NCBI GenBank assembly: GCA_016218495.1
Contig: JACRDU010000065.1
Coordinates: 1 to 61,223 of the forward strand
Length of the DNA stretch: 61,223 nucleotides
Source: Elusimicrobiota bacterium
GTDB taxonomy: Bacteria > Elusimicrobiota > Elusimicrobia > UBA1565
Reading direction: 5' to 3'
Part shown: positions 1 to 61,223 of the stretch, in pieces
How positions within the stretch are numbered: the stretch's first letter is position 1
Layout: each line of letters opens with the position of its first letter
Made by a program: the position numbers and the translations under genes
The notes under the pieces: generated by a model
Told to the model about the DNA's origin: nothing
Seen by the model: the letters and a program-made list of their open reading frames with translations, nothing else
Databases searched by the model: none

Positions 1-140
1 CGGTCCTCCGCGGGTTAAGCGGGCGCTTGCGGCGTGAAAAAGCGAGTGGGATCGTGAGAAGAGAAGGACGCGGCAGCTCTCGACGAGCCCGTCGACCTCA
101 GTTGACCCTCGTTTCGGCCGTTACTCGGACGGGCTCCTAG
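1..140. other. Window edge, no complete gene
   Basis: I see no complete gene here. Frame 1 from the first base runs into a TAA at 16-18, so the first bases could be the tail of an upstream gene, but five codons are too few to judge. A TTGACC at 102-107 could be a -35 element for the TerC gene, yet no good -10 lies at the proper distance. Confidence 0.3.
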
Positions 141-1040
141 ATGGACCCGACCGGCTGGCTGCTGTTCGCCGCGCTCATCGGGGGCCTCCTCGCCCTGGAC
201 CTGGGCGTATTCCATAAGGAGTCGCACGAGGTCTCGGTGAAGGAGGCCGTGTCCTGGAGCGTGGTTTGGGTCGCCGTCGCGCTGGGCTTCAACGCCTATG
301 TCTGGGCCTCGCGCGGTCCCGAGGCGGGCCTGCAGTTCCTCACGGGATACGTCATCGAGAAGGCGCTGAGCATCGACAACATCTTCGTCTTCCTCATGGT
401 GTTCGCCGCCTTCGGCATCCCGCGGATCTACCAGCACCGGGTCCTCTACTGGGGCGTCCTCGGCGCCCTGGCGATGCGCGGGGTCTTCGTCCTGGCCGGC
501 GCGGCCCTGATCGAGCGCTTCTCGTGGACGCTGTACGTCTTCGGGGGCCTCCTGGCGCTGACCGGGCTCAAGATGCTGCTCGTGAAGGAGGCCGCGCCTG
601 ACCCGGCCTCCAGCCCCGCGGTGCGTTGGGCCAAGCGCCTGCTCCCGGCCACCGACAGCCTCGTGGGGGACGCGTTCTTCGCCCGGGAGGGGGGCAAGGT
701 GCTGCTGACCCCCCTGGCCATGGCTCTGGTGGCGGTGGAGGGGGCCGACCTGGTCTTCGCGGTGGACTCGGTCCCGGCCATCTTCGCGGTGACGAGGGAC
801 CCGTTCATCGTCTATACCTCGAACGTCTTCGCCATCATGGGCCTGCGCTCGATGTTCTTCGCCCTGGCCGGGCTCAAGGTCGGCCTGGCGCTGGTGCTGG
901 TGTTCGTCGGGGCGAAGATGCTCGTTTCGGACCTCTACCACGTCCACCCCGGGGCCTCGTTGGGCGTCGTGGTCGCCCTGCTGGTCGGCTCGGCCTTGCT
1001 GGGCGGCCGGAACAGGGCCGAAGAGCCGGCGGCGGCTTGA
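141..1040 (+). CDS. TerC-family integral membrane protein
   Basis: A 299-residue protein of the TerC/Alx family, inner-membrane proteins linked to metal (Mn) efflux or tellurite resistance; the substrate cannot be told from sequence. About eight hydrophobic segments span its length, with the family's conserved acidic stretches: LALDLGVFH near residue 20, EKALSIDNIFVF near 73-84 and AVDSVPAIFAVT near 209-220. Length is normal for the family. The ATG start follows a TAG and has no clear Shine-Dalgarno sequence. The TGA stop is embedded in the -35 hexamer of the next gene's promoter, so the neighbouring tetR is probably a separate transcription unit. Confidence 0.9.
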   Translation: MDPTGWLLFAALIGGLLALDLGVFHKESHEVSVKEAVSWSVVWVAVALGFNAYVWASRGPEAGLQFLTGYVIEKALSIDNIFVFLMVFAAFGIPRIYQHRVLYWGVLGALAMRGVFVLAGAALIERFSWTLYVFGGLLALTGLKMLLVKEAAPDPASSPAVRWAKRLLPATDSLVGDAFFAREGGKVLLTPLAMALVAVEGADLVFAVDSVPAIFAVTRDPFIVYTSNVFAIMGLRSMFFALAGLKVGLALVLVFVGAKMLVSDLYHVHPGASLGVVVALLVGSALLGGRNRAEEPAAA

Positions 1041-1065
1041 CACCATAGCTGTACAGCCGTATAAT
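1037..1065 (+). promoter_or_regulatory. Perfect-consensus sigma70 promoter of the tetR gene
   Basis: TTGACA at 1037-1042, a 17-bp spacer and TATAAT at 1060-1065: an exact match to the housekeeping consensus. The -35 contains the TGA stop (1038-1040) of the upstream gene. Initiation would fall near 1072, leaving a leader of roughly ten bases before the ATG at 1083. Confidence 0.85.
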
Positions 1066-1077
1066 TATACGGCTGTA
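1052..1077. promoter_or_regulatory. 26-bp perfect palindrome, probable TetR autoregulatory operator
   Basis: Perfect inverted repeat centred between 1064 and 1065, with half-site TACAGCCGTATAA followed by its exact reverse complement. With two mismatched pairs it extends outward to about 1045-1084. It covers the -10 hexamer and predicted start site of the adjacent tetR-type gene, where a bound TetR dimer would block polymerase. Autoregulation is inferred from position and symmetry. Confidence 0.85.
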
Positions 1078-1082
1078 TAGTT

Positions 1083-1724
1083 ATGTCCCGCCCCAAAGGC
1101 AACGCCGAAGCGCGCCTGCTCAAAGCCGGCGCCGCCCTCCTTGAAGAGGGCGGCCTGCAGGCCTTGTCGGTGCGCGGGGCCGCCCGGCGGGCCGGGGTCA
1201 ACCTGGGCCTCTTCCACTACCATTTCAAGTCCCGCGACCAGTTCGCCCGCCGCCTGCTCCAGGAGAACTACGAGGCGTTCTTCTCCACCCTCTCGATGGA
1301 ATCCTTCGGAGAGGCTCCGCCTCTGGAGCGCCTGCGCGCGGCGCTCATGGTCCTGGGCCGCTTCGGCCGCGACCACCGGAAGCTCTTCATGGCCCTGCAG
1401 CAGGACGCCTGCCGGGGAGAGCGCGTGGCGCTCGAATTCGCCAAGGCCAACATCCCGCGCCATGTCGGCGTCCTAAGCTGCCTCATAGAGGAATGCCGCC
1501 GCGCCGGCGCCATCAAGCCCCTGGCCGTGCCGGTGCTGATCCCGTTCCTCATCGGGGGGGTGAACATCCAGTTCATGGCCTATACGATGCTGGAGAAGGG
1601 CGGGGCGGCCAAGCCGTTCGGCTTGAGCATGGCGCGCCTGGCCGACGTCTGGATGTCCGACCGCGCCATCGCCGAGCGCGTCGACCTGCTGCTGGGCGGC
1701 GTCACGGCGCGAGGCCGCCGATGA
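1083..1724 (+). CDS. TetR/AcrR-family transcriptional regulator
   Basis: A 213-residue one-component repressor. The N-terminal helix-turn-helix is clear (roughly residues 12-55, including GVNLGLFHYHFKSRDQF), followed by an all-helical ligand-binding domain. The ATG lies 5 bp after a perfect palindrome that overlaps its own promoter, pointing to autoregulation. Its stop overlaps the start of the TolC-family gene (ATGA at 1721-1724), so it leads an efflux operon and probably controls the TolC and RND genes behind it. The inducing ligand is unknown; by analogy with AcrR-type systems it would be a pump substrate. Confidence 0.92.
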   Translation: MSRPKGNAEARLLKAGAALLEEGGLQALSVRGAARRAGVNLGLFHYHFKSRDQFARRLLQENYEAFFSTLSMESFGEAPPLERLRAALMVLGRFGRDHRKLFMALQQDACRGERVALEFAKANIPRHVGVLSCLIEECRRAGAIKPLAVPVLIPFLIGGVNIQFMAYTMLEKGGAAKPFGLSMARLADVWMSDRAIAERVDLLLGGVTARGRR

Positions 1725-3136
1725 GCGGGCTGGCGCTCTTCCTGCTGGCCGCCGCCGCCGGGGCCGCCGAGCCGACGGCCTGGACTCCCGCCGTCGCGGT
1801 CCGGGCCGCTCTGGAGGGGTCCCCGGAGCTGGTCCGCGCCCGCCGCGAGCTCGACGCGGCGGAGCTCGAAGAACCGCTGCTCCTGTCCAACACCGACCCG
1901 TCCTTCGTGGGCTCCTTCCAGGTGGAGGACGACCGGGCCCCGCGGACCGCGCCGACCTTCCAGGGCAGCCGGGCCAGGGCCGAACGCTCCTACGCGGGGC
2001 TGGCCGGGAAGACCCTGATTGGCACGCAGGCGCGCCTGCTGGTCCGGACCGACCGCCTGGAGAGCCCGTCGCTCTTCAGGACGCTCGACCCCAGCGTGGA
2101 TTCGCGGCTGTCTTTGGAATTCAGCCAGGCCTTGGGGCGATATTTCTGGGGCCGGCCCGACAAGGCGCGCCGCGGGCGGGCCCGCTCGGGGGTCGCGGCG
2201 GCGCGCGAGCTGCTGCGCCGCGCCGAGACCGAGGCGGCCGCGGCGGCGCTGCGTGCCCTCATCGAGCTGGACTTCGCTGCCCGCCAGGTCGCGGTCAAGG
2301 AGGCGGCGGTCGGCGACGCCGAGCGGCTGCTGGCCAAGCAGCGCGACAAGAGGGGCTACGGGCTGGTCGAGGCGTCGGACCTGCTGCAGGCTGAGGCCTC
2401 GCTCGAGGGCAGGCGGACCGAGCTGGCTCTGGCCCGCAGCTCCCTCGAGCGCGCGCGCAGCGCCTTCGTGCATGCCGCCCACAGCTCCGAGCCCGCTCCG
2501 GCCGCCGGCGAGCTCGCCGGGCTCCCCGACGGCGCCGCGGTCATCGGGCTGGGACGGCGCCCCGACCTTGCCGCCGCGCGCTCCGCCCGTGAAGCCGCCG
2601 AATGGGCCGAGCGCGTCGAATTCCTGGATACGCTGCCGGACATCCAGCTCTCGGGCTCCTACTCGGCCGCCGGCCTGGCGGGAGGCTACGGGACCTCCCT
2701 CGACGACGCGGCTTCCTTCGACCACGGGGTGAAGACGGTGGGGCTGAGCTTCGCCTTGCCCATCGGGTATAAGAAGGAGCGTCTGACGCGCAAGGCCGCC
2801 GCGCTGCGCGCGGCCCAGGCCCGCGCCGAGGAAGCCCGCGTGCTCGAAGCGGCCCAGCGCGAGCTGCGCGACGGGGCCGAGGGCCTGCGCCTGGCCCGCG
2901 AGCGCTCCGGGCTGGCCGCCAAGCTCGACGACCTCGAGAGGCGCAAGCTGGCCGCCGAAGAGGATAACTACAGGAAGGGCCGTTCCTCCACGGACCTCGT
3001 CATCCGTTTCCAGCAGGACGTGCGGCGGGCCGAGACCGAGCTCGCCCGCGCGCGGGCCGACGAAGCCTTGGCCCGCGTGGAGCTGGCCCGGGCCGCCGGG
3101 ACCCTGCTCGATGGGGCGCTCGGGGCGCGGCCGTGA
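1721..3136 (+). CDS. TolC-family outer membrane efflux protein
   Basis: A 471-residue predicted outer-membrane channel of the TolC/OEP family. A signal peptide (about residues 1-15, ending AAAAGAAEP) is followed by two long helical, Ala/Arg/Glu-rich OEP repeats (around 35-220 and 240-465) typical of the periplasmic tunnel. The chosen ATG overlaps the tetR stop by four bases; the open frame upstream is only a shadow of tetR. The last four bases overlap the GTG start of the RND gene, so the two are translationally coupled. It would form the exit duct of a tripartite pump, but no periplasmic adaptor gene lies between or near them. Confidence 0.88.
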   Translation: MSGLALFLLAAAAGAAEPTAWTPAVAVRAALEGSPELVRARRELDAAELEEPLLLSNTDPSFVGSFQVEDDRAPRTAPTFQGSRARAERSYAGLAGKTLIGTQARLLVRTDRLESPSLFRTLDPSVDSRLSLEFSQALGRYFWGRPDKARRGRARSGVAAARELLRRAETEAAAAALRALIELDFAARQVAVKEAAVGDAERLLAKQRDKRGYGLVEASDLLQAEASLEGRRTELALARSSLERARSAFVHAAHSSEPAPAAGELAGLPDGAAVIGLGRRPDLAAARSAREAAEWAERVEFLDTLPDIQLSGSYSAAGLAGGYGTSLDDAASFDHGVKTVGLSFALPIGYKKERLTRKAAALRAAQARAEEARVLEAAQRELRDGAEGLRLARERSGLAAKLDDLERRKLAAEEDNYRKGRSSTDLVIRFQQDVRRAETELARARADEALARVELARAAGTLLDGALGARP

Positions 3137-4614
3137 TCGAGTTCTTCCTCAAGCGCCGGGTCCTGACCAACCTCATCACCATCTTCGTGGTGGCCGTGGG
3201 GGGCTGGTATTCCCTCAACGTCAGGCGCGAGGCTTTCCCCGACATCAGCTTCGACATCGTCACCGTCACTACCGTGTTCCCCGGGGCCTCGCCGGAGGAG
3301 GTCGAGTCCCTGGTCACGCGCAAGGTCGAGGACGAGCTGCGCGGGATCACCGGGCTCGAGAAGGTCGAGTCCTATTCCCTCGAGGGCCGTTCGCTGATCG
3401 TCATCCGCATGGACGACGACCTGCCGGAGCGCGAGATCGTGCGCGGCGTCAACGAGATATACCAGTCGGTCAACCGCGTCAAAGACCTGCCCGACCTCGC
3501 CGACAAGCCGGTCGTCAACGAGATGACCTCGAACCGCCCGCTCCTGACGCTCTCGGTGGCCGGCGGGGACGACGAGGCCCGCGACCGGTTCGCCGAGGAG
3601 CTCCACGACGTCATCGAAGACCTGCCCGGGGTCTCCAAGGTGGAACAGGAGGGGGACCGCGAGCGCGAAATCTGGGTCGAGGCCGACCCCGCGCGGCTGC
3701 GGCGCCACGGGGTCACGGTGGCCGAGCTGGCCCGGGCGGTGCGCGCGCGCAACGTGGACCTCTCCGCCGGGCTCGCCGAGATCGGCACGCGCGAGCTCTT
3801 CTTCCGCCTGGCGGCGAAAGCGAAGGACGCGGCCGACATCGCTTCGTTCATCGTGCGCGCCAACGACGACCGCTCGGTGATCCGGGTCTCGGACCTGGCC
3901 CGGGTCAGCGAGGCGTTCGAGGAGCCCCGCACCCTGGCCCGCGCGAACGGCAAGCCCGCCATCCACCTGAAGATCTCCAAGCTCAAGTCCGGGGACGCCA
4001 TCAAGATGGCCGACGCCGTGCGCGCCGCCGTGGCCAAGCGGGAGCCGGCCGCGCGGGAGAAGGGGTTGGAGCTGGTCTACTCCGAGGACTTCACCTTCTT
4101 CATCAAGCGGCGCCTGGGCGTGATGACCAACAACATGCTGCAGGGCGGCCTCCTGGTCCTGGGGGCCCTGTTCCTGTTCCTGGACTGGCGCCTGGCCGTC
4201 GTCGCCGCCTGGGGCGTGCCGATTTCCTTCGCGGCGGCGATGATGGTGGCGGTGCCGCTGGGCTTCACGGTCAACCTGCTCTCTCTGTTGGGCTTCATCA
4301 TCGTGCTGGGCATGCTCGACGACGACTCGGTCGTCGTCGCCGAGAACATCTACCGCCACCTGGAGATGGGCAAGCCCCCCGAGCAGGCGGCGATAGACGG
4401 GACGCGCGAGGTCATCCTGCCCGTGCTCGGCTCGGTGCTGGTCAGCTCCTGCGCCTTCCTGCCCTTCGCGATGATGTCCGGCATCATGGGCAAGTTCATG
4501 TTCATGATCCCGGTCATCGTGCTGATGGCCTTCGTCGCCTCGGTCTTCGAGGCCTTCTTCATCCTGCCCTCGCATGTCATGGACATCCTGCCCTTCGGCC
4601 ATCCGGTCAGCTAG
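3133..4614 (+). CDS. RND efflux permease, N-terminal portion (interrupted by in-frame TAG)
   Basis: The first 493 codons of an AcrB/HAE-type RND inner-membrane pump, starting with a GTG that overlaps the TolC-family stop. It contains TM1 (about 10-30), the first periplasmic porter region, TM2-TM6, and the conserved segment around GMLDDDSVVVAENIYRH (near residues 395-411) that corresponds to the proton-relay TM4 motif. Codon 494 (4612-4614) is TAG. The same reading frame resumes immediately and continues as a good RND C-terminal half to 6261, so this is one about 1042-codon gene with a single nonsense codon in the loop after TM6. It may be a pseudogene, a population variant, a sequence error or a readthrough product. 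Confidence 0.85.
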   Translation: MIEFFLKRRVLTNLITIFVVAVGGWYSLNVRREAFPDISFDIVTVTTVFPGASPEEVESLVTRKVEDELRGITGLEKVESYSLEGRSLIVIRMDDDLPEREIVRGVNEIYQSVNRVKDLPDLADKPVVNEMTSNRPLLTLSVAGGDDEARDRFAEELHDVIEDLPGVSKVEQEGDREREIWVEADPARLRRHGVTVAELARAVRARNVDLSAGLAEIGTRELFFRLAAKAKDAADIASFIVRANDDRSVIRVSDLARVSEAFEEPRTLARANGKPAIHLKISKLKSGDAIKMADAVRAAVAKREPAAREKGLELVYSEDFTFFIKRRLGVMTNNMLQGGLLVLGALFLFLDWRLAVVAAWGVPISFAAAMMVAVPLGFTVNLLSLLGFIIVLGMLDDDSVVVAENIYRHLEMGKPPEQAAIDGTREVILPVLGSVLVSSCAFLPFAMMSGIMGKFMFMIPVIVLMAFVASVFEAFFILPSHVMDILPFGHPVS

Positions 4615-4641
4615 AAGGACGAGGCCGGCTGGTTCCAGCGC

Positions 4642-6261
4642 GTGCGCGACGGTTACGAGAGGGCCATCCGCTGGACGCTGACCCACCGGCTGAAGTTCCT
4701 GGGGCTGCTGGGCGTCTTCCTGCTCTTCACGGCCGGCCTGGCCTGGGCCCGCGTCAAGTTCGTGCTGTTCCCACCCGGCCTCATCGACGAGTTCTTCGTC
4801 ATGGTGGACATGCCGCGCGGGACGGCCCTGAGCTCGACGCGCAAGGCGCTGGAGGCGGTCGAGGCCGCCGTGATGAAGCTGCCGGCCTCCGACCTCAAGG
4901 CCGTCACCGGCGTCGTCGGGCAGAAGGGCTATGAGGAGACGGTGCGCCTGGGCACGCACTACGCGCAGGTGCGGGTCTTCCTGACCCCGGAGGAGAGCCG
5001 GACCCGCAAGACCGCGGCGGTGGTCGCCGCGCTGCGCGCCGAGCTTGCCTCCGTCCCGGGGGCGGAGCGCGTGCTCTTCGACGAGGTGCGGCCCGGGCCG
5101 CCGGTCGGCAAGGCGGTGCAGGTGCGGGTGCGCGGGCGCGACACGGCGCTGATCGGGCGCGTCGCCGACGAGCTCAAGGCGGTACTCAACGGCATCGACG
5201 GGGTCAAGGACATCCAGGACTCGCGCGAGGGGGGCAAGGACCAGCTGCGCCTGCGCATCGACGAGCGGGAAGCCCTGTTCGCGGGACTGGACTACCAGCG
5301 CCTCGGGCAGAGCCTCTTCTACGCCGTGGACGGGTCGCGGGTCACGGAGATCCAGCGGCCCAACGAGGAGGTCAGGGTCCGGGTGCGCCTGCAGCCGTCC
5401 TCCCGCGCGGACACGGCCCAGCTCCTGGGCCTCGATGTGGAGAACCCGCAGGGCCGTCAGGTCCGGCTCGGCCGCGTCGCCCGGTTCGAGGAGGCGGAGG
5501 GCCCGGCCTTCATCGCCCACTACAACTTCCGCCCCGTCGTCTCCGTGGCGGCCGACGTCGACCTGGCCAAGGTCACCTCGCGGGAGGCCAATGCCCGGGT
5601 CCGGAAGATGTTCGCCGACGCGGCGGAGAGGTTTCCCGGCGTCGAGCTGATCTACGGGGGCGAGGAGGAACAGACCGAGGAGTCGATGACCTCCCTGTTC
5701 CGGTCCTTCGGGGTCGCCCTCCTCCTCGACTTCGTCATCCTGGCCGCGCTGTTCAAGTCCTATGTGCAGCCCTTCATCATCCTGACCTCGATCCCCATCG
5801 GCCTCATGGGGGTGGTCTATGCTCTCATCCTGCACGGCGCGCCGGCCTCCTTCATGGCCCTGCTGGGCGTGGTGGCGATGACCGGGGTCGTGATCAACAA
5901 CGCCATCGTCCTCATCGACCTCGTCAACACGAAGCGCGACGAGGGCCTGGACCCGGTGGAAGCCTGCGTGCAGGCCGGCGTGCAGCGCTTGCGCGCCATC
6001 GGAGCCAGCTCCATCACCACCCTGCTCGGCCTCTTCCCGTCGGCCTACGGCTTCGGGGGCTACGAGCCCTTCGTGGCTCCGATGACCCTGACCCTGGCCT
6101 GGGGGCTGACCTTCGCCATGCCGATGACCCTGTTCCTGGTCCCCGCGGTGTACGTGTTCGTAGACGACCTCCGGCGCTGGGGCGGACGCCTCGGCGCGCG
6201 CCTGCGCAAGCCGCAGCCCTCGGCCGGGCGGGGCGTTCCCGAGCCCGCCGAGAAATCCTAG
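4642..6261 (+). CDS. RND efflux permease, C-terminal portion (same frame as the upstream half)
   Basis: The 539-residue second half of the RND pump, in the same frame as 3133-4614; the GTG at 4642 is the first in-frame start after the amber codon and corresponds to codon 504 of the whole gene. It holds TM7, the second periplasmic porter region and TM8-TM12 (for example the hydrophobic runs near 5700-6150). Nine sense codons lie between the TAG and this GTG and read like normal protein, so independent initiation is probably not the native arrangement. No ribosome-binding site that would mark a deliberate separate gene is evident. The gene ends with TAG 9 bp before the MFS gene. Confidence 0.82.
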
Positions 6262-6270
6262 AATCCGCCG

Positions 6271-7590
6271 ATGCGGATCGGAGAGCGCCTCGACGGACTC
6301 CCCCTGTCGCCGTTCCATTGGCGCGTGGTGATAAGCTCCGGGCTGGGCTGGATGTTCGACGCGCTGGATTCCGGCCTGGTCGCCTTCGCCCTGCCGCTGG
6401 TGGCCAAGGAGTGGAGCCTCTCCCCCGGCCAGGTCGGCAGCCTCGGCTCGGCGGGCCTGGCCGGGATGTTCGCGGGGGCCGTGCTGGTGGGCTCCCTGAC
6501 CGACCGCTACGGCCGCAAGACCCTCTTCCAGGCCACGCTTGCGGTGTTCAGCGTGGCCACCGGGCTGTGCGCGGCGGCCTCCGGCTATTTGTCTCTCTTG
6601 TCGATGCGCTTCTTGGTCGGGGCGGGCCTGGGAGGGGAGCTGCCGGTCGCCAGCACCTTGGTCAGCGAGCTCTCGCCGCGCGAACACCGCGGCAAGCTGG
6701 TGGTCGTCCTGGAGAGCTTCTGGGCCTTCGGCTGGGCCGCGGCCGCCGTCGTCGCCTACCTCCTCATCCCGACATGGGGCTGGCGGGCGGGCTTCCTCAT
6801 CGGCGCGCTGCCCGTGCTCTATGTGCTCTGGCTCAGGCGCGCGGTGCCGGAGTCTCCCCGCTTCCTGGAGTCCGCCGGCCGCTTCGAAGAGGCGACGGCC
6901 GTCGTGCGCCGCGTGGAGGCCGAATGCGGCCAGCCGGAGGTCCCGTTGGAGCCCACGCCAGCCGCGCAAAAGGGCCGGGCCGGGGTCGGCGCCCTCTGGG
7001 CCGCCGGCTATCGGAAGCGCACGGCCATGCTGTGGGTGCTCTGGTTCGCCATGGTCTACTCCTATTACGGCATCTTCATCTGGCTGCCGTCGCTCTTGGT
7101 CGCCCAGGGCTACGGGCTGGTGAAATCCTTCCAATACACCTTGGTCATCACGGCGGCCCAGATCCCCGGCTACTTCAGCGCCGCCTGGCTGGTGGACCGC
7201 CTCGGGCGCAAGCCGACCCTCTCCTTGTACATGCTCGGCTGCGCCGGCTCCGCGTTCGCCTTCGGGCGCGCCGAGGGCGGAGCCCAGGTCATGGCCTGGG
7301 GCTGCCTCGTCTCCTTCTTCAACCTCGGCGCGTGGGGAGTCGTGTACACCTATACCCCGGAGAACTATCCGACGGCGCTGCGCGGCACCGGGTCGGGTTG
7401 GGCGGCCGGCATCGGCAGGGTCGGCGGCATCCTCGCCCCCATGGTGGTCGGCCGCCTGCTCACGGCCGCGCCCGGCCGCCAGGAGCTCATCTTCGCCCAG
7501 TTCGCCGCCGTCGTGCTCGTCGGCCTCGCGGCCGTCCTGGCGCTCGGCGAGGAAACCAAAGGCCGCAGCCTGGAGGCCGCCTCCGCATGA
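6271..7590 (+). CDS. MFS transporter, NiaP/sugar-acid-type
   Basis: A 439-residue major facilitator with twelve predicted transmembrane segments in two six-helix halves. The MFS signature [13 protein letters not shown] after TM2 (near residue 75) and PESPRF at the central loop (near 193) place it in the sugar/metabolite:H+ symporter group that includes the niacin carrier NiaP and aromatic-acid carriers. The substrate is not predictable. It starts 9 bp after the RND gene and its TGA overlaps the ATG of the methionine sulfoxide reductase gene, so it sits inside the efflux-to-repair operon. Confidence 0.85.
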
Positions 7591-8600
7591 TGAAGAACCT
7601 GACCTTGGCCGTGACGATGATGATGGCGCCCATGACCCATGCGGCGCCGGGAGCCCGCAAGGAAATGCCCGACTACAAGAAGCCGCCGCTCGAAGAGCTG
7701 AAGAAGAGGCTGACCCCGCTGCAGTTCGAGGTCACCCAGAAAGAGGGGACCGAGCGTCCCTTCGACAACGTCTATTGGGACGACCACCGCCAGGGCATCT
7801 ATGTGGACGTCGTCTCGGGTGAGCCGCTCTTCAGCTCCGCCGACAAATTCGACTCGGGCACGGGCTGGCCCAGCTTCACCCGGCCCTTGGTGCCCGCCAA
7901 CCTTACCGAGAGGGTGGACAAGGGCTTCTTCACGACGCGCACCGAGGTGCGGTCCAAGCACGCCGACTCCCATCTCGGCCATGTGTTCCCCGACGGCCCT
8001 AAGCCGACGGGCCTGCGCTACTGCATGAACTCGGCCGCGCTGCGCTTCATCGCGGCGGAGGACCTGGAGAAGGAGGGTTACGGCGAGTTCAAGGCCGCCT
8101 TCAAGGTGGAGGGGAAGAAGGAGACGGCCGTCCTGGCCGGAGGCTGCTTCTGGGGGATGGAGGACATCATCCGCAAGCTCCCCGGCGTGTCGGCCGTGGA
8201 CGTGGGCTACACCGGCGGCAAGGTCGACAACGCCACCTACGACAAGGTGAAGGCCGGGGGCACGGGCCATGCCGAGGCGGTCCGGGTGGAGTTCGACCCG
8301 GGGCGCATGTCCTACGAGCAGCTGCTGGGCTACTTCTTCCGGATGCACGACCCGACCACCCTCAACCGCCAAGGCAACGACATCGGCGATTCCTACCGCT
8401 CGGCGATCTTCTACGCCTCCGACGCGCAGCGCGCCACGGCCGAGAAGGTCAAGGCGGCCGTCGACGCCTCCGGGAAGTGGAAGAACCCCGTGGTCACGCA
8501 GATCGTCCCGCTGAAGAAATGGTGGAAGGCCGAGGAATACCACCAGGACTACCTCGAGAAGAACCCCGGCGGGTACACCTGCCACTGGCTGAGGGATTGA
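7587..8600 (+). CDS. Exported bifunctional methionine sulfoxide reductase, MsrB-MsrA fusion
   Basis: A 337-residue fusion that repairs oxidised methionine of both stereochemistries. Residues 1-20 form a signal peptide, so it should work in the periplasm. The MsrB domain spans about 34-160 with SGTGWPSF and catalytic Cys146 in RYCMNSAA; the Cys pairs that bind zinc in some MsrB proteins are absent. The MsrA domain spans about 178-335 with catalytic Cys187 in [14 protein letters not shown] and the HAEAV segment. The chosen ATG overlaps the MFS stop. No thioredoxin or DsbD-like electron donor is next to it. Confidence 0.93.
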
Positions 8601-9073
8601 TGGGGCTGGTGCTGGCCGCCCTCATGGCGCAGGGGGCCTCCGCCGCCGCGTACCGTTTCGTCTACGACCCGACTCCGGAGGTCGGCCTGCCGGCCGGCGC
8701 CAGGGCGGCGGCCGGCGACACGGTGGACCAGGGGCCGCTCCGGGAGGTCGTCGTGCCCGAGCGGCTCCACTCCGTCGTCATACGCTGGTACGACCCGAAG
8801 CGCTTCGCCGGCCTGCCCGAGGTGGAGGTCTTCCTGGTGGGGCTCTTGGGGGCCAAGAGCGGCGAGACCGCCACGTTGCCGCGCTGGGCGGAGGAGCTCG
8901 GCGTCCCGATCGTGGTCGCCGAACTCGTCTTCAAGGACGGCAAGGTCGGGCGCTGGCGGGTCTGGCCGTACCGGTCCGCCTACCAGGGGCCGGACCTGGG
9001 CTGGTGGTTCACCAACTGGGGGAAGGACGGCGCGCCGCTCTTCGAGCCGCCCGGCAAGCGGGGGCTCCCGTAA
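8600..9073 (+). CDS. Small exported protein of unknown function
   Basis: A 157-residue protein with an N-terminal signal peptide (about 1-16, [17 protein letters not shown]). I do not recognise the family. The mature part is Trp-rich near the end (DLGWWFTNWG) with two plausible beta-rich halves and no cysteines. The ATG shares one base with the MsrB-MsrA stop (TGATG), so the two are cotranscribed and probably translationally coupled. A role beside periplasmic oxidative repair is possible only from this context. Confidence 0.7.
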   Translation: MGLVLAALMAQGASAAAYRFVYDPTPEVGLPAGARAAAGDTVDQGPLREVVVPERLHSVVIRWYDPKRFAGLPEVEVFLVGLLGAKSGETATLPRWAEELGVPIVVAELVFKDGKVGRWRVWPYRSAYQGPDLGWWFTNWGKDGAPLFEPPGKRGLP

Positions 9074-9077
9074 TTAC

Positions 9078-9083
9078 TAGACT
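9078..9083 (+). promoter_or_regulatory. -10 element of the kinase-RapZ gene
   Basis: TAGACT at 9078-9083, ending 6 nt before the ATG at 9090. Transcription would begin at or within a base or two of the start codon, giving a leaderless mRNA. No good -35 is visible at 17 bp upstream, and there is no Shine-Dalgarno sequence. Confidence 0.5.
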
Positions 9084-9089
9084 AACCCC

Positions 9090-10514
9090 ATGAGCGTGTC
9101 GGCGCTGGAACAGCTCTACCGGTCGGCCTTCGGCCGCGCTCCCGAGGCCGTGGAGGCGCTGAAGGCGGACGGGTCGGCCCGCCGGCTCTTCAGGATGTCC
9201 GGCGGCGGACGCAGCGTCATCGGCGCGCTGGGCCCCGATGCCGCCGAGAACCGCGCCTTCCTGTCCTTCTCCCGCCATTTCCGGTCCGTCGGCCTGAACG
9301 TGCCCGAGGTCTATGCCGAGGACGCCGGGCGGAACGTCTACATCGAGGAGGACCTGGGCGACACCACGCTGTTCCAGTTCCTGTGCGCGAACCGCGACGG
9401 GGCCGACATCGCGCCGCAGGTCGTCGAGCTCTACCGCAAGGTGGTCCGCGCCCTGCCCCGCTTCCAGGTGGACGGCGCGAAGGGGCTCGACTATTCGGCG
9501 TGCTACCCCCGCGCCAGCTTCGACAAGCAGTCGATGCTCTGGGACCTCAACCACTTCAAATATTACTTCCTGCGCCTGGCCGGGGTCCCCTTCGACGAAC
9601 AGGCGCTCGAAGACGACTTCCAGCGCTTCGCCGGCTGGCTGATCGAGGCCCCCAGGGACTACTTCCTCTACCGCGACTTCCAGTCCCGCAACGTGATGGT
9701 CCGCGACGGCGAGCCCTGGTTCATCGACTATCAGGGCGGGCGCAAGGGCGCCCTGCAGTACGACATCGCCTCCCTGCTCTTCGACGCCAAGGCCGACCTG
9801 CCCTTCGAGCTGCGCGGGCGGCTCCTGCGCGAGTACCTCGAGGCCGTGGCGGAGCGCGTGCCCGTGGACCGGGCGGCCTTCATGGAGCGCCTGCCGGGCT
9901 TCGTGCTGGTGCGCATCATGCAGGCGATGGGAACCTACGGCCTGCGCGGATTCTACGAGCGCAAGGTCCACTTCCTGCAGAGCATCCCTTTCGCCATCCG
10001 GAACCTCGAGCGCGTCCTGGAATCCCACGAGCTGCCTCTGGAGCTGCCGGCCCTGTCGGCGGTCTGGCGCAGCCTCATCGGCTCGGAGCATCTGCGCCGG
10101 CCCGGCACCGCCTCGATGGCGCTGACGGTGCGCCTTCAGAGCTTCTCGTACAAGGCCGGGATGCCCGTCGACGACAAGGGGCACGGAGGGGGCTTCGTGT
10201 TCGACTGCAGAGCGCTGCCCAACCCCGGCCGGGACGCCGCGTTCGCGCCGCTGACCGGGCGGGACGCCGCGGTGGCGGAGTTCCTGGGCAAGAGCCGCGA
10301 GGCGGCTGACTTCCTGGACCGGGCCGCCGCTCTGGTCGAGTCTGCGGTCGACAACTACCGGAGCCGCGGCTTCACCGACCTCTTCGTGGCCTTCGGCTGC
10401 ACCGGGGGCCGCCACCGCTCGGTCTATTGCGCCGAGCGGCTGGCCGAACGGCTCCGGCGGCGCGGCGTGCCGGTCGAGCTGTCCCACCGCGAGCTCGGCA
10501 AGGCCGCCGCGTGA
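9090..10514 (+). CDS. AmgK-like sugar kinase fused to a RapZ C-terminal domain
   Basis: A 474-residue two-domain protein. Residues 1-330 are an APH-fold small-molecule kinase like AmgK (anomeric MurNAc/GlcNAc kinase): catalytic loop with D196 and N201 in YRDFQSRN, and metal-binding D213 in FIDYQGG. Residues about 343-470 match the RapZ/YvcJ C-terminal domain, with FDCRALPNP (371-379), PLTGRD and the signature GCTGGRHRSV (436-445). In E. coli this RapZ domain binds glucosamine-6-phosphate and partner RNA; the RapZ N-terminal P-loop domain is absent. The next gene is MurU-like and overlaps its stop (GTGA), matching the AmgK-MurU peptidoglycan sugar recycling pair. That the RapZ part senses an amino sugar is inference. 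Confidence 0.85.
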   Translation: MSVSALEQLYRSAFGRAPEAVEALKADGSARRLFRMSGGGRSVIGALGPDAAENRAFLSFSRHFRSVGLNVPEVYAEDAGRNVYIEEDLGDTTLFQFLCANRDGADIAPQVVELYRKVVRALPRFQVDGAKGLDYSACYPRASFDKQSMLWDLNHFKYYFLRLAGVPFDEQALEDDFQRFAGWLIEAPRDYFLYRDFQSRNVMVRDGEPWFIDYQGGRKGALQYDIASLLFDAKADLPFELRGRLLREYLEAVAERVPVDRAAFMERLPGFVLVRIMQAMGTYGLRGFYERKVHFLQSIPFAIRNLERVLESHELPLELPALSAVWRSLIGSEHLRRPGTASMALTVRLQSFSYKAGMPVDDKGHGGGFVFDCRALPNPGRDAAFAPLTGRDAAVAEFLGKSREAADFLDRAAALVESAVDNYRSRGFTDLFVAFGCTGGRHRSVYCAERLAERLRRRGVPVELSHRELGKAAA

Positions 10515-11221
10515 AGGCGATGGTCCTGGCCGCGGGGCTGGGCACGCGCCTGCGTCCGCTCACCGACTCGACCCCGAAGTGCCTCATCGAGGTGCAGGGG
10601 ATGCCCCTGCTCGAGCTGGCGCTGCGGCGCCTGAGCGCGGCGGGGGTCCGGGAGGCGGTCGTCAACGCCCACCACCACGCCGACGCGGTCGCCGCCTTCG
10701 TCGCGGCCTTGGGGCCGCGCCTGGGGATGCGCCTCGAGCTGTCCCGCGAGAACCCCGTCCTCGAGACCGGGGGGGGGCTCATGCGCGCGGCGGATTTCTT
10801 CGACGACGGCAAGGCCTTCTTCGTCTACAACTCCGATGTGGTGACCGACCTCGACCTCAAGGCGCTGATGGCGGCCCAGACGGCCTCGAAGGCGTTGGCG
10901 ACCCTGGCCGTGCTCGACCGTCCGAGCGCGCGCAAGCTGCTCTTCAAGGAGGGGCGCCTGGTCGGCCGCGCGGAGAAAGCGGCGCCCCCCGGCGCGGAGG
11001 CGCTGGCATTCTCGGGCGTGCATGCCTGCGCGCCCGAGTTCCTCGGGCGCGTCATCGAGGACGGCGTCTTCTCGCTCACCGACGTCTGGCTCCGTCTGGC
11101 CTCCGAGGGCGCCCTGATCGCGCCGTTCCGCCACGACGGGGGCCTGTGGGCCGACATCGGCGACCCGCGCAAGCTCGAGGACGCGCGCCGCCTCGTCGCC
11201 GAGCGCGGTCTTCCCCTCTAG
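10511..11221 (+). CDS. MurU-like sugar-1-phosphate nucleotidyltransferase
   Basis: A 236-residue protein with the nucleotidyltransferase signature LAAGLGTRLRPLTDSTPKCL at residues 5-24 and a Rossmann-like GT-A core; no C-terminal beta-helix acyltransferase domain is present, as in MurU. In Pseudomonas MurU makes UDP-MurNAc from MurNAc-1-phosphate supplied by AmgK. The GTG start overlaps the kinase stop by four bases, so the pair is coupled, which supports this role over mannose- or glucose-1-phosphate use. ETGGGL (near 80-85) is the usual substrate-loop region. Ends in TAG. Confidence 0.85.
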   Translation: MKAMVLAAGLGTRLRPLTDSTPKCLIEVQGMPLLELALRRLSAAGVREAVVNAHHHADAVAAFVAALGPRLGMRLELSRENPVLETGGGLMRAADFFDDGKAFFVYNSDVVTDLDLKALMAAQTASKALATLAVLDRPSARKLLFKEGRLVGRAEKAAPPGAEALAFSGVHACAPEFLGRVIEDGVFSLTDVWLRLASEGALIAPFRHDGGLWADIGDPRKLEDARRLVAERGLPL

Positions 11222-11312
11222 TCTCCTAGGTCTTTTGGGTTGCCGCCGGGGGGGCCCCATGCCCGGACCCCCTGTCCCCAATCGGCCCACGGGAGGATGG
11301 CGCAAGTCTCCT

Positions 11313-11337
11313 TATAATCATGCTAGCCGCACAGGAG
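11313..11337 (+). promoter_or_regulatory. -10 element and Shine-Dalgarno of the S41 protease gene
   Basis: TATAAT at 11313-11318 followed by AGGAG at 11333-11337, six bases before the ATG at 11344. Unlike many genes here, this one has a short leader with a proper ribosome-binding site. No convincing -35 is seen. The intergenic space 11222-11343 holds nothing else I recognise. Confidence 0.6.
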
Positions 11338-11343
11338 AGCGCC

Positions 11344-13704
11344 ATGAGAAAGACCGCTGCATCGCTAATCGCCGCCGTCCTCGCCTTGGGCCCGACGGCC
11401 CCCGCCTCGGCCCAGCTGCGCTCCGCCCCCGTGAGCGCCCCGGTCGCCCCCGTGGTCCCCGTCACGGCGGTCACCTCTCCCCTCGGCGCTGCGTCCATGT
11501 CCTTGTCCGTCCCCGGCTTGACGGCGCCCCAGCTCCCGTCCGCTCTCCCCACCTTGGCGAACCCGGCGGCCTTGACCGCCGCCCGGCCGGCCGCTTCCGC
11601 CGCCGCCGCTCTGGGTCCGGTCGCCGCCGCCGCCGCCGCGCCCGCGGCCCTGCCGGCTTCCGCCCTTCCCGCCGCCGCCGCGCCATCCGCCGGCGCCGTG
11701 AACCTGGCCGGCAACGAGCAGGGCTCCGAACGCTCGGCGACCGCGCAGGACCTCGGCGCGCTCAGCCGCGAAGTGGCCTCCGCCGTCGAGTCGGTAGGCC
11801 CCGTCGCGGACGCCTCCCCGGCGCAGGCCCAGGGCCTGGGCGCCAGGCTGCTCGAGCTCTTGACGCGCCCGTTCCGCCGCTCCGAGCAGAAGGGCAAGCC
11901 GGTCTCCCCGGCGAAGGTCTCCAAGCTCAAGCGCAAGCTGGCTCTGAACGCCGCAACCGACGAGGCCTCCGCGGCGGCGCCGCAGGCCTCCCCCGAGGTC
12001 ACGCGCGAGGCGATGCTCCAGACGCTCGACTACGTGGCGTCCATCTTCAACGCCCACTACGCCCCGCTCGACTGGAAGAAGGCCACCTTCGGCACTCAGC
12101 TCGCCCAGGAGCGCGAGAAGGCGCGGGCCGCCGTGCGCGCGATGCCGAACCCGACGCGGCGCGAGTTCCAGGACATCCTCTCGCGGTTCGTCACCTCGAT
12201 GCGGGACTACCATGTGGGCATCCAGTTCTACTCCACCGAGATGTCGATGCTCCCGCTCAGCATCGTCGGCTCGGAGGGCCGCTATTTCCTCGCCTGGGTG
12301 GACCGGGAGGCCCTCCCCGAAGAGCAGTTCCCGTTCAAGGTCGGCGACGAGGTGCTGGAATTCGACGGCAAGCCGGTGTCCCAGGTCGTCGAGGGGCTGC
12401 TGCGCGTCAAGTCCGAGGGCGGCTCCGAGCTGACCGACCGCTCGATGGCGGCGCGGCGCCTCACCCGGCGCATCCGCCAGGGCGGCGACGAGGCCGTCCA
12501 GGGGCCGGTGACCCTCACCATCAAGGGCGCCCCCGGCACGGCCGAGGTGACGATGGAGTGGCAGCACGTCCCGGAGCTCATCCCCGAGGCGCCGGTGCGC
12601 GACGGCGGCGGGCTCTTCGAGCCGCCGGCCCCCGCGCCGGGCGCCCCCGTCACGGTGGAGAACGCCGGAGGCGAGCCCATGGACCAGGGCTGGGCGGCCT
12701 CCCTCAAGGCGGCCATCAAGAGCCTGATCCCTTCCGGCCTCAACCCGATGGCCGCGCTCTACGGCCGCCGGGCGCCCAAGGAGAGGATGAACCCCTACCA
12801 GATCGGCGGGCGCGAGAGCTTCGTGCCCGAGCTCGGCGAGGTGGTCTGGAAGGCTAACGCCCGCAGCCCGTTCCACGCCTACATCTTCAAGACGGCGGAG
12901 GGGAAGAAGGTCGGTTATGTGCGCATCGCCTCGTACGAGGGCGACGCCAAGACCGCCGAGAAGTTCGGCGAGCTGATGCAGAAGTTCGAAGAGGAGACGG
13001 ACTCGCTCGTCATCGACCAGGTGAACAATCCGGGCGGCAGCCTCTTCTACATGTACGCTCTGCTGGCGCGGCTGACCTCCAAGCCGCTGCTCGCCCCCAC
13101 CCAGAAGGTCGCGGTGGGCGAGGAGGACGCCTACGAGGCCATCCAGACCCTGATGGCGGCCCAGCAGGTGCGCAGCGAGGAGCAGGTCCGCCAGATTCTC
13201 GGTGAATCCCTGGACGGCTACAAGGTGACGATGAAGGTCTGGCGCGCCTTCGTGATGTACGCGCAGTTCGTCTATACCCAGCTCAAGGCCGGCAAGCGCC
13301 TGACCGACCTGTTCCCGTTCCTGGGCCTGGACAAGATCGAGGCGCAAGCCGTACAGCGCTACACGAAGCCCATCATGATGCTGATCAACGAAATGGACTT
13401 CTCCTGCGGCGACTTCTTCCCGGCGGTCCTGCAGGATAACAAGCGCGCCACCCTCTTCGGGGTACGCACCTCCGGCGCCGGCGGCGCGGTGAAGGGCCTC
13501 TCCTTCCCGAACCAGTTCGGCATCGCGGGGCTGTCCTACACCTGGACCATCGCGATGCGGACCAGCGGCAAGCCCATCGAGAACCTGGGCGTGACGCCGG
13601 ACGTGCAGTACACGCCCACCGCCGAGGACCTGGCCAACGGCTATCAGGCCTACAAGGCCGCGGTGCTCGAGACGCTCAAGAAGCTGATGGCCGTCCAGGA
13701 GTAA
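11344..13704 (+). CDS. Secreted S41-family protease, CPAF-like
   Basis: A 786-residue exported protein. A signal peptide (1-24) is followed by about 100 residues of low-complexity Ala/Pro/Val sequence, a helical region, a PDZ-like segment (about 300-400, with FKVGDEVLEFDGKPV) and an S41 peptidase core (about 510-775). The core has VIDQVNNPGGS (substrate-binding strand) and EMDFSCGDFFPAVL with candidate nucleophile Ser687. The GDFFPA context resembles the chlamydial protease CPAF more than the usual CtpA Ser-Lys pair. It starts from the SD-preceded ATG and is followed after 4 bp by the HAD gene. Substrates are unknown. Confidence 0.75.
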   Translation: MRKTAASLIAAVLALGPTAPASAQLRSAPVSAPVAPVVPVTAVTSPLGAASMSLSVPGLTAPQLPSALPTLANPAALTAARPAASAAAALGPVAAAAAAPAALPASALPAAAAPSAGAVNLAGNEQGSERSATAQDLGALSREVASAVESVGPVADASPAQAQGLGARLLELLTRPFRRSEQKGKPVSPAKVSKLKRKLALNAATDEASAAAPQASPEVTREAMLQTLDYVASIFNAHYAPLDWKKATFGTQLAQEREKARAAVRAMPNPTRREFQDILSRFVTSMRDYHVGIQFYSTEMSMLPLSIVGSEGRYFLAWVDREALPEEQFPFKVGDEVLEFDGKPVSQVVEGLLRVKSEGGSELTDRSMAARRLTRRIRQGGDEAVQGPVTLTIKGAPGTAEVTMEWQHVPELIPEAPVRDGGGLFEPPAPAPGAPVTVENAGGEPMDQGWAASLKAAIKSLIPSGLNPMAALYGRRAPKERMNPYQIGGRESFVPELGEVVWKANARSPFHAYIFKTAEGKKVGYVRIASYEGDAKTAEKFGELMQKFEEETDSLVIDQVNNPGGSLFYMYALLARLTSKPLLAPTQKVAVGEEDAYEAIQTLMAAQQVRSEEQVRQILGESLDGYKVTMKVWRAFVMYAQFVYTQLKAGKRLTDLFPFLGLDKIEAQAVQRYTKPIMMLINEMDFSCGDFFPAVLQDNKRATLFGVRTSGAGGAVKGLSFPNQFGIAGLSYTWTIAMRTSGKPIENLGVTPDVQYTPTAEDLANGYQAYKAAVLETLKKLMAVQE

Positions 13705-13708
13705 GGCG

Positions 13709-14725
13709 ATGAGGGCCGTCGTCCTAGCCCTCTCCCTGGTGCGGCCGGCGCCCATAGCGCCGGTCGTGCCGTCCCTGGCCCTGCCGCGCCTGGCGCTGCC
13801 AGTCCTGCCGGCGCCGTCTTTGGCGCCGCGCCTGTTCGCTCCTACGCTCCCCGCGGGACGGGTGTATTCCGCCGTCTCTGAGGACCAGGACGCCGGCCTC
13901 CTGGCGGGCCTTTCCCGGCGTCCGCCCAAAGCCGTGGTGATGGATTATGACAGCACGCTGGCGGACCGCGGCCCTGACGGCCTGAGCCTGCCTGTGGCCG
14001 AAGAGCTGCTGCAGTCCATCAATGCCCTCCTTTATAAGGGCATCCCGGTGGTCATCGCCACCTCGCGGCACTACGAGCTGCCCGGCACGCCGTTCCCGAT
14101 GGACCTGAAGCCCTTCGTCGACCGGATTCCCGCGCCGCTGAGGAGGCACCTCTTCATCTCGGGTGGGGTGGGGACCGAGCTCGTGGGCTTCGACGCCCAA
14201 GGCCGCGCCCGGACCCTGTGGGCCGACCCTTGGGACCTTTCCGTGGCTAGAGCGCTGGAGGCCCTATGTCGGACCACGGCGGCCGAGCTGGGCCTCTCGG
14301 CCGAGGTCATCGCCACCCCGGGCCAGGTGATGCTCAAGCTTCCCAAGGGCGATATGAACGGCGCCGGCCTGGCCGAGGCCGTGGGCCGGCGTTTGGCCGA
14401 ACGCGGCTACCTCTACCGGGTGATGCACAACAAGGAGTTCGTCTACTTCAGCCGTTCGGACAAGGGGGCCGGCCTGGTCCGGGCTTTGGCCGCCCTGCCG
14501 CACGGCGTCGCTCAGGAGGACCTCCTCGTCGTCGGCGACGAGTTCGGCCTGCCCTCCGGGGGAGATGCCCCGCTGGCCGCCGCCGTGCCGGCCGCTCGCC
14601 TGGTCAGCGTGGGGGACGCCCACTCCCGGGACTTGCCTCCCGGGGTCCATCGCCTGCGCGCCAAGGGCGGGGCGGGGGTCTTGCTGCTGCTCAAGGCCGT
14701 ATTGGCGGGCTTGCTGGGCCGCTAA
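13709..14725 (+). CDS. HAD-superfamily phosphatase-like protein with Pro/Ala-rich N-terminus
   Basis: A 338-residue protein. The first 50 residues are hydrophobic and Ala/Pro/Leu/Val-rich, like the mature N-terminus of the preceding protease, suggesting export. Residues from about 72 form a HAD fold of the sucrose-phosphatase/Cof type: motif I VMDYDST with D79 and D81, motif II near IATSRHYELPG, and motif IV VVGDEFGLPSGGDAPL near 270-285. The catalytic residues look intact. It starts 4 bp after the protease stop, so they are cotranscribed. The substrate is unknown; an extracytoplasmic HAD enzyme would be unusual. Confidence 0.7.
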   Translation: MRAVVLALSLVRPAPIAPVVPSLALPRLALPVLPAPSLAPRLFAPTLPAGRVYSAVSEDQDAGLLAGLSRRPPKAVVMDYDSTLADRGPDGLSLPVAEELLQSINALLYKGIPVVIATSRHYELPGTPFPMDLKPFVDRIPAPLRRHLFISGGVGTELVGFDAQGRARTLWADPWDLSVARALEALCRTTAAELGLSAEVIATPGQVMLKLPKGDMNGAGLAEAVGRRLAERGYLYRVMHNKEFVYFSRSDKGAGLVRALAALPHGVAQEDLLVVGDEFGLPSGGDAPLAAAVPAARLVSVGDAHSRDLPPGVHRLRAKGGAGVLLLLKAVLAGLLGR

Positions 14726-14785
14726 GGACCGACATCTGAGCAGGAAGGCTCCGCTAGCGGCGACTTCGGACCCCGTCCCCAGCGC

Positions 14786-15457
14786 ATGACCCTCGTCCTC
14801 TTCCCCGGCCTCGGCGCCGACTCTAGACTTCTGCGCCCGCTGGGCATCCCCGGCCTGCGCATCGCCGAGAACCTCGCGCCCGAGGAGGGAGAGAGCCTGA
14901 CCCATTTCGCCGAGCGGAGCATCGAAGCGCACGGCCGCAAGGACGGGGACTTCATAGGAGGCGCTTCGTTCGGCGGTATGGCGGCCGCCGAGATGTCCTT
15001 GCAGATGAAGGCGGCCGGCCTCGTCCTCCTGGGTTCCTGCGTGGCGCCGCCGCGCCTGCCCGCCTTCATGCACCTGCTGTACCGCTTCCGCGCCCTCGTC
15101 CCCGACTTCGCCCTGTCCTTGCGGGGCTTCCCGGCGCTGGTGCGCTGGCGCTTCCGCCCGGTCGGGGACGCGGAACTCGGGCTGCTCTGCGACATGGCCT
15201 CCCGGACGCTGGCCGCCCATATCCGCGAGTACGGGCGCATGGCCTACGAGTGGCAGGGCCTCGGCAGGCCCGACTGCCCCGTCCTGCGCGTCCATGGGGA
15301 CTCCGACCGCGTCATCCCGCTGCGGGAGGGGGAGGAGGCCGTCGTCCTGAGGAACGCCGGCCACGCGTTTACCCTCACCTATCCGGCAGAGACCTCCGAG
15401 GCTGTGTCGGCCTTCATGCGGGGGGGAGCCGGGCGCTCCCGAAACAGCCCGCAATAG
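14786..15457 (+). CDS. Alpha/beta-fold hydrolase
   Basis: A 223-residue alpha/beta hydrolase without a signal peptide. The nucleophile elbow GASFGG lies near residues 54-59; the acid is likely in VHGDSDRVIP near 171-180 and the histidine in NAGHAF near 191-196, completing a Ser-Asp-His triad. The short cap region fits the RsbQ/BioH-like small esterases. It begins 60 bp after the HAD gene. The physiological substrate is not predictable. Confidence 0.8.
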   Translation: MTLVLFPGLGADSRLLRPLGIPGLRIAENLAPEEGESLTHFAERSIEAHGRKDGDFIGGASFGGMAAAEMSLQMKAAGLVLLGSCVAPPRLPAFMHLLYRFRALVPDFALSLRGFPALVRWRFRPVGDAELGLLCDMASRTLAAHIREYGRMAYEWQGLGRPDCPVLRVHGDSDRVIPLREGEEAVVLRNAGHAFTLTYPAETSEAVSAFMRGGAGRSRNSPQ

Positions 15458-15474
15458 GGCCCCGCACCGCACCC

Positions 15475-15503
15475 TTGAAAGGAGGCGGAACTCCGTCTAT
15501 CCT
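15475..15503 (+). promoter_or_regulatory. Promoter of the TPR-kinase gene
   Basis: TTGAAA at 15475-15480, exactly 17 bp, then TATCCT at 15498-15503, ending 8 nt before the ATG at 15512. The mRNA would be leaderless or carry only one or two leader bases. Confidence 0.65.
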
Positions 15504-15511
15504 CCCAAGGT

Positions 15512-17635
15512 ATGCGCCCGCTCCGGCTTGCGGCCCTCCTGCTCCTCCTCACTGCCGCAATTGCGAATGGCGGACCACCGGGCATGACGACCACCGCGTC
15601 GGAGGTGGGCGAGAGCGTGTCAGGAACGGCCGCCACGAAGTCGAAGAACGATAACAATCTCCTAAAGGATGGGGGGTCTCCCGCGGGGGGAGGCTTCGGC
15701 ATCGAAGTGTCCTGGCAGGATGAGCACGGAATCTGGCATCGCGGGATGAAACCGGAACCGAAGCCCGACCCGACCCAGCCCACCCCCCCGGCCGAGCTGC
15801 CCCCGTGGGAGCCCCCGCCATCCTATCAGGCCCCCTACGAAGAGTTTCGCGACCAACTGGGTCAGGGAAACTACGACGGAGCCGGGCAGCTCGCCGACCG
15901 GCTCAAAGAGGAGCACCCCAAAGACCCCATACCGTACCGTTTCGCCGCCCTGGCCGCCATCCAGCAAGGGGACTATCCTGGCGCCCTTGAGCAGGTGCGC
16001 CAGGGCCTCGAGCTCTCCCCCAAGGACGCCGGGCTGGCCGAGATGGAGCATTATGTGGCCTCCCGCGTCGGGCTGCCCATGAAGGGGACCCTCCACGAGC
16101 CGGCGGCCAGGCCGCCTATGGGAGCCGAGGCGGACATGGCGTCCACGCCGGAGCGCGCCGCGGCGGACGGCTTCGGCTTGGCGGCCGTGCCCATCACCCT
16201 GCGCGACCCCGCCGCCCCCCGCGAGGTGGGCGAAGCCCGGCTCCTGCAGCGCGGCCTCACCGAGGTACGCGGGGGGCTGTGGCGCGAGGCCGAGGGAAAC
16301 TTCACGCGGCTCATCGAAAAGAACCCGAGGCGCTCGGACTACTTCATCCTGCGCGCCATGGCCCGCCGAGGGCTCAAGGACAAGCAAGGCGCCCTGGCCG
16401 ACGCGGACGAGGGCCTGCGCTTGAATCCCGGCGACCCCATGGGCCTCAAGACCCGGGCCCTCATCCTCTCCGAGCTGGCCCGCCATGAGGAGGCGCTGGC
16501 CGCCATCCAGGCCGTGCTGGCCCGGAACGCGCGCGACGCCGATTCGTACCGGACCCGGGCGTTGGTCTACGAGGCGATGGGGAAGCGGGCCGAAGCGATG
16601 GCGGACTACGAGTCGGCGGCGAAGCTCGACCCCGCCGCCTTCAACGAGATCTACCGCCAGGCGCTGGCGCGCCAGGACGGAAAGGCCGACGCCTCCGGCC
16701 AGCATCGGCGCCCTCCGCCGCGCTGGCTCATCTACGGGCTGCCCCTGCTCCTGACGCTAGCGGCCGTAGGCTACGCGCTGTTCCGGGAGCGCGGCCAGAC
16801 CGGGTTCTCCCAGCGCGCCGCCCCTGCTGAGGGCGGGCGGGAGACGGTGGGGGGCTTCGAGGTCACCGGGAAGCTGGGCCAGGGCGGCATGGGCGAGGTC
16901 TTCGAGGCCGTCGACCGGGCGCTCGACCGCAAGGTGGCCATCAAGAAGATGCGCTCCGAAATCGCCGACGACCCGCGCGCGCGCAAGCGCTTCTTGAAGG
17001 AGGCGCGCACGGTGGCCGCGCTGCGCCATCCCAACATCATCGAAATCCATTCCGTGCTCGAAGAGGGGGACGGGCTCTATCTGGTCTTCGAGGTCCTCGG
17101 CGGGGATACCCTGCGCGGGGTCCTGCAGGATCGGGGAGTGCTGCCCCTGCCCGAGGCCGTCGACCTGGCCGCGCAGGTCGCAGGCGCGCTGGACTACGCC
17201 CACGGCCGCGGGACCGTCCATCAGGACCTCAAGCCCGACAACATCATGGTGGAGGACGGCCGGGCCAAGGTGATGGACTTCGGCATAGCGCGCCGGGTCC
17301 AGGACACCCTGTCCACGATGACGCGCAACGAGGTCGTCGGCACGCCCATCTACATGGCGCCCGAGCAGGAGTCGGGGGTGGTGGCGCCCTCGGTGGACGT
17401 CTTCGCCCTGGGCTGCTGCCTCTACGAGATGCTGACCGGGCTTCCGCCTTTCACGGGCTCCTCCCCGCTGCAGGCCAAGCTCAACCGGGTCTTCGTGCCG
17501 GCCGGGAGGGTCAACCCGCTCGTCACCCCGGCCCTGGACGTCGTGCTGGCCCGGGCCCTCGAGCCGGACCCGCGCAACCGCTTCGCCACGGCCGGCGAGC
17601 TGGTCGCCGCCCTGCGCGGCGCCGTGCCGGCATAG
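15512..17635 (+). CDS. Membrane Ser/Thr protein kinase with extracytoplasmic TPR domain
   Basis: A 707-residue receptor-like kinase. A cleavable signal peptide (about 1-20), a Pro-rich stretch (80-106), TPR-type helical repeats in two blocks (about 107-180 and 245-385), one transmembrane helix (about 405-424) and a C-terminal Hanks-type kinase (448-704). Kinase motifs: Gly loop GQGGMGEV 456-463, Lys478, HQD 570-572 in place of HRD, DFG 589-591 and APE 616-618. With a cleaved signal peptide the TPR part faces the periplasm and the kinase the cytoplasm, opposite in order to PknB-type kinases. The Arg-to-Gln change in HRD suggests that activation-loop phosphorylation is not needed. Confidence 0.9.
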   Translation: MRPLRLAALLLLLTAAIANGGPPGMTTTASEVGESVSGTAATKSKNDNNLLKDGGSPAGGGFGIEVSWQDEHGIWHRGMKPEPKPDPTQPTPPAELPPWEPPPSYQAPYEEFRDQLGQGNYDGAGQLADRLKEEHPKDPIPYRFAALAAIQQGDYPGALEQVRQGLELSPKDAGLAEMEHYVASRVGLPMKGTLHEPAARPPMGAEADMASTPERAAADGFGLAAVPITLRDPAAPREVGEARLLQRGLTEVRGGLWREAEGNFTRLIEKNPRRSDYFILRAMARRGLKDKQGALADADEGLRLNPGDPMGLKTRALILSELARHEEALAAIQAVLARNARDADSYRTRALVYEAMGKRAEAMADYESAAKLDPAAFNEIYRQALARQDGKADASGQHRRPPPRWLIYGLPLLLTLAAVGYALFRERGQTGFSQRAAPAEGGRETVGGFEVTGKLGQGGMGEVFEAVDRALDRKVAIKKMRSEIADDPRARKRFLKEARTVAALRHPNIIEIHSVLEEGDGLYLVFEVLGGDTLRGVLQDRGVLPLPEAVDLAAQVAGALDYAHGRGTVHQDLKPDNIMVEDGRAKVMDFGIARRVQDTLSTMTRNEVVGTPIYMAPEQESGVVAPSVDVFALGCCLYEMLTGLPPFTGSSPLQAKLNRVFVPAGRVNPLVTPALDVVLARALEPDPRNRFATAGELVAALRGAVPA

Positions 17636-17659
17636 CGGCGCTTCGCAGGCTTCCCGGCG

Positions 17660-17665
17660 TATAAT
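17660..17665 (+). promoter_or_regulatory. -10 element of the DUF3047 gene
   Basis: TATAAT at 17660-17665, 6 nt before the ATG at 17672, predicting a leaderless transcript. No good -35 is present in the GC-rich upstream sequence. Confidence 0.6.
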
Positions 17666-17671
17666 GTCCCG

Positions 17672-18322
17672 ATGGAGAAAGCCCTGGCCCTTGCCGCCGC
17701 GCTGGCCGTGCCCGTCATCGGACCCGCCGTCGCACAGCCCGTTCCGCTGGCTGTTTTCCCCGACGCCCCGCAGGAACTGCGCTCTTGGATGGCGGCCAAC
17801 GACTGGGCTTCCAAGCGCCAGGAACCCAAGGACTGGGCGCTGGAGCCGGGCGTCCTGCACATGAAGGGCTCGGCCGACTCCGTCCTCATCGGCACCGAGA
17901 AGGGCTTCCCGCGCTCGGGGCGCCGCCTGCGCTTCACCCTCAAGGTCGCGGCCACGCCGAAGGGCACCGACCTCTCCAAGAAGTCCGGCGACGACGCCGC
18001 GTTCCGGGCTTACATCGCCTTCGGCCGGGGCGGCGGGATTTTCTCGCCGCCCAACACCATCGCCTACGCCTGGTGCGAGAAGGGGGCGGCGGGCGCCTTG
18101 GTGCGCAGCGCCCACTTCTCCAACCTCGCCTACGTCTGCCTGGGCTCGGGGGCCACGGACTGGACCACGGTCGAGGCCGACCTGGCCGCCGACTACGCCC
18201 GGGCCTTCCCGAAGGATTCCGGCGGGCTGCCCGCCCTCAAAGGCCTGCTCCTCAAGAGCGACTCGAACGACACCAAGTCTACTTCTGAGGCTTGGCTGCG
18301 TTCCGTCGAACTCTTGCCTTGA
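17672..18322 (+). CDS. Exported DUF3047-family protein
   Basis: A 216-residue protein with a signal peptide (about 1-21, ending AVAQP). The rest resembles DUF3047 proteins: NTIAYAWCEKG near 128-138, a LGSG turn near 160, and the family-typical end SDSNDTKSTSEAWLRSVEL (near 195-213). The fold is probably a beta-sandwich; the biochemical role of the family is unknown to me. Its TGA overlaps the TTG start of the ADP-ribosylglycohydrolase gene, so the two are coupled. Confidence 0.7.
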   Translation: MEKALALAAALAVPVIGPAVAQPVPLAVFPDAPQELRSWMAANDWASKRQEPKDWALEPGVLHMKGSADSVLIGTEKGFPRSGRRLRFTLKVAATPKGTDLSKKSGDDAAFRAYIAFGRGGGIFSPPNTIAYAWCEKGAAGALVRSAHFSNLAYVCLGSGATDWTTVEADLAADYARAFPKDSGGLPALKGLLLKSDSNDTKSTSEAWLRSVELLP

Positions 18323-19317
18323 CCCCTGACAGGCTAGCCGGAGTGCTGCTCGGCACGGCCGTCGGCGACGCCCTGGGCCTGCCCGCCGAGGGCATGACGG
18401 CCGAGGCCGTGCGCCGGCGCTGGGGACGCCTCGACCGCTACCGGCTCCTCGGTCCCGTCGGCTTCGTCTCGGACGACACCGAGCAGGCGGCCCTGGTCGC
18501 CCAGGCGCTGGCCCGGCATCCGGGGGACGCCCAGGCCTGCGCCGCGGCCTTCCGGCGCTCTTTGGTCGGCTGGTTCTGGCGCCTGCCCTTCGGAGTCGGC
18601 CTAGCCACGGTGCGGGCCTGCCTCAAGGCCAGCCTGGGGATGAAGGAGAGCGGCGTGCCTTCGGCCGGCAACGGCGCGGCGATGCGCTCCGCCGTCGTGG
18701 GGGCGTTCTTCCCGGACCAGACCGAGCGGCGGCGCGCCTTCGCCGAGGCCCTGGCCCGCGTCACGCATACCGACGCCCGGGCCGTGGAAGCCGCCGTCTT
18801 CGTCGCCGACGCGGCCGCGCACGGCGGGACGGACCCCCTGGCCGCGCTGCGCGCGGCGTCGGCCTCGCTGCGGCATCCCGAACTGCTAGCCGCCGTCGGC
18901 AAGGCCTTTGACCTCGTCGCGCGCTCGGCGGGCGTCGAAGAGGCCGTCGCCGCCCTGGGGAACTCCGGCTACAGCGTCCAGACAGTCGCCTTCTCCGCCT
19001 TCCTGTTCGGCCGCTTCGGGGCCGACCCCCGGGCCTGCCTCGTCGAGGCGGTCTCGGCCGGGGGGGATGCCGACTCCATCGGCGCCGTCGTGGGAGGCTG
19101 GGTGGGCGCGATGCACGGGGCGCAGGGCCTGCCGGAGGAACTGGTCGCGCGATTGTGCCCCGGTCCGTTCGGCCGGCGGCACTTGGAGGGCCTGGCCCGC
19201 ACGTTGAAGGAAGGGAGCGCCCCTCCCGGCTACTTCTGGCCCGCGGCCCTGCTGCGCAATCTTGCGCTCTACCCGGTCGTGCTGGCGCACGGTCTGCGCC
19301 GGCTCATCCCTCTATAA
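18319..19317 (+). CDS. ADP-ribosylglycohydrolase (ARH/DraG family)
   Basis: A 332-residue hydrolase that removes ADP-ribose from proteins or related substrates. Metal- and substrate-binding motifs are present: GTAVGDALGLPAEG near residues 12-25, SDDTEQA near 52-58, GNGAAMRS near 117-124, THTDARA near 149-155 and GGDADSIGAVVGG near 244-256. I chose TTG at 18319 because it overlaps the previous stop as TTGA and gives the family's usual N-terminus; upstream in-frame codons would lie inside the preceding gene. It overlaps the convergent M50-like gene by 14 bases. No ADP-ribosyltransferase partner is visible in the window. Confidence 0.87.
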   Translation: MTPDRLAGVLLGTAVGDALGLPAEGMTAEAVRRRWGRLDRYRLLGPVGFVSDDTEQAALVAQALARHPGDAQACAAAFRRSLVGWFWRLPFGVGLATVRACLKASLGMKESGVPSAGNGAAMRSAVVGAFFPDQTERRRAFAEALARVTHTDARAVEAAVFVADAAAHGGTDPLAALRAASASLRHPELLAAVGKAFDLVARSAGVEEAVAALGNSGYSVQTVAFSAFLFGRFGADPRACLVEAVSAGGDADSIGAVVGGWVGAMHGAQGLPEELVARLCPGPFGRRHLEGLARTLKEGSAPPGYFWPAALLRNLALYPVVLAHGLRRLIPL

Positions 19318-19993
19318 GCGGGCGCTTCTCACCCCAGCGCACGGCCGTAGCCAGGGTCTGCTTGAGGCAGACGGCCGCTCCCAGCGACCAGAGGCCGGCC
19401 CAGACGGGCGAGGGCAGGGGCAGAATATATTTGGAGAAGAGCACGGCGTCGGTCTCCATGCCGGTGACGAACATATAGCGCATGTCGAGCAGGGCGTACA
19501 TGCAGGTGACCGTGCCGAGGAAGGTCAAGATGAGGTCGTTTAAGTCCTCGGAGAGCTTCCAGCCCGAGAGCATCAGGAAGGTCCCCGCGCCCATCCCGTA
19601 GGTGAGGCCGGTCTTGGTGGTCACGAAGGCGAGGGTGGCCGCGCAGAGGGCGAAGCCCAAGCCCACCGAGACCCGGCCTTTGAATCTCGCGCGGCTGGCC
19701 GCGAGGATGAGGCCGCAGCCGGCGGCTATGGAGCCCAGATAGCCGCAGGTGAGGGAAACGGCGTACGACCCGCCCTGGATCAGGCAGCGTCCCGAGCCGC
19801 TGGGGTCTATGACGACGCCGTTCACGTCCCCGCCGGTGAGGAGGCAAGCGGCGCCGTGGCCGAACTCATGGAGCAGGCTGGTCAGGATGCGCAGAGGGTA
19901 GAGCCACGGCGAGGGCCAGAAGGTCCAGGCGCCGGCGAAGAGAGCGGCGATGACGCCGAGGCGGCCCCAGGAGGTGGCCGAACGGGAGCGCAT
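19304..19993 (-). CDS. M50-like membrane zinc peptidase
   Basis: A 229-residue integral membrane protein with about six hydrophobic segments. HEFGH near residue 42 is the zinc-binding HExxH motif of M50B-type site-2 proteases. A plausible third ligand region is LSEDLND near 147. There is no PDZ or CBS domain, so it resembles the short M50-like proteins of uncertain activity rather than RseP. The ATG at 19993 lies 6 nt after a minus-strand TATACT, predicting a leaderless mRNA. It converges on the ADP-ribosylglycohydrolase gene with a 14-nt overlap. Confidence 0.75.
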   Translation of the reverse strand: MRSRSATSWGRLGVIAALFAGAWTFWPSPWLYPLRILTSLLHEFGHGAACLLTGGDVNGVVIDPSGSGRCLIQGGSYAVSLTCGYLGSIAAGCGLILAASRARFKGRVSVGLGFALCAATLAFVTTKTGLTYGMGAGTFLMLSGWKLSEDLNDLILTFLGTVTCMYALLDMRYMFVTGMETDAVLFSKYILPLPSPVWAGLWSLGAAVCLKQTLATAVRWGEKRPLIEG

Positions 19994-20058
19994 GGGGACA
20001 GTATAGGGCGCGTTCCGGTTTCGTACAATGCGGGCGGCCCTCCTGGGCCGGAGACCCC
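19994..20058. promoter_or_regulatory. Divergent promoter region, M50-like gene / synthetase gene
   Basis: Minus strand: TATACT (plus-strand AGTATA at 20000-20005), 6 nt before the M50-like ATG. Plus strand: TACAAT at 20024-20029 with a Shine-Dalgarno-like GGAG at about 20049-20052 before the synthetase ATG at 20059. So one direction appears leaderless while the other has a short leader with a ribosome-binding site. Confidence 0.55.
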
Positions 20059-21414
20059 ATGCTGAACCTCAAGAAGCTGGTCGACCTCTGCCGCCGCGGC
20101 GAGGTGGACACCGTCGTGATGGTGTTCCCGGACATGCTCGGGCGGCTCATGGGCAAGCGCATCACCGGGGCGTTCTTCGCCGACGAGGCGGCCTCTCACG
20201 GCACCCACGCCTGCGCCTACCTGCTGACCGTCGACATGGAGATGGACCCGGTCCAGGGTTTCGAGCTGACCAGCTGGGAGAAGGGCTACGGGGACTTCCA
20301 CCTGGTCCCGGATTATTCCACCGCCCGCCTGCTGCCCTGGCTGGAGAAGACGGCCCTCGTCCTCTGCGACCTGGAGTCCGAAGCAGGGGCCGAGGTCGAG
20401 GTCTCGCCGCGCGCCATCCTCAAGCGGCAGGTCGCCCGCGCCGCGGCCAAGGGCCTGCGCTTCATGGTCGGTTCCGAGCTGGAGCTCTACCTCTATAAGG
20501 ACGGCTACGAAGAGGCGCGCGCCAAGGGCTATCACCGGCTCGAGCAGGTGGGCAAGTACATCGAGGACTACCACATCCTGCAGGGCACGAAGGAGGAGTT
20601 CGTCGTGCGGGAGATCCGCAACCAGCTCGAGGCGGCCGGCGTCCCCATCGAGGGCTCGAAAGGCGAATGGGGCTTCGGTCAGCAGGAGATAAACCTGCGC
20701 CCCGCCGAGCCGCTGGAGATGGCGGACCGGCATGTGGTCTACAAGCACGGCGCCAAGGAGATCGCCATCCAGAAGGGGGTCTCGGCCACCTTCATGGCCA
20801 AGCCCGACGCGGCGCAGGCCGGCTCGAGCTTCCATCTGCACGCCAGCCTGTGGGACAGGGCCATGAAGAAGAACCAGCTCTGGGATGCGAAGGCGCACGG
20901 GCCTTCGAAGGCCTTCTCCCAGGTCCTGGCCGGCTCGCTGGCGCTGGCACGCGATTTCTCGCTCTTCTTCGCCCCGACGGTGAACTCCTACAAGCGCTAC
21001 GTGGCCTCCTCTTTCGCCCCGACGCGCCTGGCCTGGGGCCGGGACAACCGGACCTGCGGCTTCCGGGTCGTCGGCCATGAGGGCAGCTTCCGGCTAGAGA
21101 ACCGCATCCCGGGCGCCGACGCCAACCCCTATCTCGCTTACGCCGCGACCATCGCGGCCTTCCTTCATGGCATCGAGAACGGCTTGAAGGCGCCGGCTGA
21201 GTTCCGCGGCGACGCCTACCACTCGAAGGGCCTGAGCGAGGTGCCCAAGTCCCTGGGCGCGGCTCTTGGCTGCTGGGAGCGCTCGTCGGCGGCCAAGGCC
21301 GCCTTCGGGGAGGCCGTCCATTCCCACTACCTCCATGCCGGGCGCTGGGAGCTGGCCTCCTTCGAGAAGGCCGTCACCAACTGGGAACTGAACCGCTATT
21401 TCGAGCGCATCTAG
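20059..21414 (+). CDS. Glutamine synthetase-like gamma-glutamyl-amine synthetase (PuuA-type)
   Basis: A 451-residue member of the glutamine synthetase superfamily. Catalytic-domain motifs are present: EWGFGQQEINL near 209-219, SSFHLHASL near 254-262 in place of the GSGMHVH-type box, and RLENRIPGADANPYLAYAA near 345-363, which is typical of PuuA and related enzymes rather than housekeeping GlnA. PuuA-type enzymes join glutamate to putrescine or other amines with ATP. The two genes behind it are an iron alcohol dehydrogenase and an aldehyde dehydrogenase, which suggests an amine or amino-alcohol acceptor. The adenylylation-site region of GlnA is not apparent. Confidence 0.85.
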   Translation: MLNLKKLVDLCRRGEVDTVVMVFPDMLGRLMGKRITGAFFADEAASHGTHACAYLLTVDMEMDPVQGFELTSWEKGYGDFHLVPDYSTARLLPWLEKTALVLCDLESEAGAEVEVSPRAILKRQVARAAAKGLRFMVGSELELYLYKDGYEEARAKGYHRLEQVGKYIEDYHILQGTKEEFVVREIRNQLEAAGVPIEGSKGEWGFGQQEINLRPAEPLEMADRHVVYKHGAKEIAIQKGVSATFMAKPDAAQAGSSFHLHASLWDRAMKKNQLWDAKAHGPSKAFSQVLAGSLALARDFSLFFAPTVNSYKRYVASSFAPTRLAWGRDNRTCGFRVVGHEGSFRLENRIPGADANPYLAYAATIAAFLHGIENGLKAPAEFRGDAYHSKGLSEVPKSLGAALGCWERSSAAKAAFGEAVHSHYLHAGRWELASFEKAVTNWELNRYFERI

Positions 21415-21426
21415 AACGAGGCCACC

Positions 21427-22551
21427 ATGGCAGTCCACCGCTACAACTTCCCGACGGAGATACACTTCGGTCCCGGGGCCCGAAAGCTCCTGCCGGCCAA
21501 GCTAAAGGAGTTCGGCATCCGGCGCGCGCTGCTGGTCAGCGACAAGGGAGTGGCCGGCCAGCCCTTCTTCGACGAGCTGCTCCGCCTGAGCGGGGCGGCC
21601 GCCGTCTACGCGGAGCTCTCGGGCAACCCCGTGGAGTCCCATGTCCATGCCGCCCTGGAAGCCTGGCGCGACGCGGCCTGCGACGGCATCGTGGCGCTGG
21701 GCGGCGGGGCGGCCATCGACGTGGCGAAGGCCGTGGCCGTCCTGGCCGGGCACAAGGGTTGCCTGTTCGCCTACGCCGAGGGCGTCCCAGGCCAGAAGCC
21801 GGTCTCCGGCCCCGTCCCGCCCGTCGTGGCCCTCCCCACCACCGCGGGCACCGGCAGCGAGGTGGGCCGCTCCGCCGTCATCTCCGAGGACGGCAGCCAT
21901 GTGAAGCGCATCGTCTTCAGCCCCAAGCTGATGCCGCGCGCGGCCTTGCTCGACCCCGAACTGACCGTGGGGCTCCCGCCCGGGGTCACCGCGGCCACCG
22001 GCATGGATGCCGTCACCCACCTCGTCGAGTCGTACATCACGGCGGGGGACTATAACCCGCTCTGCGACGGCGTGGCGCTGGAAGGCCTGCGCCTGGCCGC
22101 GCGCAGCCTCAAGCGCTGCGTGGCCAAGCCGCGCGACCTCGCGGCCCGCGGGGACATGATGAACGCCGCCCTGATGGGCGCGGCCGCCTTCCAGAAGGGC
22201 CTGGGCGCCACGCATTCCTGCGCCCACGCTCTGTCGACGGTCTGCGACATGCACCATGGGCTGGCCAACGGCATCATGATCGACTTCGTGATGGCCTTCA
22301 ACAAGCCCGTCTGCCGCGAGAAGTTCAAGGTCATGGCCCAGGTGGTCGGCGCGAAGGAACTGGTGGGCTGGCTCACCGGGCTCAAGAGGTCGCTGGGCAT
22401 CCCGCGCGGCCTGGCGAAGGCGGGGGTGCGCAAGGAACACCTGCCCCGGCTCGTCGACGTCGCCGTCGCCGACCCCTGCCATCAGCTAAACCCCCGGCCG
22501 GTCCGGCGCAAGGACTTCGAGGCGCTGTTCTCCAAGGCCCTGCGGGCATGA
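21427..22551 (+). CDS. Iron-containing alcohol dehydrogenase
   Basis: A 374-residue group III alcohol dehydrogenase. The NAD(P)-binding region includes ALGGGAAIDVAKAVAV near residues 91-106 and PTTAGTGSEV near 138-147. Metal ligands should be the Asp and His in GMDAVTHLVESYI near 196-208 and the His residues in ATHSCAHALS and MHHGLANG (near 261-284). It starts 12 bp after the synthetase gene and its TGA overlaps the ATG of the aldehyde dehydrogenase. In this cassette it could oxidise a gamma-glutamyl amino alcohol to the aldehyde, which is inference from gene order. Confidence 0.9.
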   Translation: MAVHRYNFPTEIHFGPGARKLLPAKLKEFGIRRALLVSDKGVAGQPFFDELLRLSGAAAVYAELSGNPVESHVHAALEAWRDAACDGIVALGGGAAIDVAKAVAVLAGHKGCLFAYAEGVPGQKPVSGPVPPVVALPTTAGTGSEVGRSAVISEDGSHVKRIVFSPKLMPRAALLDPELTVGLPPGVTAATGMDAVTHLVESYITAGDYNPLCDGVALEGLRLAARSLKRCVAKPRDLAARGDMMNAALMGAAAFQKGLGATHSCAHALSTVCDMHHGLANGIMIDFVMAFNKPVCREKFKVMAQVVGAKELVGWLTGLKRSLGIPRGLAKAGVRKEHLPRLVDVAVADPCHQLNPRPVRRKDFEALFSKALRA

Positions 22552-23855
22552 GCGGGGCCGAGTCCCTGGCCCGGGCCGCCCGCCGAGCCCAGCCGGCCTG
22601 GGCGGCCCTGCCGGCCGCCCGGCGCAAAGCCGTCCTGAGGCGCTTCGCGGCCTTCGTCGAGCGGGAGAAGGATTCCTTGGCGCGCACCCTCACGCGCGAC
22701 ATGGGCAAGCCCCTCTCCCAGTCCTATAACGAGCTCAACGCCCTGCCGGGGCGCCTGGGCTTCTTCATCGACAACTTCGAGGCGGCGCTGCGTCCCCATA
22801 GCGTGCGCGACGCGGGGGGGACGGCCGAAGCGCTCACCCATGAGCCGTTGGGCGTCGTGGCCAACATCTCGGCCTGGAACTACCCGTGGTTCGTCGGCAC
22901 GAACGTCTTCGTGCCGGCCCTCCTCACCGGCAACGCCGTGCTCTACAAGCCCTCGGAGCACGCGCAGGCGACGGGGAGGGCTATGGCCCGCCTGCTTTGG
23001 AGGGCCGGCGTGCCCCGCTCCGTCTTCTCGCCGGTGTTCGGCGCCGGGCGGGCCGGAGCGGCCCTGCTCGAGTCCGACATCGACGCGGTGTTCTTCACGG
23101 GCTCCGTAGCCACGGGGAAGAAGGTCGCCGAGGCCGCGGCTCGCCGCCTCATAAAGGTCCAGCTCGAGCTGGGCGGCAAGGACCCCGTCTATATCGCGCA
23201 GGACGCCGACCCCCTGAAGGCCGCCCCCGCCGTGGCGGACGGGGCCTTCTACAACGCCGGGCAGAGCTGCTGCGCCGTCGAGCGCGTCTATGTGCACGAG
23301 CGCATCTACGAGCGCTTCCTGGAAGCCTTCCTGGACGCCGTGCGCGGCTTCAAGGTCGGCGACCCGATGGACCGGGACACCTACCTCGGGCCTCTGGCGC
23401 GCGCCGAACAGGTCCCCTTCCTCGAATCCCAGGTGCGGGACGCCGTGCGCAAGGGCGCGCGCCTCTTGTGGGGCGGACGGCGCCTGCCCCGGCCAGGCGC
23501 CTTCTTCGCGCCCACCGTGCTCGACCGGTGCACCCATGAGATGGCGCTGATGCGGGAGGAGAGCTTCGGGCCCGTCATCGGACTGATGAAGGTCCGCTCC
23601 GACGACGAGGCGGTGCGCCTGATGAACGACACCGCCTACGGCCTGACGGCGGGCGTCTACTCCCGCTCGAAGGCTCGCGCGCAGCGCATCCTGTCGCAGG
23701 TGGACGCCGGCAGCGCCTATTGGAACTGCTGCGACCGGGTCAGCCCCTACCTGCCTTGGTCCGGCCGCAAGGACAGCGGCCTGGGGCTGACGCTCTCGAC
23801 GGCGGGCATCGCCTGCTTCCTCCGCCCCAAAGCCTGGCACCTGCGCAGGCCTTGA
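22548..23855 (+). CDS. NAD(P)-dependent aldehyde dehydrogenase
   Basis: A 435-residue aldehyde dehydrogenase, somewhat short at the N-terminus for the family (usually 450-500). Key motifs: ISAWNYPW near 106-113, the catalytic Glu in LELGGKDP near 206-213, and the nucleophile Cys in NAGQSCCAVERV near 236-247. The ATG overlaps the alcohol dehydrogenase stop, so the two enzymes should be made together and act in sequence, alcohol to aldehyde to acid. FGPVIGL near 342 fits the usual C-terminal motif. Confidence 0.9.
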   Translation: MSGAESLARAARRAQPAWAALPAARRKAVLRRFAAFVEREKDSLARTLTRDMGKPLSQSYNELNALPGRLGFFIDNFEAALRPHSVRDAGGTAEALTHEPLGVVANISAWNYPWFVGTNVFVPALLTGNAVLYKPSEHAQATGRAMARLLWRAGVPRSVFSPVFGAGRAGAALLESDIDAVFFTGSVATGKKVAEAAARRLIKVQLELGGKDPVYIAQDADPLKAAPAVADGAFYNAGQSCCAVERVYVHERIYERFLEAFLDAVRGFKVGDPMDRDTYLGPLARAEQVPFLESQVRDAVRKGARLLWGGRRLPRPGAFFAPTVLDRCTHEMALMREESFGPVIGLMKVRSDDEAVRLMNDTAYGLTAGVYSRSKARAQRILSQVDAGSAYWNCCDRVSPYLPWSGRKDSGLGLTLSTAGIACFLRPKAWHLRRP

Positions 23856-23864
23856 GGCGCTGAG

Positions 23865-24203
23865 GTGTCCGCAAGCCCCGAGCCCGACCCTGAAGGCGTC
23901 AGGCCCAAGCTCCTGGTCGAAGCCTTCCTCATCAACGCGCTGGAGGAGGGGGCCGAGGAGGCGGGCGTCGAAGCCGGGCCCGACGGGCACGAAGTCTACA
24001 CCGTCATCGCCGGCGAGCGCCGCTCGTCGGTGGCGGTCCCGCAGGCCATCCATGCCGAGATGCTGGCGCGCCTGAGGTTCATGGCGGGGGAGTCCGGCGC
24101 CTTCGAACTCACCGCCCGGGGAAAGGCCTATCCCGTGCAGGCGCGGTTCCGCACCACGGTACTCGGCGACGGAGTCGTCCTGAGCTTCAGAACTCCGTCG
24201 TGA
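23865..24203 (+). CDS. Small protein of unknown function
   Basis: A 112-residue acidic protein starting at a GTG 9 bp after the aldehyde dehydrogenase stop. I do not recognise it firmly. The stretch VPQAIHAEMLARLRFMAG followed by a strand-rich end (QARFRTTVLGDGVVLSF) weakly recalls the region before the Walker A motif in GspE/PilB/PilT ATPases, but no ATP-binding motif is present. It is presumably the last gene of the preceding operon. Its final codons contain one copy of a 17-bp repeat found again at 26347. Confidence 0.5.
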   Translation: MSASPEPDPEGVRPKLLVEAFLINALEEGAEEAGVEAGPDGHEVYTVIAGERRSSVAVPQAIHAEMLARLRFMAGESGAFELTARGKAYPVQARFRTTVLGDGVVLSFRTPS

Positions 24204-24205
24204 CC
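24189..24205 (+). repeat. 17-bp direct repeat, left copy
   Basis: AGAACTCCGTCGTGACC at 24189-24205, identical to 26347-26363. The two copies bracket exactly the tandem paralogous pair 24257-26348. This copy overlaps the end of the small upstream gene and its TGA stop. Confidence 0.6.
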
Positions 24206-24220
24206 TGGAGTCAGAAGTCC

Positions 24221-24249
24221 TTGACAGGGCAGGGGGCGCGGCTTAAGAT
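24221..24249 (+). promoter_or_regulatory. Promoter of the tandem paralogous exported proteins
   Basis: TTGACA at 24221-24226, 17-bp spacer, TAAGAT at 24244-24249. The preferred ATG (24257) is 7 nt beyond the -10, so the transcript should be essentially leaderless. Confidence 0.75.
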
Positions 24250-24256
24250 GGGGCTG

Positions 24257-25312
24257 ATGCGCTTTTCCGCCGGCTTTTTTGCCCTGTTCTTGGCGGCGCC
24301 GGCCGCGGCCTCGCCTGAGTCCGCGGCCGACAGCCTCCTCAAGGCCGTCTCACCGGCCATCTCCTCGGGAAGCGCCGTCTTCATAGGCGAGGTCGAGGAC
24401 ACGACGGGCCGTTCGGCCCCGGCCGCCGCCGCGCTGAGAGCGCATCTTCAGAGGGGGGTTTTGTCCGCCGCCCAGGGTTGGGTTCTCCATGACCCGGCCC
24501 CCGAGGGCGCCCATCTCGTCCTGCTGGGGCGGATTGTCGACGATGGGAGCGGGCTCCAGGCGTTCCTGTTCGTCCGGCGCTCACCCGGCACGGAAGTCTT
24601 GGCGGGCGCTTCGGCGGCGCTTGATGCCGGAACGCCGCACGAGCGTTCGACCCCCGCAGTCGAACCGGCCGTTGCGCCGGCAACGGCCCCCGTCGTCGGA
24701 TGGGGCGTTCGCTGGAAGGTCAAGCGGCTTTGGGACGGCGACAAGTCCGGGACTGGGCGGCGTTTCGGCGCTTTCGGAGGCGCCATCTTCCGCACCGAGT
24801 CCAGCAATTCCTCGGTGCTCATCGGCGCGACGCTCCGTTCGCCCAGCGGGCGCTTCGAGCTGGTCGCGGACGGCGGACGGTTCAAGCTCTCCCGATTCGA
24901 GGAGAACCGGGACGGGGTATTCACCTACTTTCGCCAGCGCGAGACCAAGGCGACCTTCCTTCGCCTGCGTCCGGTGCTGCGCGCCGTCCTCGGGCGCCTG
25001 CCGTGGTGCGGGTTCGACCGCTGCCCGGAGGCGGCCCTGGACGGCGGCCTGGGCCTCGCCTACTTCCGCTTTGACGCACGGACCACCAACCGGGTCCAAT
25101 CGGCGTTGGGCGGGGTAGTCTCGAACAGGCCGGACCAGGAGGGGACCTTCCAGCGCGTCGTCCCCTTCGCGGCGGCGGGGGTGACGCTGGCGTTCAACCG
25201 GCGGCTGGAACTGGGCCTGCAGGGGGATTATGTCTGGGACGGCGAGAGCGTCAACTCGCATCCGTACGGGGGGGCGGCTCTCGGGGCGCGCCTGACCTTG
25301 TTCTTCCCTTGA
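24257..25312 (+). CDS. Exported protein, paralog 1 of a tandem pair
   Basis: A 351-residue protein with a signal peptide (about 1-18, MRFSAGFFALFLAAPAAA). I do not recognise the family. The N-terminal half has SAVFIGEVEDTTGRSAPAAA (about 38-57), recalling LpoB/CsgG-like periplasmic strands, then a Pro/Ala linker (about 125-150). The C-terminal half is strand-rich with SPSGRFELV and a Cys pair in PWCGFDRCP, and ends in a hydrophobic residue plus Pro. ATG at 24248 is an alternative start, but 24257 fits the promoter and gives a cleaner signal peptide. The next gene is clearly homologous. Confidence 0.75.
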   Translation: MRFSAGFFALFLAAPAAASPESAADSLLKAVSPAISSGSAVFIGEVEDTTGRSAPAAAALRAHLQRGVLSAAQGWVLHDPAPEGAHLVLLGRIVDDGSGLQAFLFVRRSPGTEVLAGASAALDAGTPHERSTPAVEPAVAPATAPVVGWGVRWKVKRLWDGDKSGTGRRFGAFGGAIFRTESSNSSVLIGATLRSPSGRFELVADGGRFKLSRFEENRDGVFTYFRQRETKATFLRLRPVLRAVLGRLPWCGFDRCPEAALDGGLGLAYFRFDARTTNRVQSALGGVVSNRPDQEGTFQRVVPFAAAGVTLAFNRRLELGLQGDYVWDGESVNSHPYGGAALGARLTLFFP

Positions 25313-25316
25313 ATCG

Positions 25317-26348
25317 ATGATAACCGCAGCCCTACTATCTCTCTTCCTCGCAGTGCCCGCCGGAGCGCAGACCGGCGCGGCGGCCAAGCGCCTGCTTGCC
25401 GGCGTCTCCGCCCCGCTCTCCTCCGGGACGGCCGTCCTGATCGCCCCGGTAGAGGACACGACGGGCCGCTCAGCCCCGGCCGCAGCGGCGCTGAAGGCGG
25501 ATTTGCTCCTGGAAGCTCTGGACCCGGCGCGGGGCTGGACGGTGCACGAGACGGCTCCCGATGGCCCGCACGTCGTGATGAATGCGCGCATCACAGCCGA
25601 CGAGGCCGGGCTGCGGGCCGTGCTCTTTCTGAGGCGTTCGACGGCGACCGAAATCCTCGCGGGGGCCTCGGCCGTCTTGGGCGCAGAGAGCGCTCCGGAG
25701 CCCGTCGTCCCCGCGGCGGCGCCGGCGGCCGCGGGCGGGACGGCTCAGCAACGGCTCAGACTCCTCTGGGACGGCCACAAGCCCGGCGAACGGCGGCGCT
25801 GGGAGGCCTTCGGCGGGGCCCTGTACCGAACCGACCCGGGCCAGGCCGTGGCCCTGCTGGGCGCCGCGTTGCGCTCGCCGAGCGGGCGCTTCGAACTGGT
25901 CCTCGACGGCGGACGCTTCAAACTCGCCTCCTACGAGGAAGCCCGGGAAGGGACGAACATCGTCTCCCGGCATAGGGAGATGAAGACGACCTTCTTTCGT
26001 CTGCGCCCTGTCCTGCGCGCCCCGCTCGGGCGTATGCCCTGGTGCGGATTCGAGCGCTGCCCGTTGGCCGTCGTCGAGGGGGGGCTGGGAACCGCCTTCT
26101 TCGACATCCATGCTCGCAGCGACACCCAGCTGCAGTCCCTCCTGGGCGGGCCGATCGGCTCCAGGCCCGACGAGGAAGGGACCTTCTGGCGCATCGCCCC
26201 GTTCGCCGTGGCCGGACTGACCCTGGAGCTCAACCGGAGGCTGGAACTGGGCCTGCAGGCGGAATACGTCGTGGCCGGGGCGGACATCAACGGCAATCCC
26301 TACGGCGGGGCGGCCGCCGGGGCGCGCCTGACCCTGCTCTTCCCTTAG
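25317..26348 (+). CDS. Exported protein, paralog 2 of a tandem pair
   Basis: A 343-residue paralog of the preceding protein, starting 4 bp after its stop. Signal peptide about 1-17. The shared blocks VEDTTGRSAPAAAAL, SPSGRFELV-DGGRFKL, LRPVLRA, the Cys pair in PWCGFERCP and NRRLELGLQ are nearly identical at protein level and close at DNA level, so the duplication is fairly recent. The alternating polar/hydrophobic C-terminal half suggests a beta-barrel or beta-sandwich. Its TAG overlaps the TAA of the convergent gene as TTAG. Confidence 0.75.
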   Translation: MITAALLSLFLAVPAGAQTGAAAKRLLAGVSAPLSSGTAVLIAPVEDTTGRSAPAAAALKADLLLEALDPARGWTVHETAPDGPHVVMNARITADEAGLRAVLFLRRSTATEILAGASAVLGAESAPEPVVPAAAPAAAGGTAQQRLRLLWDGHKPGERRRWEAFGGALYRTDPGQAVALLGAALRSPSGRFELVLDGGRFKLASYEEAREGTNIVSRHREMKTTFFRLRPVLRAPLGRMPWCGFERCPLAVVEGGLGTAFFDIHARSDTQLQSLLGGPIGSRPDEEGTFWRIAPFAVAGLTLELNRRLELGLQAEYVVAGADINGNPYGGAAAGARLTLLFP

Positions 26349-27937
26349 AACTCCGTCGTGACCCCTATGCTGACGCTCTTCTCGCGGAAGTTGCGCGCGT
26401 TGGTCGAGAACGAATAGCCGTTATAGGTGCCGCGCGCGAAGAGGGTGTGGCTGCCCCAGGACTCCTTGAACGGCGGCTTCCAATAGAGTGCCCCTGAGCC
26501 GAACAGCTTCGACGAGCTCTCCCCCGTCTCCTTCACCACCCGGTTGGAGCCCACGCGGAAGTCGCTGGTCACCTTGGAGCCCGGCGCGTCGATGCCCAGG
26601 CCCAGCGAGTAGTCGTAGATCTTGTCCGTGGTCAGCGCCAGTTCGTCGCGCGAGTACCAGACGCCGGCGGCGGCCGAGGGCCGGAGGGCCTTGTCGTCGA
26701 GCTCGATGCGGGAGTTGAGCGAGGTGTTGAGCACGATTTCGTCCGAGTCCCGGACCGCGGCCTTGGTCCGGTAGCGGGTGTAGCCCAGCGTCGTGTTGCT
26801 GTCCACCGGGCCGAATCGGTCCCGGAACCCGGTGTTGAAGTAATGGTCGGCCCCGCTGGTGCTGCCGCCGTACTTGCGGTCGAAGCGGTAGGAGAAGTCC
26901 CCGGCCGAGAACGGCCGCCCGGGCAGCAGGCGCGTGCGCGAAACCGACGCCTCGGGCTTGAAGCTCGAGGTCGTGAAGGCGCTGTTGCCCCCCAGGTTGT
27001 TGCGGAACCAGAGGAAGCCGAAATTGAAGGTCCAGCGCTTGGTGGGCTTGTAGCGCCAGGTGGCCTTTCCCTTGCGGCGGTCCGGGGTGGCCGAGCCGAA
27101 GGCCGAGTAGAACGACGGCCGTACGTTCTCGTAGGTCAGGGCCACGCGGCTGGGACCGCCGTCCCCGACCAGCTCCAGGCGCGAGGCGCTGCCCTTGGAC
27201 TTCCGATAGGCGGAGGTGGTGTCGGGGGACATCTCGCTCTCCGAGCTGGAGAGCTCGTCGGTGGCGGTCAGGCCGGGGATGGGGGAGTAGGAGAAGTCCC
27301 CGGTGTAGTTCCGGGCGTTGTAGAGGGCGTCCGAGGTGTTCTGCCGGTCGCCGTCCTTCGCGGTCAGGACGCTGCCCGCCACCCAGAGCTCGCGCAGCAC
27401 GGTCTGCTTGATGCGCCCGCCGCCGCCCTGGCGCCGGACCGTCCGGGTCTGTTCGTCGCGCCACCAGGCGTCCCAGCGCGGCACGGCCCAGCCGAACACG
27501 CCCGACACCTCGGGGAGATAGGAGCCCTCCTTCTGGAACCGGTAGGAGGCTCCCTTCAGCGGCGTGGCCAGCGCGTACTGGGAATAGGATTCAAAGGTGT
27601 CGCCCACCTGCACGGTGTGCATGCCGTTGGAGAGGCGGCCCTGGGCGTTGGTCAGGGACCAGGACTTGGGGTCGTTGCGCAGATCGTCGGTGCCCTTGAT
27701 GCCGGTGTTGAGGCCGTAGTCCCAGCCCGCCTTCTTGCCGGAGGCGTTGAGGTTGAGGACGTCGAGGTAGCGCCAGCGGTCGCTCAGGGAGGAGGAGGCC
27801 CGGCCGGGGCCCTCGATGTCGTTGTGGACGGCGGAGAACTCATGGGAGGCGTGGAATTCGAAGGCCTCCGAGGCCCAGGATGTCCCCGGACAGGCGGCGA
27901 TGGCCGCGGCCAGGACGGCGCTGATGGTCTGCTTCAT
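26345..27937 (-). CDS. Probable outer-membrane beta-barrel protein
   Basis: A 530-residue exported protein: signal peptide about 1-22 (ending SWASE), then many alternating, aromatic-rich strands, and a C-terminal residue Phe (VTTEF), as in many BAM-assembled outer-membrane proteins. No recognised family motif. It has an SD (GGGAGAG) before the ATG and follows the large repeat-containing gene by 19 bp, so it is the last gene of the three-gene minus-strand surface operon. A pore or anchor for the two other secreted proteins is possible but only contextual. Confidence 0.7.
   Translation of the reverse strand: MKQTISAVLAAAIAACPGTSWASEAFEFHASHEFSAVHNDIEGPGRASSSLSDRWRYLDVLNLNASGKKAGWDYGLNTGIKGTDDLRNDPKSWSLTNAQGRLSNGMHTVQVGDTFESYSQYALATPLKGASYRFQKEGSYLPEVSGVFGWAVPRWDAWWRDEQTRTVRRQGGGGRIKQTVLRELWVAGSVLTAKDGDRQNTSDALYNARNYTGDFSYSPIPGLTATDELSSSESEMSPDTTSAYRKSKGSASRLELVGDGGPSRVALTYENVRPSFYSAFGSATPDRRKGKATWRYKPTKRWTFNFGFLWFRNNLGGNSAFTTSSFKPEASVSRTRLLPGRPFSAGDFSYRFDRKYGGSTSGADHYFNTGFRDRFGPVDSNTTLGYTRYRTKAAVRDSDEIVLNTSLNSRIELDDKALRPSAAAGVWYSRDELALTTDKIYDYSLGLGIDAPGSKVTSDFRVGSNRVVKETGESSSKLFGSGALYWKPPFKESWGSHTLFARGTYNGYSFSTNARNFREKSVSIGVTTEF
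26347..26363 (+). repeat. 17-bp direct repeat, right copy
   Basis: Second copy of the 17-mer at 24189-24205, in the same orientation. On the minus strand it encodes the last residues of the barrel protein. Confidence 0.6.
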
Positions 27938-27956
27938 GATTCTCTCCCCGTGGTGC

Positions 27957-29519
27957 TCACTCGAAATACCAGAAGTTCCCCTGAAGGGTCCGGCTGATGA
28001 CGGCTTTTCCGTTCTCCACCGCCACCTCTTCGTCGACGTTGGAGCGTTCCTCGTGCTTGAGGTTCTGCGCGAAGATGCGGCCGACGATGGTCATCTCGTA
28101 GCTCGAGCGCCAGCGGCCCGGCTTGATGCGGTTGAGCTTGAGGTTGGCGATGGTGCATTTGACGTCGTTGAAGACGCGGAAGGTGTTGCTGAGGGAGCCC
28201 TGGAGGTCGCTGATGCTCGAGCCGTCCCCGGACTCCCACTCGGCGTCGATGTAGCGCAGGACCTGGGAGACGCTCCGGCCTTCGTAGGCCTTGGCGAAGT
28301 CGGCGTACATCTGGCGGACGGCGTCCTCCTCGATCTGTTGGGCCGTCTTGGTGTAGCCGATGATGGGGGGACGGGCGGGGGTGATGGCGGTGTCGTCGTC
28401 ATCGTCATCGGCGGGCGTCTGCGTCTTGGGAGGAGTCTTGGGCTGCGTAGGGCCGACGGGAGTCTCTGGCTTCGCAGGAGTCGTAGGCTTGTCGGGTTGC
28501 TGTCCGCCGGGCTGTTGACCGGCCGGCTGCTGTCCCTTTCCGCCTGGCAGTTGACCGCCGGGCTGTTGTCCGCCGGGCAGTTGACCGCCCGGCTGCTGTC
28601 CGCCCGGCTGCTGACCGCCGGGTTGCTGTCCACCGGGCTGTTGCCCGCCGGGTTGCTGTCCACCGGGCTGCTGTCCGCCGGGCTGTTGTCCGCCAGGTTG
28701 CTGACCACCCGGTTGCTGTCCCTTTCCACCGGGCTGTTGTCCGCCGGGTTGCTGTCCGCCGGGCTGTTGCCCACCAGGCTGCTGTCCCTTTCCACCGGGT
28801 TGCTGTCCGCCCGGCTGTTGTCCCATTCCGCCAGGCGGCTGTCCCATTCCACCCGGCTGCTGTCCGCCGCCCATCCCGCCCGGCAAGCCGCCGGAGGTGG
28901 TGGTGCCCGTCTGGGACATGGTCTTGGCCGTCGTGATGGCCCCCTCCATCGGGCCGAACTTGCTCAGGAGGGTGCTCTTGTGGTCCTCGTAGAGATTCCC
29001 GGTCCCCTCGACCTTGCTCTTTAGGGAAGAGACCTCGGATTCGAAGGCGATGACGGCGTTGTAGTCGGCGGCGGCCATCGAGGCGCTGGCCGCGCTGTTC
29101 GCCTTGTTGACCTTCTCCGTCAGGGCGTCGATTTCCGAATCCAGGGCCTTGGCGGCCGCCGCCTTCTTCTTGTACTCCGCGTAGATCTTCGCCTGCCCGG
29201 CAATCGCTGCGCAGTAGGCGTTGATTCCCGTGCCGATGAGGGGGTCCTTCACCTTCGCCGTCTTGATGGGGCCGCAGCCCGGCTTGGTGTGGTCGGCCCA
29301 GAAGTCGGAGTCCGCCAGGGGCTGGCCGAAGTGGACCGCTCCCGTCAGGCGGCCCTGGTAGCCGTCCCCGTCCGCCCCCGTCTTGATATCCACCTTGGCG
29401 ATTTTCGCCGCCTCCGTCGTGAAGTAGCTCGCCTTGAAGAAGCAGCAGCTCTTGCCGAACTCCACGAAGCCCATCCCGGGGCCGATTTCCGCCGGGTTCG
29501 AGAAATAGGAGGGGACCAC
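27957..29519 (-). CDS. Large secreted protein, C-terminal part with Gln/Pro/Gly repeats (frameshifted from upstream ORF)
   Basis: 520 residues from the first in-frame GTG, but convincing coding sequence extends upstream to about 29612, just after a TAA (29613-29615), and joins the preceding ORF if one base is shifted. Order: globular Cys-containing part (GKSCCFF, KPGCGP), a helical coiled-coil-like stretch (about residues 105-190), about twenty Gln-Gln-Pro-Gly-Gly units, an acidic Asp run, and a C-terminal NTF2-like domain (about 400-520) resembling the one in the 31865-33163 protein. Probably exported as part of one protein of about 1300 residues. Function unknown. Confidence 0.7.
   Translation of the reverse strand: MVPSYFSNPAEIGPGMGFVEFGKSCCFFKASYFTTEAAKIAKVDIKTGADGDGYQGRLTGAVHFGQPLADSDFWADHTKPGCGPIKTAKVKDPLIGTGINAYCAAIAGQAKIYAEYKKKAAAAKALDSEIDALTEKVNKANSAASASMAAADYNAVIAFESEVSSLKSKVEGTGNLYEDHKSTLLSKFGPMEGAITTAKTMSQTGTTTSGGLPGGMGGGQQPGGMGQPPGGMGQQPGGQQPGGKGQQPGGQQPGGQQPGGQQPGGKGQQPGGQQPGGQQPGGQQPGGQQPGGQQPGGQQPGGQQPGGQQPGGQLPGGQQPGGQLPGGKGQQPAGQQPGGQQPDKPTTPAKPETPVGPTQPKTPPKTQTPADDDDDDTAITPARPPIIGYTKTAQQIEEDAVRQMYADFAKAYEGRSVSQVLRYIDAEWESGDGSSISDLQGSLSNTFRVFNDVKCTIANLKLNRIKPGRWRSSYEMTIVGRIFAQNLKHEERSNVDEEVAVENGKAVISRTLQGNFWYFE
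28493..28890 (-). repeat. 15-bp coding minisatellite (Gln-Gln-Pro-Gly-Gly)
   Basis: About twenty tandem copies of a 15-bp unit that reads CAGCAGCCCGGCGGA with silent variation, with a few Met-Gly or Lys-Gly interruptions. The unit is a multiple of three, so copy-number change would lengthen or shorten a flexible linker without shifting the frame. It lies between the coiled-coil and NTF2-like parts of the protein. Confidence 0.9.
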
Positions 29520-29554
29520 GGCCTTGATATAGTCCTCGACGCCTAGGTTGTAGG

Positions 29555-31861
29555 TCAGGTCGAGGGATTGGATGCCGGTGGCCCGGAGCCTGGCGATGAG
29601 GCCGCCTTCGTCTTAGCCAGGGACTCCGTGTTGAGGTAGCGCTTCGGGTCGGCGGCCATGGCGGGGCATTCCATCGCGCCTTCCCCGGCCGAGTAGACGT
29701 AGCCGGGGACCGCTTCGCTGCAGTCGACGGTCCAGCGTGTGACCTGCTCGCGCGGGTGGAGGCGGTAGAGCTCGCCCAGGACGGCCCCGGCGTTCTCGAG
29801 CCGGGCCATCATCTTCTTCTCGGCCGCCAACTGGGCGCCCAGGTCCTCGGAGACCGAGGCCCAATTGGCCCGGATCTGATGCAGCTTGGCGTTCGCCGCT
29901 ATCAGGGCGTTGAGGTGGGCGATGATGGGCTTCGCCCATGCTTCGGCGTCGAGCAGGCCCTGCTTCTCCAGGTCCTTGAGGTGCATCTGCATGAGGATCG
30001 CCGAGGAGTCGTAGGCCTCGCGGGCGATGGCGGCCCGCGCCGACGCAATCTGCTCGACCTGGATCTTGGTCTCGGCCGCCTTGTCGGCCCACTCGATGTT
30101 GAGGTCGAGCTGCGCGATCGTATCGTCCAGCCGGCGCTTCTCGTTCTCGAGGGCCCCGGCATGCTCGCGCAGCGCCCCCCAGAGCGGCCCGAACCAGGTC
30201 CCGTGCTGGACGGCGGCGTAATCGGGCGCCGGCAGCATGTCGCGCGTCAGGCGGGCCCGCAGGGGGACCTCGACCTCGGGCTGAGATGGCAGGCCGCGGA
30301 GGACGTCGGTCAGCGAGTTCTGGATGACGCGCTGGTCCAGCCCCGCGCTGACCTTGCTTATGTCGGACATGATGCGGCCGTAGGTCTCCTGGCTCTTGGC
30401 CCTCAGGAAGCCGTGGTATTTCGAGAGCGATTGGCGGAGGTCGTCGTGCTGGGCCTTGGTGAGGTCCCGGTAGCGGAGCATGTCGGCGTAGTAGTGGGTC
30501 CCCTTGGTGCCTTCGACCCTCCAAGGGACGGCGTCGTAGTCGTCTTGATAGGCCTTGTACTGCTTCTCCCAGTCGGCGGTGATCTGCTTCTCCAGCGCTT
30601 CGTAGGCGGGGGACATCTCGTCCTGGTCCTTCTTCAGCGTGAAGTCCTCGATGGCGGGTTTGAGGCTCTCCAGGGTGAGCGACATCGGATGGAACACCGC
30701 GAAGACGTTGTCGCTGTCCGTGACCGTGTGAGCTTTGCCGGCCGCGTCGGTGACCGTGTAGGTGAATTTCTTGCTTTCCTTGGCGATGTCGTCGGCCTTC
30801 CCCTTGGCGTTGCCCATCCCGAGGTGGATGTTCTTGAACTCGTCGATCTTGATGAGGATGCGCAGCTTGTCGTTCTGCACCTTCTGTGCGGCCTCCCGGG
30901 CCTTCTCTTCGGCGATGGTGCGCTCGCGGAGCTTGTCCTCGAGGGCCCAGCGGATGAGCTTGGTCGACTCCTCCTGGGCCTTCATGTCGTCGAGGGCTTT
31001 GCGGCGGATGGCCAGGAACTCGCTCTTGATGGCGGCCTTCATGTCGGCGGCGCCTTTGGGGGTCTTGGAGAAGGTGAAGTGGCCGGCCTCGATGTTGAAG
31101 TTCTCCCATTCCTCGTCGACCTCGGCGGAGACCTGGCCTTCGGAGGACTTCACGAGCCACTTGAGGAACTTTTCGGGCTCGGACTTCGCGTTGAACAGGG
31201 TCTCGACGATGCCTTCCTTGGCCGCCTCGTTGGCGTAGGCGATGACATAGTCGAGCAGGGCCTGGGTGAAGTCCGCGCCGAGCTTGATCCAGGAATAGCC
31301 CGGGATGAAGTACTCGCCGAGCTTCTCGGCGATGGCGCCGCCGATGACCTTGACCCCGGCCATCGGGCCTTCCTTGGCCATCGTGCCGACGGCCGTGCCG
31401 GTCAGCTCGGCGGCGCTGTAGAGGCTCTTGACGGCGCTGATGCGGGTGTCGACCAGCGCGGCGACCCGGCTGTCGAGCAGCGCGCGGTTCACCTGCACGC
31501 CGGTCTTGGCGGCCCCCTCGAGCAGGGGCTTGGCCACTTCGGTGTAGGTGTAGTACTGGACGCTCTTGGTCAGGACGGCTTCCATCGCTTCGTTGACGAC
31601 CTTCACATCCGCGGCGATGACGTGTTCGGTGACGCGCTCCGATGCCTTGTCCTTGATGTAGGCGATTTTCTCAGCGTCCGTCATCGACTTCATGGCGGCG
31701 ACATCGGCGAGATAGTTCGTCATCTGGCCGATGATGAGGTTCGCCGCGCGGACGGTTTCTTCAGCCGGCTTGTCCTCGGAGGGGTGCTCGTCGAGCGCGG
31801 CCGCCCTCCCCGGGAGGAGGGCGCACAGCGCGGCGCAGAGCAGGACGGCCGGTCGCTTCAC
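29555..31861 (-). CDS. Large secreted helical protein, N-terminal part (frameshifted)
   Basis: A 768-residue open frame starting at GTG 31861, 3 bp after the previous gene. Signal peptide about 1-22 (ending AAALDE). The rest is largely alpha-helical and charged, with coiled-coil-like stretches around 255-350 and 560-690, and one Cys pair near 720-735 (VDCSEAV, MECPAM). The last about 16 residues (after ESLAKTKA) look like out-of-frame sequence, while the -1 frame continues with good protein (GLIARLRATGIQSLDLTYN), so the gene is broken by an indel near 29600-29615. I do not recognise a family. Confidence 0.72.
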   Translation of the reverse strand: MKRPAVLLCAALCALLPGRAAALDEHPSEDKPAEETVRAANLIIGQMTNYLADVAAMKSMTDAEKIAYIKDKASERVTEHVIAADVKVVNEAMEAVLTKSVQYYTYTEVAKPLLEGAAKTGVQVNRALLDSRVAALVDTRISAVKSLYSAAELTGTAVGTMAKEGPMAGVKVIGGAIAEKLGEYFIPGYSWIKLGADFTQALLDYVIAYANEAAKEGIVETLFNAKSEPEKFLKWLVKSSEGQVSAEVDEEWENFNIEAGHFTFSKTPKGAADMKAAIKSEFLAIRRKALDDMKAQEESTKLIRWALEDKLRERTIAEEKAREAAQKVQNDKLRILIKIDEFKNIHLGMGNAKGKADDIAKESKKFTYTVTDAAGKAHTVTDSDNVFAVFHPMSLTLESLKPAIEDFTLKKDQDEMSPAYEALEKQITADWEKQYKAYQDDYDAVPWRVEGTKGTHYYADMLRYRDLTKAQHDDLRQSLSKYHGFLRAKSQETYGRIMSDISKVSAGLDQRVIQNSLTDVLRGLPSQPEVEVPLRARLTRDMLPAPDYAAVQHGTWFGPLWGALREHAGALENEKRRLDDTIAQLDLNIEWADKAAETKIQVEQIASARAAIAREAYDSSAILMQMHLKDLEKQGLLDAEAWAKPIIAHLNALIAANAKLHQIRANWASVSEDLGAQLAAEKKMMARLENAGAVLGELYRLHPREQVTRWTVDCSEAVPGYVYSAGEGAMECPAMAADPKRYLNTESLAKTKAASSPGSGPPASNPST

Positions 31862-31864
31862 GGG

Positions 31865-33163
31865 CTAGAACGTGCGCGCGCCGGAGGGCTGGTACTTGTA
31901 GCGGATGACGATGGAGACCCCGGCGTTGATGGTCGTGATGGACAGCACGCCGTACTTCTGGCCCGTGGTATAGAACTCGTAGCCGCCCGTCGCGGCCAGG
32001 GCCGCGTTGTCGTTGGCGGCGCTGGTCGTGTAGCCGGAGCTCTGGTCGCTGGCCGAGGTGATGTTGTCCACATTGGTCCCGAGGCCGATGGCGCGGTACT
32101 TCGTCCCCGTGCGGAACACGAGGAAGCCGGGGCCGCCGGCGTTGTAGGCGATGTCCGCCCCGTTGGGGATGGGGGGGTTCCCGATGACCGACGCGTCGGA
32201 GAACCGGAACCCCTGCGCCGCCGGGATGGTGGCGTTGGCGGCGGCGACCGCTACGCCGCTGCCGCCTCCCTCGGTGCCTAGGGTCCCCGGGTCGACGGTC
32301 GTCACGGCCCCCGTGTCGTCGACGGCGATGACCGGCGCGTCGTTGCCCGGCTGGGTCCCGGTGGCGACCTCGGAGGCGTCGCTCACCCCGAAGATGAGCG
32401 GGTTCTTCATGCTGTAGACCTTAGGCACGGAATCGCCGGTGCGAAACACGAACTGGGTGGTGCCGGAGTCGGAGACCACCTGCCCGGAGCGCGTCGAGAT
32501 GAGCATGCGGCGGTAGGCGATGGTGACGGCGACGAGGCCGCCGTCGCTGGAGGCCAGGTTGCTGATGGTGTAGGAGAGCTGGATGCCGTCGAAGTTCGTG
32601 AAGTCGGTGCGCACCGCGCGGTCGAGCACGACGGAGTCGCCGGCGAAGTCCTCGGCGACGAGCGCCATGAACTTCGTCGGGTCCTCGGCCTGGTAGGCGG
32701 CGACCAGGGCGTCCAGGGCCCCCTTGACCTCGGAGCGCACGTCGCGCTCGGAGACCGAGAGCTCCTTGGCGGTGGACTGCCAGTCGTTGGTCTTGCCCGA
32801 GGTGTCGGTGACGCGGACCAGGACCTTGTAGACCTTGCCGGATTCGGCCGGGAAGCGCTGCTCGAAGTCCCCGGCTGCGGAAAGAGTGGCCTTCAGCCAC
32901 GAGTCGCCGCCGTCGGCGGTGACCTCGACGAGCCCGATTTTGCCCTTGCGGACCGAAGCCCGTCCCTTGACCACCGCCTGGCCGTCCTTGAGGGTGTTGC
33001 TGTAGACCGTGATGCGCGGTCCCGTCTCATCGAAGGAGACGCCGTTGATGGTGAGGTAGCTCAGGCTGACTTCGTTCCCTGACTGGCCGAAGATCCACCA
33101 GCCGGCCTGGGCGGCCGGGGAGAGGAGGGCCAGGGGGATGAGGAGGAGGAGGCTGCGCATCAT
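31865..33163 (-). CDS. Secreted multidomain protein with NTF2-like domain
   Basis: A 432-residue exported protein, first gene of the minus-strand surface operon. Signal peptide about 1-19 (MMRSLLLLIPLALLSPAAQA). Next comes an Ig-like beta region (about 20-140, with VYKVLVRVTDTSG), then an NTF2/SnoaL-like domain (about 145-245, starting RSEVKGALDALVAAYQ and ending in strands), then a Gly/Ala/Asn-rich beta region to the end. The ATG at 33163 has a GAGGT ribosome-binding site and is preferred to the TTG at 33211. No catalytic motif is evident. Confidence 0.72.
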   Translation of the reverse strand: MMRSLLLLIPLALLSPAAQAGWWIFGQSGNEVSLSYLTINGVSFDETGPRITVYSNTLKDGQAVVKGRASVRKGKIGLVEVTADGGDSWLKATLSAAGDFEQRFPAESGKVYKVLVRVTDTSGKTNDWQSTAKELSVSERDVRSEVKGALDALVAAYQAEDPTKFMALVAEDFAGDSVVLDRAVRTDFTNFDGIQLSYTISNLASSDGGLVAVTIAYRRMLISTRSGQVVSDSGTTQFVFRTGDSVPKVYSMKNPLIFGVSDASEVATGTQPGNDAPVIAVDDTGAVTTVDPGTLGTEGGGSGVAVAAANATIPAAQGFRFSDASVIGNPPIPNGADIAYNAGGPGFLVFRTGTKYRAIGLGTNVDNITSASDQSSGYTTSAANDNAALAATGGYEFYTTGQKYGVLSITTINAGVSIVIRYKYQPSGARTF

Positions 33164-33269
33164 GTGGTTACCTCGGCTTTGCGTATGCAATCCGCTGAGA
33201 TAATGCAACAAGACGGCCGGAGGGGGTGCGGACGCCCGTCAGAATCCTGGATGACGGATTAGGTTTGGA

Positions 33270-34079
33270 TTACCAGGGCTTCTGGCGTTGCGCGGCCTTG
33301 AGCTTCAGGTAGCGCCAGAGGTCTTCCAGGTCCTTGTCGCTCAAGGAGTCGTGGTCCGGCATCTGGGTGTAGCGGAAGGAGGATGCTCTCTTTATAAAGG
33401 CCTTGAGCTGGTCTTTGGGGCGATATTCCGTCACATTCCGGGGGGCGTTCAGGTCGGGTCCGACCTTGCCGCCCTCCTGGTCGAGCCCATGGCACTTGAC
33501 GCAATGGGCCCTGAAGAGCGAGTAGCCCCGCAGTTCCGGGGAACCGGCCTTGGCCCCGGCGGGGGCCAGATGGGGGTAGGCGTCTTCGAAGCGGGTGGTC
33601 TCGACGGCGACGACCTGCCAGGGCCAGGCATAGCCTGCCTCGGGGGTGCGCGCTTTCTCCCAAATGAGGAAGAACGGGGACGGGTCGGCGTTCTTCTCCC
33701 CGACCGGCTCCCAGGCCGGAGCTTTGTCTAGGTCGCGGAAGGCCAGCCAGGCGCCGCCTTCGAGGAGCTTCGCCGTCGCCACGCGCGCGGCGTAGCCGTC
33801 GGCGGCGAGGAAGGCCACTTCGCCGGACGGCGCGTCCCGCCAGTCCTTCCCGTAGAGCGCGTCGAGCAGGGCCGCGGCGGGGAAGGCCTCATAGGGCTTG
33901 GAACGGCCGCCCAGGAAAGGGTTTGGGACCACGACGCGGCTGGTGGCCACGCGCGCGGAGAGCTCGGCGGCGCTGCCCTTCGCCACCACGGCTCCCTTGG
34001 CGCGGGCCTCCAGCACGGGCTCGGCCGCCGAGGCAGGGAGGGCGAAGAGGGCCGACAGCAGCAGGGGCTTAAGGGGCAT
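33270..34079 (-). CDS. Periplasmic monoheme cytochrome c with N-terminal molybdopterin-fold-like domain
   Basis: A 269-residue exported protein. Signal peptide about 1-18. The C-terminal 80 residues form a class I cytochrome c: heme motif CVKCH near residues 193-197 and a likely axial Met in YTQMPDHD near 240. The N-terminal 170 residues, with RVVVPNPFLGGRSKPYEAFP, faintly resemble the sulfite-oxidase/molybdopterin-binding fold seen in small redox proteins, but no cofactor cysteine is obvious. It shares a palindromic -10 region with the divergent CDF transporter gene. It could carry electrons in the periplasm together with the other cytochromes in this window. Confidence 0.78.
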   Translation of the reverse strand: MPLKPLLLSALFALPASAAEPVLEARAKGAVVAKGSAAELSARVATSRVVVPNPFLGGRSKPYEAFPAAALLDALYGKDWRDAPSGEVAFLAADGYAARVATAKLLEGGAWLAFRDLDKAPAWEPVGEKNADPSPFFLIWEKARTPEAGYAWPWQVVAVETTRFEDAYPHLAPAGAKAGSPELRGYSLFRAHCVKCHGLDQEGGKVGPDLNAPRNVTEYRPKDQLKAFIKRASSFRYTQMPDHDSLSDKDLEDLWRYLKLKAAQRQKPW

Positions 34080-34090
34080 GTCGAGACTCT

Positions 34091-34098
34091 AGTATACT
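34091..34098. promoter_or_regulatory. Symmetric bidirectional -10 element
   Basis: AGTATACT at 34091-34098 is its own reverse complement and contains TATACT on each strand. On the plus strand the -10 ends 6 nt before the CDF ATG (34105); on the minus strand it ends 11 nt before the cytochrome ATG (34079). The whole intergenic region is 25 bp, so both promoters must share this element. Confidence 0.6.
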
Positions 34099-34104
34099 CG
34101 CCCC

Positions 34105-35007
34105 ATGGCGGGACATGGCACGGCTCATATCACAAGGGCGCTGACTGCCAACGGCCTCATCGCCCTGGCCAAAGGCGCGGCCGCGGCCGCCACGGGTTCG
34201 GGGGCGATGCTGGCCGAGGCCATCCACAGCGCGGCCGACTGCGGGAACCAGGTGCTCCTCCTCCTAGGCCTGTCGACCGCGCGCAGGGCCCCGACCGAGC
34301 AGCATCCGCTCGGCTACGGCCGCGCGCTCTACTTCTGGTCGTTCATCGTCGCGCTCTTCCTGTTCTCGGCGGGCGGGCTGTTCTCGCTCTATGAGGGCTG
34401 GCACAAGCTCTCCCACCCCGAGCCGCTGACCAAGGTGTGGCTGGGCATCGTAATCCTGGCATTCTCGCTCGTCGTAGAAGGCTGGGCGCTGGCCCAGGCG
34501 GTCTCCGAGCTCAACAAGCGCCGGGGAGAAGTCCCTTTCTGGTCCTACCTCTCCCGGTCCAAGGACTCCGACCTGGTCGTCGTCTTCGGGGAGGACTTCG
34601 CCGCCTGCCTGGGGCTGGCGGCGGCGTTGGCCGCCTTGGCCTTGGCCTGGGCGACCGGCGACCCGATATGGGACGCGCTGGGCAGCATGGCGGTCGGCGC
34701 GGTGCTGGTCGTCGTGGCGGCCTTCCTGGCCGTCGAGGTCCAGTCGCTCATCCTGGGCGAGTCCGCCGACCCCGCCATCGTAGCCAGCGTGCGCGCCGCC
34801 GTAGGCGCCGACCCCCGCCTGGGCAAGGCGGACGAAATCGTCACCCTGCAGCAGGGGCCCGGCGAGGTCCTGGTCGCCCTGAAAATCGCCTGCCGCCCGG
34901 ACCTGCCGGCGGCCGAGCTCTCCTCGGCCGTCAACGAGTTCGAGAAGCGCCTGCGCAAGGAACGGCCCGAGGTGCGCTGGCTGTTCGTCGAGCCGGACCT
35001 GGGCTAG
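34105..35007 (+). CDS. Cation diffusion facilitator (SLC30A9-like) transporter
   Basis: A 300-residue CDF-family metal/proton antiporter. Six hydrophobic segments are visible, with HSAADCGNQ (41-49) at the metal site of TM2, HPLGYGRALYFWSF near 68-81, and the paired EDFAACLG near 171-178 in TM5. The cytoplasmic C-terminal domain (about 210-300) has the expected alpha/beta layout. The HSxxDxxNQ and HPxGYG pattern matches the SLC30A9/COG0053-like subgroup. Substrate is probably Zn, Mn or Co. It is predicted leaderless and its stop shares CTAG with the convergent YeeE-like gene. Confidence 0.88.
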   Translation: MAGHGTAHITRALTANGLIALAKGAAAAATGSGAMLAEAIHSAADCGNQVLLLLGLSTARRAPTEQHPLGYGRALYFWSFIVALFLFSAGGLFSLYEGWHKLSHPEPLTKVWLGIVILAFSLVVEGWALAQAVSELNKRRGEVPFWSYLSRSKDSDLVVVFGEDFAACLGLAAALAALALAWATGDPIWDALGSMAVGAVLVVVAAFLAVEVQSLILGESADPAIVASVRAAVGADPRLGKADEIVTLQQGPGEVLVALKIACRPDLPAAELSSAVNEFEKRLRKERPEVRWLFVEPDLG

Positions 35008-35414
35008 CCGCAGTCGCTGCCCGCGGCCTTCGCGGCCGCCAGGGTGCCGACGGCCAGGGCGGCGAGGAAGACGAGGGGCTGACGGCCCGCCGCGCCCGCG
35101 GCGACCAGGGCCGGGCCCGGGCAGTACCCGCCCAGCCCCCAGCCCAGCCCGAAGACGCAGGCGCCGAACACGAGCTTGCCGCCCCGCGAGGCTTCTTCGG
35201 GTCTCCCGGATTCGGTCCGGCACAGGGTCTTCCCGTCGCGTTTGACGAGATGCAGGCCCAGGCCGTGGGTGAGCACGGCTCCTCCCATGACGAAGGCCAA
35301 CGACGGGTCCCAGCCGCCGAAGAAGTCCAGGAAGCCCACGACCTTCTTGGGGTCCGTCATCCCGGAAAGGCCCAGACCGAGGCCGAACAGGAGCCCCGAG
35401 GCGAAGGACGTCAC
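35004..35414 (-). CDS. YeeE/YedE-type membrane protein, second half
   Basis: A 136-residue integral membrane protein of the YeeE/YedE (COG2391, sulfur/thiosulfate uptake) superfamily, corresponding to the C-terminal half. It starts MTSFASGLLFGLGLGLSGM and has the conserved GYCPGPALVA near residue 98, whose Cys is one of the residues implicated in thiosulfate passage in characterised YeeE. The GTG start overlaps the stop of the first half (GTGA at 35411-35414), so the two small proteins are coupled and should assemble together. Four or five hydrophobic helices. Confidence 0.85.
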   Translation of the reverse strand: MTSFASGLLFGLGLGLSGMTDPKKVVGFLDFFGGWDPSLAFVMGGAVLTHGLGLHLVKRDGKTLCRTESGRPEEASRGGKLVFGACVFGLGWGLGGYCPGPALVAAGAAGRQPLVFLAALAVGTLAAAKAAGSDCG

Positions 35415-35827
35415 AGGCGGCCTCCGGCCAGGGCTCGGGTGAGGACGACGGAAAGGGCGCCGGACGCCATGAAGATGAGGATGGCGAGCAATGAGCGCGG
35501 GGAGAGGCGGCTCAGGCCGCAGACCCCGTGACCGCTGGTGCAGCCGCCGGCCAGCCGGGCCCCCATGCCGACGAGCAGGCCGGAGGCCGCCATCGCGGCG
35601 TCCGAGCGCGGCAGGATTCCTTGGGCTAACGGAACCCCGAGCAAAGACAGCACGCCGCCGGCGGCGACCAGCCCGAGCAGGAAGCGGGCATGCGGCGTTC
35701 GGCCTTCCGGGCCCCTGGCCAGGGTCCCCGCCAGCGCGCCGCTGACGCCCGCCGCGCGGCCGTCGGCCCACAGCCGCAGGGTGGCGGCCAGGCCGATGAG
35801 GATTCCTCCAGCCAACGGGGCAATCAT
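35411..35827 (-). CDS. YeeE/YedE-type membrane protein, first half
   Basis: A 138-residue membrane protein forming the N-terminal half of a split YeeE/YedE transporter. The hallmark GARLAGGCTSGHGVCGLSR lies near residues 85-103; its Cys residues match those lining the thiosulfate path in YeeE. I start at ATG 35827 (MIAPLAGGILIG), 7 nt after a minus-strand TACACT; the longer open frame upstream is not protein-like. A CRP/FNR-type palindrome lies about 42 bp before the predicted start site, suggesting activation by a CRP-family regulator. Confidence 0.85.
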   Translation of the reverse strand: MIAPLAGGILIGLAATLRLWADGRAAGVSGALAGTLARGPEGRTPHARFLLGLVAAGGVLSLLGVPLAQGILPRSDAAMAASGLLVGMGARLAGGCTSGHGVCGLSRLSPRSLLAILIFMASGALSVVLTRALAGGRL

Positions 35828-35834
35828 CGTCGAT

Positions 35835-35878
35835 AGTGTAGATACGCTCCGTCCTGGTGACATGTGATTTTTGTCACG
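35835..35878 (-). promoter_or_regulatory. YeeE-pair promoter with CRP/FNR-like site
   Basis: Minus-strand -10 TACACT (plus AGTGTA, 35835-35840), 7 nt before the ATG. The sequence at 35863-35878 reads TGTGA-N6-TCACG, one base off the CRP consensus, centred about 42 bp from the predicted start, which is the class II activator position. An alternative inverted repeat GTGACA-N9-TGTCAC (35857-35877) overlaps it. Which protein binds is unknown. Confidence 0.55.
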
Positions 35879-35984
35879 CGGCGGGGCCGAGGGCTGAATC
35901 GTTGCGTTCCAGAATCCGCCGGTCGGAGGTCTTACGGCAAAGACATTCGAACTGCATCTCGACGACCCGCGCGCGCCGGAAGCC

Positions 35985-36353
35985 GTGTTGGCGAAGGTCG
36001 AGGCCGACGACCTCGTGGGGCTCGACGCCTCGGCGGCGTGGACCGACCCGAAGCGGGCCGCCGTCCTGCGCAAGGCCTTCGGCCTGAGGCCGCTGGTCTG
36101 CCTGCTGTTGACGGTGGATCCGTCGGTTTTCGACCCGGGGGACGGCTACGCCGGGACGATTTCGGTGGTGCGGGTGGCCGTCCACCTGCTGCGGGCGGGC
36201 AGCGGCGACGGGGTGCTGCTCAAGGACGGGCGCGAACCTCTCCTGCTGCGGCGCGGAGGGCGCGTCGTCCTCTCGGACTCCGGCTGGTGGAAGCCCGACA
36301 TGCGGGCGATGGTCTCGCTCCCGCATGAGGACGCCCCCCTGCCGCGCCTGTGA
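35985..36353 (+). CDS. Hypothetical protein, start uncertain
   Basis: 122 residues from the GTG at 35985; I do not recognise the family. The composition is ordinary and soluble, with no signal peptide, and ends DAPLPRL. The frame is open upstream to 35898 and reads like protein from about 35934 (AKTFELHLDDPRAPEAV), with GGAGGT at 35925-35930, yet no ATG, GTG or TTG occurs there; an ACG lies at 35934. The true start may therefore be the non-standard ACG or be masked by a base change. The gene lies 30 bp before the serine hydrolase gene. Confidence 0.55.
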   Translation: MLAKVEADDLVGLDASAAWTDPKRAAVLRKAFGLRPLVCLLLTVDPSVFDPGDGYAGTISVVRVAVHLLRAGSGDGVLLKDGREPLLLRRGGRVVLSDSGWWKPDMRAMVSLPHEDAPLPRL

Positions 36354-36383
36354 CGCGCCCCGTATTGTAGAGTCTCCTGCAAG

Positions 36384-37748
36384 ATGACGCCGCGCTTCGA
36401 CGACCCGCTGTCGTGGGCGGGCCTGCTGCTGGCCGGCTGGGCCTGCGCCCGGGCCTGGGCGGTCCTGTCGGGCGTGGCGGCGGCGGGGGCGGGCTACAAG
36501 GCCAAGGTCCTGGCCTCGGCGGTCTTCGTCAGCGGGCGCGACGCGCGCGGGGTCCTGGCCGAGGACGTCGCGCTGGACAGCTACCGCGTCCTGCGCCTGT
36601 TCCGGGCCAAATTCTCGGCCGACGCGGTCAGCGTCCGCTTCCTCGGGCTCTTCCCGGCGCGCACCGCGCTCTTCCGGCCCGGGCCGGGCGCCGCCTTGGC
36701 CTGGGGCCGTCCGCCCCGCCTTTGCGCCGTGCGGGCGCCCTCCGACCGGCCGTCGCCGGCGGCGCCGTCCGGGGCCGACGAGCGCCGCCTGGACTCGGCC
36801 GTCGCCGCGGCCTTCGAGGAACCGTCCCGCCGACGGCTGCGCCGGACCCGGGCCGTCGTCGTCATGCGCGCCGGAGCCGTCGTCGCCGAACGCTACGCGC
36901 CGGGGTTCGACGCCCGGATGCCCTTGTGCGGCTGGTCGATGTCGAAGAGCGTCCTGGCGGCGCTCGTCGGCCGCGCCGCGGCCATGGGCATCCTCCGTCC
37001 GGAAGACCGGCGCCTGCTGCCGCAATGGCTGGGCCCGGGCGACCGGCGCGCGGAGATCTCGGTGGAGGACCTGCTGCGCATGCGCAGCGGCCTGGCCTTC
37101 GACGAGACCTATGCCAACCCCCTCTCCGACGTCACCCAGATGCTCTTCGCCAGGCCGGACGCGGCCGCCTTCGCCGCCAGCAGGCCGCTGGTCCATCCCC
37201 CGGGCTCCTTCTGGCAGTACGCCAGCGGCACCTCGAACATCCTCTCGGCGGTCCTGCGTCGCGCGCTGGAGCGGGCCGGACTCGACTACCACGGGTTCCC
37301 GCAGCGCGAGCTCTTCGGCCCCGCCGGGATGCCGGGCGCGGTCTTCGAGACGGACGCGGCGGGGACCTTCGTGGGCTCGTCGTTCGTCTACGCCCCGGCC
37401 CGGGATTGGGCCGCCTTCGGGGACCTCCTGCGGCGCGGCGGGCTGGCGGACGGCCGCCGCCTGCTGCCCGAAGGCTGGGCGGCCATGGCTGCCGCCCCCA
37501 CCCCGCAGTCGGAGGACGGCTGCTACGGGGCGCATTGGTGGCTGAAGCTGCCCCAGGTCTTCGGGGGGGAGACGGCGGCGGCCCGGGAGCTGCCGAGCGA
37601 CGCCTTCCACGCCCTGGGCCACGAAGGCCAGTGCCTGAGCGTCATCCCGTCGCGAAAGCTGGTGGTTGTCCGGCTGGGGCTTTCCATATATATAGATGCC
37701 TGGGACCATGCGGCCTTCCTCGCGCGGGTCCTGAACGCCTTGGATTGA
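36384..37748 (+). CDS. Membrane-anchored serine hydrolase of the beta-lactamase/esterase family
   Basis: A 454-residue protein. An N-terminal hydrophobic segment (about 10-50) should anchor it in the inner membrane, with the catalytic domain (about 135-450) outside. Class C beta-lactamase/DD-peptidase-type motifs: SMSK 185-188 with nucleophile Ser185 and Lys188, YAS 279-281 for the YxN box, and HEG 413-415 for the KTG-like box. Enzymes of this group act as esterases, peptidases or amide hydrolases; activity cannot be assigned. A TAGAGT at 36368-36373 is a candidate -10. Confidence 0.83.
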   Translation: MTPRFDDPLSWAGLLLAGWACARAWAVLSGVAAAGAGYKAKVLASAVFVSGRDARGVLAEDVALDSYRVLRLFRAKFSADAVSVRFLGLFPARTALFRPGPGAALAWGRPPRLCAVRAPSDRPSPAAPSGADERRLDSAVAAAFEEPSRRRLRRTRAVVVMRAGAVVAERYAPGFDARMPLCGWSMSKSVLAALVGRAAAMGILRPEDRRLLPQWLGPGDRRAEISVEDLLRMRSGLAFDETYANPLSDVTQMLFARPDAAAFAASRPLVHPPGSFWQYASGTSNILSAVLRRALERAGLDYHGFPQRELFGPAGMPGAVFETDAAGTFVGSSFVYAPARDWAAFGDLLRRGGLADGRRLLPEGWAAMAAAPTPQSEDGCYGAHWWLKLPQVFGGETAAARELPSDAFHALGHEGQCLSVIPSRKLVVVRLGLSIYIDAWDHAAFLARVLNALD

Positions 37749-37759
37749 GAGGTCTTGCG

Positions 37760-38533
37760 ATGCCCCGTGGCCTTGCCGCCTTGCTGCTCCTGCTCTGCGT
37801 CCAGGCCGCGCAGGCTGCCCAGTTCCACCTCCCGCTCCACGCGCCGCCCCGGGTCTGGCCGGAAGGCAAGGCGTCTTTGCTCATGGGCGGCGGCTATTTC
37901 GGGGCCGGCGCCCGGGGCCTGCATGTGGACGGCCCCGGGGGCGGCTGGGAGGTCGGCGCCCCCATGGGGGAAAGGCTGTCGGGCCATGTCCAGGCGCTGG
38001 GCACGGCCTTCACTGGGACGCTGGACCCGCTCGGTTCGCGCTCGCGCAAGACGGGCGGGATGGCCGGGGCCTTGGAGGCCGACCTGGCGTTCGCGCCCGG
38101 GGGCGCGCAGGGCTCCTGGCGGCTCTACGCTGGCGCGCAGCTCGGGCTGACGGTCCTCAGCCTGAGCGACTCGGGCCCGGCTTTCAAGAACGGGAGGCTG
38201 GTCGTCGAGCCGGACACCGCGCTCTCCCTGACCTTCGGCCTCCCCGGGGGGGTGGAGGCGCGCCGGGAGTGGGGGGAGTGGCGCGGCAGCGCGGCCGCCT
38301 ACCTGACGCTCTCTCCAGGCGGGACCACCTTCTTCACCTTCCTCGTCGCGGGGCCGGCGGGGATGCGGTCGTCGGAGAGGATCGACCCCTTCGCGGCGCT
38401 GGGCACCCGCCTGAGGCTGGAGCGCCCGGCCTGGCGCCTGGGCCTGGAGGCGGGGCTCTCGGAATCGGCTCCGTCGGGCAACAATGAGGCGGTGACGGCC
38501 GCCTACGGCGCGCTCATGGTCCGGCTGTTCTAA
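37760..38533 (+). CDS. Exported beta-rich protein, possible outer-membrane barrel
   Basis: A 257-residue protein with a signal peptide (about 1-19, ending AQAAQ). The mature part is Gly-rich with regular alternating strands, and the last residues are MVRLF, a C-terminal Phe as expected for a small outer-membrane barrel. No family recognised. It begins 11 bp after the serine hydrolase gene and is probably cotranscribed. Its TAA overlaps the amtB stop as CTAA at 38530-38533. Confidence 0.65.
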   Translation: MPRGLAALLLLLCVQAAQAAQFHLPLHAPPRVWPEGKASLLMGGGYFGAGARGLHVDGPGGGWEVGAPMGERLSGHVQALGTAFTGTLDPLGSRSRKTGGMAGALEADLAFAPGGAQGSWRLYAGAQLGLTVLSLSDSGPAFKNGRLVVEPDTALSLTFGLPGGVEARREWGEWRGSAAAYLTLSPGGTTFFTFLVAGPAGMRSSERIDPFAALGTRLRLERPAWRLGLEAGLSESAPSGNNEAVTAAYGALMVRLF

Positions 38534-39852
38534 GCCGAGCCGAAGCTCTCGTCGTGCTGGCTGAGGTCCAGGCCCGCCTCTTCCTGCTCGGGGCGCACCC
38601 TCAGGGTGATCATCGAGTCGGTGAGCGCGTAGAGCGCGTAGGAGCCGGCGAAGGAGAACGCCCCGGCGATGAGCAGGGCCTCCAGATGCCTCAGGAAGAC
38701 CGTCGCGTCGCCGTGGACGAGGCCGACCTTGTCGGCGAAGATCCCCGTCATCAGCATGCCCACGATGCCGCCCACCCCGTGGCAGGGGAAGACGTCCAGG
38801 GTGTCGTCGAGGGCGGACTTCGACCTCCAGTGCACGGCCAGGTTGCTGACCAGGCTCGAGAAGGCCCCGATGAAGATGCTGTGCCCCACCGTCACATAGC
38901 CCGCGGCCGGCGTCACCGCGACCAGGCCGACGACGGCCCCGATGGCGGCGCCCAGCGCGGAGGGGCGGCGGCCGCGCACCGCGTCGAAGAAGACCCAGGC
39001 CAGCATCGCCGCAGCCGAGGCGGTGTTGGTGGTGATGAAGGCCAGCACGGCGGTCTCGTTGGCGGCCAGGGCGGAGCCGGCGTTGAAGCCGAACCAACCG
39101 AACCACAGCATTCCCGTCCCCAGCAGGACGAAGGGGATGTTGGCCGGCACATGGGGCTCGGCGGCGAGGTGGGTCTGGCGCCGTCCCAGGAAGAGCGCCC
39201 CGGCCAGGGCGGCGAAGCCCGCGGAGAGGTGGACGACCGTCCCGCCGGCGAAGTCGAGCACGCCCCATTGGCGGAGGAACCCCTGCGGGTGCCAGGTCCA
39301 GTGCGCCAGGGGGCAATAGATCAAGAGGCAGAAGAGCGTGATGAAGAGGATGTAGCTGGAGAAGCGCACGCGCTCCGCGAAGGACCCGGTGATCAGGGCC
39401 GGCGTGATGATGGCGAACTTGAGCTGGAACATCGCGAACAGCGCCAGCGGGATGGTCGGGGCGAGGTCGGGATGCGTGGCGCCGCCCACGCCGCGGAACA
39501 TGAAGAAGGTCCGCGGGTCGCCGATGAGGCCGTGCCAGGACTCGCCGAAGGACAGGCTGAACCCCACGACCACCCAGACGATGCTGAGCACACCCATCGA
39601 GATGAAGCTCTGCAGCATCGTCGAGATGACGTTCTTGCGCTGCACCATGCCGCCGTAGAAGAAGGAGAGCCCCGGGGTCATCAGAAGGACGAGGCCCGTG
39701 GCGGTGAGCATCCAGGCGGTGTCCCCCGCCGAGACGGGGCCCCCGACGACGCGCGGGGCGGCGGGGGAGACGGCCAGGCCGCCCAGGGCGGCCAGCGCGA
39801 GCAATGACAGCGAGACCACCCATTCCGGCTTGTTCTTGCGCATCGGGTTCAT
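38530..39852 (-). CDS. amtB: Ammonium transporter AmtB
   Basis: A 440-residue Amt/Rh-family channel with a hydrophobic N-terminal segment followed by about eleven transmembrane helices. Signature features: GLSFFYGGMVQRKN near 60-73, the twin pore histidines expected in DFAGGTVVHLSAG near 198-210 and in the FPCHGVGG region near 345-352, and WFGWFGFNAGS near 245-255. The ATG at 39852 is 7 nt after a minus-strand TAAAAT, so it should be leaderless. No glnK/glnB gene follows or precedes it, unlike the usual arrangement; the PII partner would have to be elsewhere. Confidence 0.93.
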   Translation of the reverse strand: MNPMRKNKPEWVVSLSLLALAALGGLAVSPAAPRVVGGPVSAGDTAWMLTATGLVLLMTPGLSFFYGGMVQRKNVISTMLQSFISMGVLSIVWVVVGFSLSFGESWHGLIGDPRTFFMFRGVGGATHPDLAPTIPLALFAMFQLKFAIITPALITGSFAERVRFSSYILFITLFCLLIYCPLAHWTWHPQGFLRQWGVLDFAGGTVVHLSAGFAALAGALFLGRRQTHLAAEPHVPANIPFVLLGTGMLWFGWFGFNAGSALAANETAVLAFITTNTASAAAMLAWVFFDAVRGRRPSALGAAIGAVVGLVAVTPAAGYVTVGHSIFIGAFSSLVSNLAVHWRSKSALDDTLDVFPCHGVGGIVGMLMTGIFADKVGLVHGDATVFLRHLEALLIAGAFSFAGSYALYALTDSMITLRVRPEQEEAGLDLSQHDESFGSA

Positions 39853-39859
39853 GGGGGAG

Positions 39860-39889
39860 ATTTTAGCAATCTGCGTCCTTTGATATCCT
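39860..39889. promoter_or_regulatory. Back-to-back promoters, amtB / amidohydrolase
   Basis: Minus-strand TAAAAT (plus ATTTTA, 39860-39865) lies 7 nt before the amtB ATG. Plus-strand TATCCT (39884-39889) lies 6 nt before the amidohydrolase ATG. In the 43-bp gap each -35 would overlap the other's -10, so the two directions probably compete. Confidence 0.6.
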
Positions 39890-39895
39890 GTGGGC

Positions 39896-41491
39896 ATGCC
39901 GTTCATCCTCGCGCTGCTGCTCGGACTGTTCTCGGGCTGCGGCCTCAGGCGGTCCGCCCCGGCCCCCGCGCTGCTCGTGGCCGGAGGGCCGGTCTACGGG
40001 GTCCCGGGGGCCGACGCCGTGCTGGTGCGCGGCGGCGTCATCGAGGCCGTGGGCCGGGCCGCGGAGCTGGCCCGCCGGGCGCCGGAGGCCCGCCGCCTCG
40101 ACGCGGCGGGGGGCCTGGTCCTGCCCGGCTTCCAGGACGCGCACCTGCACCTGCTCGACGGGGGTCTGTCGCTCGAGGAGCTCGAGCTGGGCCCCGCCAA
40201 GACCGAGGCCGAGGCCGTGGAGCTCGTCCGGCGCTGGGCGGCCGAACACCCCGGCCGCGGCGCCCTGCGCGGCAGGGGCTGGGCCTATTCCATCGTCCCC
40301 GCGCCGGGCTACCCGAGCAAGGAGGCGCTGGACGCCGTCGTCTCCGACCGGCCCGTCGTCCTGGAGAGCTTCGACGGGCACGCCTATTGGTTCAACAGCG
40401 CGGCTCTGGCCCGGGCCGGGATAACCTCGGCCGGCACCGTGCTCGAGGCCGACGGCGCCCTGGTGGACAAGGCCTCCGGCGGGCGCTCCCTGGCCGACAA
40501 GCGCCGGGGGGTGGAGCGGGGCCTGGCCTATCTGGCCGAGCGCGGGGTGACCTCGGCCGCCGTCATGTCGGCCGACCTCGCGGAGTTCGAAATCTTGGCC
40601 GCCCTCGAGAGGGCGGGCCGGCTGCCGATACGGGTGTTCTACTGCCCGCCGCTGGAGGGGGACCTCGCCGCCTATGCGCGGCTGCGCGCCCGGGCCGGCG
40701 GGCCGATGCTGCGCTTCGGCTGGCTCAAGGGCTTCGTCGACGGCGTCATCGAGTCGCGCACCGCGGCCATGCTGGAACCCTATGCAGGCTCCGGTGAGCG
40801 CGGGAGCCCCGCCCTGGAAGGCGGCCGCCTGGCGGAGCTGGTGGCGGCCGCCCAGGCGCGCGGCTTCTCCGTGGCGCTGCATGCCGTCGGCGACGCGGCG
40901 GTCCGGAGCGCCCTCGACGCCTTCGAGGCGGCCGACCGCGAGGCGCCCCGGCCGGCCCTGCGGCGCAAAATAGAGCACATCGAAGTGCTCGACGCCGCCG
41001 ACCGCCCCCGCTTCAGGGCGCTGGATGTGACCGCGTCCATGCAGCCCCTGCACGCCGACCCCGGCGGCCCCGACCCCGACTCGGGAGTCTGGGCCCGCAA
41101 CCTCGACCCGGCGCGCCGGCGCGCCAGCTTCGCCTGGCGGGACCTGCTCGACGCCGGCGCCGTGCTGGCGTTCGGCTCGGACTGGCCGGTGGTCTCCGCC
41201 GACCCGCTGGCGGGGATGGCCATGGCCCAGACCCGGCGCAGCCGGAACGGCCTGCCGCAGGGCGGTTGGAACGCGCACCAGACCATCTTCGCCGACGCGG
41301 CGCTCGGCGCCTATACCCGCGCCTTCGCCTACGCGGCCGGGCTGCAGGAGAAGGCCGGCTGTCTGGCCGCCGGCTGCCTGGCAGACCTGGTCGTGCTGGA
41401 GCCGGGGGTGCGGCTGGACCAGCCGGCTTCGCTCTGGAGCGGCCGCGTCCGGACCGTGGTCGCCGCCGGCAAGGTCCTCAAGGGGCCTTGA
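39896..41491 (+). CDS. Lipoprotein amidohydrolase (YtcJ-like)
   Basis: A 531-residue amidohydrolase-3 family protein. The N-terminus MPFILALLLGLFSGC looks like a lipoprotein signal with the lipid-bearing Cys at about 15. Metal-binding motifs are present: QDAHLHLL near 83-90, ALHAVGDAA near 325-333, IEHIEVL near 360-366 and FGSDWPV near 424-430. The order matches YtcJ-like enzymes acting on cyclic amides or related compounds; the substrate is unknown. The GTG at 39890 is an alternative start, but the ATG at 39896 fits the -10 spacing. Confidence 0.87.
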   Translation: MPFILALLLGLFSGCGLRRSAPAPALLVAGGPVYGVPGADAVLVRGGVIEAVGRAAELARRAPEARRLDAAGGLVLPGFQDAHLHLLDGGLSLEELELGPAKTEAEAVELVRRWAAEHPGRGALRGRGWAYSIVPAPGYPSKEALDAVVSDRPVVLESFDGHAYWFNSAALARAGITSAGTVLEADGALVDKASGGRSLADKRRGVERGLAYLAERGVTSAAVMSADLAEFEILAALERAGRLPIRVFYCPPLEGDLAAYARLRARAGGPMLRFGWLKGFVDGVIESRTAAMLEPYAGSGERGSPALEGGRLAELVAAAQARGFSVALHAVGDAAVRSALDAFEAADREAPRPALRRKIEHIEVLDAADRPRFRALDVTASMQPLHADPGGPDPDSGVWARNLDPARRRASFAWRDLLDAGAVLAFGSDWPVVSADPLAGMAMAQTRRSRNGLPQGGWNAHQTIFADAALGAYTRAFAYAAGLQEKAGCLAAGCLADLVVLEPGVRLDQPASLWSGRVRTVVAAGKVLKGP

Positions 41492-41579
41492 GCCAGCCTT
41501 GACGAGAGGCTGGTTTGTTGCAATAAATTAGGCATAAGAACCCGTTTTTCAGGGTTTCTGAGCTAGGGGGGAAGTGAAA

Positions 41580-42023
41580 ATGCGAAAGACATTGGCGATG
41601 CTGTGCGGGGTCCTTTTCTTGGGCGGCCTGCTCGCGCAGGGCGTTCGGGCTGGCGACGACAAGGGTAAGAAGGAAGAGAAGGCCGCCGTCGCCGCCGAGA
41701 AGAAGGAAGCGAAGGCCGAGGCGAAGGAAGCCAAGGAAGGCGAGAAGGAAGCGCCTGAAATCATCAATTACGAGAAGGCCAAGATGGGCAAGGTGGCCTT
41801 CCCTCACAAGAAGCACTCCGACATGGTCGGAGGCTGCGCCACCTGCCACGAGGGCGAGAAGCCCATCTTCAAGCAGGAGAAGAGCGAGCTCAAGATGGCC
41901 GACATGTACAAGGGCGAGTCCTGCGGCGCCTGCCATGACGGCAAGAAGGCCTTCAAGAAGGACGGCAAGGACGTCGCCACCTTCGCGGCCAAGGGCGGCT
42001 GCATGAAGTGCCACAAGAAGTGA
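41580..42023 (+). CDS. Triheme c7-type periplasmic cytochrome
   Basis: A 147-residue exported cytochrome. Signal peptide about 1-24 (ending GVRAGDD), then a highly charged Lys/Glu/Ala stretch (about 28-58), then three CxxCH heme motifs (CATCH, CGACH, CMKCH) with the preceding His residues (PHKKHSD) expected as axial ligands. This fits the c7/c3-like cytochrome class used for periplasmic electron transfer. ATG 41580 is preferred over GTG 41574 because GGGGGGAAG lies about 7 nt before it. Confidence 0.88.
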   Translation: MRKTLAMLCGVLFLGGLLAQGVRAGDDKGKKEEKAAVAAEKKEAKAEAKEAKEGEKEAPEIINYEKAKMGKVAFPHKKHSDMVGGCATCHEGEKPIFKQEKSELKMADMYKGESCGACHDGKKAFKKDGKDVATFAAKGGCMKCHKK

Positions 42024-42101
42024 GCTGACTCCCTAAGGACCTAGACGCGAATAGGCCTTAGGGGCCTGTTAGAAGCCGGTGCCGCCTGCCATCCTCAGAG
42101 C

Positions 42102-42566
42102 GTGACTTGCGCCCTGCTGGTGGTCCTCTTGGCGGCGCCGGCTTCCTCTTTGGACACGAAGGGCCAGGCCGGCCTCTCCGCCGAGCGCAGCCGTTCCGGA
42201 GCGTCTTCCGCCAGCCCCGAGGCCGCGGCTTCCGATGCCTCGACCGGCTTCGGCGCGGCCCCGTCCGCGCCCGCCGCCGACCTGCGCGGCAGGAATTTCA
42301 AAGCCGCTCCGCCGGCCGCTCTTACCGCCAAGCCGGCGGCTGTGACGGCCGCCCCGCCGCCCGCTCCGGGCAAGGTCTACGCGGCGGGGGAGAAGAAGGC
42401 CGAAGACGGCCCCAAGTGGGACCGCGAGGGGACGCTCAAGGCGGGCGCCGTCGGGATGGCGGGGGCGCTCATCGGCTTCATGCTGGGCGGCCCCATCGGG
42501 GCCTGCGCCGGCTTCCTCGCCGCCTTCTTCGTCGGCGCCATGCTCTGGAAAGCCGGGAAGATCTAG
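42102..42566 (+). CDS. Small exported or membrane protein with a glycine-zipper-like segment
   Basis: 154 residues starting at GTG; a CATCCT 6 nt upstream is a weak -10 candidate. Signal-like N-terminus (1-16), a long Ala/Ser/Pro-rich region (20-90), then a hydrophobic Gly-rich double segment (about 112-150; AGAVGMAGALIGFMLGGPIG and following), typical of glycine-zipper membrane inserts. Function unknown. Its TAG abuts the convergent flavin oxidoreductase stop with no base between. Confidence 0.6.
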   Translation: MTCALLVVLLAAPASSLDTKGQAGLSAERSRSGASSASPEAAASDASTGFGAAPSAPAADLRGRNFKAAPPAALTAKPAAVTAAPPPAPGKVYAAGEKKAEDGPKWDREGTLKAGAVGMAGALIGFMLGGPIGACAGFLAAFFVGAMLWKAGKI

Positions 42567-43631
42567 CTAGGCCTTGGCGCGCAGGTACTGCTTGGGCCAG
42601 GGGCCCTCGACGCCCAGCTCCTTGGCCGCGCGCAGCGGCCAGTAGGGCTCCCTGAGGAACTGACGGGCGAGCAGCACGGCGTCGGCGCGTCCCGAGGCGA
42701 CGATGGCCTCGGCCTGGGCGGGCTCGGTGATGAAGCCCACCGCCCCGGTGGGCAGCCCGGTCTCCCGGCGCACCGCCTCGGCGAAGGGCACCTGGAAATC
42801 CGGTCCGGCGGGAATCTGCGCCTGCGGGAAGCCGCCGCCGCTGGAGCAATCGAGCAGGTCCACGCCGCGCTCCTTGAGGGCGCGTGCGAGGACGATGGTT
42901 TGCCCCAGGTCCCAACCGCCCTCCATCCAGTCGGTGGCCGACACCCGCGCCAGGAGCGGCAGGCGTTCCGGCCAGATGCGGCGGACGCGCTCGGTGAGCT
43001 CGAGGGCCAGGCGCATGCGGCCTTCGAGGCTGCCGCCGTAGGCGTCGGTCCGGCGGTTCGACAGCGGCGACAGGAAGGATTGCACGAGGTAGCCGTGGGC
43101 GAAATGCAGCTCCAGGGCCTCGAAGCCGGCTTCCAGCGCCAGGCGTGCCGCGCGTTCCCAGTAAGAGACGGCCTGGGAGATTTCATCCAAGGTCATCTCT
43201 TTGGGCGCGGCGTATCCCTTGTCGAACGGGAGGGGGGAGGGAGCGAGCGGTTGCCAGCCGCCCTTCTCCGGGGCGACGGGTCCGCCGCCGTCCCAAGGGC
43301 GGGCGGTGGAGGCTTTCCGGCCGGCATGCGCTATCTGGGCGCAGGGCACCGCGCCTTGCGACTTAATGAAGCGGGCGACAGGGAGCAAGGCTTCGGCGTG
43401 CCGCGCGGACCACAGCCCGAGGTCTCCCGGGGAGATGCGCCCTTCGGGGCAGACCCCGGTGGCTTCGACGACGACGAGCCCCGCACCGCCGACGGCGCGG
43501 CTGCCCAGGTGCACGAGGTGCCAATCCTCGGCCAGGCCGTCCGTGCAGGAATACTGGCACATCGGCGACATGAAGATGCGGTTGCGCACGGTGACGCCGC
43601 GCAGGGTCAGCGGGGTGAAGAGCTTGGACAT
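42567..43631 (-). CDS. namA: NADH:flavin oxidoreductase, old yellow enzyme (NamA/YqjM class)
   Basis: A 354-residue FMN-dependent ene-reductase with a complete TIM-barrel: SPMCQYSCTDG near 22-32 (class-defining Cys), the substrate-binding His in ELHFAHGYL near 174-182, RRTDAYGGSLEGR near 195-207 and GFITEP near 295-300. The family reduces activated C=C bonds with NAD(P)H. It is expected to be leaderless (minus-strand TATCAA 7 nt before the ATG) and is transcribed alone. Confidence 0.92.
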   Translation of the reverse strand: MSKLFTPLTLRGVTVRNRIFMSPMCQYSCTDGLAEDWHLVHLGSRAVGGAGLVVVEATGVCPEGRISPGDLGLWSARHAEALLPVARFIKSQGAVPCAQIAHAGRKASTARPWDGGGPVAPEKGGWQPLAPSPLPFDKGYAAPKEMTLDEISQAVSYWERAARLALEAGFEALELHFAHGYLVQSFLSPLSNRRTDAYGGSLEGRMRLALELTERVRRIWPERLPLLARVSATDWMEGGWDLGQTIVLARALKERGVDLLDCSSGGGFPQAQIPAGPDFQVPFAEAVRRETGLPTGAVGFITEPAQAEAIVASGRADAVLLARQFLREPYWPLRAAKELGVEGPWPKQYLRAKA

Positions 43632-43638
43632 GGGAGCT

Positions 43639-43673
43639 TTGATACCAAATCAGGCCGGGTCAGGTGCTATGCT
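43639..43673. promoter_or_regulatory. Divergent -10 elements, namA / Gre-like gene
   Basis: Minus-strand TATCAA (plus TTGATA, 43639-43644), 7 nt before the flavin oxidoreductase ATG; plus-strand TATGCT at 43668-43673, 8 nt before the Gre-like ATG at 43682. Neither has a clear -35 at the canonical spacing. Confidence 0.45.
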
Positions 43674-43681
43674 TTCGGGGT

Positions 43682-44176
43682 ATGAGCCGGGCCTTCACCA
43701 AGGAAGACGGCGACCAGCACGGCGACGACCTGCCCGAGCGGCCGGTGCCGCCGGGTCCGAACTATGTGACCCCCGCAGGAAAGGCCGCCCTCGTCTCAAG
43801 GGTCACCGCCCTCGCGGCGGAACGCTCGCGGCTGCTGGCCGGGGACACGGAGTCGGGGCGCGACCGTCGGGCCGTGGAGCGCGACCTGCGCTACTATGAA
43901 GCCAGGCTCAACTCCGCCGTCGTCGTCGACCCTGCCCTTCAGGAGCCCGGAGTGGTGCGTTTCGGGGCCGAGGTGGAGGCGGTCGAGCCGTCCGGCGCCT
44001 TGCGGCGCTTCCGCATCGTCGGACATGACGAGGCCGACGCGGCCTCGGGCACGGTCAGCTGGTCCTCTCCGTTGGCGGCGGCCGTGCTCGGCGCCAAGAC
44101 CGCGGACATGGTGGAGTGGGAGCGCCCGGAAGGGACCCTCCGCCTGCGCATCGAGTCCGTCCGGTATCCTTCCTAG
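43682..44176 (+). CDS. GreA/GreB-family transcription factor
   Basis: A 164-residue Gre-like protein. It starts MSRAFTKEDGD, has the Pro-rich PNYVTPAGKAAL near 27-38 typical of GreB relatives, a helical coiled-coil arm (about 35-85) and a C-terminal FKBP-like domain (about 90-160). Gre factors bind the RNA polymerase secondary channel and rescue backtracked complexes. At the coiled-coil tip the two acidic residues expected in Gre proteins could be the D and E of GDTES, but alignment is needed. Likely monocistronic and leaderless. Confidence 0.8.
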   Translation: MSRAFTKEDGDQHGDDLPERPVPPGPNYVTPAGKAALVSRVTALAAERSRLLAGDTESGRDRRAVERDLRYYEARLNSAVVVDPALQEPGVVRFGAEVEAVEPSGALRRFRIVGHDEADAASGTVSWSSPLAAAVLGAKTADMVEWERPEGTLRLRIESVRYPS

Positions 44177-44386
44177 TTGGAGCATGGCCGCGCGGCGGCG
44201 GCGGGACGCCTCGTCGGCGCGCCGCGCGCTGGGGCCTGTGAAAGAGGGGTTCTTCGCGGGTTCCCATGCGGGGGCCTATCGTGCGGCACCTCCCTGCGGT
44301 CCGCCGCTCATGAGCTGAGTTGACGGGCATCATTCCGAGAGGCCCGGCAGGAGTGTCGCACTCCAGAGGGCGTCGGGGGTGCGGCG
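44177..44386 (+). promoter_or_regulatory. 210-bp leader region before the electron-transfer operon
   Basis: No gene seen. It holds a TATCGT (44277-44282) as a weak -10, a TTGACG (44320-44325) with no matching -10, a 10-bp palindrome GCTCATGAGC (44306-44315) that could bind a dimeric regulator, and a small hairpin GGAGTG-TCG-CACTCC (44350-44364). The palindrome and hairpin are the only distinct structures. Confidence 0.35.
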
Positions 44387-45289
44387 ATGAAACGTCTGGA
44401 CCGTCGATCCTTCCTGAAGTGCGCGGCCGCTGCCGGCGCGGGAGTCCTGGGCGCTCCATGTCCCGAAGCCCAGGCGCGTACCCGGCCGGCCCCCGCACCG
44501 GAGCGCGGCGGCGTTCTGGTCGATACGACCGTCTGCATCGGCTGCCGCGGCTGCGAATGGGCGTGCAAAGAGGCGCACGGGCTGCCGACCCCGCCGCGCC
44601 AGGCCTATGAGGACGCGACCCCGTTCGAACGGCTGCGCAGGCCAGACGCCGGAGCGCTGACGGTCGTCAACCGTACGGCCGGAGCGGGCCCGGGCGGGCT
44701 GCCCGCCTTCGTCAAGGCGCAGTGCATGCACTGCGACCATCCGGCCTGCGTCTCCGCCTGCATCGTCGGGGCGCTGGTCAAGCAGGACGACGGCTCGGTG
44801 GTCTGGGACACGGACCGCTGCATCGGCTGCCGCTATTGCATGGTGGCCTGTCCGTTCCAGGTGCCGGCCTTCGAATGGAAGAAGGCCCTCCAGCCCCGCA
44901 TCATGAAGTGCGACTTCTGCGCCCCGCGGCGCGCCGAGGGGAAGCTCCCCGCCTGCGTCGAGAACTGCCCGGTCGAGGCGCTGACCTACGGGCCGCGCGA
45001 GGAGCTGGTGCGCGTGGCGCGCTCGCGCGTGAAGAACCACCCTGAGAGGTATGCCGAGGCCGTCTACGGGGAACGGGAGGTGGGCGGCGCGTCGTGGCTG
45101 TACCTATCGGCCCGCGACGGCGCGGGAATCGGGCTCCCCGCCTTGGGCCCGGACCCCGCCCCGGGGGTCTCCGAGAGCATCCAGCACGGGATCTTCGCGT
45201 ACTTCGTGCCCCCTGTGGCGCTCTATTCCCTGCTGGGCCTGCTGATGTGGGACGCGAAGCGGCCGGCGGGCCGCGACGGGGAGGGCTGA
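44387..45289 (+). CDS. HybA-like Tat-exported iron-sulfur protein
   Basis: A 300-residue electron-transfer protein. The N-terminal DRRSFLK (4-11 area) is a twin-arginine signal, so it is exported folded. Four cysteine clusters typical of DmsB/HybA ferredoxins follow: CIGCRGCEWACK near 50-61, CMHCDHPACVSAC near 113-125, CIGCRYCMVACP near 145-156, and CDFCAPR together with CVENCP near 170-190. A C-terminal hydrophobic helix (about 265-285) would anchor it, as in HybA. It should sit on the periplasmic face and pass electrons between the quinone-linked HybB-like protein and the cytochrome encoded next. Confidence 0.9.
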   Translation: MKRLDRRSFLKCAAAAGAGVLGAPCPEAQARTRPAPAPERGGVLVDTTVCIGCRGCEWACKEAHGLPTPPRQAYEDATPFERLRRPDAGALTVVNRTAGAGPGGLPAFVKAQCMHCDHPACVSACIVGALVKQDDGSVVWDTDRCIGCRYCMVACPFQVPAFEWKKALQPRIMKCDFCAPRRAEGKLPACVENCPVEALTYGPREELVRVARSRVKNHPERYAEAVYGEREVGGASWLYLSARDGAGIGLPALGPDPAPGVSESIQHGIFAYFVPPVALYSLLGLLMWDAKRPAGRDGEG

Positions 45290-45290
45290 C

Positions 45291-46526
45291 ATGGCGCATC
45301 CCCATGCTCCCCAGCCGGTGCAGGTCCGCTTCCTGACCCCCGGCGTGGCCGTGCTGCTGCTGCTCGCCGCGGCCGGCCTGGCCGTCGTCGCCGCGCGCGT
45401 CTTCCTCGGCATCGGCGCCGTGACGAACCTCTCCGACCAGTACCCCTGGGGCCTGTGGATCGGGGTCGACGTGGCGGGCGGGGTGGCGTTGGCGGCGGGG
45501 GGGTTCACGACGGCCGCGCTCGGGCATGTGATGCACCGGGAGCGCTACCACGCGCTGGTGAGGCCGGCCCTGCTGACGGCGATGCTCGGCTACACCTTCG
45601 TGGCCATGGGGGTCTGCATCGACATCGGGCGCTGGTACTACATCTGGCACCCCATCTTCATGTGGAACGGCAACTCGGCCCTCTTCGAGGTCGGCATCTG
45701 CGTGACCATCTATCTGAACGTGCTCTACATCGAGTTCCTGCCGGTGGTGACGGAGCGCTTCATAGGGAGGGTCGACCTGCCGGGCGCGTTGTCCCGGCTC
45801 AACGGTTTCGTGGACCGGGGGCTGCGCCTGCTCGAGCGGGGCCTCTCCTCCACGATGTCCTTCTTCATCATAGCCGGCATCGTCCTGTCGACCCTGCACC
45901 AGTCCTCGCTGGGGACCCTGATGGTCATCGCGGGGCCTAAGATGCATCCCTTGTGGCAGACCCCCGTGCTGCCCCTGCTCTTCCTGCTCTCGGCCATCTC
46001 GGTCGGCTTTCCGATGGTCATCCTCGAGTCGCTCCTGGCGTCGCGTTCGCTGGGGCTGGAGCCGGAGATGGACCTGCTCTCGCGCATCGGGCGCATGACG
46101 GCCCCCCTGCTCGGGGTCTACCTGGCCTTCAAGCTCGGGGACATGTTCATCCGGGAGACCTTCGTGCACCTGGCGCGCCTGGACTTCCCCGCGGTGATGT
46201 TCATGGTCGAGGTGTTCTTCGGCATCGTCGTCCCGCTGCGCCTCTTCCTGTCCGAGGAGGCGCGCCGTTCGAAGGCCGGGCTGTTCACGGCCGCGGCGCT
46301 GGCCGTGGGCGGGGTCCTGCTCAACCGCGTGAACAACTTCATCGTCGCCTATACGCCCCCGTTCTCGTTCGGCCGCTATGTGCCGTCGCCGGGCGAGGTC
46401 GTCGTGACGGTCGGGTTCGTGTCCCTGCTGGTCCTGCTCTATCGCGCCGCGGTGCTGGTCTTCCCGGTCATCAGCCTGCCGAGCCGGCCGCGCGCGCCGA
46501 GGACGAAATATGCGGTACGCGGCTAG
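45291..46526 (+). CDS. NrfD/HybB-family membrane quinone oxidoreductase subunit
   Basis: A 411-residue polytopic protein with about ten transmembrane helices and no cofactor motif, of the NrfD/PsrC/HybB superfamily that exchanges electrons with membrane quinones. The SDQYPWGLWIGVDVAGGVAL region near 49-68 is the typical quinone-site loop, and GRWYYIWHP near 114-122 fits HybB. It starts one base after the iron-sulfur gene stop and overlaps the cytochrome gene by 17 bases, so the three form one complex-encoding unit, like the B-C part of Hmc or Nhc complexes. Confidence 0.9.
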   Translation: MAHPHAPQPVQVRFLTPGVAVLLLLAAAGLAVVAARVFLGIGAVTNLSDQYPWGLWIGVDVAGGVALAAGGFTTAALGHVMHRERYHALVRPALLTAMLGYTFVAMGVCIDIGRWYYIWHPIFMWNGNSALFEVGICVTIYLNVLYIEFLPVVTERFIGRVDLPGALSRLNGFVDRGLRLLERGLSSTMSFFIIAGIVLSTLHQSSLGTLMVIAGPKMHPLWQTPVLPLLFLLSAISVGFPMVILESLLASRSLGLEPEMDLLSRIGRMTAPLLGVYLAFKLGDMFIRETFVHLARLDFPAVMFMVEVFFGIVVPLRLFLSEEARRSKAGLFTAAALAVGGVLLNRVNNFIVAYTPPFSFGRYVPSPGEVVVTVGFVSLLVLLYRAAVLVFPVISLPSRPRAPRTKYAVRG

Positions 46527-47277
46527 CCTTCCGGCGTCGTTCTTCTTGGCCCTCCTCCTCAGCGGCCCCGCGCTGGGACAGGCGGCGGTGCGCTGCCGGA
46601 CCTGCCATGTCAGGGACACGCCGACCAAGCAGGACCCCGCGCTGGCGGCCTGCCCGCGGGCGTCCATAAAGGGGACGAACGCCCTCGAACAGGCCCCGAA
46701 GGCCATGACGCTGGGCTCGGGCCTGCCTCCCTACGGCCCGGTCCGCTTCCCGCACCGCGGCCACGCCGCCATGGCAGAGATGGGCTCGGGTTGCGTCTCC
46801 TGCCACCACTACAACCTGGCCCGGCCCATCGCCGGCTGCGGGGAATGCCATCCGGCCGAGCGCAACCGCCCGGAGCTGGACCGGCCCGCCCGGACGGCCG
46901 CCGTGCACCGGCAATGCCTCGACTGCCATAGGCGCTGGGCGCCGGAGGCGGCCTGCTCCTCCTGCCACGGGGAGGGACCGGCGCGGCCCCGGCTGGAGGC
47001 TCCGGCCAAGGTCGTGTTCCTCCCTTCCGCCGGGGCCGGACGGGTCGCCTTCGCCCATTCCGAGCACGTCTCGTCGTACGGCGCCTCCTGCGCGCAGTGC
47101 CATCAAGGGGCCTCCTGCGAATCCTGCCACGCCTCCCCGCCCAAGGCGAAGGGCTGGACGCTGGAGCGCGCGATGCGCGGCGCGGGAAAGGCCGCGGCCC
47201 ACAGGTCCTGTACGGCCTGCCACGCCTCCGACGACTGCGGGAAGTGCCACGCGGGAGGCCGCGGAGGGGGACCGTGA
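46510..47277 (+). CDS. Nine-heme periplasmic cytochrome c
   Basis: A 255-residue exported multiheme cytochrome with a signal peptide (about 1-23) and nine CxxCH motifs: CRTCH, CVSCH, CGECH, CLDCH, CSSCH, CAQCH, CESCH, CTACH and CGKCH. Several free His residues (RFPHRGH, FAHSEH) should serve as axial ligands, as in cytochrome c3-type folds. The size is about 28 residues per heme, tight and typical of electron conduits such as Nhc/Hmc cytochromes. It begins inside the NrfD-like gene (17-nt overlap) and its stop overlaps the kinase GTG. Confidence 0.92.
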   Translation: MRYAASLPASFFLALLLSGPALGQAAVRCRTCHVRDTPTKQDPALAACPRASIKGTNALEQAPKAMTLGSGLPPYGPVRFPHRGHAAMAEMGSGCVSCHHYNLARPIAGCGECHPAERNRPELDRPARTAAVHRQCLDCHRRWAPEAACSSCHGEGPARPRLEAPAKVVFLPSAGAGRVAFAHSEHVSSYGASCAQCHQGASCESCHASPPKAKGWTLERAMRGAGKAAAHRSCTACHASDDCGKCHAGGRGGGP

Positions 47278-49142
47278 AGGCCTTCCGGCGCATCGGCGCC
47301 AAGCTCACGGCTGCGGTCGGCGTCACGGCCCTCGTGACGGTGAGCGTCTTCGCCTACTTCAACATCCGCCAGCACCGGCGCAGCCTCCTGGCCGAGGTGG
47401 AGCGCCACGCCGTCCAGCTCTCCGAGGCGGTGAAGTCGGGGACCGAGTACGACATGCTGCTCAACCAGCGCGACCGGGTCCACGAGAGCATCAAGAGGAT
47501 GGGCCGCCAGGAGGGCATCGGCCGCATCCGCGTGCTCAACAAGTCCGGCGCCGTCATCTACTCCTCCGACGAGGCCGAGATCGGGCATATGGTGGACAAG
47601 TCGGCGGAGGCCTGCACGCGCTGCCACCAGGCCGGCAGCCCGCTGGAGCGCCTGGCCATGAAGGAGCGCACCCGGGTCTTCCGCGCCGGGTCGGGCGAGC
47701 CGAGGATGCTGGGCGTCATCAACCCGATCTACAACCAGCCCTCCTGCTGGACCGCCGCCTGCCATGTCCATTCGCGCGCGCAGACCGTGCTCGGCGTGCT
47801 CGATGTGACCCTGCCGCTGGCCCTGGTCGAGCGCGACATCCTGCGCGGCCAGGCCGGCATCGTCGTCTTCTCGGTGACGGCCACGGCGGCGCTGGCCGTC
47901 ATCGTGGCGGCGGTGTTCCGCCGCTGGGTCGACGAGCCGGTGGAGGAGCTGCTCGAAGCGACGCGGCGCGTGGCGGGGGGCGACCTGGCTTACCGCATCC
48001 AGCCGCGCTCCGACGACGAACTCGGCGAGCTGGCGCGCTCCTTCGACGACATGACGCGCCGGCTCTCCGAGGCCCGTCTGCAGCTGTTCCAATCCGACAA
48101 GCTGGCCTCGCTGGGGCGGCTGGCGGCCGGCGTGGCCCATGAGATCAACAACCCGCTCACCGGGGTGCTGACCTACGCCAGCTTCCTGGTCAAGCGCACG
48201 GCCGACCGGCCGGAGCTGCAGGAGGACCTCAAGGTCATCGTGCGCGAGACCATCCGCAGCCGGGAGATAGTCAAGAGCCTGCTGGATTTCTCTCGGCAGT
48301 CGGTTCCCCGCAAGGCGGAGGCCGACCTCAACGCCATCATCGCCCGCGCCGCCGGCTCCGTCGAGAACCAGTTCGCCGCGGCGCACGTCCGCCTGGCCCT
48401 GGACCTGGCCGAGGGTCTGCCCCGCGCGGCCGTGGACTCGAACCAGATGCAGCAGGTCTTCATCAACCTCTTCGTCAACGCCGCCGACGCCATGGCCCCG
48501 AAGGGGGGGACCGTCGCCGTTTCCAGCGCGGCCCGGACCTTGTCGCCGGTGGGGACCATGCCCATCAAAGCGGCGCTCTGCCCCAAGAGGCACAGCCTGC
48601 TCGACCCCGAGGTCAAGGTCGGCGGCAAGCCTTCGATACGGGTGAAGGTCCGGGCGAACGGGTCCGAGGGGCTGGCCTACCTCGACCCGGTCTATGGGAA
48701 GGCCGGGCATCGCCATGCGGGCTCGCTGGAATCGGCAGCCCCCGCCCTGTTCTCCTGTCCGGAGTGCTCTCTCTCCCTGATGAAGGAGGGCGCCTCCTGC
48801 CCGGCCTGCGGCGCAGGCGTCTACACCTTCGAGTCGCCGCCGAAGGGGATGGTGGAGGGCTGCGCCCGGAAAGGCTGCCTCTGGCAGCGCTGGGAGGCCG
48901 TCGACGGGTCCGGACAGACCGAATTCATCGAGGTCCGGGTCTCCGACACGGGGAGCGGCATCCCCAAGGAGAACCTGGACCGCATCTTCGAGCCCTTCTT
49001 CACGACCAAGGGCCAGAAGGGCAACGGCCTGGGCCTGGCCGTCATCTGGGGCATCGTCGACAACCACAACGGCACCATCTCGGTGGAGAGCGAGGTCGGC
49101 TCCGGCACGAGCTTCCTCGTGCGGATCCCGGTGAAGGTATGA
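47274..49142 (+). CDS. Haem-binding sensor histidine kinase with zinc-ribbon insertion
   Basis: A 622-residue membrane kinase. TM1 (about 8-28); periplasmic sensor (30-190) with two heme motifs, CTRCH (114-118) and a CX4CH at C158-C163-H164; TM2 (about 192-214); HAMP (215-268); HisKA with phospho-acceptor His289 in VAHEINNPL; and a HATPase domain with N-box N402, G1 DTGSGIP (558-564) and G2 GNGLGLAV. Between N and G1 boxes about 125 residues are inserted, with Cys436, Cys495/498, Cys509/512 and Cys530/535 forming a zinc-ribbon-like pattern. The GTG start overlaps the cytochrome stop, so it probably monitors redox state around this complex. Confidence 0.9.
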   Translation: MKAFRRIGAKLTAAVGVTALVTVSVFAYFNIRQHRRSLLAEVERHAVQLSEAVKSGTEYDMLLNQRDRVHESIKRMGRQEGIGRIRVLNKSGAVIYSSDEAEIGHMVDKSAEACTRCHQAGSPLERLAMKERTRVFRAGSGEPRMLGVINPIYNQPSCWTAACHVHSRAQTVLGVLDVTLPLALVERDILRGQAGIVVFSVTATAALAVIVAAVFRRWVDEPVEELLEATRRVAGGDLAYRIQPRSDDELGELARSFDDMTRRLSEARLQLFQSDKLASLGRLAAGVAHEINNPLTGVLTYASFLVKRTADRPELQEDLKVIVRETIRSREIVKSLLDFSRQSVPRKAEADLNAIIARAAGSVENQFAAAHVRLALDLAEGLPRAAVDSNQMQQVFINLFVNAADAMAPKGGTVAVSSAARTLSPVGTMPIKAALCPKRHSLLDPEVKVGGKPSIRVKVRANGSEGLAYLDPVYGKAGHRHAGSLESAAPALFSCPECSLSLMKEGASCPACGAGVYTFESPPKGMVEGCARKGCLWQRWEAVDGSGQTEFIEVRVSDTGSGIPKENLDRIFEPFFTTKGQKGNGLGLAVIWGIVDNHNGTISVESEVGSGTSFLVRIPVKV

Positions 49143-49930
49143 AGCAGCGGCGCGACATCCTGGTCGTCGACGACGAGGCCGTGGTGACGGCAGCGGTGGC
49201 CCGGGTCTGCGGCCAGGAGGGCCTGTCCGTCGACCAGGCCGAGGGCGGCCCGGCGGGCCTGGCGTTCCTGGAGGCCGCCGAGTACAGGCTGGTGCTCTGC
49301 GACGTGATGATGCCGGGGATGGACGGCTTCCGGTTCATGGCGGAGCTGGAAGCCCGGGGCGTACGGGCGCCGCTGGTGATGGCGACCGGCTACTCCACAG
49401 TCGAGAACGCGGTCCGGGCCCTGGCCCAGGGGGCGGTGGACTGCCTGCCCAAGCCCTTCACGGCCGAAGAGCTGCTGGCGGTCGTGCGCCGCGGCCTGGC
49501 CTGCGGCCGGCTGCTGAGCGCCGCCCCCGGCCGGCCGGGCGCCGACGCCCTTCCCTTCGTCCCCTGCCCGGCGCGCTACCACCGCCTGGGCCGGGTCGCC
49601 TGGGCCTCGGTAGAGGCCGACGGGACGGCCCTGGTCGGCCTCGACGACCTCTTCCTGAAGAGCATCTCCGGAGTCCGGAGCATCGAGCTGTCCGCCGTAG
49701 ACGAGGTGCTGGGGCAGGCGCGCGACTGCGCCGTCGTGGTGGCCGGCGACGGGACGCGGCATCCCGTCATGGCGCCGCTGAGCGGCCGGGTGCTCCGCGC
49801 CAACGCGGCGGCCGACCCCGTCCTGGTGGAGAAGGACCCCTATTTCGAAGGCTGGCTGTACCGCATCGTGCCGCAGGACCTGGACTTGGAGCTGGGCCGT
49901 CTGACGCCGTGCAGTTCGGACCGCGCATGA
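49139..49930 (+). CDS. Response regulator with GcvH-like C-terminal domain
   Basis: A 263-residue protein overlapping the kinase stop (ATGA). Residues 5-122 are a receiver domain with phospho-acceptor Asp55 (CDVMMPG), acidic pair DD 11-12 and Lys105. Residues about 147-250 match the lipoyl/GcvH fold: ADGTALVGLDD, MAPLSGRV, and DPYFEGWLYRI, close to the glycine cleavage H protein. By eye, the lipoylated Lys position aligns with Gly, so it cannot carry lipoate. There is no DNA-binding domain. Output is presumably by protein contact. Confidence 0.85.
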   Translation: MKQRRDILVVDDEAVVTAAVARVCGQEGLSVDQAEGGPAGLAFLEAAEYRLVLCDVMMPGMDGFRFMAELEARGVRAPLVMATGYSTVENAVRALAQGAVDCLPKPFTAEELLAVVRRGLACGRLLSAAPGRPGADALPFVPCPARYHRLGRVAWASVEADGTALVGLDDLFLKSISGVRSIELSAVDEVLGQARDCAVVVAGDGTRHPVMAPLSGRVLRANAAADPVLVEKDPYFEGWLYRIVPQDLDLELGRLTPCSSDRA

Positions 49931-49952
49931 GGCGCGCGCGGGGGAGGCCGTC

Positions 49953-51104
49953 ATGGTCATCGTGATATTGTTCGTGTCGTTCATCCTGTTCCTGCTGGCG
50001 GACTGGGCCGTGCGCGAGTGGCTGCGCGCTGCCAAGGAGAAGCGCCAGCGTCAGGAGCGCGCCGAGGCCCTGGCCGTCAGCCTCAAGCTGGACTTCACCC
50101 GCGAATCCAGGACCCTCAAGCGCGTGGAGGTCAAGGAGCCGCTGGCGCGCATCCTCTGCGTGGACGACGAGGCCGTCATCCTCGACGGGTTCCGCAAGAT
50201 CCTGTCGCAGGAGGGCTATTGGGTGGAGACCGTGGAGACGGGCCCGGAGGCTCTGGGCCTGGTGCAGTTGCACCACTACGACTTCGTGTTCACGGACCTC
50301 AAGATGCCGGGGTTGGACGGCCTGGACGTGACCAAGGCGGTCAAGCACATGCGCCCCGACATCGACGTCGTCATCGTCACCGGCTACGCCACCATCGAGA
50401 CGGCCGTCGACTGCATGAAGCAGGGCGCCACGGACTACGTGCAGAAGCCCTTCACCGGCGACGAGCTGACCGCCTTCGTGAAGCGGGCCCTCCTGCGCCG
50501 CCAGGACCGGATACGCCGGGAGCTGCTGCCGCGCGTCCATGTCACGCACGCGGCGGAGGGCGAACAGGCCGCGTCCAGGGAGTTCGCCATCCCGGGCGGA
50601 GTGCTGGTCTCGGCGGGGCACTGCTGGGCCGCCATCGGCGAGGAGGGCACGGCGAAGGTGGGCCTGGACGACTTCGCCAAGAAGCTCATCGGACGCATCG
50701 ACTCCATCGAGTTCCCGGGCGTGGGGATGTCGGTGAAGGCCGGGCAGACCCTGTTCAGCGTGCACCAGAAGGGGCGGGCCGTGCCGTTCCAGTCCCCGCT
50801 AAGCGGCAAGGTCACCCGGGTCAACAAGGAGCTGGAGGATGACTTCGGGGCGCTGGACGCCACCCCGTACCACGGCAACTGGGTCTGCGAGATCGACGGG
50901 GAGAACCTCGACGCCGAGATTAAGACGCTCAAGATCGGGGCCTCGGCGGTGTCGCTGTTCCAGGAGGACATCGCGCGCGTGCGGCGCATCCTGCGCGAGG
51001 CGGGCAAGGACCTGCAGGACGAGCCGACCCTGCATGCCGGCGAGCTCGGCGAGCTCGACGCCCGGGGTTGGGACGCCGCGGCCGGGGAGTTCTTCAGGCG
51101 CTAG
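49953..51104 (+). CDS. Membrane-anchored response regulator with GcvH-like domain
   Basis: A 383-residue protein. A single N-terminal transmembrane helix (about 2-19) is followed by a basic linker, a receiver domain (66-180) with Asp115 (TDLKMPG) and Lys165, and a GcvH-like domain (about 214-320): EEGTAKVGLDDFAKKLIGRI, SPLSGKVTRVNKEL and a GNWVCEI end. The lipoyl-Lys position is Gly by my alignment, with Lys one residue earlier. A tethered receiver without DNA-binding output suggests regulation at the membrane, plausibly of the neighbouring complex. It starts 22 bp after the first regulator and shares CTAG at its stop with the convergent pirin gene. Confidence 0.85.
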   Translation: MVIVILFVSFILFLLADWAVREWLRAAKEKRQRQERAEALAVSLKLDFTRESRTLKRVEVKEPLARILCVDDEAVILDGFRKILSQEGYWVETVETGPEALGLVQLHHYDFVFTDLKMPGLDGLDVTKAVKHMRPDIDVVIVTGYATIETAVDCMKQGATDYVQKPFTGDELTAFVKRALLRRQDRIRRELLPRVHVTHAAEGEQAASREFAIPGGVLVSAGHCWAAIGEEGTAKVGLDDFAKKLIGRIDSIEFPGVGMSVKAGQTLFSVHQKGRAVPFQSPLSGKVTRVNKELEDDFGALDATPYHGNWVCEIDGENLDAEIKTLKIGASAVSLFQEDIARVRRILREAGKDLQDEPTLHAGELGELDARGWDAAAGEFFRR

Positions 51105-51973
51105 TCGTCCAGGCGTCCGAAGCGCCCGGCGTTGAAGTCCTCGACGGCCTCGTTGATCTCGTCGATGGAGTTCATCAGGAACGGCCCGTAGTGGACCAGC
51201 GGCTCCTCGATGGGGGCCCCGCTCAGGAACATGACGCTGGACCTGCCGGGGGATTCCACGACGACCTCGTCGCCGTCGTTCTTGAACAGCACGCACTTGC
51301 CCTCGGGGACCTCCCCCGAGCCGTTGGCCTTCACGGAGCCGGCCAGCACAAGCAGGGCCGTGTTGAAGCCGGCGGGCGTGGGCAGGCGCACCGTCGCGCC
51401 GGGCTCTAGGCGCAGGTCGAGCATGTGCACCGGGCTGAACGACGAGGCGGGGCCCTTGGCGTCCTCGAAGGCGCCCGAGACCACCCGGACCGTCCCCTTT
51501 CCCCCAGGCAGGGCCTTCTCGGCGATGTCCGCGCGGGTCAGGGCCTGATAGGCCGGCGCCGCGCGCTTGTGGGCCCGGGGCAGGTTCACCCAGAGCTGCA
51601 TCATCTGCATCACGCCGCCCTTCTTGGCCCACTCGGCCTCGTGGTACTCGTTGTGCAGGATGCCGGCCCCGGCCGTCATCCACTGCACCTCGCCGGGCCG
51701 GATGACCCCGCCGTTGCCCGCGCTGTCGTGGTGGGCCACCGCGCCCTGGAAGGCAACGGTGACGGTCTCGAAGCCGCGGTGGGGGTGGGTGCCCACGCCG
51801 CGCCGCTTGGTGGTGGGGGAGTAGGCCTCCGGCCGGTGGTAGTCGAGCAGGAAGAACGGGCTCATGCGTTTCTCGGTGTCGGTGGCCGACGGGAAGAAAT
51901 TGCTGACATGGAAGCCGTCGCCCACCCAGTGCTGCCGGGCGCCTTCGAAGACGCCGTCGATGCTGCGTTTCAT
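51101..51973 (-). CDS. Pirin-family protein
   Basis: A 290-residue bicupin pirin. The N-terminal cupin has the metal-binding pattern THPHRGFETVT near 60-70 and the HHDSAGN turn near 79-85, with the later His and Glu ligands in LHNEYHE near 104-110. Length matches the family. Bacterial pirins include quercetin 2,3-dioxygenase-like enzymes and regulators; the activity is unknown here. I use ATG 51973, which has a GGGGAGG ribosome-binding site, rather than the longer open frame. It follows the split nitroreductase gene by 10 bp and is probably cotranscribed with it under the Rrf2 regulator. Confidence 0.9.
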   Translation of the reverse strand: MKRSIDGVFEGARQHWVGDGFHVSNFFPSATDTEKRMSPFFLLDYHRPEAYSPTTKRRGVGTHPHRGFETVTVAFQGAVAHHDSAGNGGVIRPGEVQWMTAGAGILHNEYHEAEWAKKGGVMQMMQLWVNLPRAHKRAAPAYQALTRADIAEKALPGGKGTVRVVSGAFEDAKGPASSFSPVHMLDLRLEPGATVRLPTPAGFNTALLVLAGSVKANGSGEVPEGKCVLFKNDGDEVVVESPGRSSVMFLSGAPIEEPLVHYGPFLMNSIDEINEAVEDFNAGRFGRLDD

Positions 51974-51983
51974 GAAGCCTCCC

Positions 51984-52403
51984 CTAGATGTGCGCGACGA
52001 CTTCTGCGAGCGGGAAACGGACCTCGGGGCTGCGCGCATAGGGGTCCTGCGCCGAGCGGACCCCGGCGGCGACGGCGAACAGGGCGCGATAGCCCTTCGC
52101 GCGCAGGCCGAGGATCTCGTCGTAGCGGGCGGGTTCGATGCCCTCCATCGGGCAGGCGTCGACCCCCAGGACGGCCGCGGCGCTCAGGAAGCCGCCGAGG
52201 GCGATGTAGACCTGCCGCGCGGCCCAAGCGTCGACCTCGGGGCCGGGCTTGGAGACCTTGGCCAGCATCAGAGCCCGGTAGCCGGCCAGGGACTCGGCCG
52301 ACACTCCGCGCACTTCGGCCACCCGGGCGATATGACGGTCCACGTCCTCCGGGCCGACCCCGGCGCGCACCGCGAAGACGACCAGCTTGTCGGCGTCGAC
52401 CAC
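51984..52403 (-). CDS. Nitroreductase, C-terminal portion (separated by in-frame TAG)
   Basis: 139 residues in the same frame as, and directly after, the 52404-52640 segment; GTG 52403 is the codon right after the TAG. It reads as the rest of an NfsB-type FMN nitroreductase: VVDADKLVVFAV, AARQVYIALGGFLSAA, GVDACPMEGIEP and the closing VAHI. Together the two parts are about 218 codons, normal for the family. Translation of this part alone is doubtful; a single base change or readthrough at the TAG would restore the enzyme. Confidence 0.75.
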   Translation of the reverse strand: MVDADKLVVFAVRAGVGPEDVDRHIARVAEVRGVSAESLAGYRALMLAKVSKPGPEVDAWAARQVYIALGGFLSAAAVLGVDACPMEGIEPARYDEILGLRAKGYRALFAVAAGVRSAQDPYARSPEVRFPLAEVVAHI

Positions 52404-52640
52404 CTAAGACTGCTTCCAGGAGGCCTCCTTCAGGCTCCTGCGCAGGGCCGGGTCCTCCACGACGAAGAACTTCCAGGGCTGGAGGCCGTAGGACGAGGGG
52501 GACAGCTGGAGGGCCTCCTCCAGAGCCGACCAGACCTCGGGCGCGATGCGCCCGGAGGGGTCGAACTGCTTTACGGCGTAGCGCGACTGCAGGGCTTCCA
52601 GCAGCTCCCGGGGCCCGACGGCTTCCCTTATAGCGTTCAT
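52404..52640 (-). CDS. Nitroreductase, N-terminal portion (ends at in-frame TAG)
   Basis: 78 residues of an FMN-dependent nitroreductase (NfsB-like NAD(P)H oxidoreductase). SRYAVKQFDPSG near 19-30 is the usual FMN-binding region, and SPSSYGLQPWKFFVV near 47-61 is the flavin-site motif. The reading stops at codon 79 (TAG, plus-strand CTA 52404-52406) inside a stretch where relatives commonly carry Gln (Trp-x-Gln-x-Gln pattern), so the original codon was probably CAG. The ATG at 52640 has a good GGAGAGG site. It lies downstream of the Rrf2 gene. Confidence 0.75.
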   Translation of the reverse strand: MNAIREAVGPRELLEALQSRYAVKQFDPSGRIAPEVWSALEEALQLSPSSYGLQPWKFFVVEDPALRRSLKEASWKQS

Positions 52641-52691
52641 GGCGTCCTCTCCTTATGTAACCGACTTCATTACTTATTAACCGAAAAAAAA
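52641..52691 (-). promoter_or_regulatory. AT-rich promoter/operator region before the nitroreductase-pirin genes
   Basis: A markedly AT-rich gap for this genome. The plus strand shows TAACCG at 52658-52663 and again at 52678-52683, exactly 20 bp apart (two helical turns). The hexamer TGTAAC (52656-52661) also occurs in the operator-like repeat before the Rrf2 gene. This fits control by the Rrf2 protein, but no classical -35/-10 pair stands out. Confidence 0.45.
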
Positions 52692-53099
52692 TCAGCGCCT
52701 GAGCAATTCCTGGACGGTCACCCGCCGCAGTTCCTTCTGCGCGGCCTTCTCCGCGCGCGCGAAGGCCTTGCCCAGGGCCTCCTTCATCCCGCAGCTGCCC
52801 GGGCAACGCGGGTTGGCGGGGTTGCGGTGCACGGCGAACAGGTGCTCCTCATCGAGGGCCATGGAGAGGTCCCAAAGCGTGACCTGGTCGGGGCAGCGCA
52901 GCAGGCGCGCGCCGCCGGCCTTCCCCTTGCCGCAGGCCACCATGCCCTTCTTGGCCAGCGCCGCCAGGATGCGGCGGATGACGACCGGGTTGGTGTTGAC
53001 GCTCTGGGCCACGCGCGCCGAGGACATCGCCTCCCCGTCGTGGGAGGCGAGGACGGCCAGGATGTGGGCGGCGACGGCGAGACGGCTGTTGGCGGACAT
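52692..53099 (-). CDS. Rrf2-family transcriptional regulator
   Basis: A 135-residue Rrf2-type winged-helix protein. The HTH lies at about 25-50 (SSARVAQSVNTNPVVIRRIL), with a wing near 50-68. Cysteines are at 56, 69, 99 and 103; the IscR-type C-x5-C-x5-C iron-sulfur arrangement is not present, so it is closer to the YwnA-like branch. It precedes the nitroreductase and pirin genes on the same strand and is preceded by a perfect promoter overlapped by an inverted repeat. It probably represses itself and the redox genes downstream. Confidence 0.88.
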   Translation of the reverse strand: MSANSRLAVAAHILAVLASHDGEAMSSARVAQSVNTNPVVIRRILAALAKKGMVACGKGKAGGARLLRCPDQVTLWDLSMALDEEHLFAVHRNPANPRCPGSCGMKEALGKAFARAEKAAQKELRRVTVQELLRR

Positions 53100-53138
53100 A
53101 ACTGTAACAATTATAGTATCAGTTCAGGGGATTGTCAA
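53100..53138 (-). promoter_or_regulatory. Perfect sigma70 promoter and operator of the Rrf2 gene
   Basis: On the minus strand, TTGACA (plus 53133-53138), 17 bp, TATAAT (plus 53110-53115), then 10 nt to the ATG. The -35 contains the TGA stop of tag. Inverted repeat arms AACTGTAAC (53100-53108) and GTATCAGTT (53116-53124) flank the -10 with a 7-bp centre, the expected place for an autorepressor. Confidence 0.8.
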
Positions 53139-53698
53139 GCCCCGCGCGCCCGGAAGCAGCCGGCCGCATGGTCGTCGACGAGGCCGCAGGCCTGCATGAA
53201 GGCGTAGCAGATGGTGGAGCCGACGAACCGGAAGCCCCGTCCCTTGAGGTCCTTGCTCAGGGCGTCGGACTCGGCCGTGCGCGGCGGCGGGTTCCCCGGC
53301 GGCCGCCGGACGATGGGGCGGCCTCCCACGAACCCCCAGACATAGCGGTCGAAGGAGCCGAATTCGGCCTGCACCTTCAGGAACGCCGCGGCGTTCGTGA
53401 CGGTGGAGGCCACCTTAAGGCGGTTGCGCACGATGCCGGGGTCATCAAGGAGGCGGGCCTGCCGCCGGTAATCGAAGCGGGCCACCTTGGCCGGGTCGAA
53501 GCCCGCGAAGGCCTTGCGGTAATTCTCGCGCTTGCGCAGGATGGTCAGCCAGGACAGCCCGGCCTGGGCCCCTTCCAGAGTCAGCATCTCGAAGAGGCGG
53601 CCGTCGTCGTGGACGGGACGGCCCCACTCCTCGTCGTGATAGGCGACGTAGAGCGGGTCGCTGCCCGCCCAGCGGCAGCGGCTACGGGTCTTGGACAT
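53135..53698 (-). CDS. tag: DNA-3-methyladenine glycosylase I
   Basis: A 187-residue base-excision enzyme that removes 3-methyladenine from alkylated DNA. It has the Tag N-terminal pattern RCRWAGSDPLYVAYHDEEWG (7-26) with the zinc Cys and His ligands, the catalytic-site Glu in MLTLEGAQAGLSW near 38-50, and the C-terminal CYAFMQACGLVDDH near 164-177 with the remaining zinc ligands. Length is typical. Predicted leaderless: minus-strand TAAACT ends 6 nt before the ATG. Its stop lies within the -35 of the Rrf2 gene. Confidence 0.95.
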   Translation of the reverse strand: MSKTRSRCRWAGSDPLYVAYHDEEWGRPVHDDGRLFEMLTLEGAQAGLSWLTILRKRENYRKAFAGFDPAKVARFDYRRQARLLDDPGIVRNRLKVASTVTNAAAFLKVQAEFGSFDRYVWGFVGGRPIVRRPPGNPPPRTAESDALSKDLKGRGFRFVGSTICYAFMQACGLVDDHAAGCFRARGA

Positions 53699-53704
53699 AG
53701 GCCC

Positions 53705-53728
53705 AGTTTAGCCGGAAATTGCTATCTT
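53705..53728. promoter_or_regulatory. Divergent -10 elements, tag / PAS kinase
   Basis: Minus-strand TAAACT (plus AGTTTA, 53705-53710), 6 nt before the tag ATG; plus-strand TATCTT (53723-53728), 5 nt before the kinase ATG at 53734. Both transcripts should be leaderless. The whole gap is 35 bp. Confidence 0.55.
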
Positions 53729-53733
53729 CGCCT

Positions 53734-55224
53734 ATGGCCCTGGGATTGCGCGCTCGCTTCACCCTCGGAGCCGTGGTCATCGGCCTCTTCGCCTCCGGCG
53801 CCTGGGTCGGCTGGCACCATCTGCACTTCCACATCCCCATTCAAGACCTGCTGGGGTACTGGTATGTCTTCATCGCCTTCCTGCTGCTCCTGGCCGTCCC
53901 GCTGGCCGTAGGCTTCCACTACTGGGTTCTCGTGCCCATCGAGCTCATCAACTCGTACGCCCCGCCCATCGAGCGGGGCGAGCTGGAAGCGGCCCTGATC
54001 CCGGCCGAGGACATCCCGGGCGACGAGCTGGGCCGCATGATGCTCATCCGCAACCACGTGGTCGAGTCCATCCTGAGGATGAACGCCGCGCGCAAGCGGG
54101 AGCTGGAATTCGTGCGCACCGTGATGGACGCCATGCAGGACATGGTCTACATCATCGACGCCAAGGACTTCCGCATCATCGACGCCAACCGGGCCATGCT
54201 GGAGTCCGTCGGCATGACCCGCGAGCAGGTCCTCGGGCGGACCTGCCACGACCTCCTGCATTCCTGCCCCACGCCCTGCACGGCCCCCGGGCACGGCTGT
54301 CCGGCCCTCGACCTCCTGGGGACGGGCCGCCCCGCCGTGACTGAGCATGCCCATGCCGGGAAGGACGGGGGCGAGCGCATCGTCGAGGTCGCGGCCCACC
54401 CCATCCGGGAACCGGGAGGGGGCGTCGTCCAGGCCGTGCTCGTCGCCCACGACGTGACCGAGCAGCGCCGGGCCATGACCCTGATGCACCAGCAGGAGCG
54501 CCTGGCCGCCGTGGGGCGCGTCGCAGCGGGGGTCTCGCACGACTTCAACAACCTGCTCACGGCCATCAGCGGCTTCACCGGGCTGCTCCTCGCCGACGCG
54601 GCCCCGGACGACCCGAGGCGCGAGGACCTGCTGGAGATCAAGAGGGCCGGGGAGAAGGCCGCCAACATCGTGCGCCAGCTGCTGGCCTTCAGCCGCAAGC
54701 AGCCGCTCGAGCTCCGGCTCATCAACCTCAACTCCGTCATCGCCGACATGCGCGAGATCCTGCGCGGGGGGCTGACCTCGAAGGTCTCGCTCGACATCCG
54801 GATGTCCCCGGTCCTGGTCCCGGTCATGGGGGACGAGACGCAGCTGGAGCAGGTGCTGATGAACCTGGCCGTCAACGCGCGCGACGCCATGCCCGCCGGG
54901 GGGGTGCTGACGGTCGAGACGGACAACACGGAGTTCAAGACGCCCGTCGAACGCGAAGGCTTCGCCATTCCCGCCGGCTCCTACGCTCTGCTGCGGGTCC
55001 GGGACACCGGCTGCGGCATGGATGCCGCGACCCTGTCCCACATCTTCGAGCCCTTCTTCACGACCAAGGACCCCGACAAGGGCACCGGCCTGGGCCTGGC
55101 GATGGTCTACGGCATCGTCAAGCAGAGCCGGGGCTTCATCGAGGTGGACAGTTCGCCGGGGGAGGGGACGGAGTTCCGCATCTACCTCCCCCGCGCTCCC
55201 GAACATCCGTCTGCCGCATCCTGA
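53734..55224 (+). CDS. Membrane PAS sensor histidine kinase
   Basis: A 496-residue orphan kinase. Two transmembrane helices (about 8-25 and 43-66), a short linker, a PAS domain (about 120-245) with a cysteine cluster at C171, C178, C182 and C189, then HisKA with His269 in [10 protein letters not shown] and a HATPase domain (N-box [10 protein letters not shown] near 388, DTGCGMD near 430, [11 protein letters not shown] near 449). The Cys-rich PAS loop may bind a metal or sense redox state. No response regulator is next to it; the partner is elsewhere or among the cluster at 49139-51104. TTG 53719 would add five residues but does not fit the promoter. Confidence 0.9.
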
Positions 55225-55231
55225 GGTGCCC

Positions 55232-56209
55232 ATGTCCCCCGCCAAGAAGATCGTGGTCGTGACGAGCGGGGGCGACGCTCCGGGGATGAACGCCGCCATC
55301 CGCGCCGTGACCCGGGCCGCCTGCTCGCGCGGCTGGGAGGCCTTCGGGTCCCGGCACGGCTTCGAGGGCCTGATCAAGGGAGACCTGCGGCCGCTGGGGC
55401 CCCGGGAGGTGGGCGGCATCATGCAGACCGGGGGGACCATCCTCGGCAGCGCCCGGTCCAAGCGGTTCAAAGAGGCTGAGGGACAGCTCGAAGCCGTCGC
55501 CCAGCTCGAGCGCCTGGGCGTCTCGGCCGCCGTCGTCATCGGCGGCAACGGCTCCCAGCAGGGCGCCTATGCGCTGAGCCGCGCCGGGCTTCCCACCGTC
55601 GGCGTCGCCTCCACCATCGACAACGACCTGGTGGGCTCCGACGTGACCATCGGGGTCGACACGGCCCTGAACGTCGCCCTCGAGGCCATCGACCGCCTCA
55701 AATCGACCGGCTCGTCGCTGGGCCGGGCCTTCCTGCTCGAGGTGATGGGACGCGACTGCGGCTACCTGGCCCTGATGGCGGCCGTCGCGGGGGGGGCGGA
55801 GGCCGTCGTCATCCCCGAGGTGGAGACCGACCCGGACAAGCTGGCGGCCGAAATCCGGGCGGCCTACGAGCGCGGCAAGCCCCACGGCATCGTGGTGGTC
55901 GCTGAAGGCTCCCGCTATAACGCGGCCTCCCTCGCCCATCATTTCACGGAGCACAAGGAGGTCGGCTTCGACGTCCGCGTCACCATCCTCGGCCATGTCC
56001 AGCGCGGGGCGCGCCCCACCTATGCCGACCGCATGCTGGCCACACGCCTGGGCGCCGCCGCCGTCGACCACCTCGGCACGGGACGCCACGGCGTGCTGGT
56101 CGGCATGCTCCGCGGGGAGGTCGCCGCCACGCCGCTGGCGGAGGTGGCCGGGAAGACCAAGCCGCTCGACCTCGCGCTCTTGGAGCTCGCCGGCATGATG
56201 GCGCTCTAG
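55232..56209 (+). CDS. pfkA: 6-phosphofructokinase
   Basis: A 325-residue PfkA-family glycolytic kinase. TSGGDAPGMNAAIRAV (11-26), GGNGS (104-108), STIDND (127-132) and MGRDCGYLAL near 170 form the nucleotide, metal and fructose-6-phosphate sites. Where most family members have GGDGS the second acidic residue is Asn106; the donor-specificity Gly is kept, so ATP is more likely than PPi, but this should be tested. The ATG at 55232 follows GAGG in the gap after the kinase gene. Confidence 0.88.
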   Translation: MSPAKKIVVVTSGGDAPGMNAAIRAVTRAACSRGWEAFGSRHGFEGLIKGDLRPLGPREVGGIMQTGGTILGSARSKRFKEAEGQLEAVAQLERLGVSAAVVIGGNGSQQGAYALSRAGLPTVGVASTIDNDLVGSDVTIGVDTALNVALEAIDRLKSTGSSLGRAFLLEVMGRDCGYLALMAAVAGGAEAVVIPEVETDPDKLAAEIRAAYERGKPHGIVVVAEGSRYNAASLAHHFTEHKEVGFDVRVTILGHVQRGARPTYADRMLATRLGAAAVDHLGTGRHGVLVGMLRGEVAATPLAEVAGKTKPLDLALLELAGMMAL

Positions 56210-56224
56210 CGCCGCCCCGCGCGG

Positions 56225-57649
56225 ATGAAGACCATCCTGGTCACGGGCGCGACGGGGTATGTGGGAGGGCGGCTCGCGGCGCGCCTCATCGGCCCGGGGC
56301 GGACCGTGCGCGTGCTGGTGCGCGACCCCGGCCGCGTGCTCGGGCGGCCCTGGGCGGAGGGCGTGCAGGTAGCGCGCGGGGACCTGCGCACCGGGCAGGG
56401 CCTGGCCGCGGCCATGCACGGGGTGGAGACCGCCTACTACCTCGTGCACTCGATGTCGGGCGGGGAGGACTTCGCCGCCCAGGACAGGGAGGCGGCCGGG
56501 CGCTTCGGGGCGGCCGCGCGCGAGGCGGGCGTGGGACACGTCATCTACCTCGGAGGGCTGCTCCCCAGGGCCGCGGCCTCCGAGCACCTGGCCAGCCGGG
56601 CCGAGGTCGGGGAGGTGCTGGCCGCCGCCGTGCCCACCACCGAGCTGCGCGCCGGGCCCATCGTGGGCTCGGGCTCGGCCTCCTTCGAGATGGTGCGCTA
56701 CCTCACCGAGCGCCTGCCGCTGATGCTGGCGCCGGGCTGGATCGACCACGAGGTGCAGCCCATCGCCATCCGCGACGTCCTGTCCTACCTGTCGCTGGCC
56801 CTGGAGCTGGAGCCGATGGGCGTCATCGACATCGGCGCCGACCGTCTGACCTTCCGGCGCATGGTGGAGACCTACGCCGAGCTCCGCGGCCTGAGGCGCG
56901 CCATTTGGACCGTCCCCGCCCTGATGCCGGAGGTGGCCGCGCGCTGGGTCGGCTGGCTCACGCCCATCCCGAACGCGCTGGCCGTCCCGCTCGTGCAGGG
57001 CATGGTCCAGTCGCTGGTGGCCGACACGCGGCGTGCCCGGGAGGTGTTCCCCGGCGTGCAGCCCATCGACTACCGCACCGCCGTGAGGCTGGCCCTGGAG
57101 CGCGTGGAGAAGGGCACGGTGGAGACGCGCTGGAGCGGCGCCCTGGGCGGCGGGCCGACGGCCGAGCTGGAGGACAGCGAGGGCCTGGCCCGCGAGACGC
57201 GCTCGCGCCTGGTCGACGCCCCGGCGCAGGCGGTCTTCCGCGCCTTCAGCGGGGTGGGCGGCGACAGGGGCTGGCCCGCCTGGGAGTGGGCATGGGTCCT
57301 GCGCGGGATGCTCGACCGGCTGGCCGGCGGCCCCGGCCTGCGCCGCGGGCGCCGCCATCCCGACGAGATCTACGCCGGGGAAGCCCTGGACTTCTGGCGG
57401 GTGGAGGCGTCGGTGCCCCCGCGCCTGCTGCGCCTGCGCGCCGAGATGCGCCTGCCCGGCCGCGCCTGGCTGCAATGGGAGGCCATCCCCGAGGCGGGCG
57501 GGACCCGGCTCGTGCAGACCGCCCTCTTCGCCCCCAGCGGCCTGCTCGGGACGGCGTATTGGTACGGCCTCTACCCTTTCCACAAGTTCATCTTCTCGGC
57601 GATGGTGGACGCGCTGGCCCGCACCGCCGAGGCGGCGTCCTCCTCCTGA
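56225..57649 (+). CDS. NAD(P)-binding SDR (NmrA-like) fused to DUF2867-like domain
   Basis: A 474-residue protein. The N-terminal extended-SDR domain has the dinucleotide motif VTGATGYVGG (5-14) and GDLRTGQGL near 58-66; the usual catalytic YxxxK is not obvious, as in NmrA-like proteins. The C-terminal 190 residues (about 285-470) match DUF2867/SRPBCC-like sequence, including a Trp-rich end (WYGLYPFHKFIF). The pair is a known fusion. It starts 15 bp after the PFK gene and may be cotranscribed. The substrate is unknown. Confidence 0.82.
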   Translation: MKTILVTGATGYVGGRLAARLIGPGRTVRVLVRDPGRVLGRPWAEGVQVARGDLRTGQGLAAAMHGVETAYYLVHSMSGGEDFAAQDREAAGRFGAAAREAGVGHVIYLGGLLPRAAASEHLASRAEVGEVLAAAVPTTELRAGPIVGSGSASFEMVRYLTERLPLMLAPGWIDHEVQPIAIRDVLSYLSLALELEPMGVIDIGADRLTFRRMVETYAELRGLRRAIWTVPALMPEVAARWVGWLTPIPNALAVPLVQGMVQSLVADTRRAREVFPGVQPIDYRTAVRLALERVEKGTVETRWSGALGGGPTAELEDSEGLARETRSRLVDAPAQAVFRAFSGVGGDRGWPAWEWAWVLRGMLDRLAGGPGLRRGRRHPDEIYAGEALDFWRVEASVPPRLLRLRAEMRLPGRAWLQWEAIPEAGGTRLVQTALFAPSGLLGTAYWYGLYPFHKFIFSAMVDALARTAEAASSS

Positions 57650-57772
57650 CGCCGGCCTCCCGGGACCTTCGGTCCCGCGGCCGCTGGGCCCAATGCCTGG
57701 CCCCGCATGTCTGATTCGTGCAAGAGAAAACGGCGGACCTCCGCTACACTGGTGGCAAGCAGAGGGGGATTG

Positions 57773-58678
57773 ATGAAATCGAGCCTTATCTTCGCGGCGT
57801 GCCTCATGACCTTGTCGGCCGTGCCGGGCCGCGCCCAGGAAGCGGCGTTCGCAGAGGGCCAGAAGTCCATCAACGGCCTCAATGAGGTCTGGGGCTATGT
57901 GACGGGGCGCAACGCCGAGCGCGACCGGGCCCAGGCTCAGCGCGACGCCGCATCGGGGGTCTTCAAGCCGAAGTCCCCACCCGTCGAGCTGAAGAACGGG
58001 GAAGGCCAGGTCTGGGCGCGCGTCGAGAAGGGCGCGGCGGGCGGCCGGGCCGCCCCCCGGGTCACCACGTCTTTCGACCATAAGGTGGTCGTCGTAGCGC
58101 GTTCCGCCAAGGCCAAGGGCTGGGACGAGGCCCGCGGCGCCTGCCGCAAACTCGCCCCGGCCGGGGCCTGGGACCTGCCTACCGAGGAAGACTACATGAC
58201 CCTGACCTTTACCGAGGCCGTCGACATCCGCGTCGGCGCCGAGGGGGCCGGGCTCTACCCCATGTGGCTGCGCTCCAAGGATGAGGCCCGGAACGCCTCG
58301 GCGATGGCGGGGAAGTCCGTCCTGCTCGGCATGGCCGACGGCAAGGGCACGGACTTCATGCCCATCGACGTGGGCCCCGAGTCCATGGCCGAGATGCGCA
58401 AGGCGCAGGGAGAGGCCGATACCGCCCTCAATAACGGCGGGTACCGCAGCGCCGCGGAGGAGAAGCGGGTCAAGGCGGCGGTGGACGAGTACAACCGCGC
58501 CCACGGCACCCAGACCTGGTTCAACCTGGACGTCCCGCATCCCGGCACCTTCTCCGACGAGATCAACGCCATCTTGGAGAAGCCGCGCAAGGCCGCCCTG
58601 CAGAAGCAGCAGGCGGCCCTCAAGACCTATGTCGGGGCGTTCGGGGAGGGCTATCCCGCCTACTGCGTGAGCCGCTGA
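57773..58678 (+). CDS. Exported protein with DUF1566/lectin-like segment
   Basis: A 301-residue protein; signal peptide about 1-21 (ending GRAQEA). The middle carries WDEARGACRKLAPAGAWDLP (near 123-142), resembling the conserved core of DUF1566 or C-type-lectin-like domains (Trp, Cys, LPT), and a Cys near the end (YPAYCVSR) could pair with the first Cys. I do not recognise a full family. ATG 57773 has a GAGGGGG ribosome-binding site; TACACT at 57745-57750 is a candidate -10, so this gene has a short leader. Confidence 0.65.
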   Translation: MKSSLIFAACLMTLSAVPGRAQEAAFAEGQKSINGLNEVWGYVTGRNAERDRAQAQRDAASGVFKPKSPPVELKNGEGQVWARVEKGAAGGRAAPRVTTSFDHKVVVVARSAKAKGWDEARGACRKLAPAGAWDLPTEEDYMTLTFTEAVDIRVGAEGAGLYPMWLRSKDEARNASAMAGKSVLLGMADGKGTDFMPIDVGPESMAEMRKAQGEADTALNNGGYRSAAEEKRVKAAVDEYNRAHGTQTWFNLDVPHPGTFSDEINAILEKPRKAALQKQQAALKTYVGAFGEGYPAYCVSR

Positions 58679-58765
58679 GGACGGAGCCGCCTGGGACCTT
58701 GGGCCCAGGACGCTCTGGGCCTTCGGAGGCTGGAGCTCCCGGCCCGTTCGGCCTATCCTCGGGGC

Positions 58766-59767
58766 ATGGGATGGAGGTGGCTCGCTCTGGCGGCGCTGGC
58801 GGTCTTCGCCGCGCCGTCCCGGGCGGCCACCGTGGTCTCCATCCGTCTCCCCGAAGCGGCCGCGCCCGGCACCGCTGAAAAGCTCAAAAAGACCGAGGCC
58901 GTTCTCGAGCGCCTGCTGGCAGACGGGGCGCTGCCCGCCCAGGGGCCCTTCATAGGGGTAGGGGCGCGCTACATCCGCCTGAGCCCCGCCGGAATGCGGC
59001 CGGGGATGGGGCGCACGGAGACCGACGGGCTGGTAGAAGGCCTGCGCGGGCTGTGGGGGGAGGATTTCGAGCTCGAGGAGCTCGCCGACCGGCCGCAGGA
59101 GGAAAGGCGGCCCCGCATCGGCGGCAAGGAGCACGGCGAGAGGATAGCCGCGCGCCTGGATGTCGGCCTGAGCCGCGAGCGCCAGGACCTCTTTTATGAC
59201 GGCGGCCTGAACCGAGCCGGAGCCGGCTCCGTCGTCGCCGCCGCGAACCCTCCCGTCCGAAGCGCGCAAGCGCCGGCTGCGGCCGCCGCGATGAAGGCCG
59301 CCCCCGCCCCTCCGCCGCCGGCCGGGGCGAAGCAGCCCGAGGGCGTGCGCTGGGGCCGGGTCGGGCTCGAGGTACTCAAAGGCGCCGGCGAGACCGTGCG
59401 CTCGGTCTTCACCTGGAGGGGCCTGGCCACGGCCGCCGCCGCCGTCGCCATCGTGACGGTGGCCCCCGTCGCCGTCTACGGCTTCCTGGCCGTGGGAGCC
59501 GCCGTCGGCGGCTATACCATCGGCAAGGCCATATACGACGGGGTCAAGGCGCACCGCGGCGGCGACGCCGAAGGGGTCTACGCGGCCTCGCGCGAGTTCG
59601 GCAAGGGCGCGCTCACCCTGGGGCTGTCGCTCTACGGGGCGCGCCACACGCCGGCCAGCCTGCGGCCGCACTTCCCGAAGCCCGGCGAGTACCGGGCCCT
59701 GCTCTCCTCGATGGACGACGAGGCCGTGGTCGCGGCCACCCTGTTCGACAAGCTCCGCGGGAAGTAG
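58766..59767 (+). CDS. Exported protein of unknown function with C-terminal membrane segments
   Basis: A 333-residue protein; TATCCT (58754-58759) ends 6 nt before the ATG, so a leaderless mRNA is expected. Signal peptide about 1-20. A polar region (21-150), an Ala/Pro linker (150-195), then a hydrophobic hairpin (about 215-255; ATAAAAVAIVTVAPVAVYG and the following segment) and a charged tail. The family is not recognised. Possibly an inner-membrane protein with a periplasmic N-terminal part. Confidence 0.6.
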   Translation: MGWRWLALAALAVFAAPSRAATVVSIRLPEAAAPGTAEKLKKTEAVLERLLADGALPAQGPFIGVGARYIRLSPAGMRPGMGRTETDGLVEGLRGLWGEDFELEELADRPQEERRPRIGGKEHGERIAARLDVGLSRERQDLFYDGGLNRAGAGSVVAAANPPVRSAQAPAAAAAMKAAPAPPPPAGAKQPEGVRWGRVGLEVLKGAGETVRSVFTWRGLATAAAAVAIVTVAPVAVYGFLAVGAAVGGYTIGKAIYDGVKAHRGGDAEGVYAASREFGKGALTLGLSLYGARHTPASLRPHFPKPGEYRALLSSMDDEAVVAATLFDKLRGK

Positions 59768-59810
59768 CGGCCGGCCCTCGGACCCGCTCCCCGTTTGATA
59801 TCCTCCGCGC

Positions 59811-60323
59811 GTGGGCGATACCCGGACGGGATTGCGGAATGCGTCCTACCTCGCGGCGGCCTTCGGGCTCCTGGCCGCAGCGCTGGGAGGGTTCGGCCTG
59901 CGGGCCGAGCCTCCTGCGGACGGGCCGGTGGTGTGGCTTTCGGGGTCGCCGTTGAAATGGGAGCGGTTCGTCTCCGGCCAGCTGACGCATTCCTCGACGA
60001 AGAGCAGCCGCGCCGTCAAGGGCTGCCGGCTATGGCTGCTCGGAGACCCGAGGGTCTATTCCAGTGACTACTGCCCGCCCATCGAAGAATTCGACGAGGA
60101 CCGTTGGAGCCGTTCCACCCCGGTGGAGGTCGCCGTCGATTCGGGCACGGCCGCCGCGGAGCAGGCGACGATGCGCGGCCTGAAGGTCGGGCGCGTCCTG
60201 TACATCGACCCGGCCCGGGCCGCGGCCGTAGCGCAGGAGGATGTCCGTTTCGCGGCATGCCTATTCTGGGGCGGGCTGGCCGTCCTCCTGCTCGGCCTCA
60301 CGGGCGTCCGGTACTCGGCGTAG
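59811..60323 (+). CDS. Small bitopic membrane protein of unknown function
   Basis: 170 residues starting at GTG; TATCCT (59799-59804) ends 6 nt before it, so leaderless translation from GTG is predicted. A hydrophobic helix lies near each end (about 12-32 and 147-166) with a polar loop between that carries two Cys (GCRLWLLG and YCPPIEE). Not recognised; the layout recalls GIDE-like membrane proteins only loosely. Four bases separate its TAG from the convergent lipoprotein stop. Confidence 0.6.
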   Translation: MGDTRTGLRNASYLAAAFGLLAAALGGFGLRAEPPADGPVVWLSGSPLKWERFVSGQLTHSSTKSSRAVKGCRLWLLGDPRVYSSDYCPPIEEFDEDRWSRSTPVEVAVDSGTAAAEQATMRGLKVGRVLYIDPARAAAVAQEDVRFAACLFWGGLAVLLLGLTGVRYSA

Positions 60324-60327
60324 AACT

Positions 60328-61035
60328 TCAGAACTCGATGTCGTACTCGTGGATTCGGACCCACTCGAGCAGCTCGTAGCGCTTGGGGTCGGCGGTCTTC
60401 ATCCGGAGGAAGCTCTCGCGGTCCCGGCGCATCCGGCGCGCGGCCTCGAAGGCGTCCTGGCGCTCCTCGAACTTGAGGGAGCGGAAGAACCTGGCCGGGT
60501 CCTGCATGACCAGCTCGGGGTTCCCCCAGAACTCCTCGGGCCCGAACTCCTTGAAGGCGAAGGTCAGGGTCTCCGCGGCCGCCCCGTCGGTCAGCTCCAG
60601 CTCCAGCGTGAACGGCGGCGCCCGGTCCGCCAGGCGGAAGGCTGCCAGCCCGCGGTTGGACAGGCCTTTCGGCACGGGGTCGTCCCGGTAGGCGCCGGCG
60701 CCGCTGAAATCGGCCGGAGCGGGGACCTGTGCGCCTTCGCCGGCGAGGAGGGTCCTGTCCTTGTCGAAGGCCCGGATTCCGGACAGGCGCAGGGGGGCGT
60801 CGGAGGATTCGTTGTGGACTTCGATGTGGGCGAAGACCAGCGCGCCGGAGCGCGCCAGCGCCGCCTTCCCCGCGGCCAGCCGGCCCTTGCAGGAGACGGT
60901 CCAGCCGTCCGGCAGCCGCGCCTGTTCGGGGGCGGGGACGGGGAAGTAGCGGGCCCGGACCGGGGCCAGCGCGCAGCCGCCCACGGCGAGGAGGCCGCAC
61001 GCGCACAGCAGCCGGGCACGCCCGCTGGTCGTCAT
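60328..61035 (-). CDS. Putative lipoprotein
   Basis: A 235-residue protein from ATG 61035. The N-terminus (MTTSGRARLLCACGLLAVGGC) has a lipobox LAVGGC with the acylated Cys at about 21. The body is beta-rich up to about 150 (for example LVFAHIEVHNESSD), then a charged helical tail. No family recognised. Minus-strand TACCCT lies 9 nt before the ATG. The open frame upstream to 61164 is not protein-like. Confidence 0.65.
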   Translation of the reverse strand: MTTSGRARLLCACGLLAVGGCALAPVRARYFPVPAPEQARLPDGWTVSCKGRLAAGKAALARSGALVFAHIEVHNESSDAPLRLSGIRAFDKDRTLLAGEGAQVPAPADFSGAGAYRDDPVPKGLSNRGLAAFRLADRAPPFTLELELTDGAAAETLTFAFKEFGPEEFWGNPELVMQDPARFFRSLKFEERQDAFEAARRMRRDRESFLRMKTADPKRYELLEWVRIHEYDIEF

Positions 61036-61139
61036 GCACCCGAGAGGGTAGGGCGCACTCCCGGGCTGGTCAAGGGGCGGCCGCCCTCCAAGTTCACACA
61101 CTTTTAAGGGCGTGGTTGTTCCCCTCCAACGGATCGCTC

Positions 61140-61160
61140 GGCCCTCCCGCGGGGAGGGCC
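61140..61160 (+). other. 9-bp GC hairpin
   Basis: GGCCCTCCC (61140-61148), a 3-nt loop and its complement (61152-61160). No T-run follows. First of two strong hairpins at the window edge. Confidence 0.55.
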
Positions 61161-61166
61161 TCACGG

Positions 61167-61192
61167 CCTCGCAGGCGAACGCGCCTGCGAGG
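61167..61192 (+). other. 11-bp GC hairpin with AACG loop
   Basis: CCTCGCAGGCG (61167-61177), AACG loop, perfect complement (61182-61192). Together with the preceding hairpin it could be a structured leader or the start of an RNA gene beyond the window; no tail of T residues supports a terminator. Confidence 0.55.
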
Positions 61193-61223
61193 GGATTTCT
61201 GGCACGGCAGAATGGGTAGAATC

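Follow-up and report, generated by a model that had tools for sequence, protein, structure and literature searches.

An AmgK-like kinase fused to a RapZ C-terminal domain and followed by a MurU-like gene: a putative cysteine-dependent MurNAc-6-phosphatase

The C-terminal domain of E. coli RapZ binds glucosamine-6-phosphate (GlcN6P) with a KD of 10 nM, as measured by SPR, and functions as a sensor; the basic RNA-binding C-terminal tail of the protein is reported to occur only in Enterobacteriaceae (PMC7073468). A pocket composed of H190, T248, G249, H252 and R253 binds sulphate or malonate (PMC5737377). The H190A mutant is inactive, the exchanges C247A and C247S both abolish activity, with a catalytic SH suggested by the authors, and the density in crystals with GlcN6P was interpreted as probably that of a chemically transformed product (PMC9841335). 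Given that a cysteine is essential and that the ligand may be transformed, the biochemical role of this domain is unsettled even in E. coli. Phosphatase activity has been reported for B. subtilis YvcJ, the responsible domain not being stated (PMC7525490), and for Xanthomonas HpaP, which is cited alongside RapZ homologues in a passage that likewise names no domain (PMC6640185).

The locus described here resembles AmgK and MurU of Pseudomonas in that a homologous APH-fold kinase is directly followed by a MurU-like uridylyltransferase. It differs in that the kinase carries a RapZ C-terminal domain (RapZ_C) and reaches roughly one tenth of the score that the AmgK equivalog models require. With RapZ and YvcJ the fusion shares a C-terminal domain of the same fold and with the same phosphate loop, but it lacks their P-loop NTPase domain and the basic RNA-binding tail and has Gly in place of H190. 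A literature search found no paper that mentions a kinase-RapZ_C fusion and none that joins RapZ and AmgK; the pairing, which is widespread, seems unstudied.

The fusion gene and its MurU-like neighbour

In the window, that is the whole stretch of 61,223 nucleotides of Elusimicrobiota DNA that was analysed, we assign the following features:

9090..10514, + strand: fusion gene, AmgK-like kinase plus RapZ C-terminal domain, 474 aa (intact ORF, Pfam, family-wide conservation)
9090..10079, + strand: kinase part, residues 1-330, APH fold (Pfam APH, phmmer and Foldseek to 3csv)
9672..9692, + strand: kinase catalytic-loop motif RDFQSRN, residues 195-201 (conservation in the family, alignment with 3csv)
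10125..10496, + strand: RapZ_C domain, residues 346-469 (PF22740, AlphaFold model, match to 5o5s)
10227..10229, + strand: G380, aligned with H190 of E. coli RapZ (Gly throughout the fusion family)
10395..10421, + strand: phosphate-binding loop GCTGGRHRS, residues 436-444, form C-x2-G-x2-R-S (alignment of domains)
10511..11221, + strand: MurU-like nucleotidyltransferase, 236 aa, GTG start (MurU models, solved structures, synteny)

The initial annotation had described a kinase of residues 1-330 joined to a RapZ_C domain that bears an intact CTGGRHRSV signature, with no RapZ P-loop domain and in direct overlap with a MurU-like gene, and each of these points holds. In a Pfam search of the intact ORF only APH (PF01636, residues 22-252, E 1.4e-11) and RapZ_C (PF22740, residues 346-469, E 2.2e-36, 125 bits as compared to a gathering score of 27 bits) were matched, and the RapZ N-terminal P-loop family was absent; with the full-length RapZ model PRK05416 the protein reaches 113 of 244 bits and stays below the cut-off. 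The signature lies within GCTGGRHRSV at residues 436-445, and the stop codon of the fusion (TGA, 10512-10514) is overlapped by 4 nt by the GTG start at 10511 of the MurU-like frame, which ends at 11221. An assembly or frameshift artefact is ruled out, since the full-length fusion is conserved in many genomes of several phyla and since both halves of the gene differ from their nearest relative mostly at third codon positions. Immediately upstream of the fusion a small frame (8477-9073, + strand) is found that has no Pfam or NCBIfam match.

Apart from RapZ, two AmgK models are the best NCBIfam matches of the kinase half, yet with 56.5 of 500 and 50.9 of 550 bits it stays below these curated cut-offs, so that 'AmgK-type' is to be read as homologous and not as an NCBI equivalog. 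Its closest solved structure is 3csv, both by phmmer (E 1.1e-18) and by Foldseek, where it ranks first (E 2.3e-13). RDFQSRN and IDYQ are invariant among 51 aligned family members and conform to the APH-fold motifs RD-F-x3-N and ID-[FY]-Q; among 100 proteins RDFQSRN is at least 97% conserved, and it aligns with RDFHAQN of 3csv. The kinases of the fusion type form a clade separate from the standalone AmgK-like kinases of other sampled Bacteroidota genomes. One such standalone kinase (L197:5150-8324, genome G292, which lacks AnmK) adjoins a MurU-like protein whose C-terminus is extended; a further gene there presumably encodes a relative of NamZ (DUF1343).

For the downstream frame the MurU models NF045761 and NF045697 score best, again below their cut-offs (136 and 117 bits as compared to 250 and 370), and MurU 4y7t is the closest solved structure (E 8e-31), followed by 8hhd. 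The protein lacks an extra C-terminal domain. Across phyla, nearly every locus examined has a murU-like gene either immediately 3' of the fusion or separated from it by no more than ~330 bases. The coupling of an AmgK-like kinase with MurU, as initially annotated, is thus supported by model matches, by the match to 4y7t, by gene overlap and by synteny. Since both equivalog cut-offs are missed widely, the two names are statements of homology; nevertheless, homology and synteny make it likely that the pair works in anabolic MurNAc recycling.

Fold, phosphate loop and pocket of RapZ_C

The AlphaFold model of the RapZ_C domain (pLDDT 94.4, pTM 0.89) superimposes on 5o5s with Z 20.8 and an rmsd of 1.4 over 123 aligned residues. 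Among the matches listed, the best outside RapZ are phosphofructokinase and other alpha/beta folds (Z ~6.5), and tyrosine phosphatase folds do not appear. In an alignment of 122 fusion-type and 22 canonical domains the loop GCTGGxHRS is essentially invariant in both families: C437, T438, G440, H442, R443 and S444 are identical in all 122 fusion-type domains and G439 is in 121 of them. Conserved together with the loop in both families are S351, F352, D361, D372, R374, N378, P379, G390 and H466.

The form C-x2-G-x2-R-S is the tyrosine-phosphatase signature, and the position of the loop (C-x5-R-[ST]) in our model, between the strand 430-437 and the helix 443-457, is likewise that of the corresponding loop in Cys-based phosphatases. 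The protein tyrosine and dual-specificity phosphatases thus share with RapZ_C a C-x2-G-x2-R-[ST] loop between strand and helix; a match in overall fold was not seen among the structures listed. In the literature, HCX5R is given as the tyrosine-phosphatase signature (PMC6355987).

Four of the five GlcN6P pocket residues of E. coli RapZ are kept in the fusion-type domains. The fifth, H190, is lost: the position is Gly in 122/122 domains, and it varies in canonical RapZ too (N/H/Y). The fusion-type domains have fixed features of their own, namely GGG at 366-368, which is an insert relative to RapZ and YvcJ, C373 in 120/122, a DCR signature and an aromatic residue at the position of R238. In a domain tree, which rests on a short alignment and has many open forks, a branch with 99% SH-aLRT separates them from canonical RapZ_C.

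Spread, fission and retention of the domain

A full-length match to the fusion at E <1e-149 was found in 37 of 199 sampled Elusimicrobiota genomes, the window genome included, and a scan of named genomes yielded 80 fusion loci from Elusimicrobiota, Bacteroidota, Gemmatimonadota, Verrucomicrobiota, Calditrichota, Marinimicrobia and others. To the question raised with the initial annotation of how widespread the fusion is, these searches answer that it occurs in several phyla and nearly always beside murU.

Among 392 sampled Bacteroidota genomes, 55 contain a fusion-type kinase. RapZ_C is fused to it in 40 of these, encoded by an adjacent separate gene in 8, located elsewhere in 6 and apparently missing in 1; the domain is therefore kept in 54 of 55 genomes, six times unlinked. 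In G233 and G214 the gene order is kinase, RapZ_C (133-135 aa, with its own ATG), murU, and a like split arrangement is present in G297, G483, G412, G467, G510 and G479. The solo RapZ_C of G233 has 133 aa and is encoded at L126:2491-2889. In G527 RapZ_C adjoins murU while the kinase lies ~560 kb off, and in the related genomes G473, G586, G508 and G582 a solo RapZ_C is located directly 5' of an MFS transporter gene (L206:2776-4493, L208:2663-4382, L209:2630-4441 and L210:4301-5898). The sole loss in the kinase clade is seen in G211 (L143:5590-7301), which has a kinase-murU pair and in whose genome RapZ_C, AnmK and MurQ were not detected. Four solo RapZ_C domains were included in the domain tree and branch from three separate points within the fusion clade, for which three fissions are the simplest reading. 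Since three lineages thus encode a separate RapZ_C of ~135 aa, sometimes more than 500 kb away, neither a covalent link nor strictly intramolecular feedback is needed, and RapZ_C works in trans once split from the kinase.

Canonical RapZ was found in none of a smaller Bacteroidota sample. The window genome in turn contains, in addition to the fusion, a separate full-length canonical RapZ on another contig (L001, L146; G000:C63, around 6967-7326), which is of the NPHY form. It is preceded by what we take to be an HprK-like gene and followed by genes that presumably encode PTS EIIA/IIB-like proteins.

RapZ_C as enzyme or sensor

The distribution of AnmK and MurQ was followed in 70 Bacteroidota genomes, picked by kinase and RapZ_C status and not randomly. 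AnmK is present in 17 and MurQ in 11 of the 24 genomes with RapZ_C, both are absent from all 26 genomes that have an AmgK-like kinase but lack RapZ_C, and the 20 genomes with no kinase contain AnmK in 18 and MurQ in 20 cases. Among the 35 genomes with AnmK, MurQ is missing in 7 of 17 with RapZ_C but in 0 of 18 without it (Fisher p 0.003); hence all seven genomes with AnmK and no MurQ have RapZ_C. In Elusimicrobiota the fusion is likewise present in G135, the only clear case there of AnmK without MurQ. This is the pattern that a role as MurNAc-6-P phosphatase predicts. However, apart from G211 the kinase-only, AnmK-free genomes essentially belong to a single clade, and the contrast that they provide amounts to about two independent cases. 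Six genomes with RapZ_C have neither AnmK nor MurQ.

We tentatively favour the possibility that RapZ_C is a putative Cys-dependent MurNAc-6-phosphatase. AnmK would make MurNAc-6-P, the RapZ_C half would take off its 6-phosphate with C437 as nucleophile and the CTGG backbone, H442 and R443 gripping the phosphate, the kinase half would then phosphorylate the resulting MurNAc (perhaps also GlcNAc) at C1, and MurU would convert MurNAc-1-P to UDP-MurNAc. The last two steps we infer from homology and gene order. RapZ_C would thereby replace MupP of Pseudomonas, which acts at the same MurNAc-6-phosphate step but is an HAD-family phosphatase with no sequence kinship to RapZ_C. In favour of this proposal, the loop conforms to C-x2-G-x2-R-[ST], as found in Cys-based phosphatases, and is all but unchanged in the 122 + 22 domains, where the polar residues D361, D372, R374, N378 and H466 are conserved along with it. 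The requirement of E. coli RapZ for C247 and the transformed GlcN6P density (PMC9841335) point in the same direction, as do the activities reported for YvcJ (PMC7525490) and, in the passage cited, HpaP (PMC6640185). Moreover, retention of RapZ_C after fission is as expected for a pathway enzyme.

Several observations speak against it. A tyrosine-phosphatase fold was not seen for RapZ_C among the matches listed, E. coli RapZ uses this loop to bind both ligand and RNA, and 7 of the 24 Bacteroidota genomes with RapZ_C lack AnmK. Most Elusimicrobiota carriers of the fusion, the window genome included, have a MurQ that can already consume MurNAc-6-P. The simple argument that the fusion fills a gap left by MurQ therefore does not hold in the window genome, where both AnmK and MurQ are present. 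Their genes lie near each other on the same strand (L145:5962-8976; G000:C131), with genes for an alpha/beta hydrolase and a nucleoside diphosphate kinase beside MurQ. A distance of 12 kb between anmK and the fusion in G207 (L221) is probably due to chance, since unrelated genes lie between. A profile search for MupP gave zero genomes above cut-off but also missed Caulobacter, which has a MupP homologue (PMC13046382), and is hence non-discriminating.

The main alternative is that RapZ_C binds a phosphosugar, be it GlcN6P or another amino-sugar phosphate, leaves it unchanged and acts as a regulator of the AmgK kinase, in cis in the fused form and through contact in trans where the two are separate. 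We regard this as a real possibility and the two readings as nearly tied. The 10 nM affinity of the E. coli domain for GlcN6P (PMC7073468) and the invariant phosphate loop agree with it, and retention along with the kinase would also be expected for a dedicated regulatory subunit. Against it are the exchange of H190 for Gly in all fusion-type domains, with their own invariant GGG and near-invariant C373, the location of RapZ_C, which in G527 adjoins murU at a distance from the kinase and in four genomes neighbours the MFS transporter gene, and the hint from E. coli at a chemical change of GlcN6P (PMC9841335). The initial annotation had proposed GlcN6P sensing with feedback within one polypeptide. 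This is not supported, given the Gly at H190 in 122/122 domains and the separate RapZ_C in three lineages, nor is GlcN6P feedback established, the window genome having a separate full-length RapZ as well. Since canonical RapZ also varies at H190, transfer of the GlcN6P function from E. coli is weakened rather than refuted by the loss of this residue. An enzymatic role fits the loop motif and the co-occurrence at least as well as sensing does, and we prefer the phosphatase on account of three points: the retention of RapZ_C in trans, the loop with a cysteine that is required, and the distribution of AnmK and MurQ.

RapZ_C is a candidate for the MurNAc-6-phosphatase of genomes with AnmK but no MurQ. 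The fusion family moreover offers many natural cases in which RapZ_C is uncoupled from RNA regulation and linked with a defined sugar pathway, and the solo proteins of ~135 aa allow a direct test of phosphosugar binding only versus turnover. A broader proposal, which we consider rather doubtful, is that RapZ_C is an unrecognised Cys-dependent sugar-phosphate phosphatase domain, which in Bacteroidota, Elusimicrobiota and further phyla would serve the AmgK-MurU pathway as its MurNAc-6-phosphatase, whether fused or unlinked, and that the regulatory and RNA roles of RapZ in Enterobacteriaceae are a repurposing.

It is improbable that kinase and nucleotidyltransferase act on another sugar, such as a heptose or mannose derivative, with RapZ_C serving that pathway. 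AmgK and MurU scores far under the equivalog cut-offs and the fact that relatives such as mannose-1-P guanylyltransferases also score would be in line with this, but MurU is both best model and best solved structure, the two AmgK models lead for the kinase besides RapZ, and most carriers have AnmK. That RapZ_C of the fusion serves as an adaptor that binds RNA, like its E. coli counterpart, is very improbable in spite of its having the fold of the RNA-binding domain, and we rule it out because the RNA-contact residues are lost in the fusion-type domains (R238 is replaced by F428, there is wide variation at K194, R196 and R211, and Q or R usually stands at K251) and the window's fusion protein has no basic C-terminal tail.

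Just 3' of murU many Elusimicrobia contain a YhcH/YjgK/YiaL (DUF386) gene (L023:5086-5565, with equivalents in 21/59 loci). Its product is related to N-acetylneuraminate anomerase and might supply the kinase by acting as an anomerase of MurNAc.
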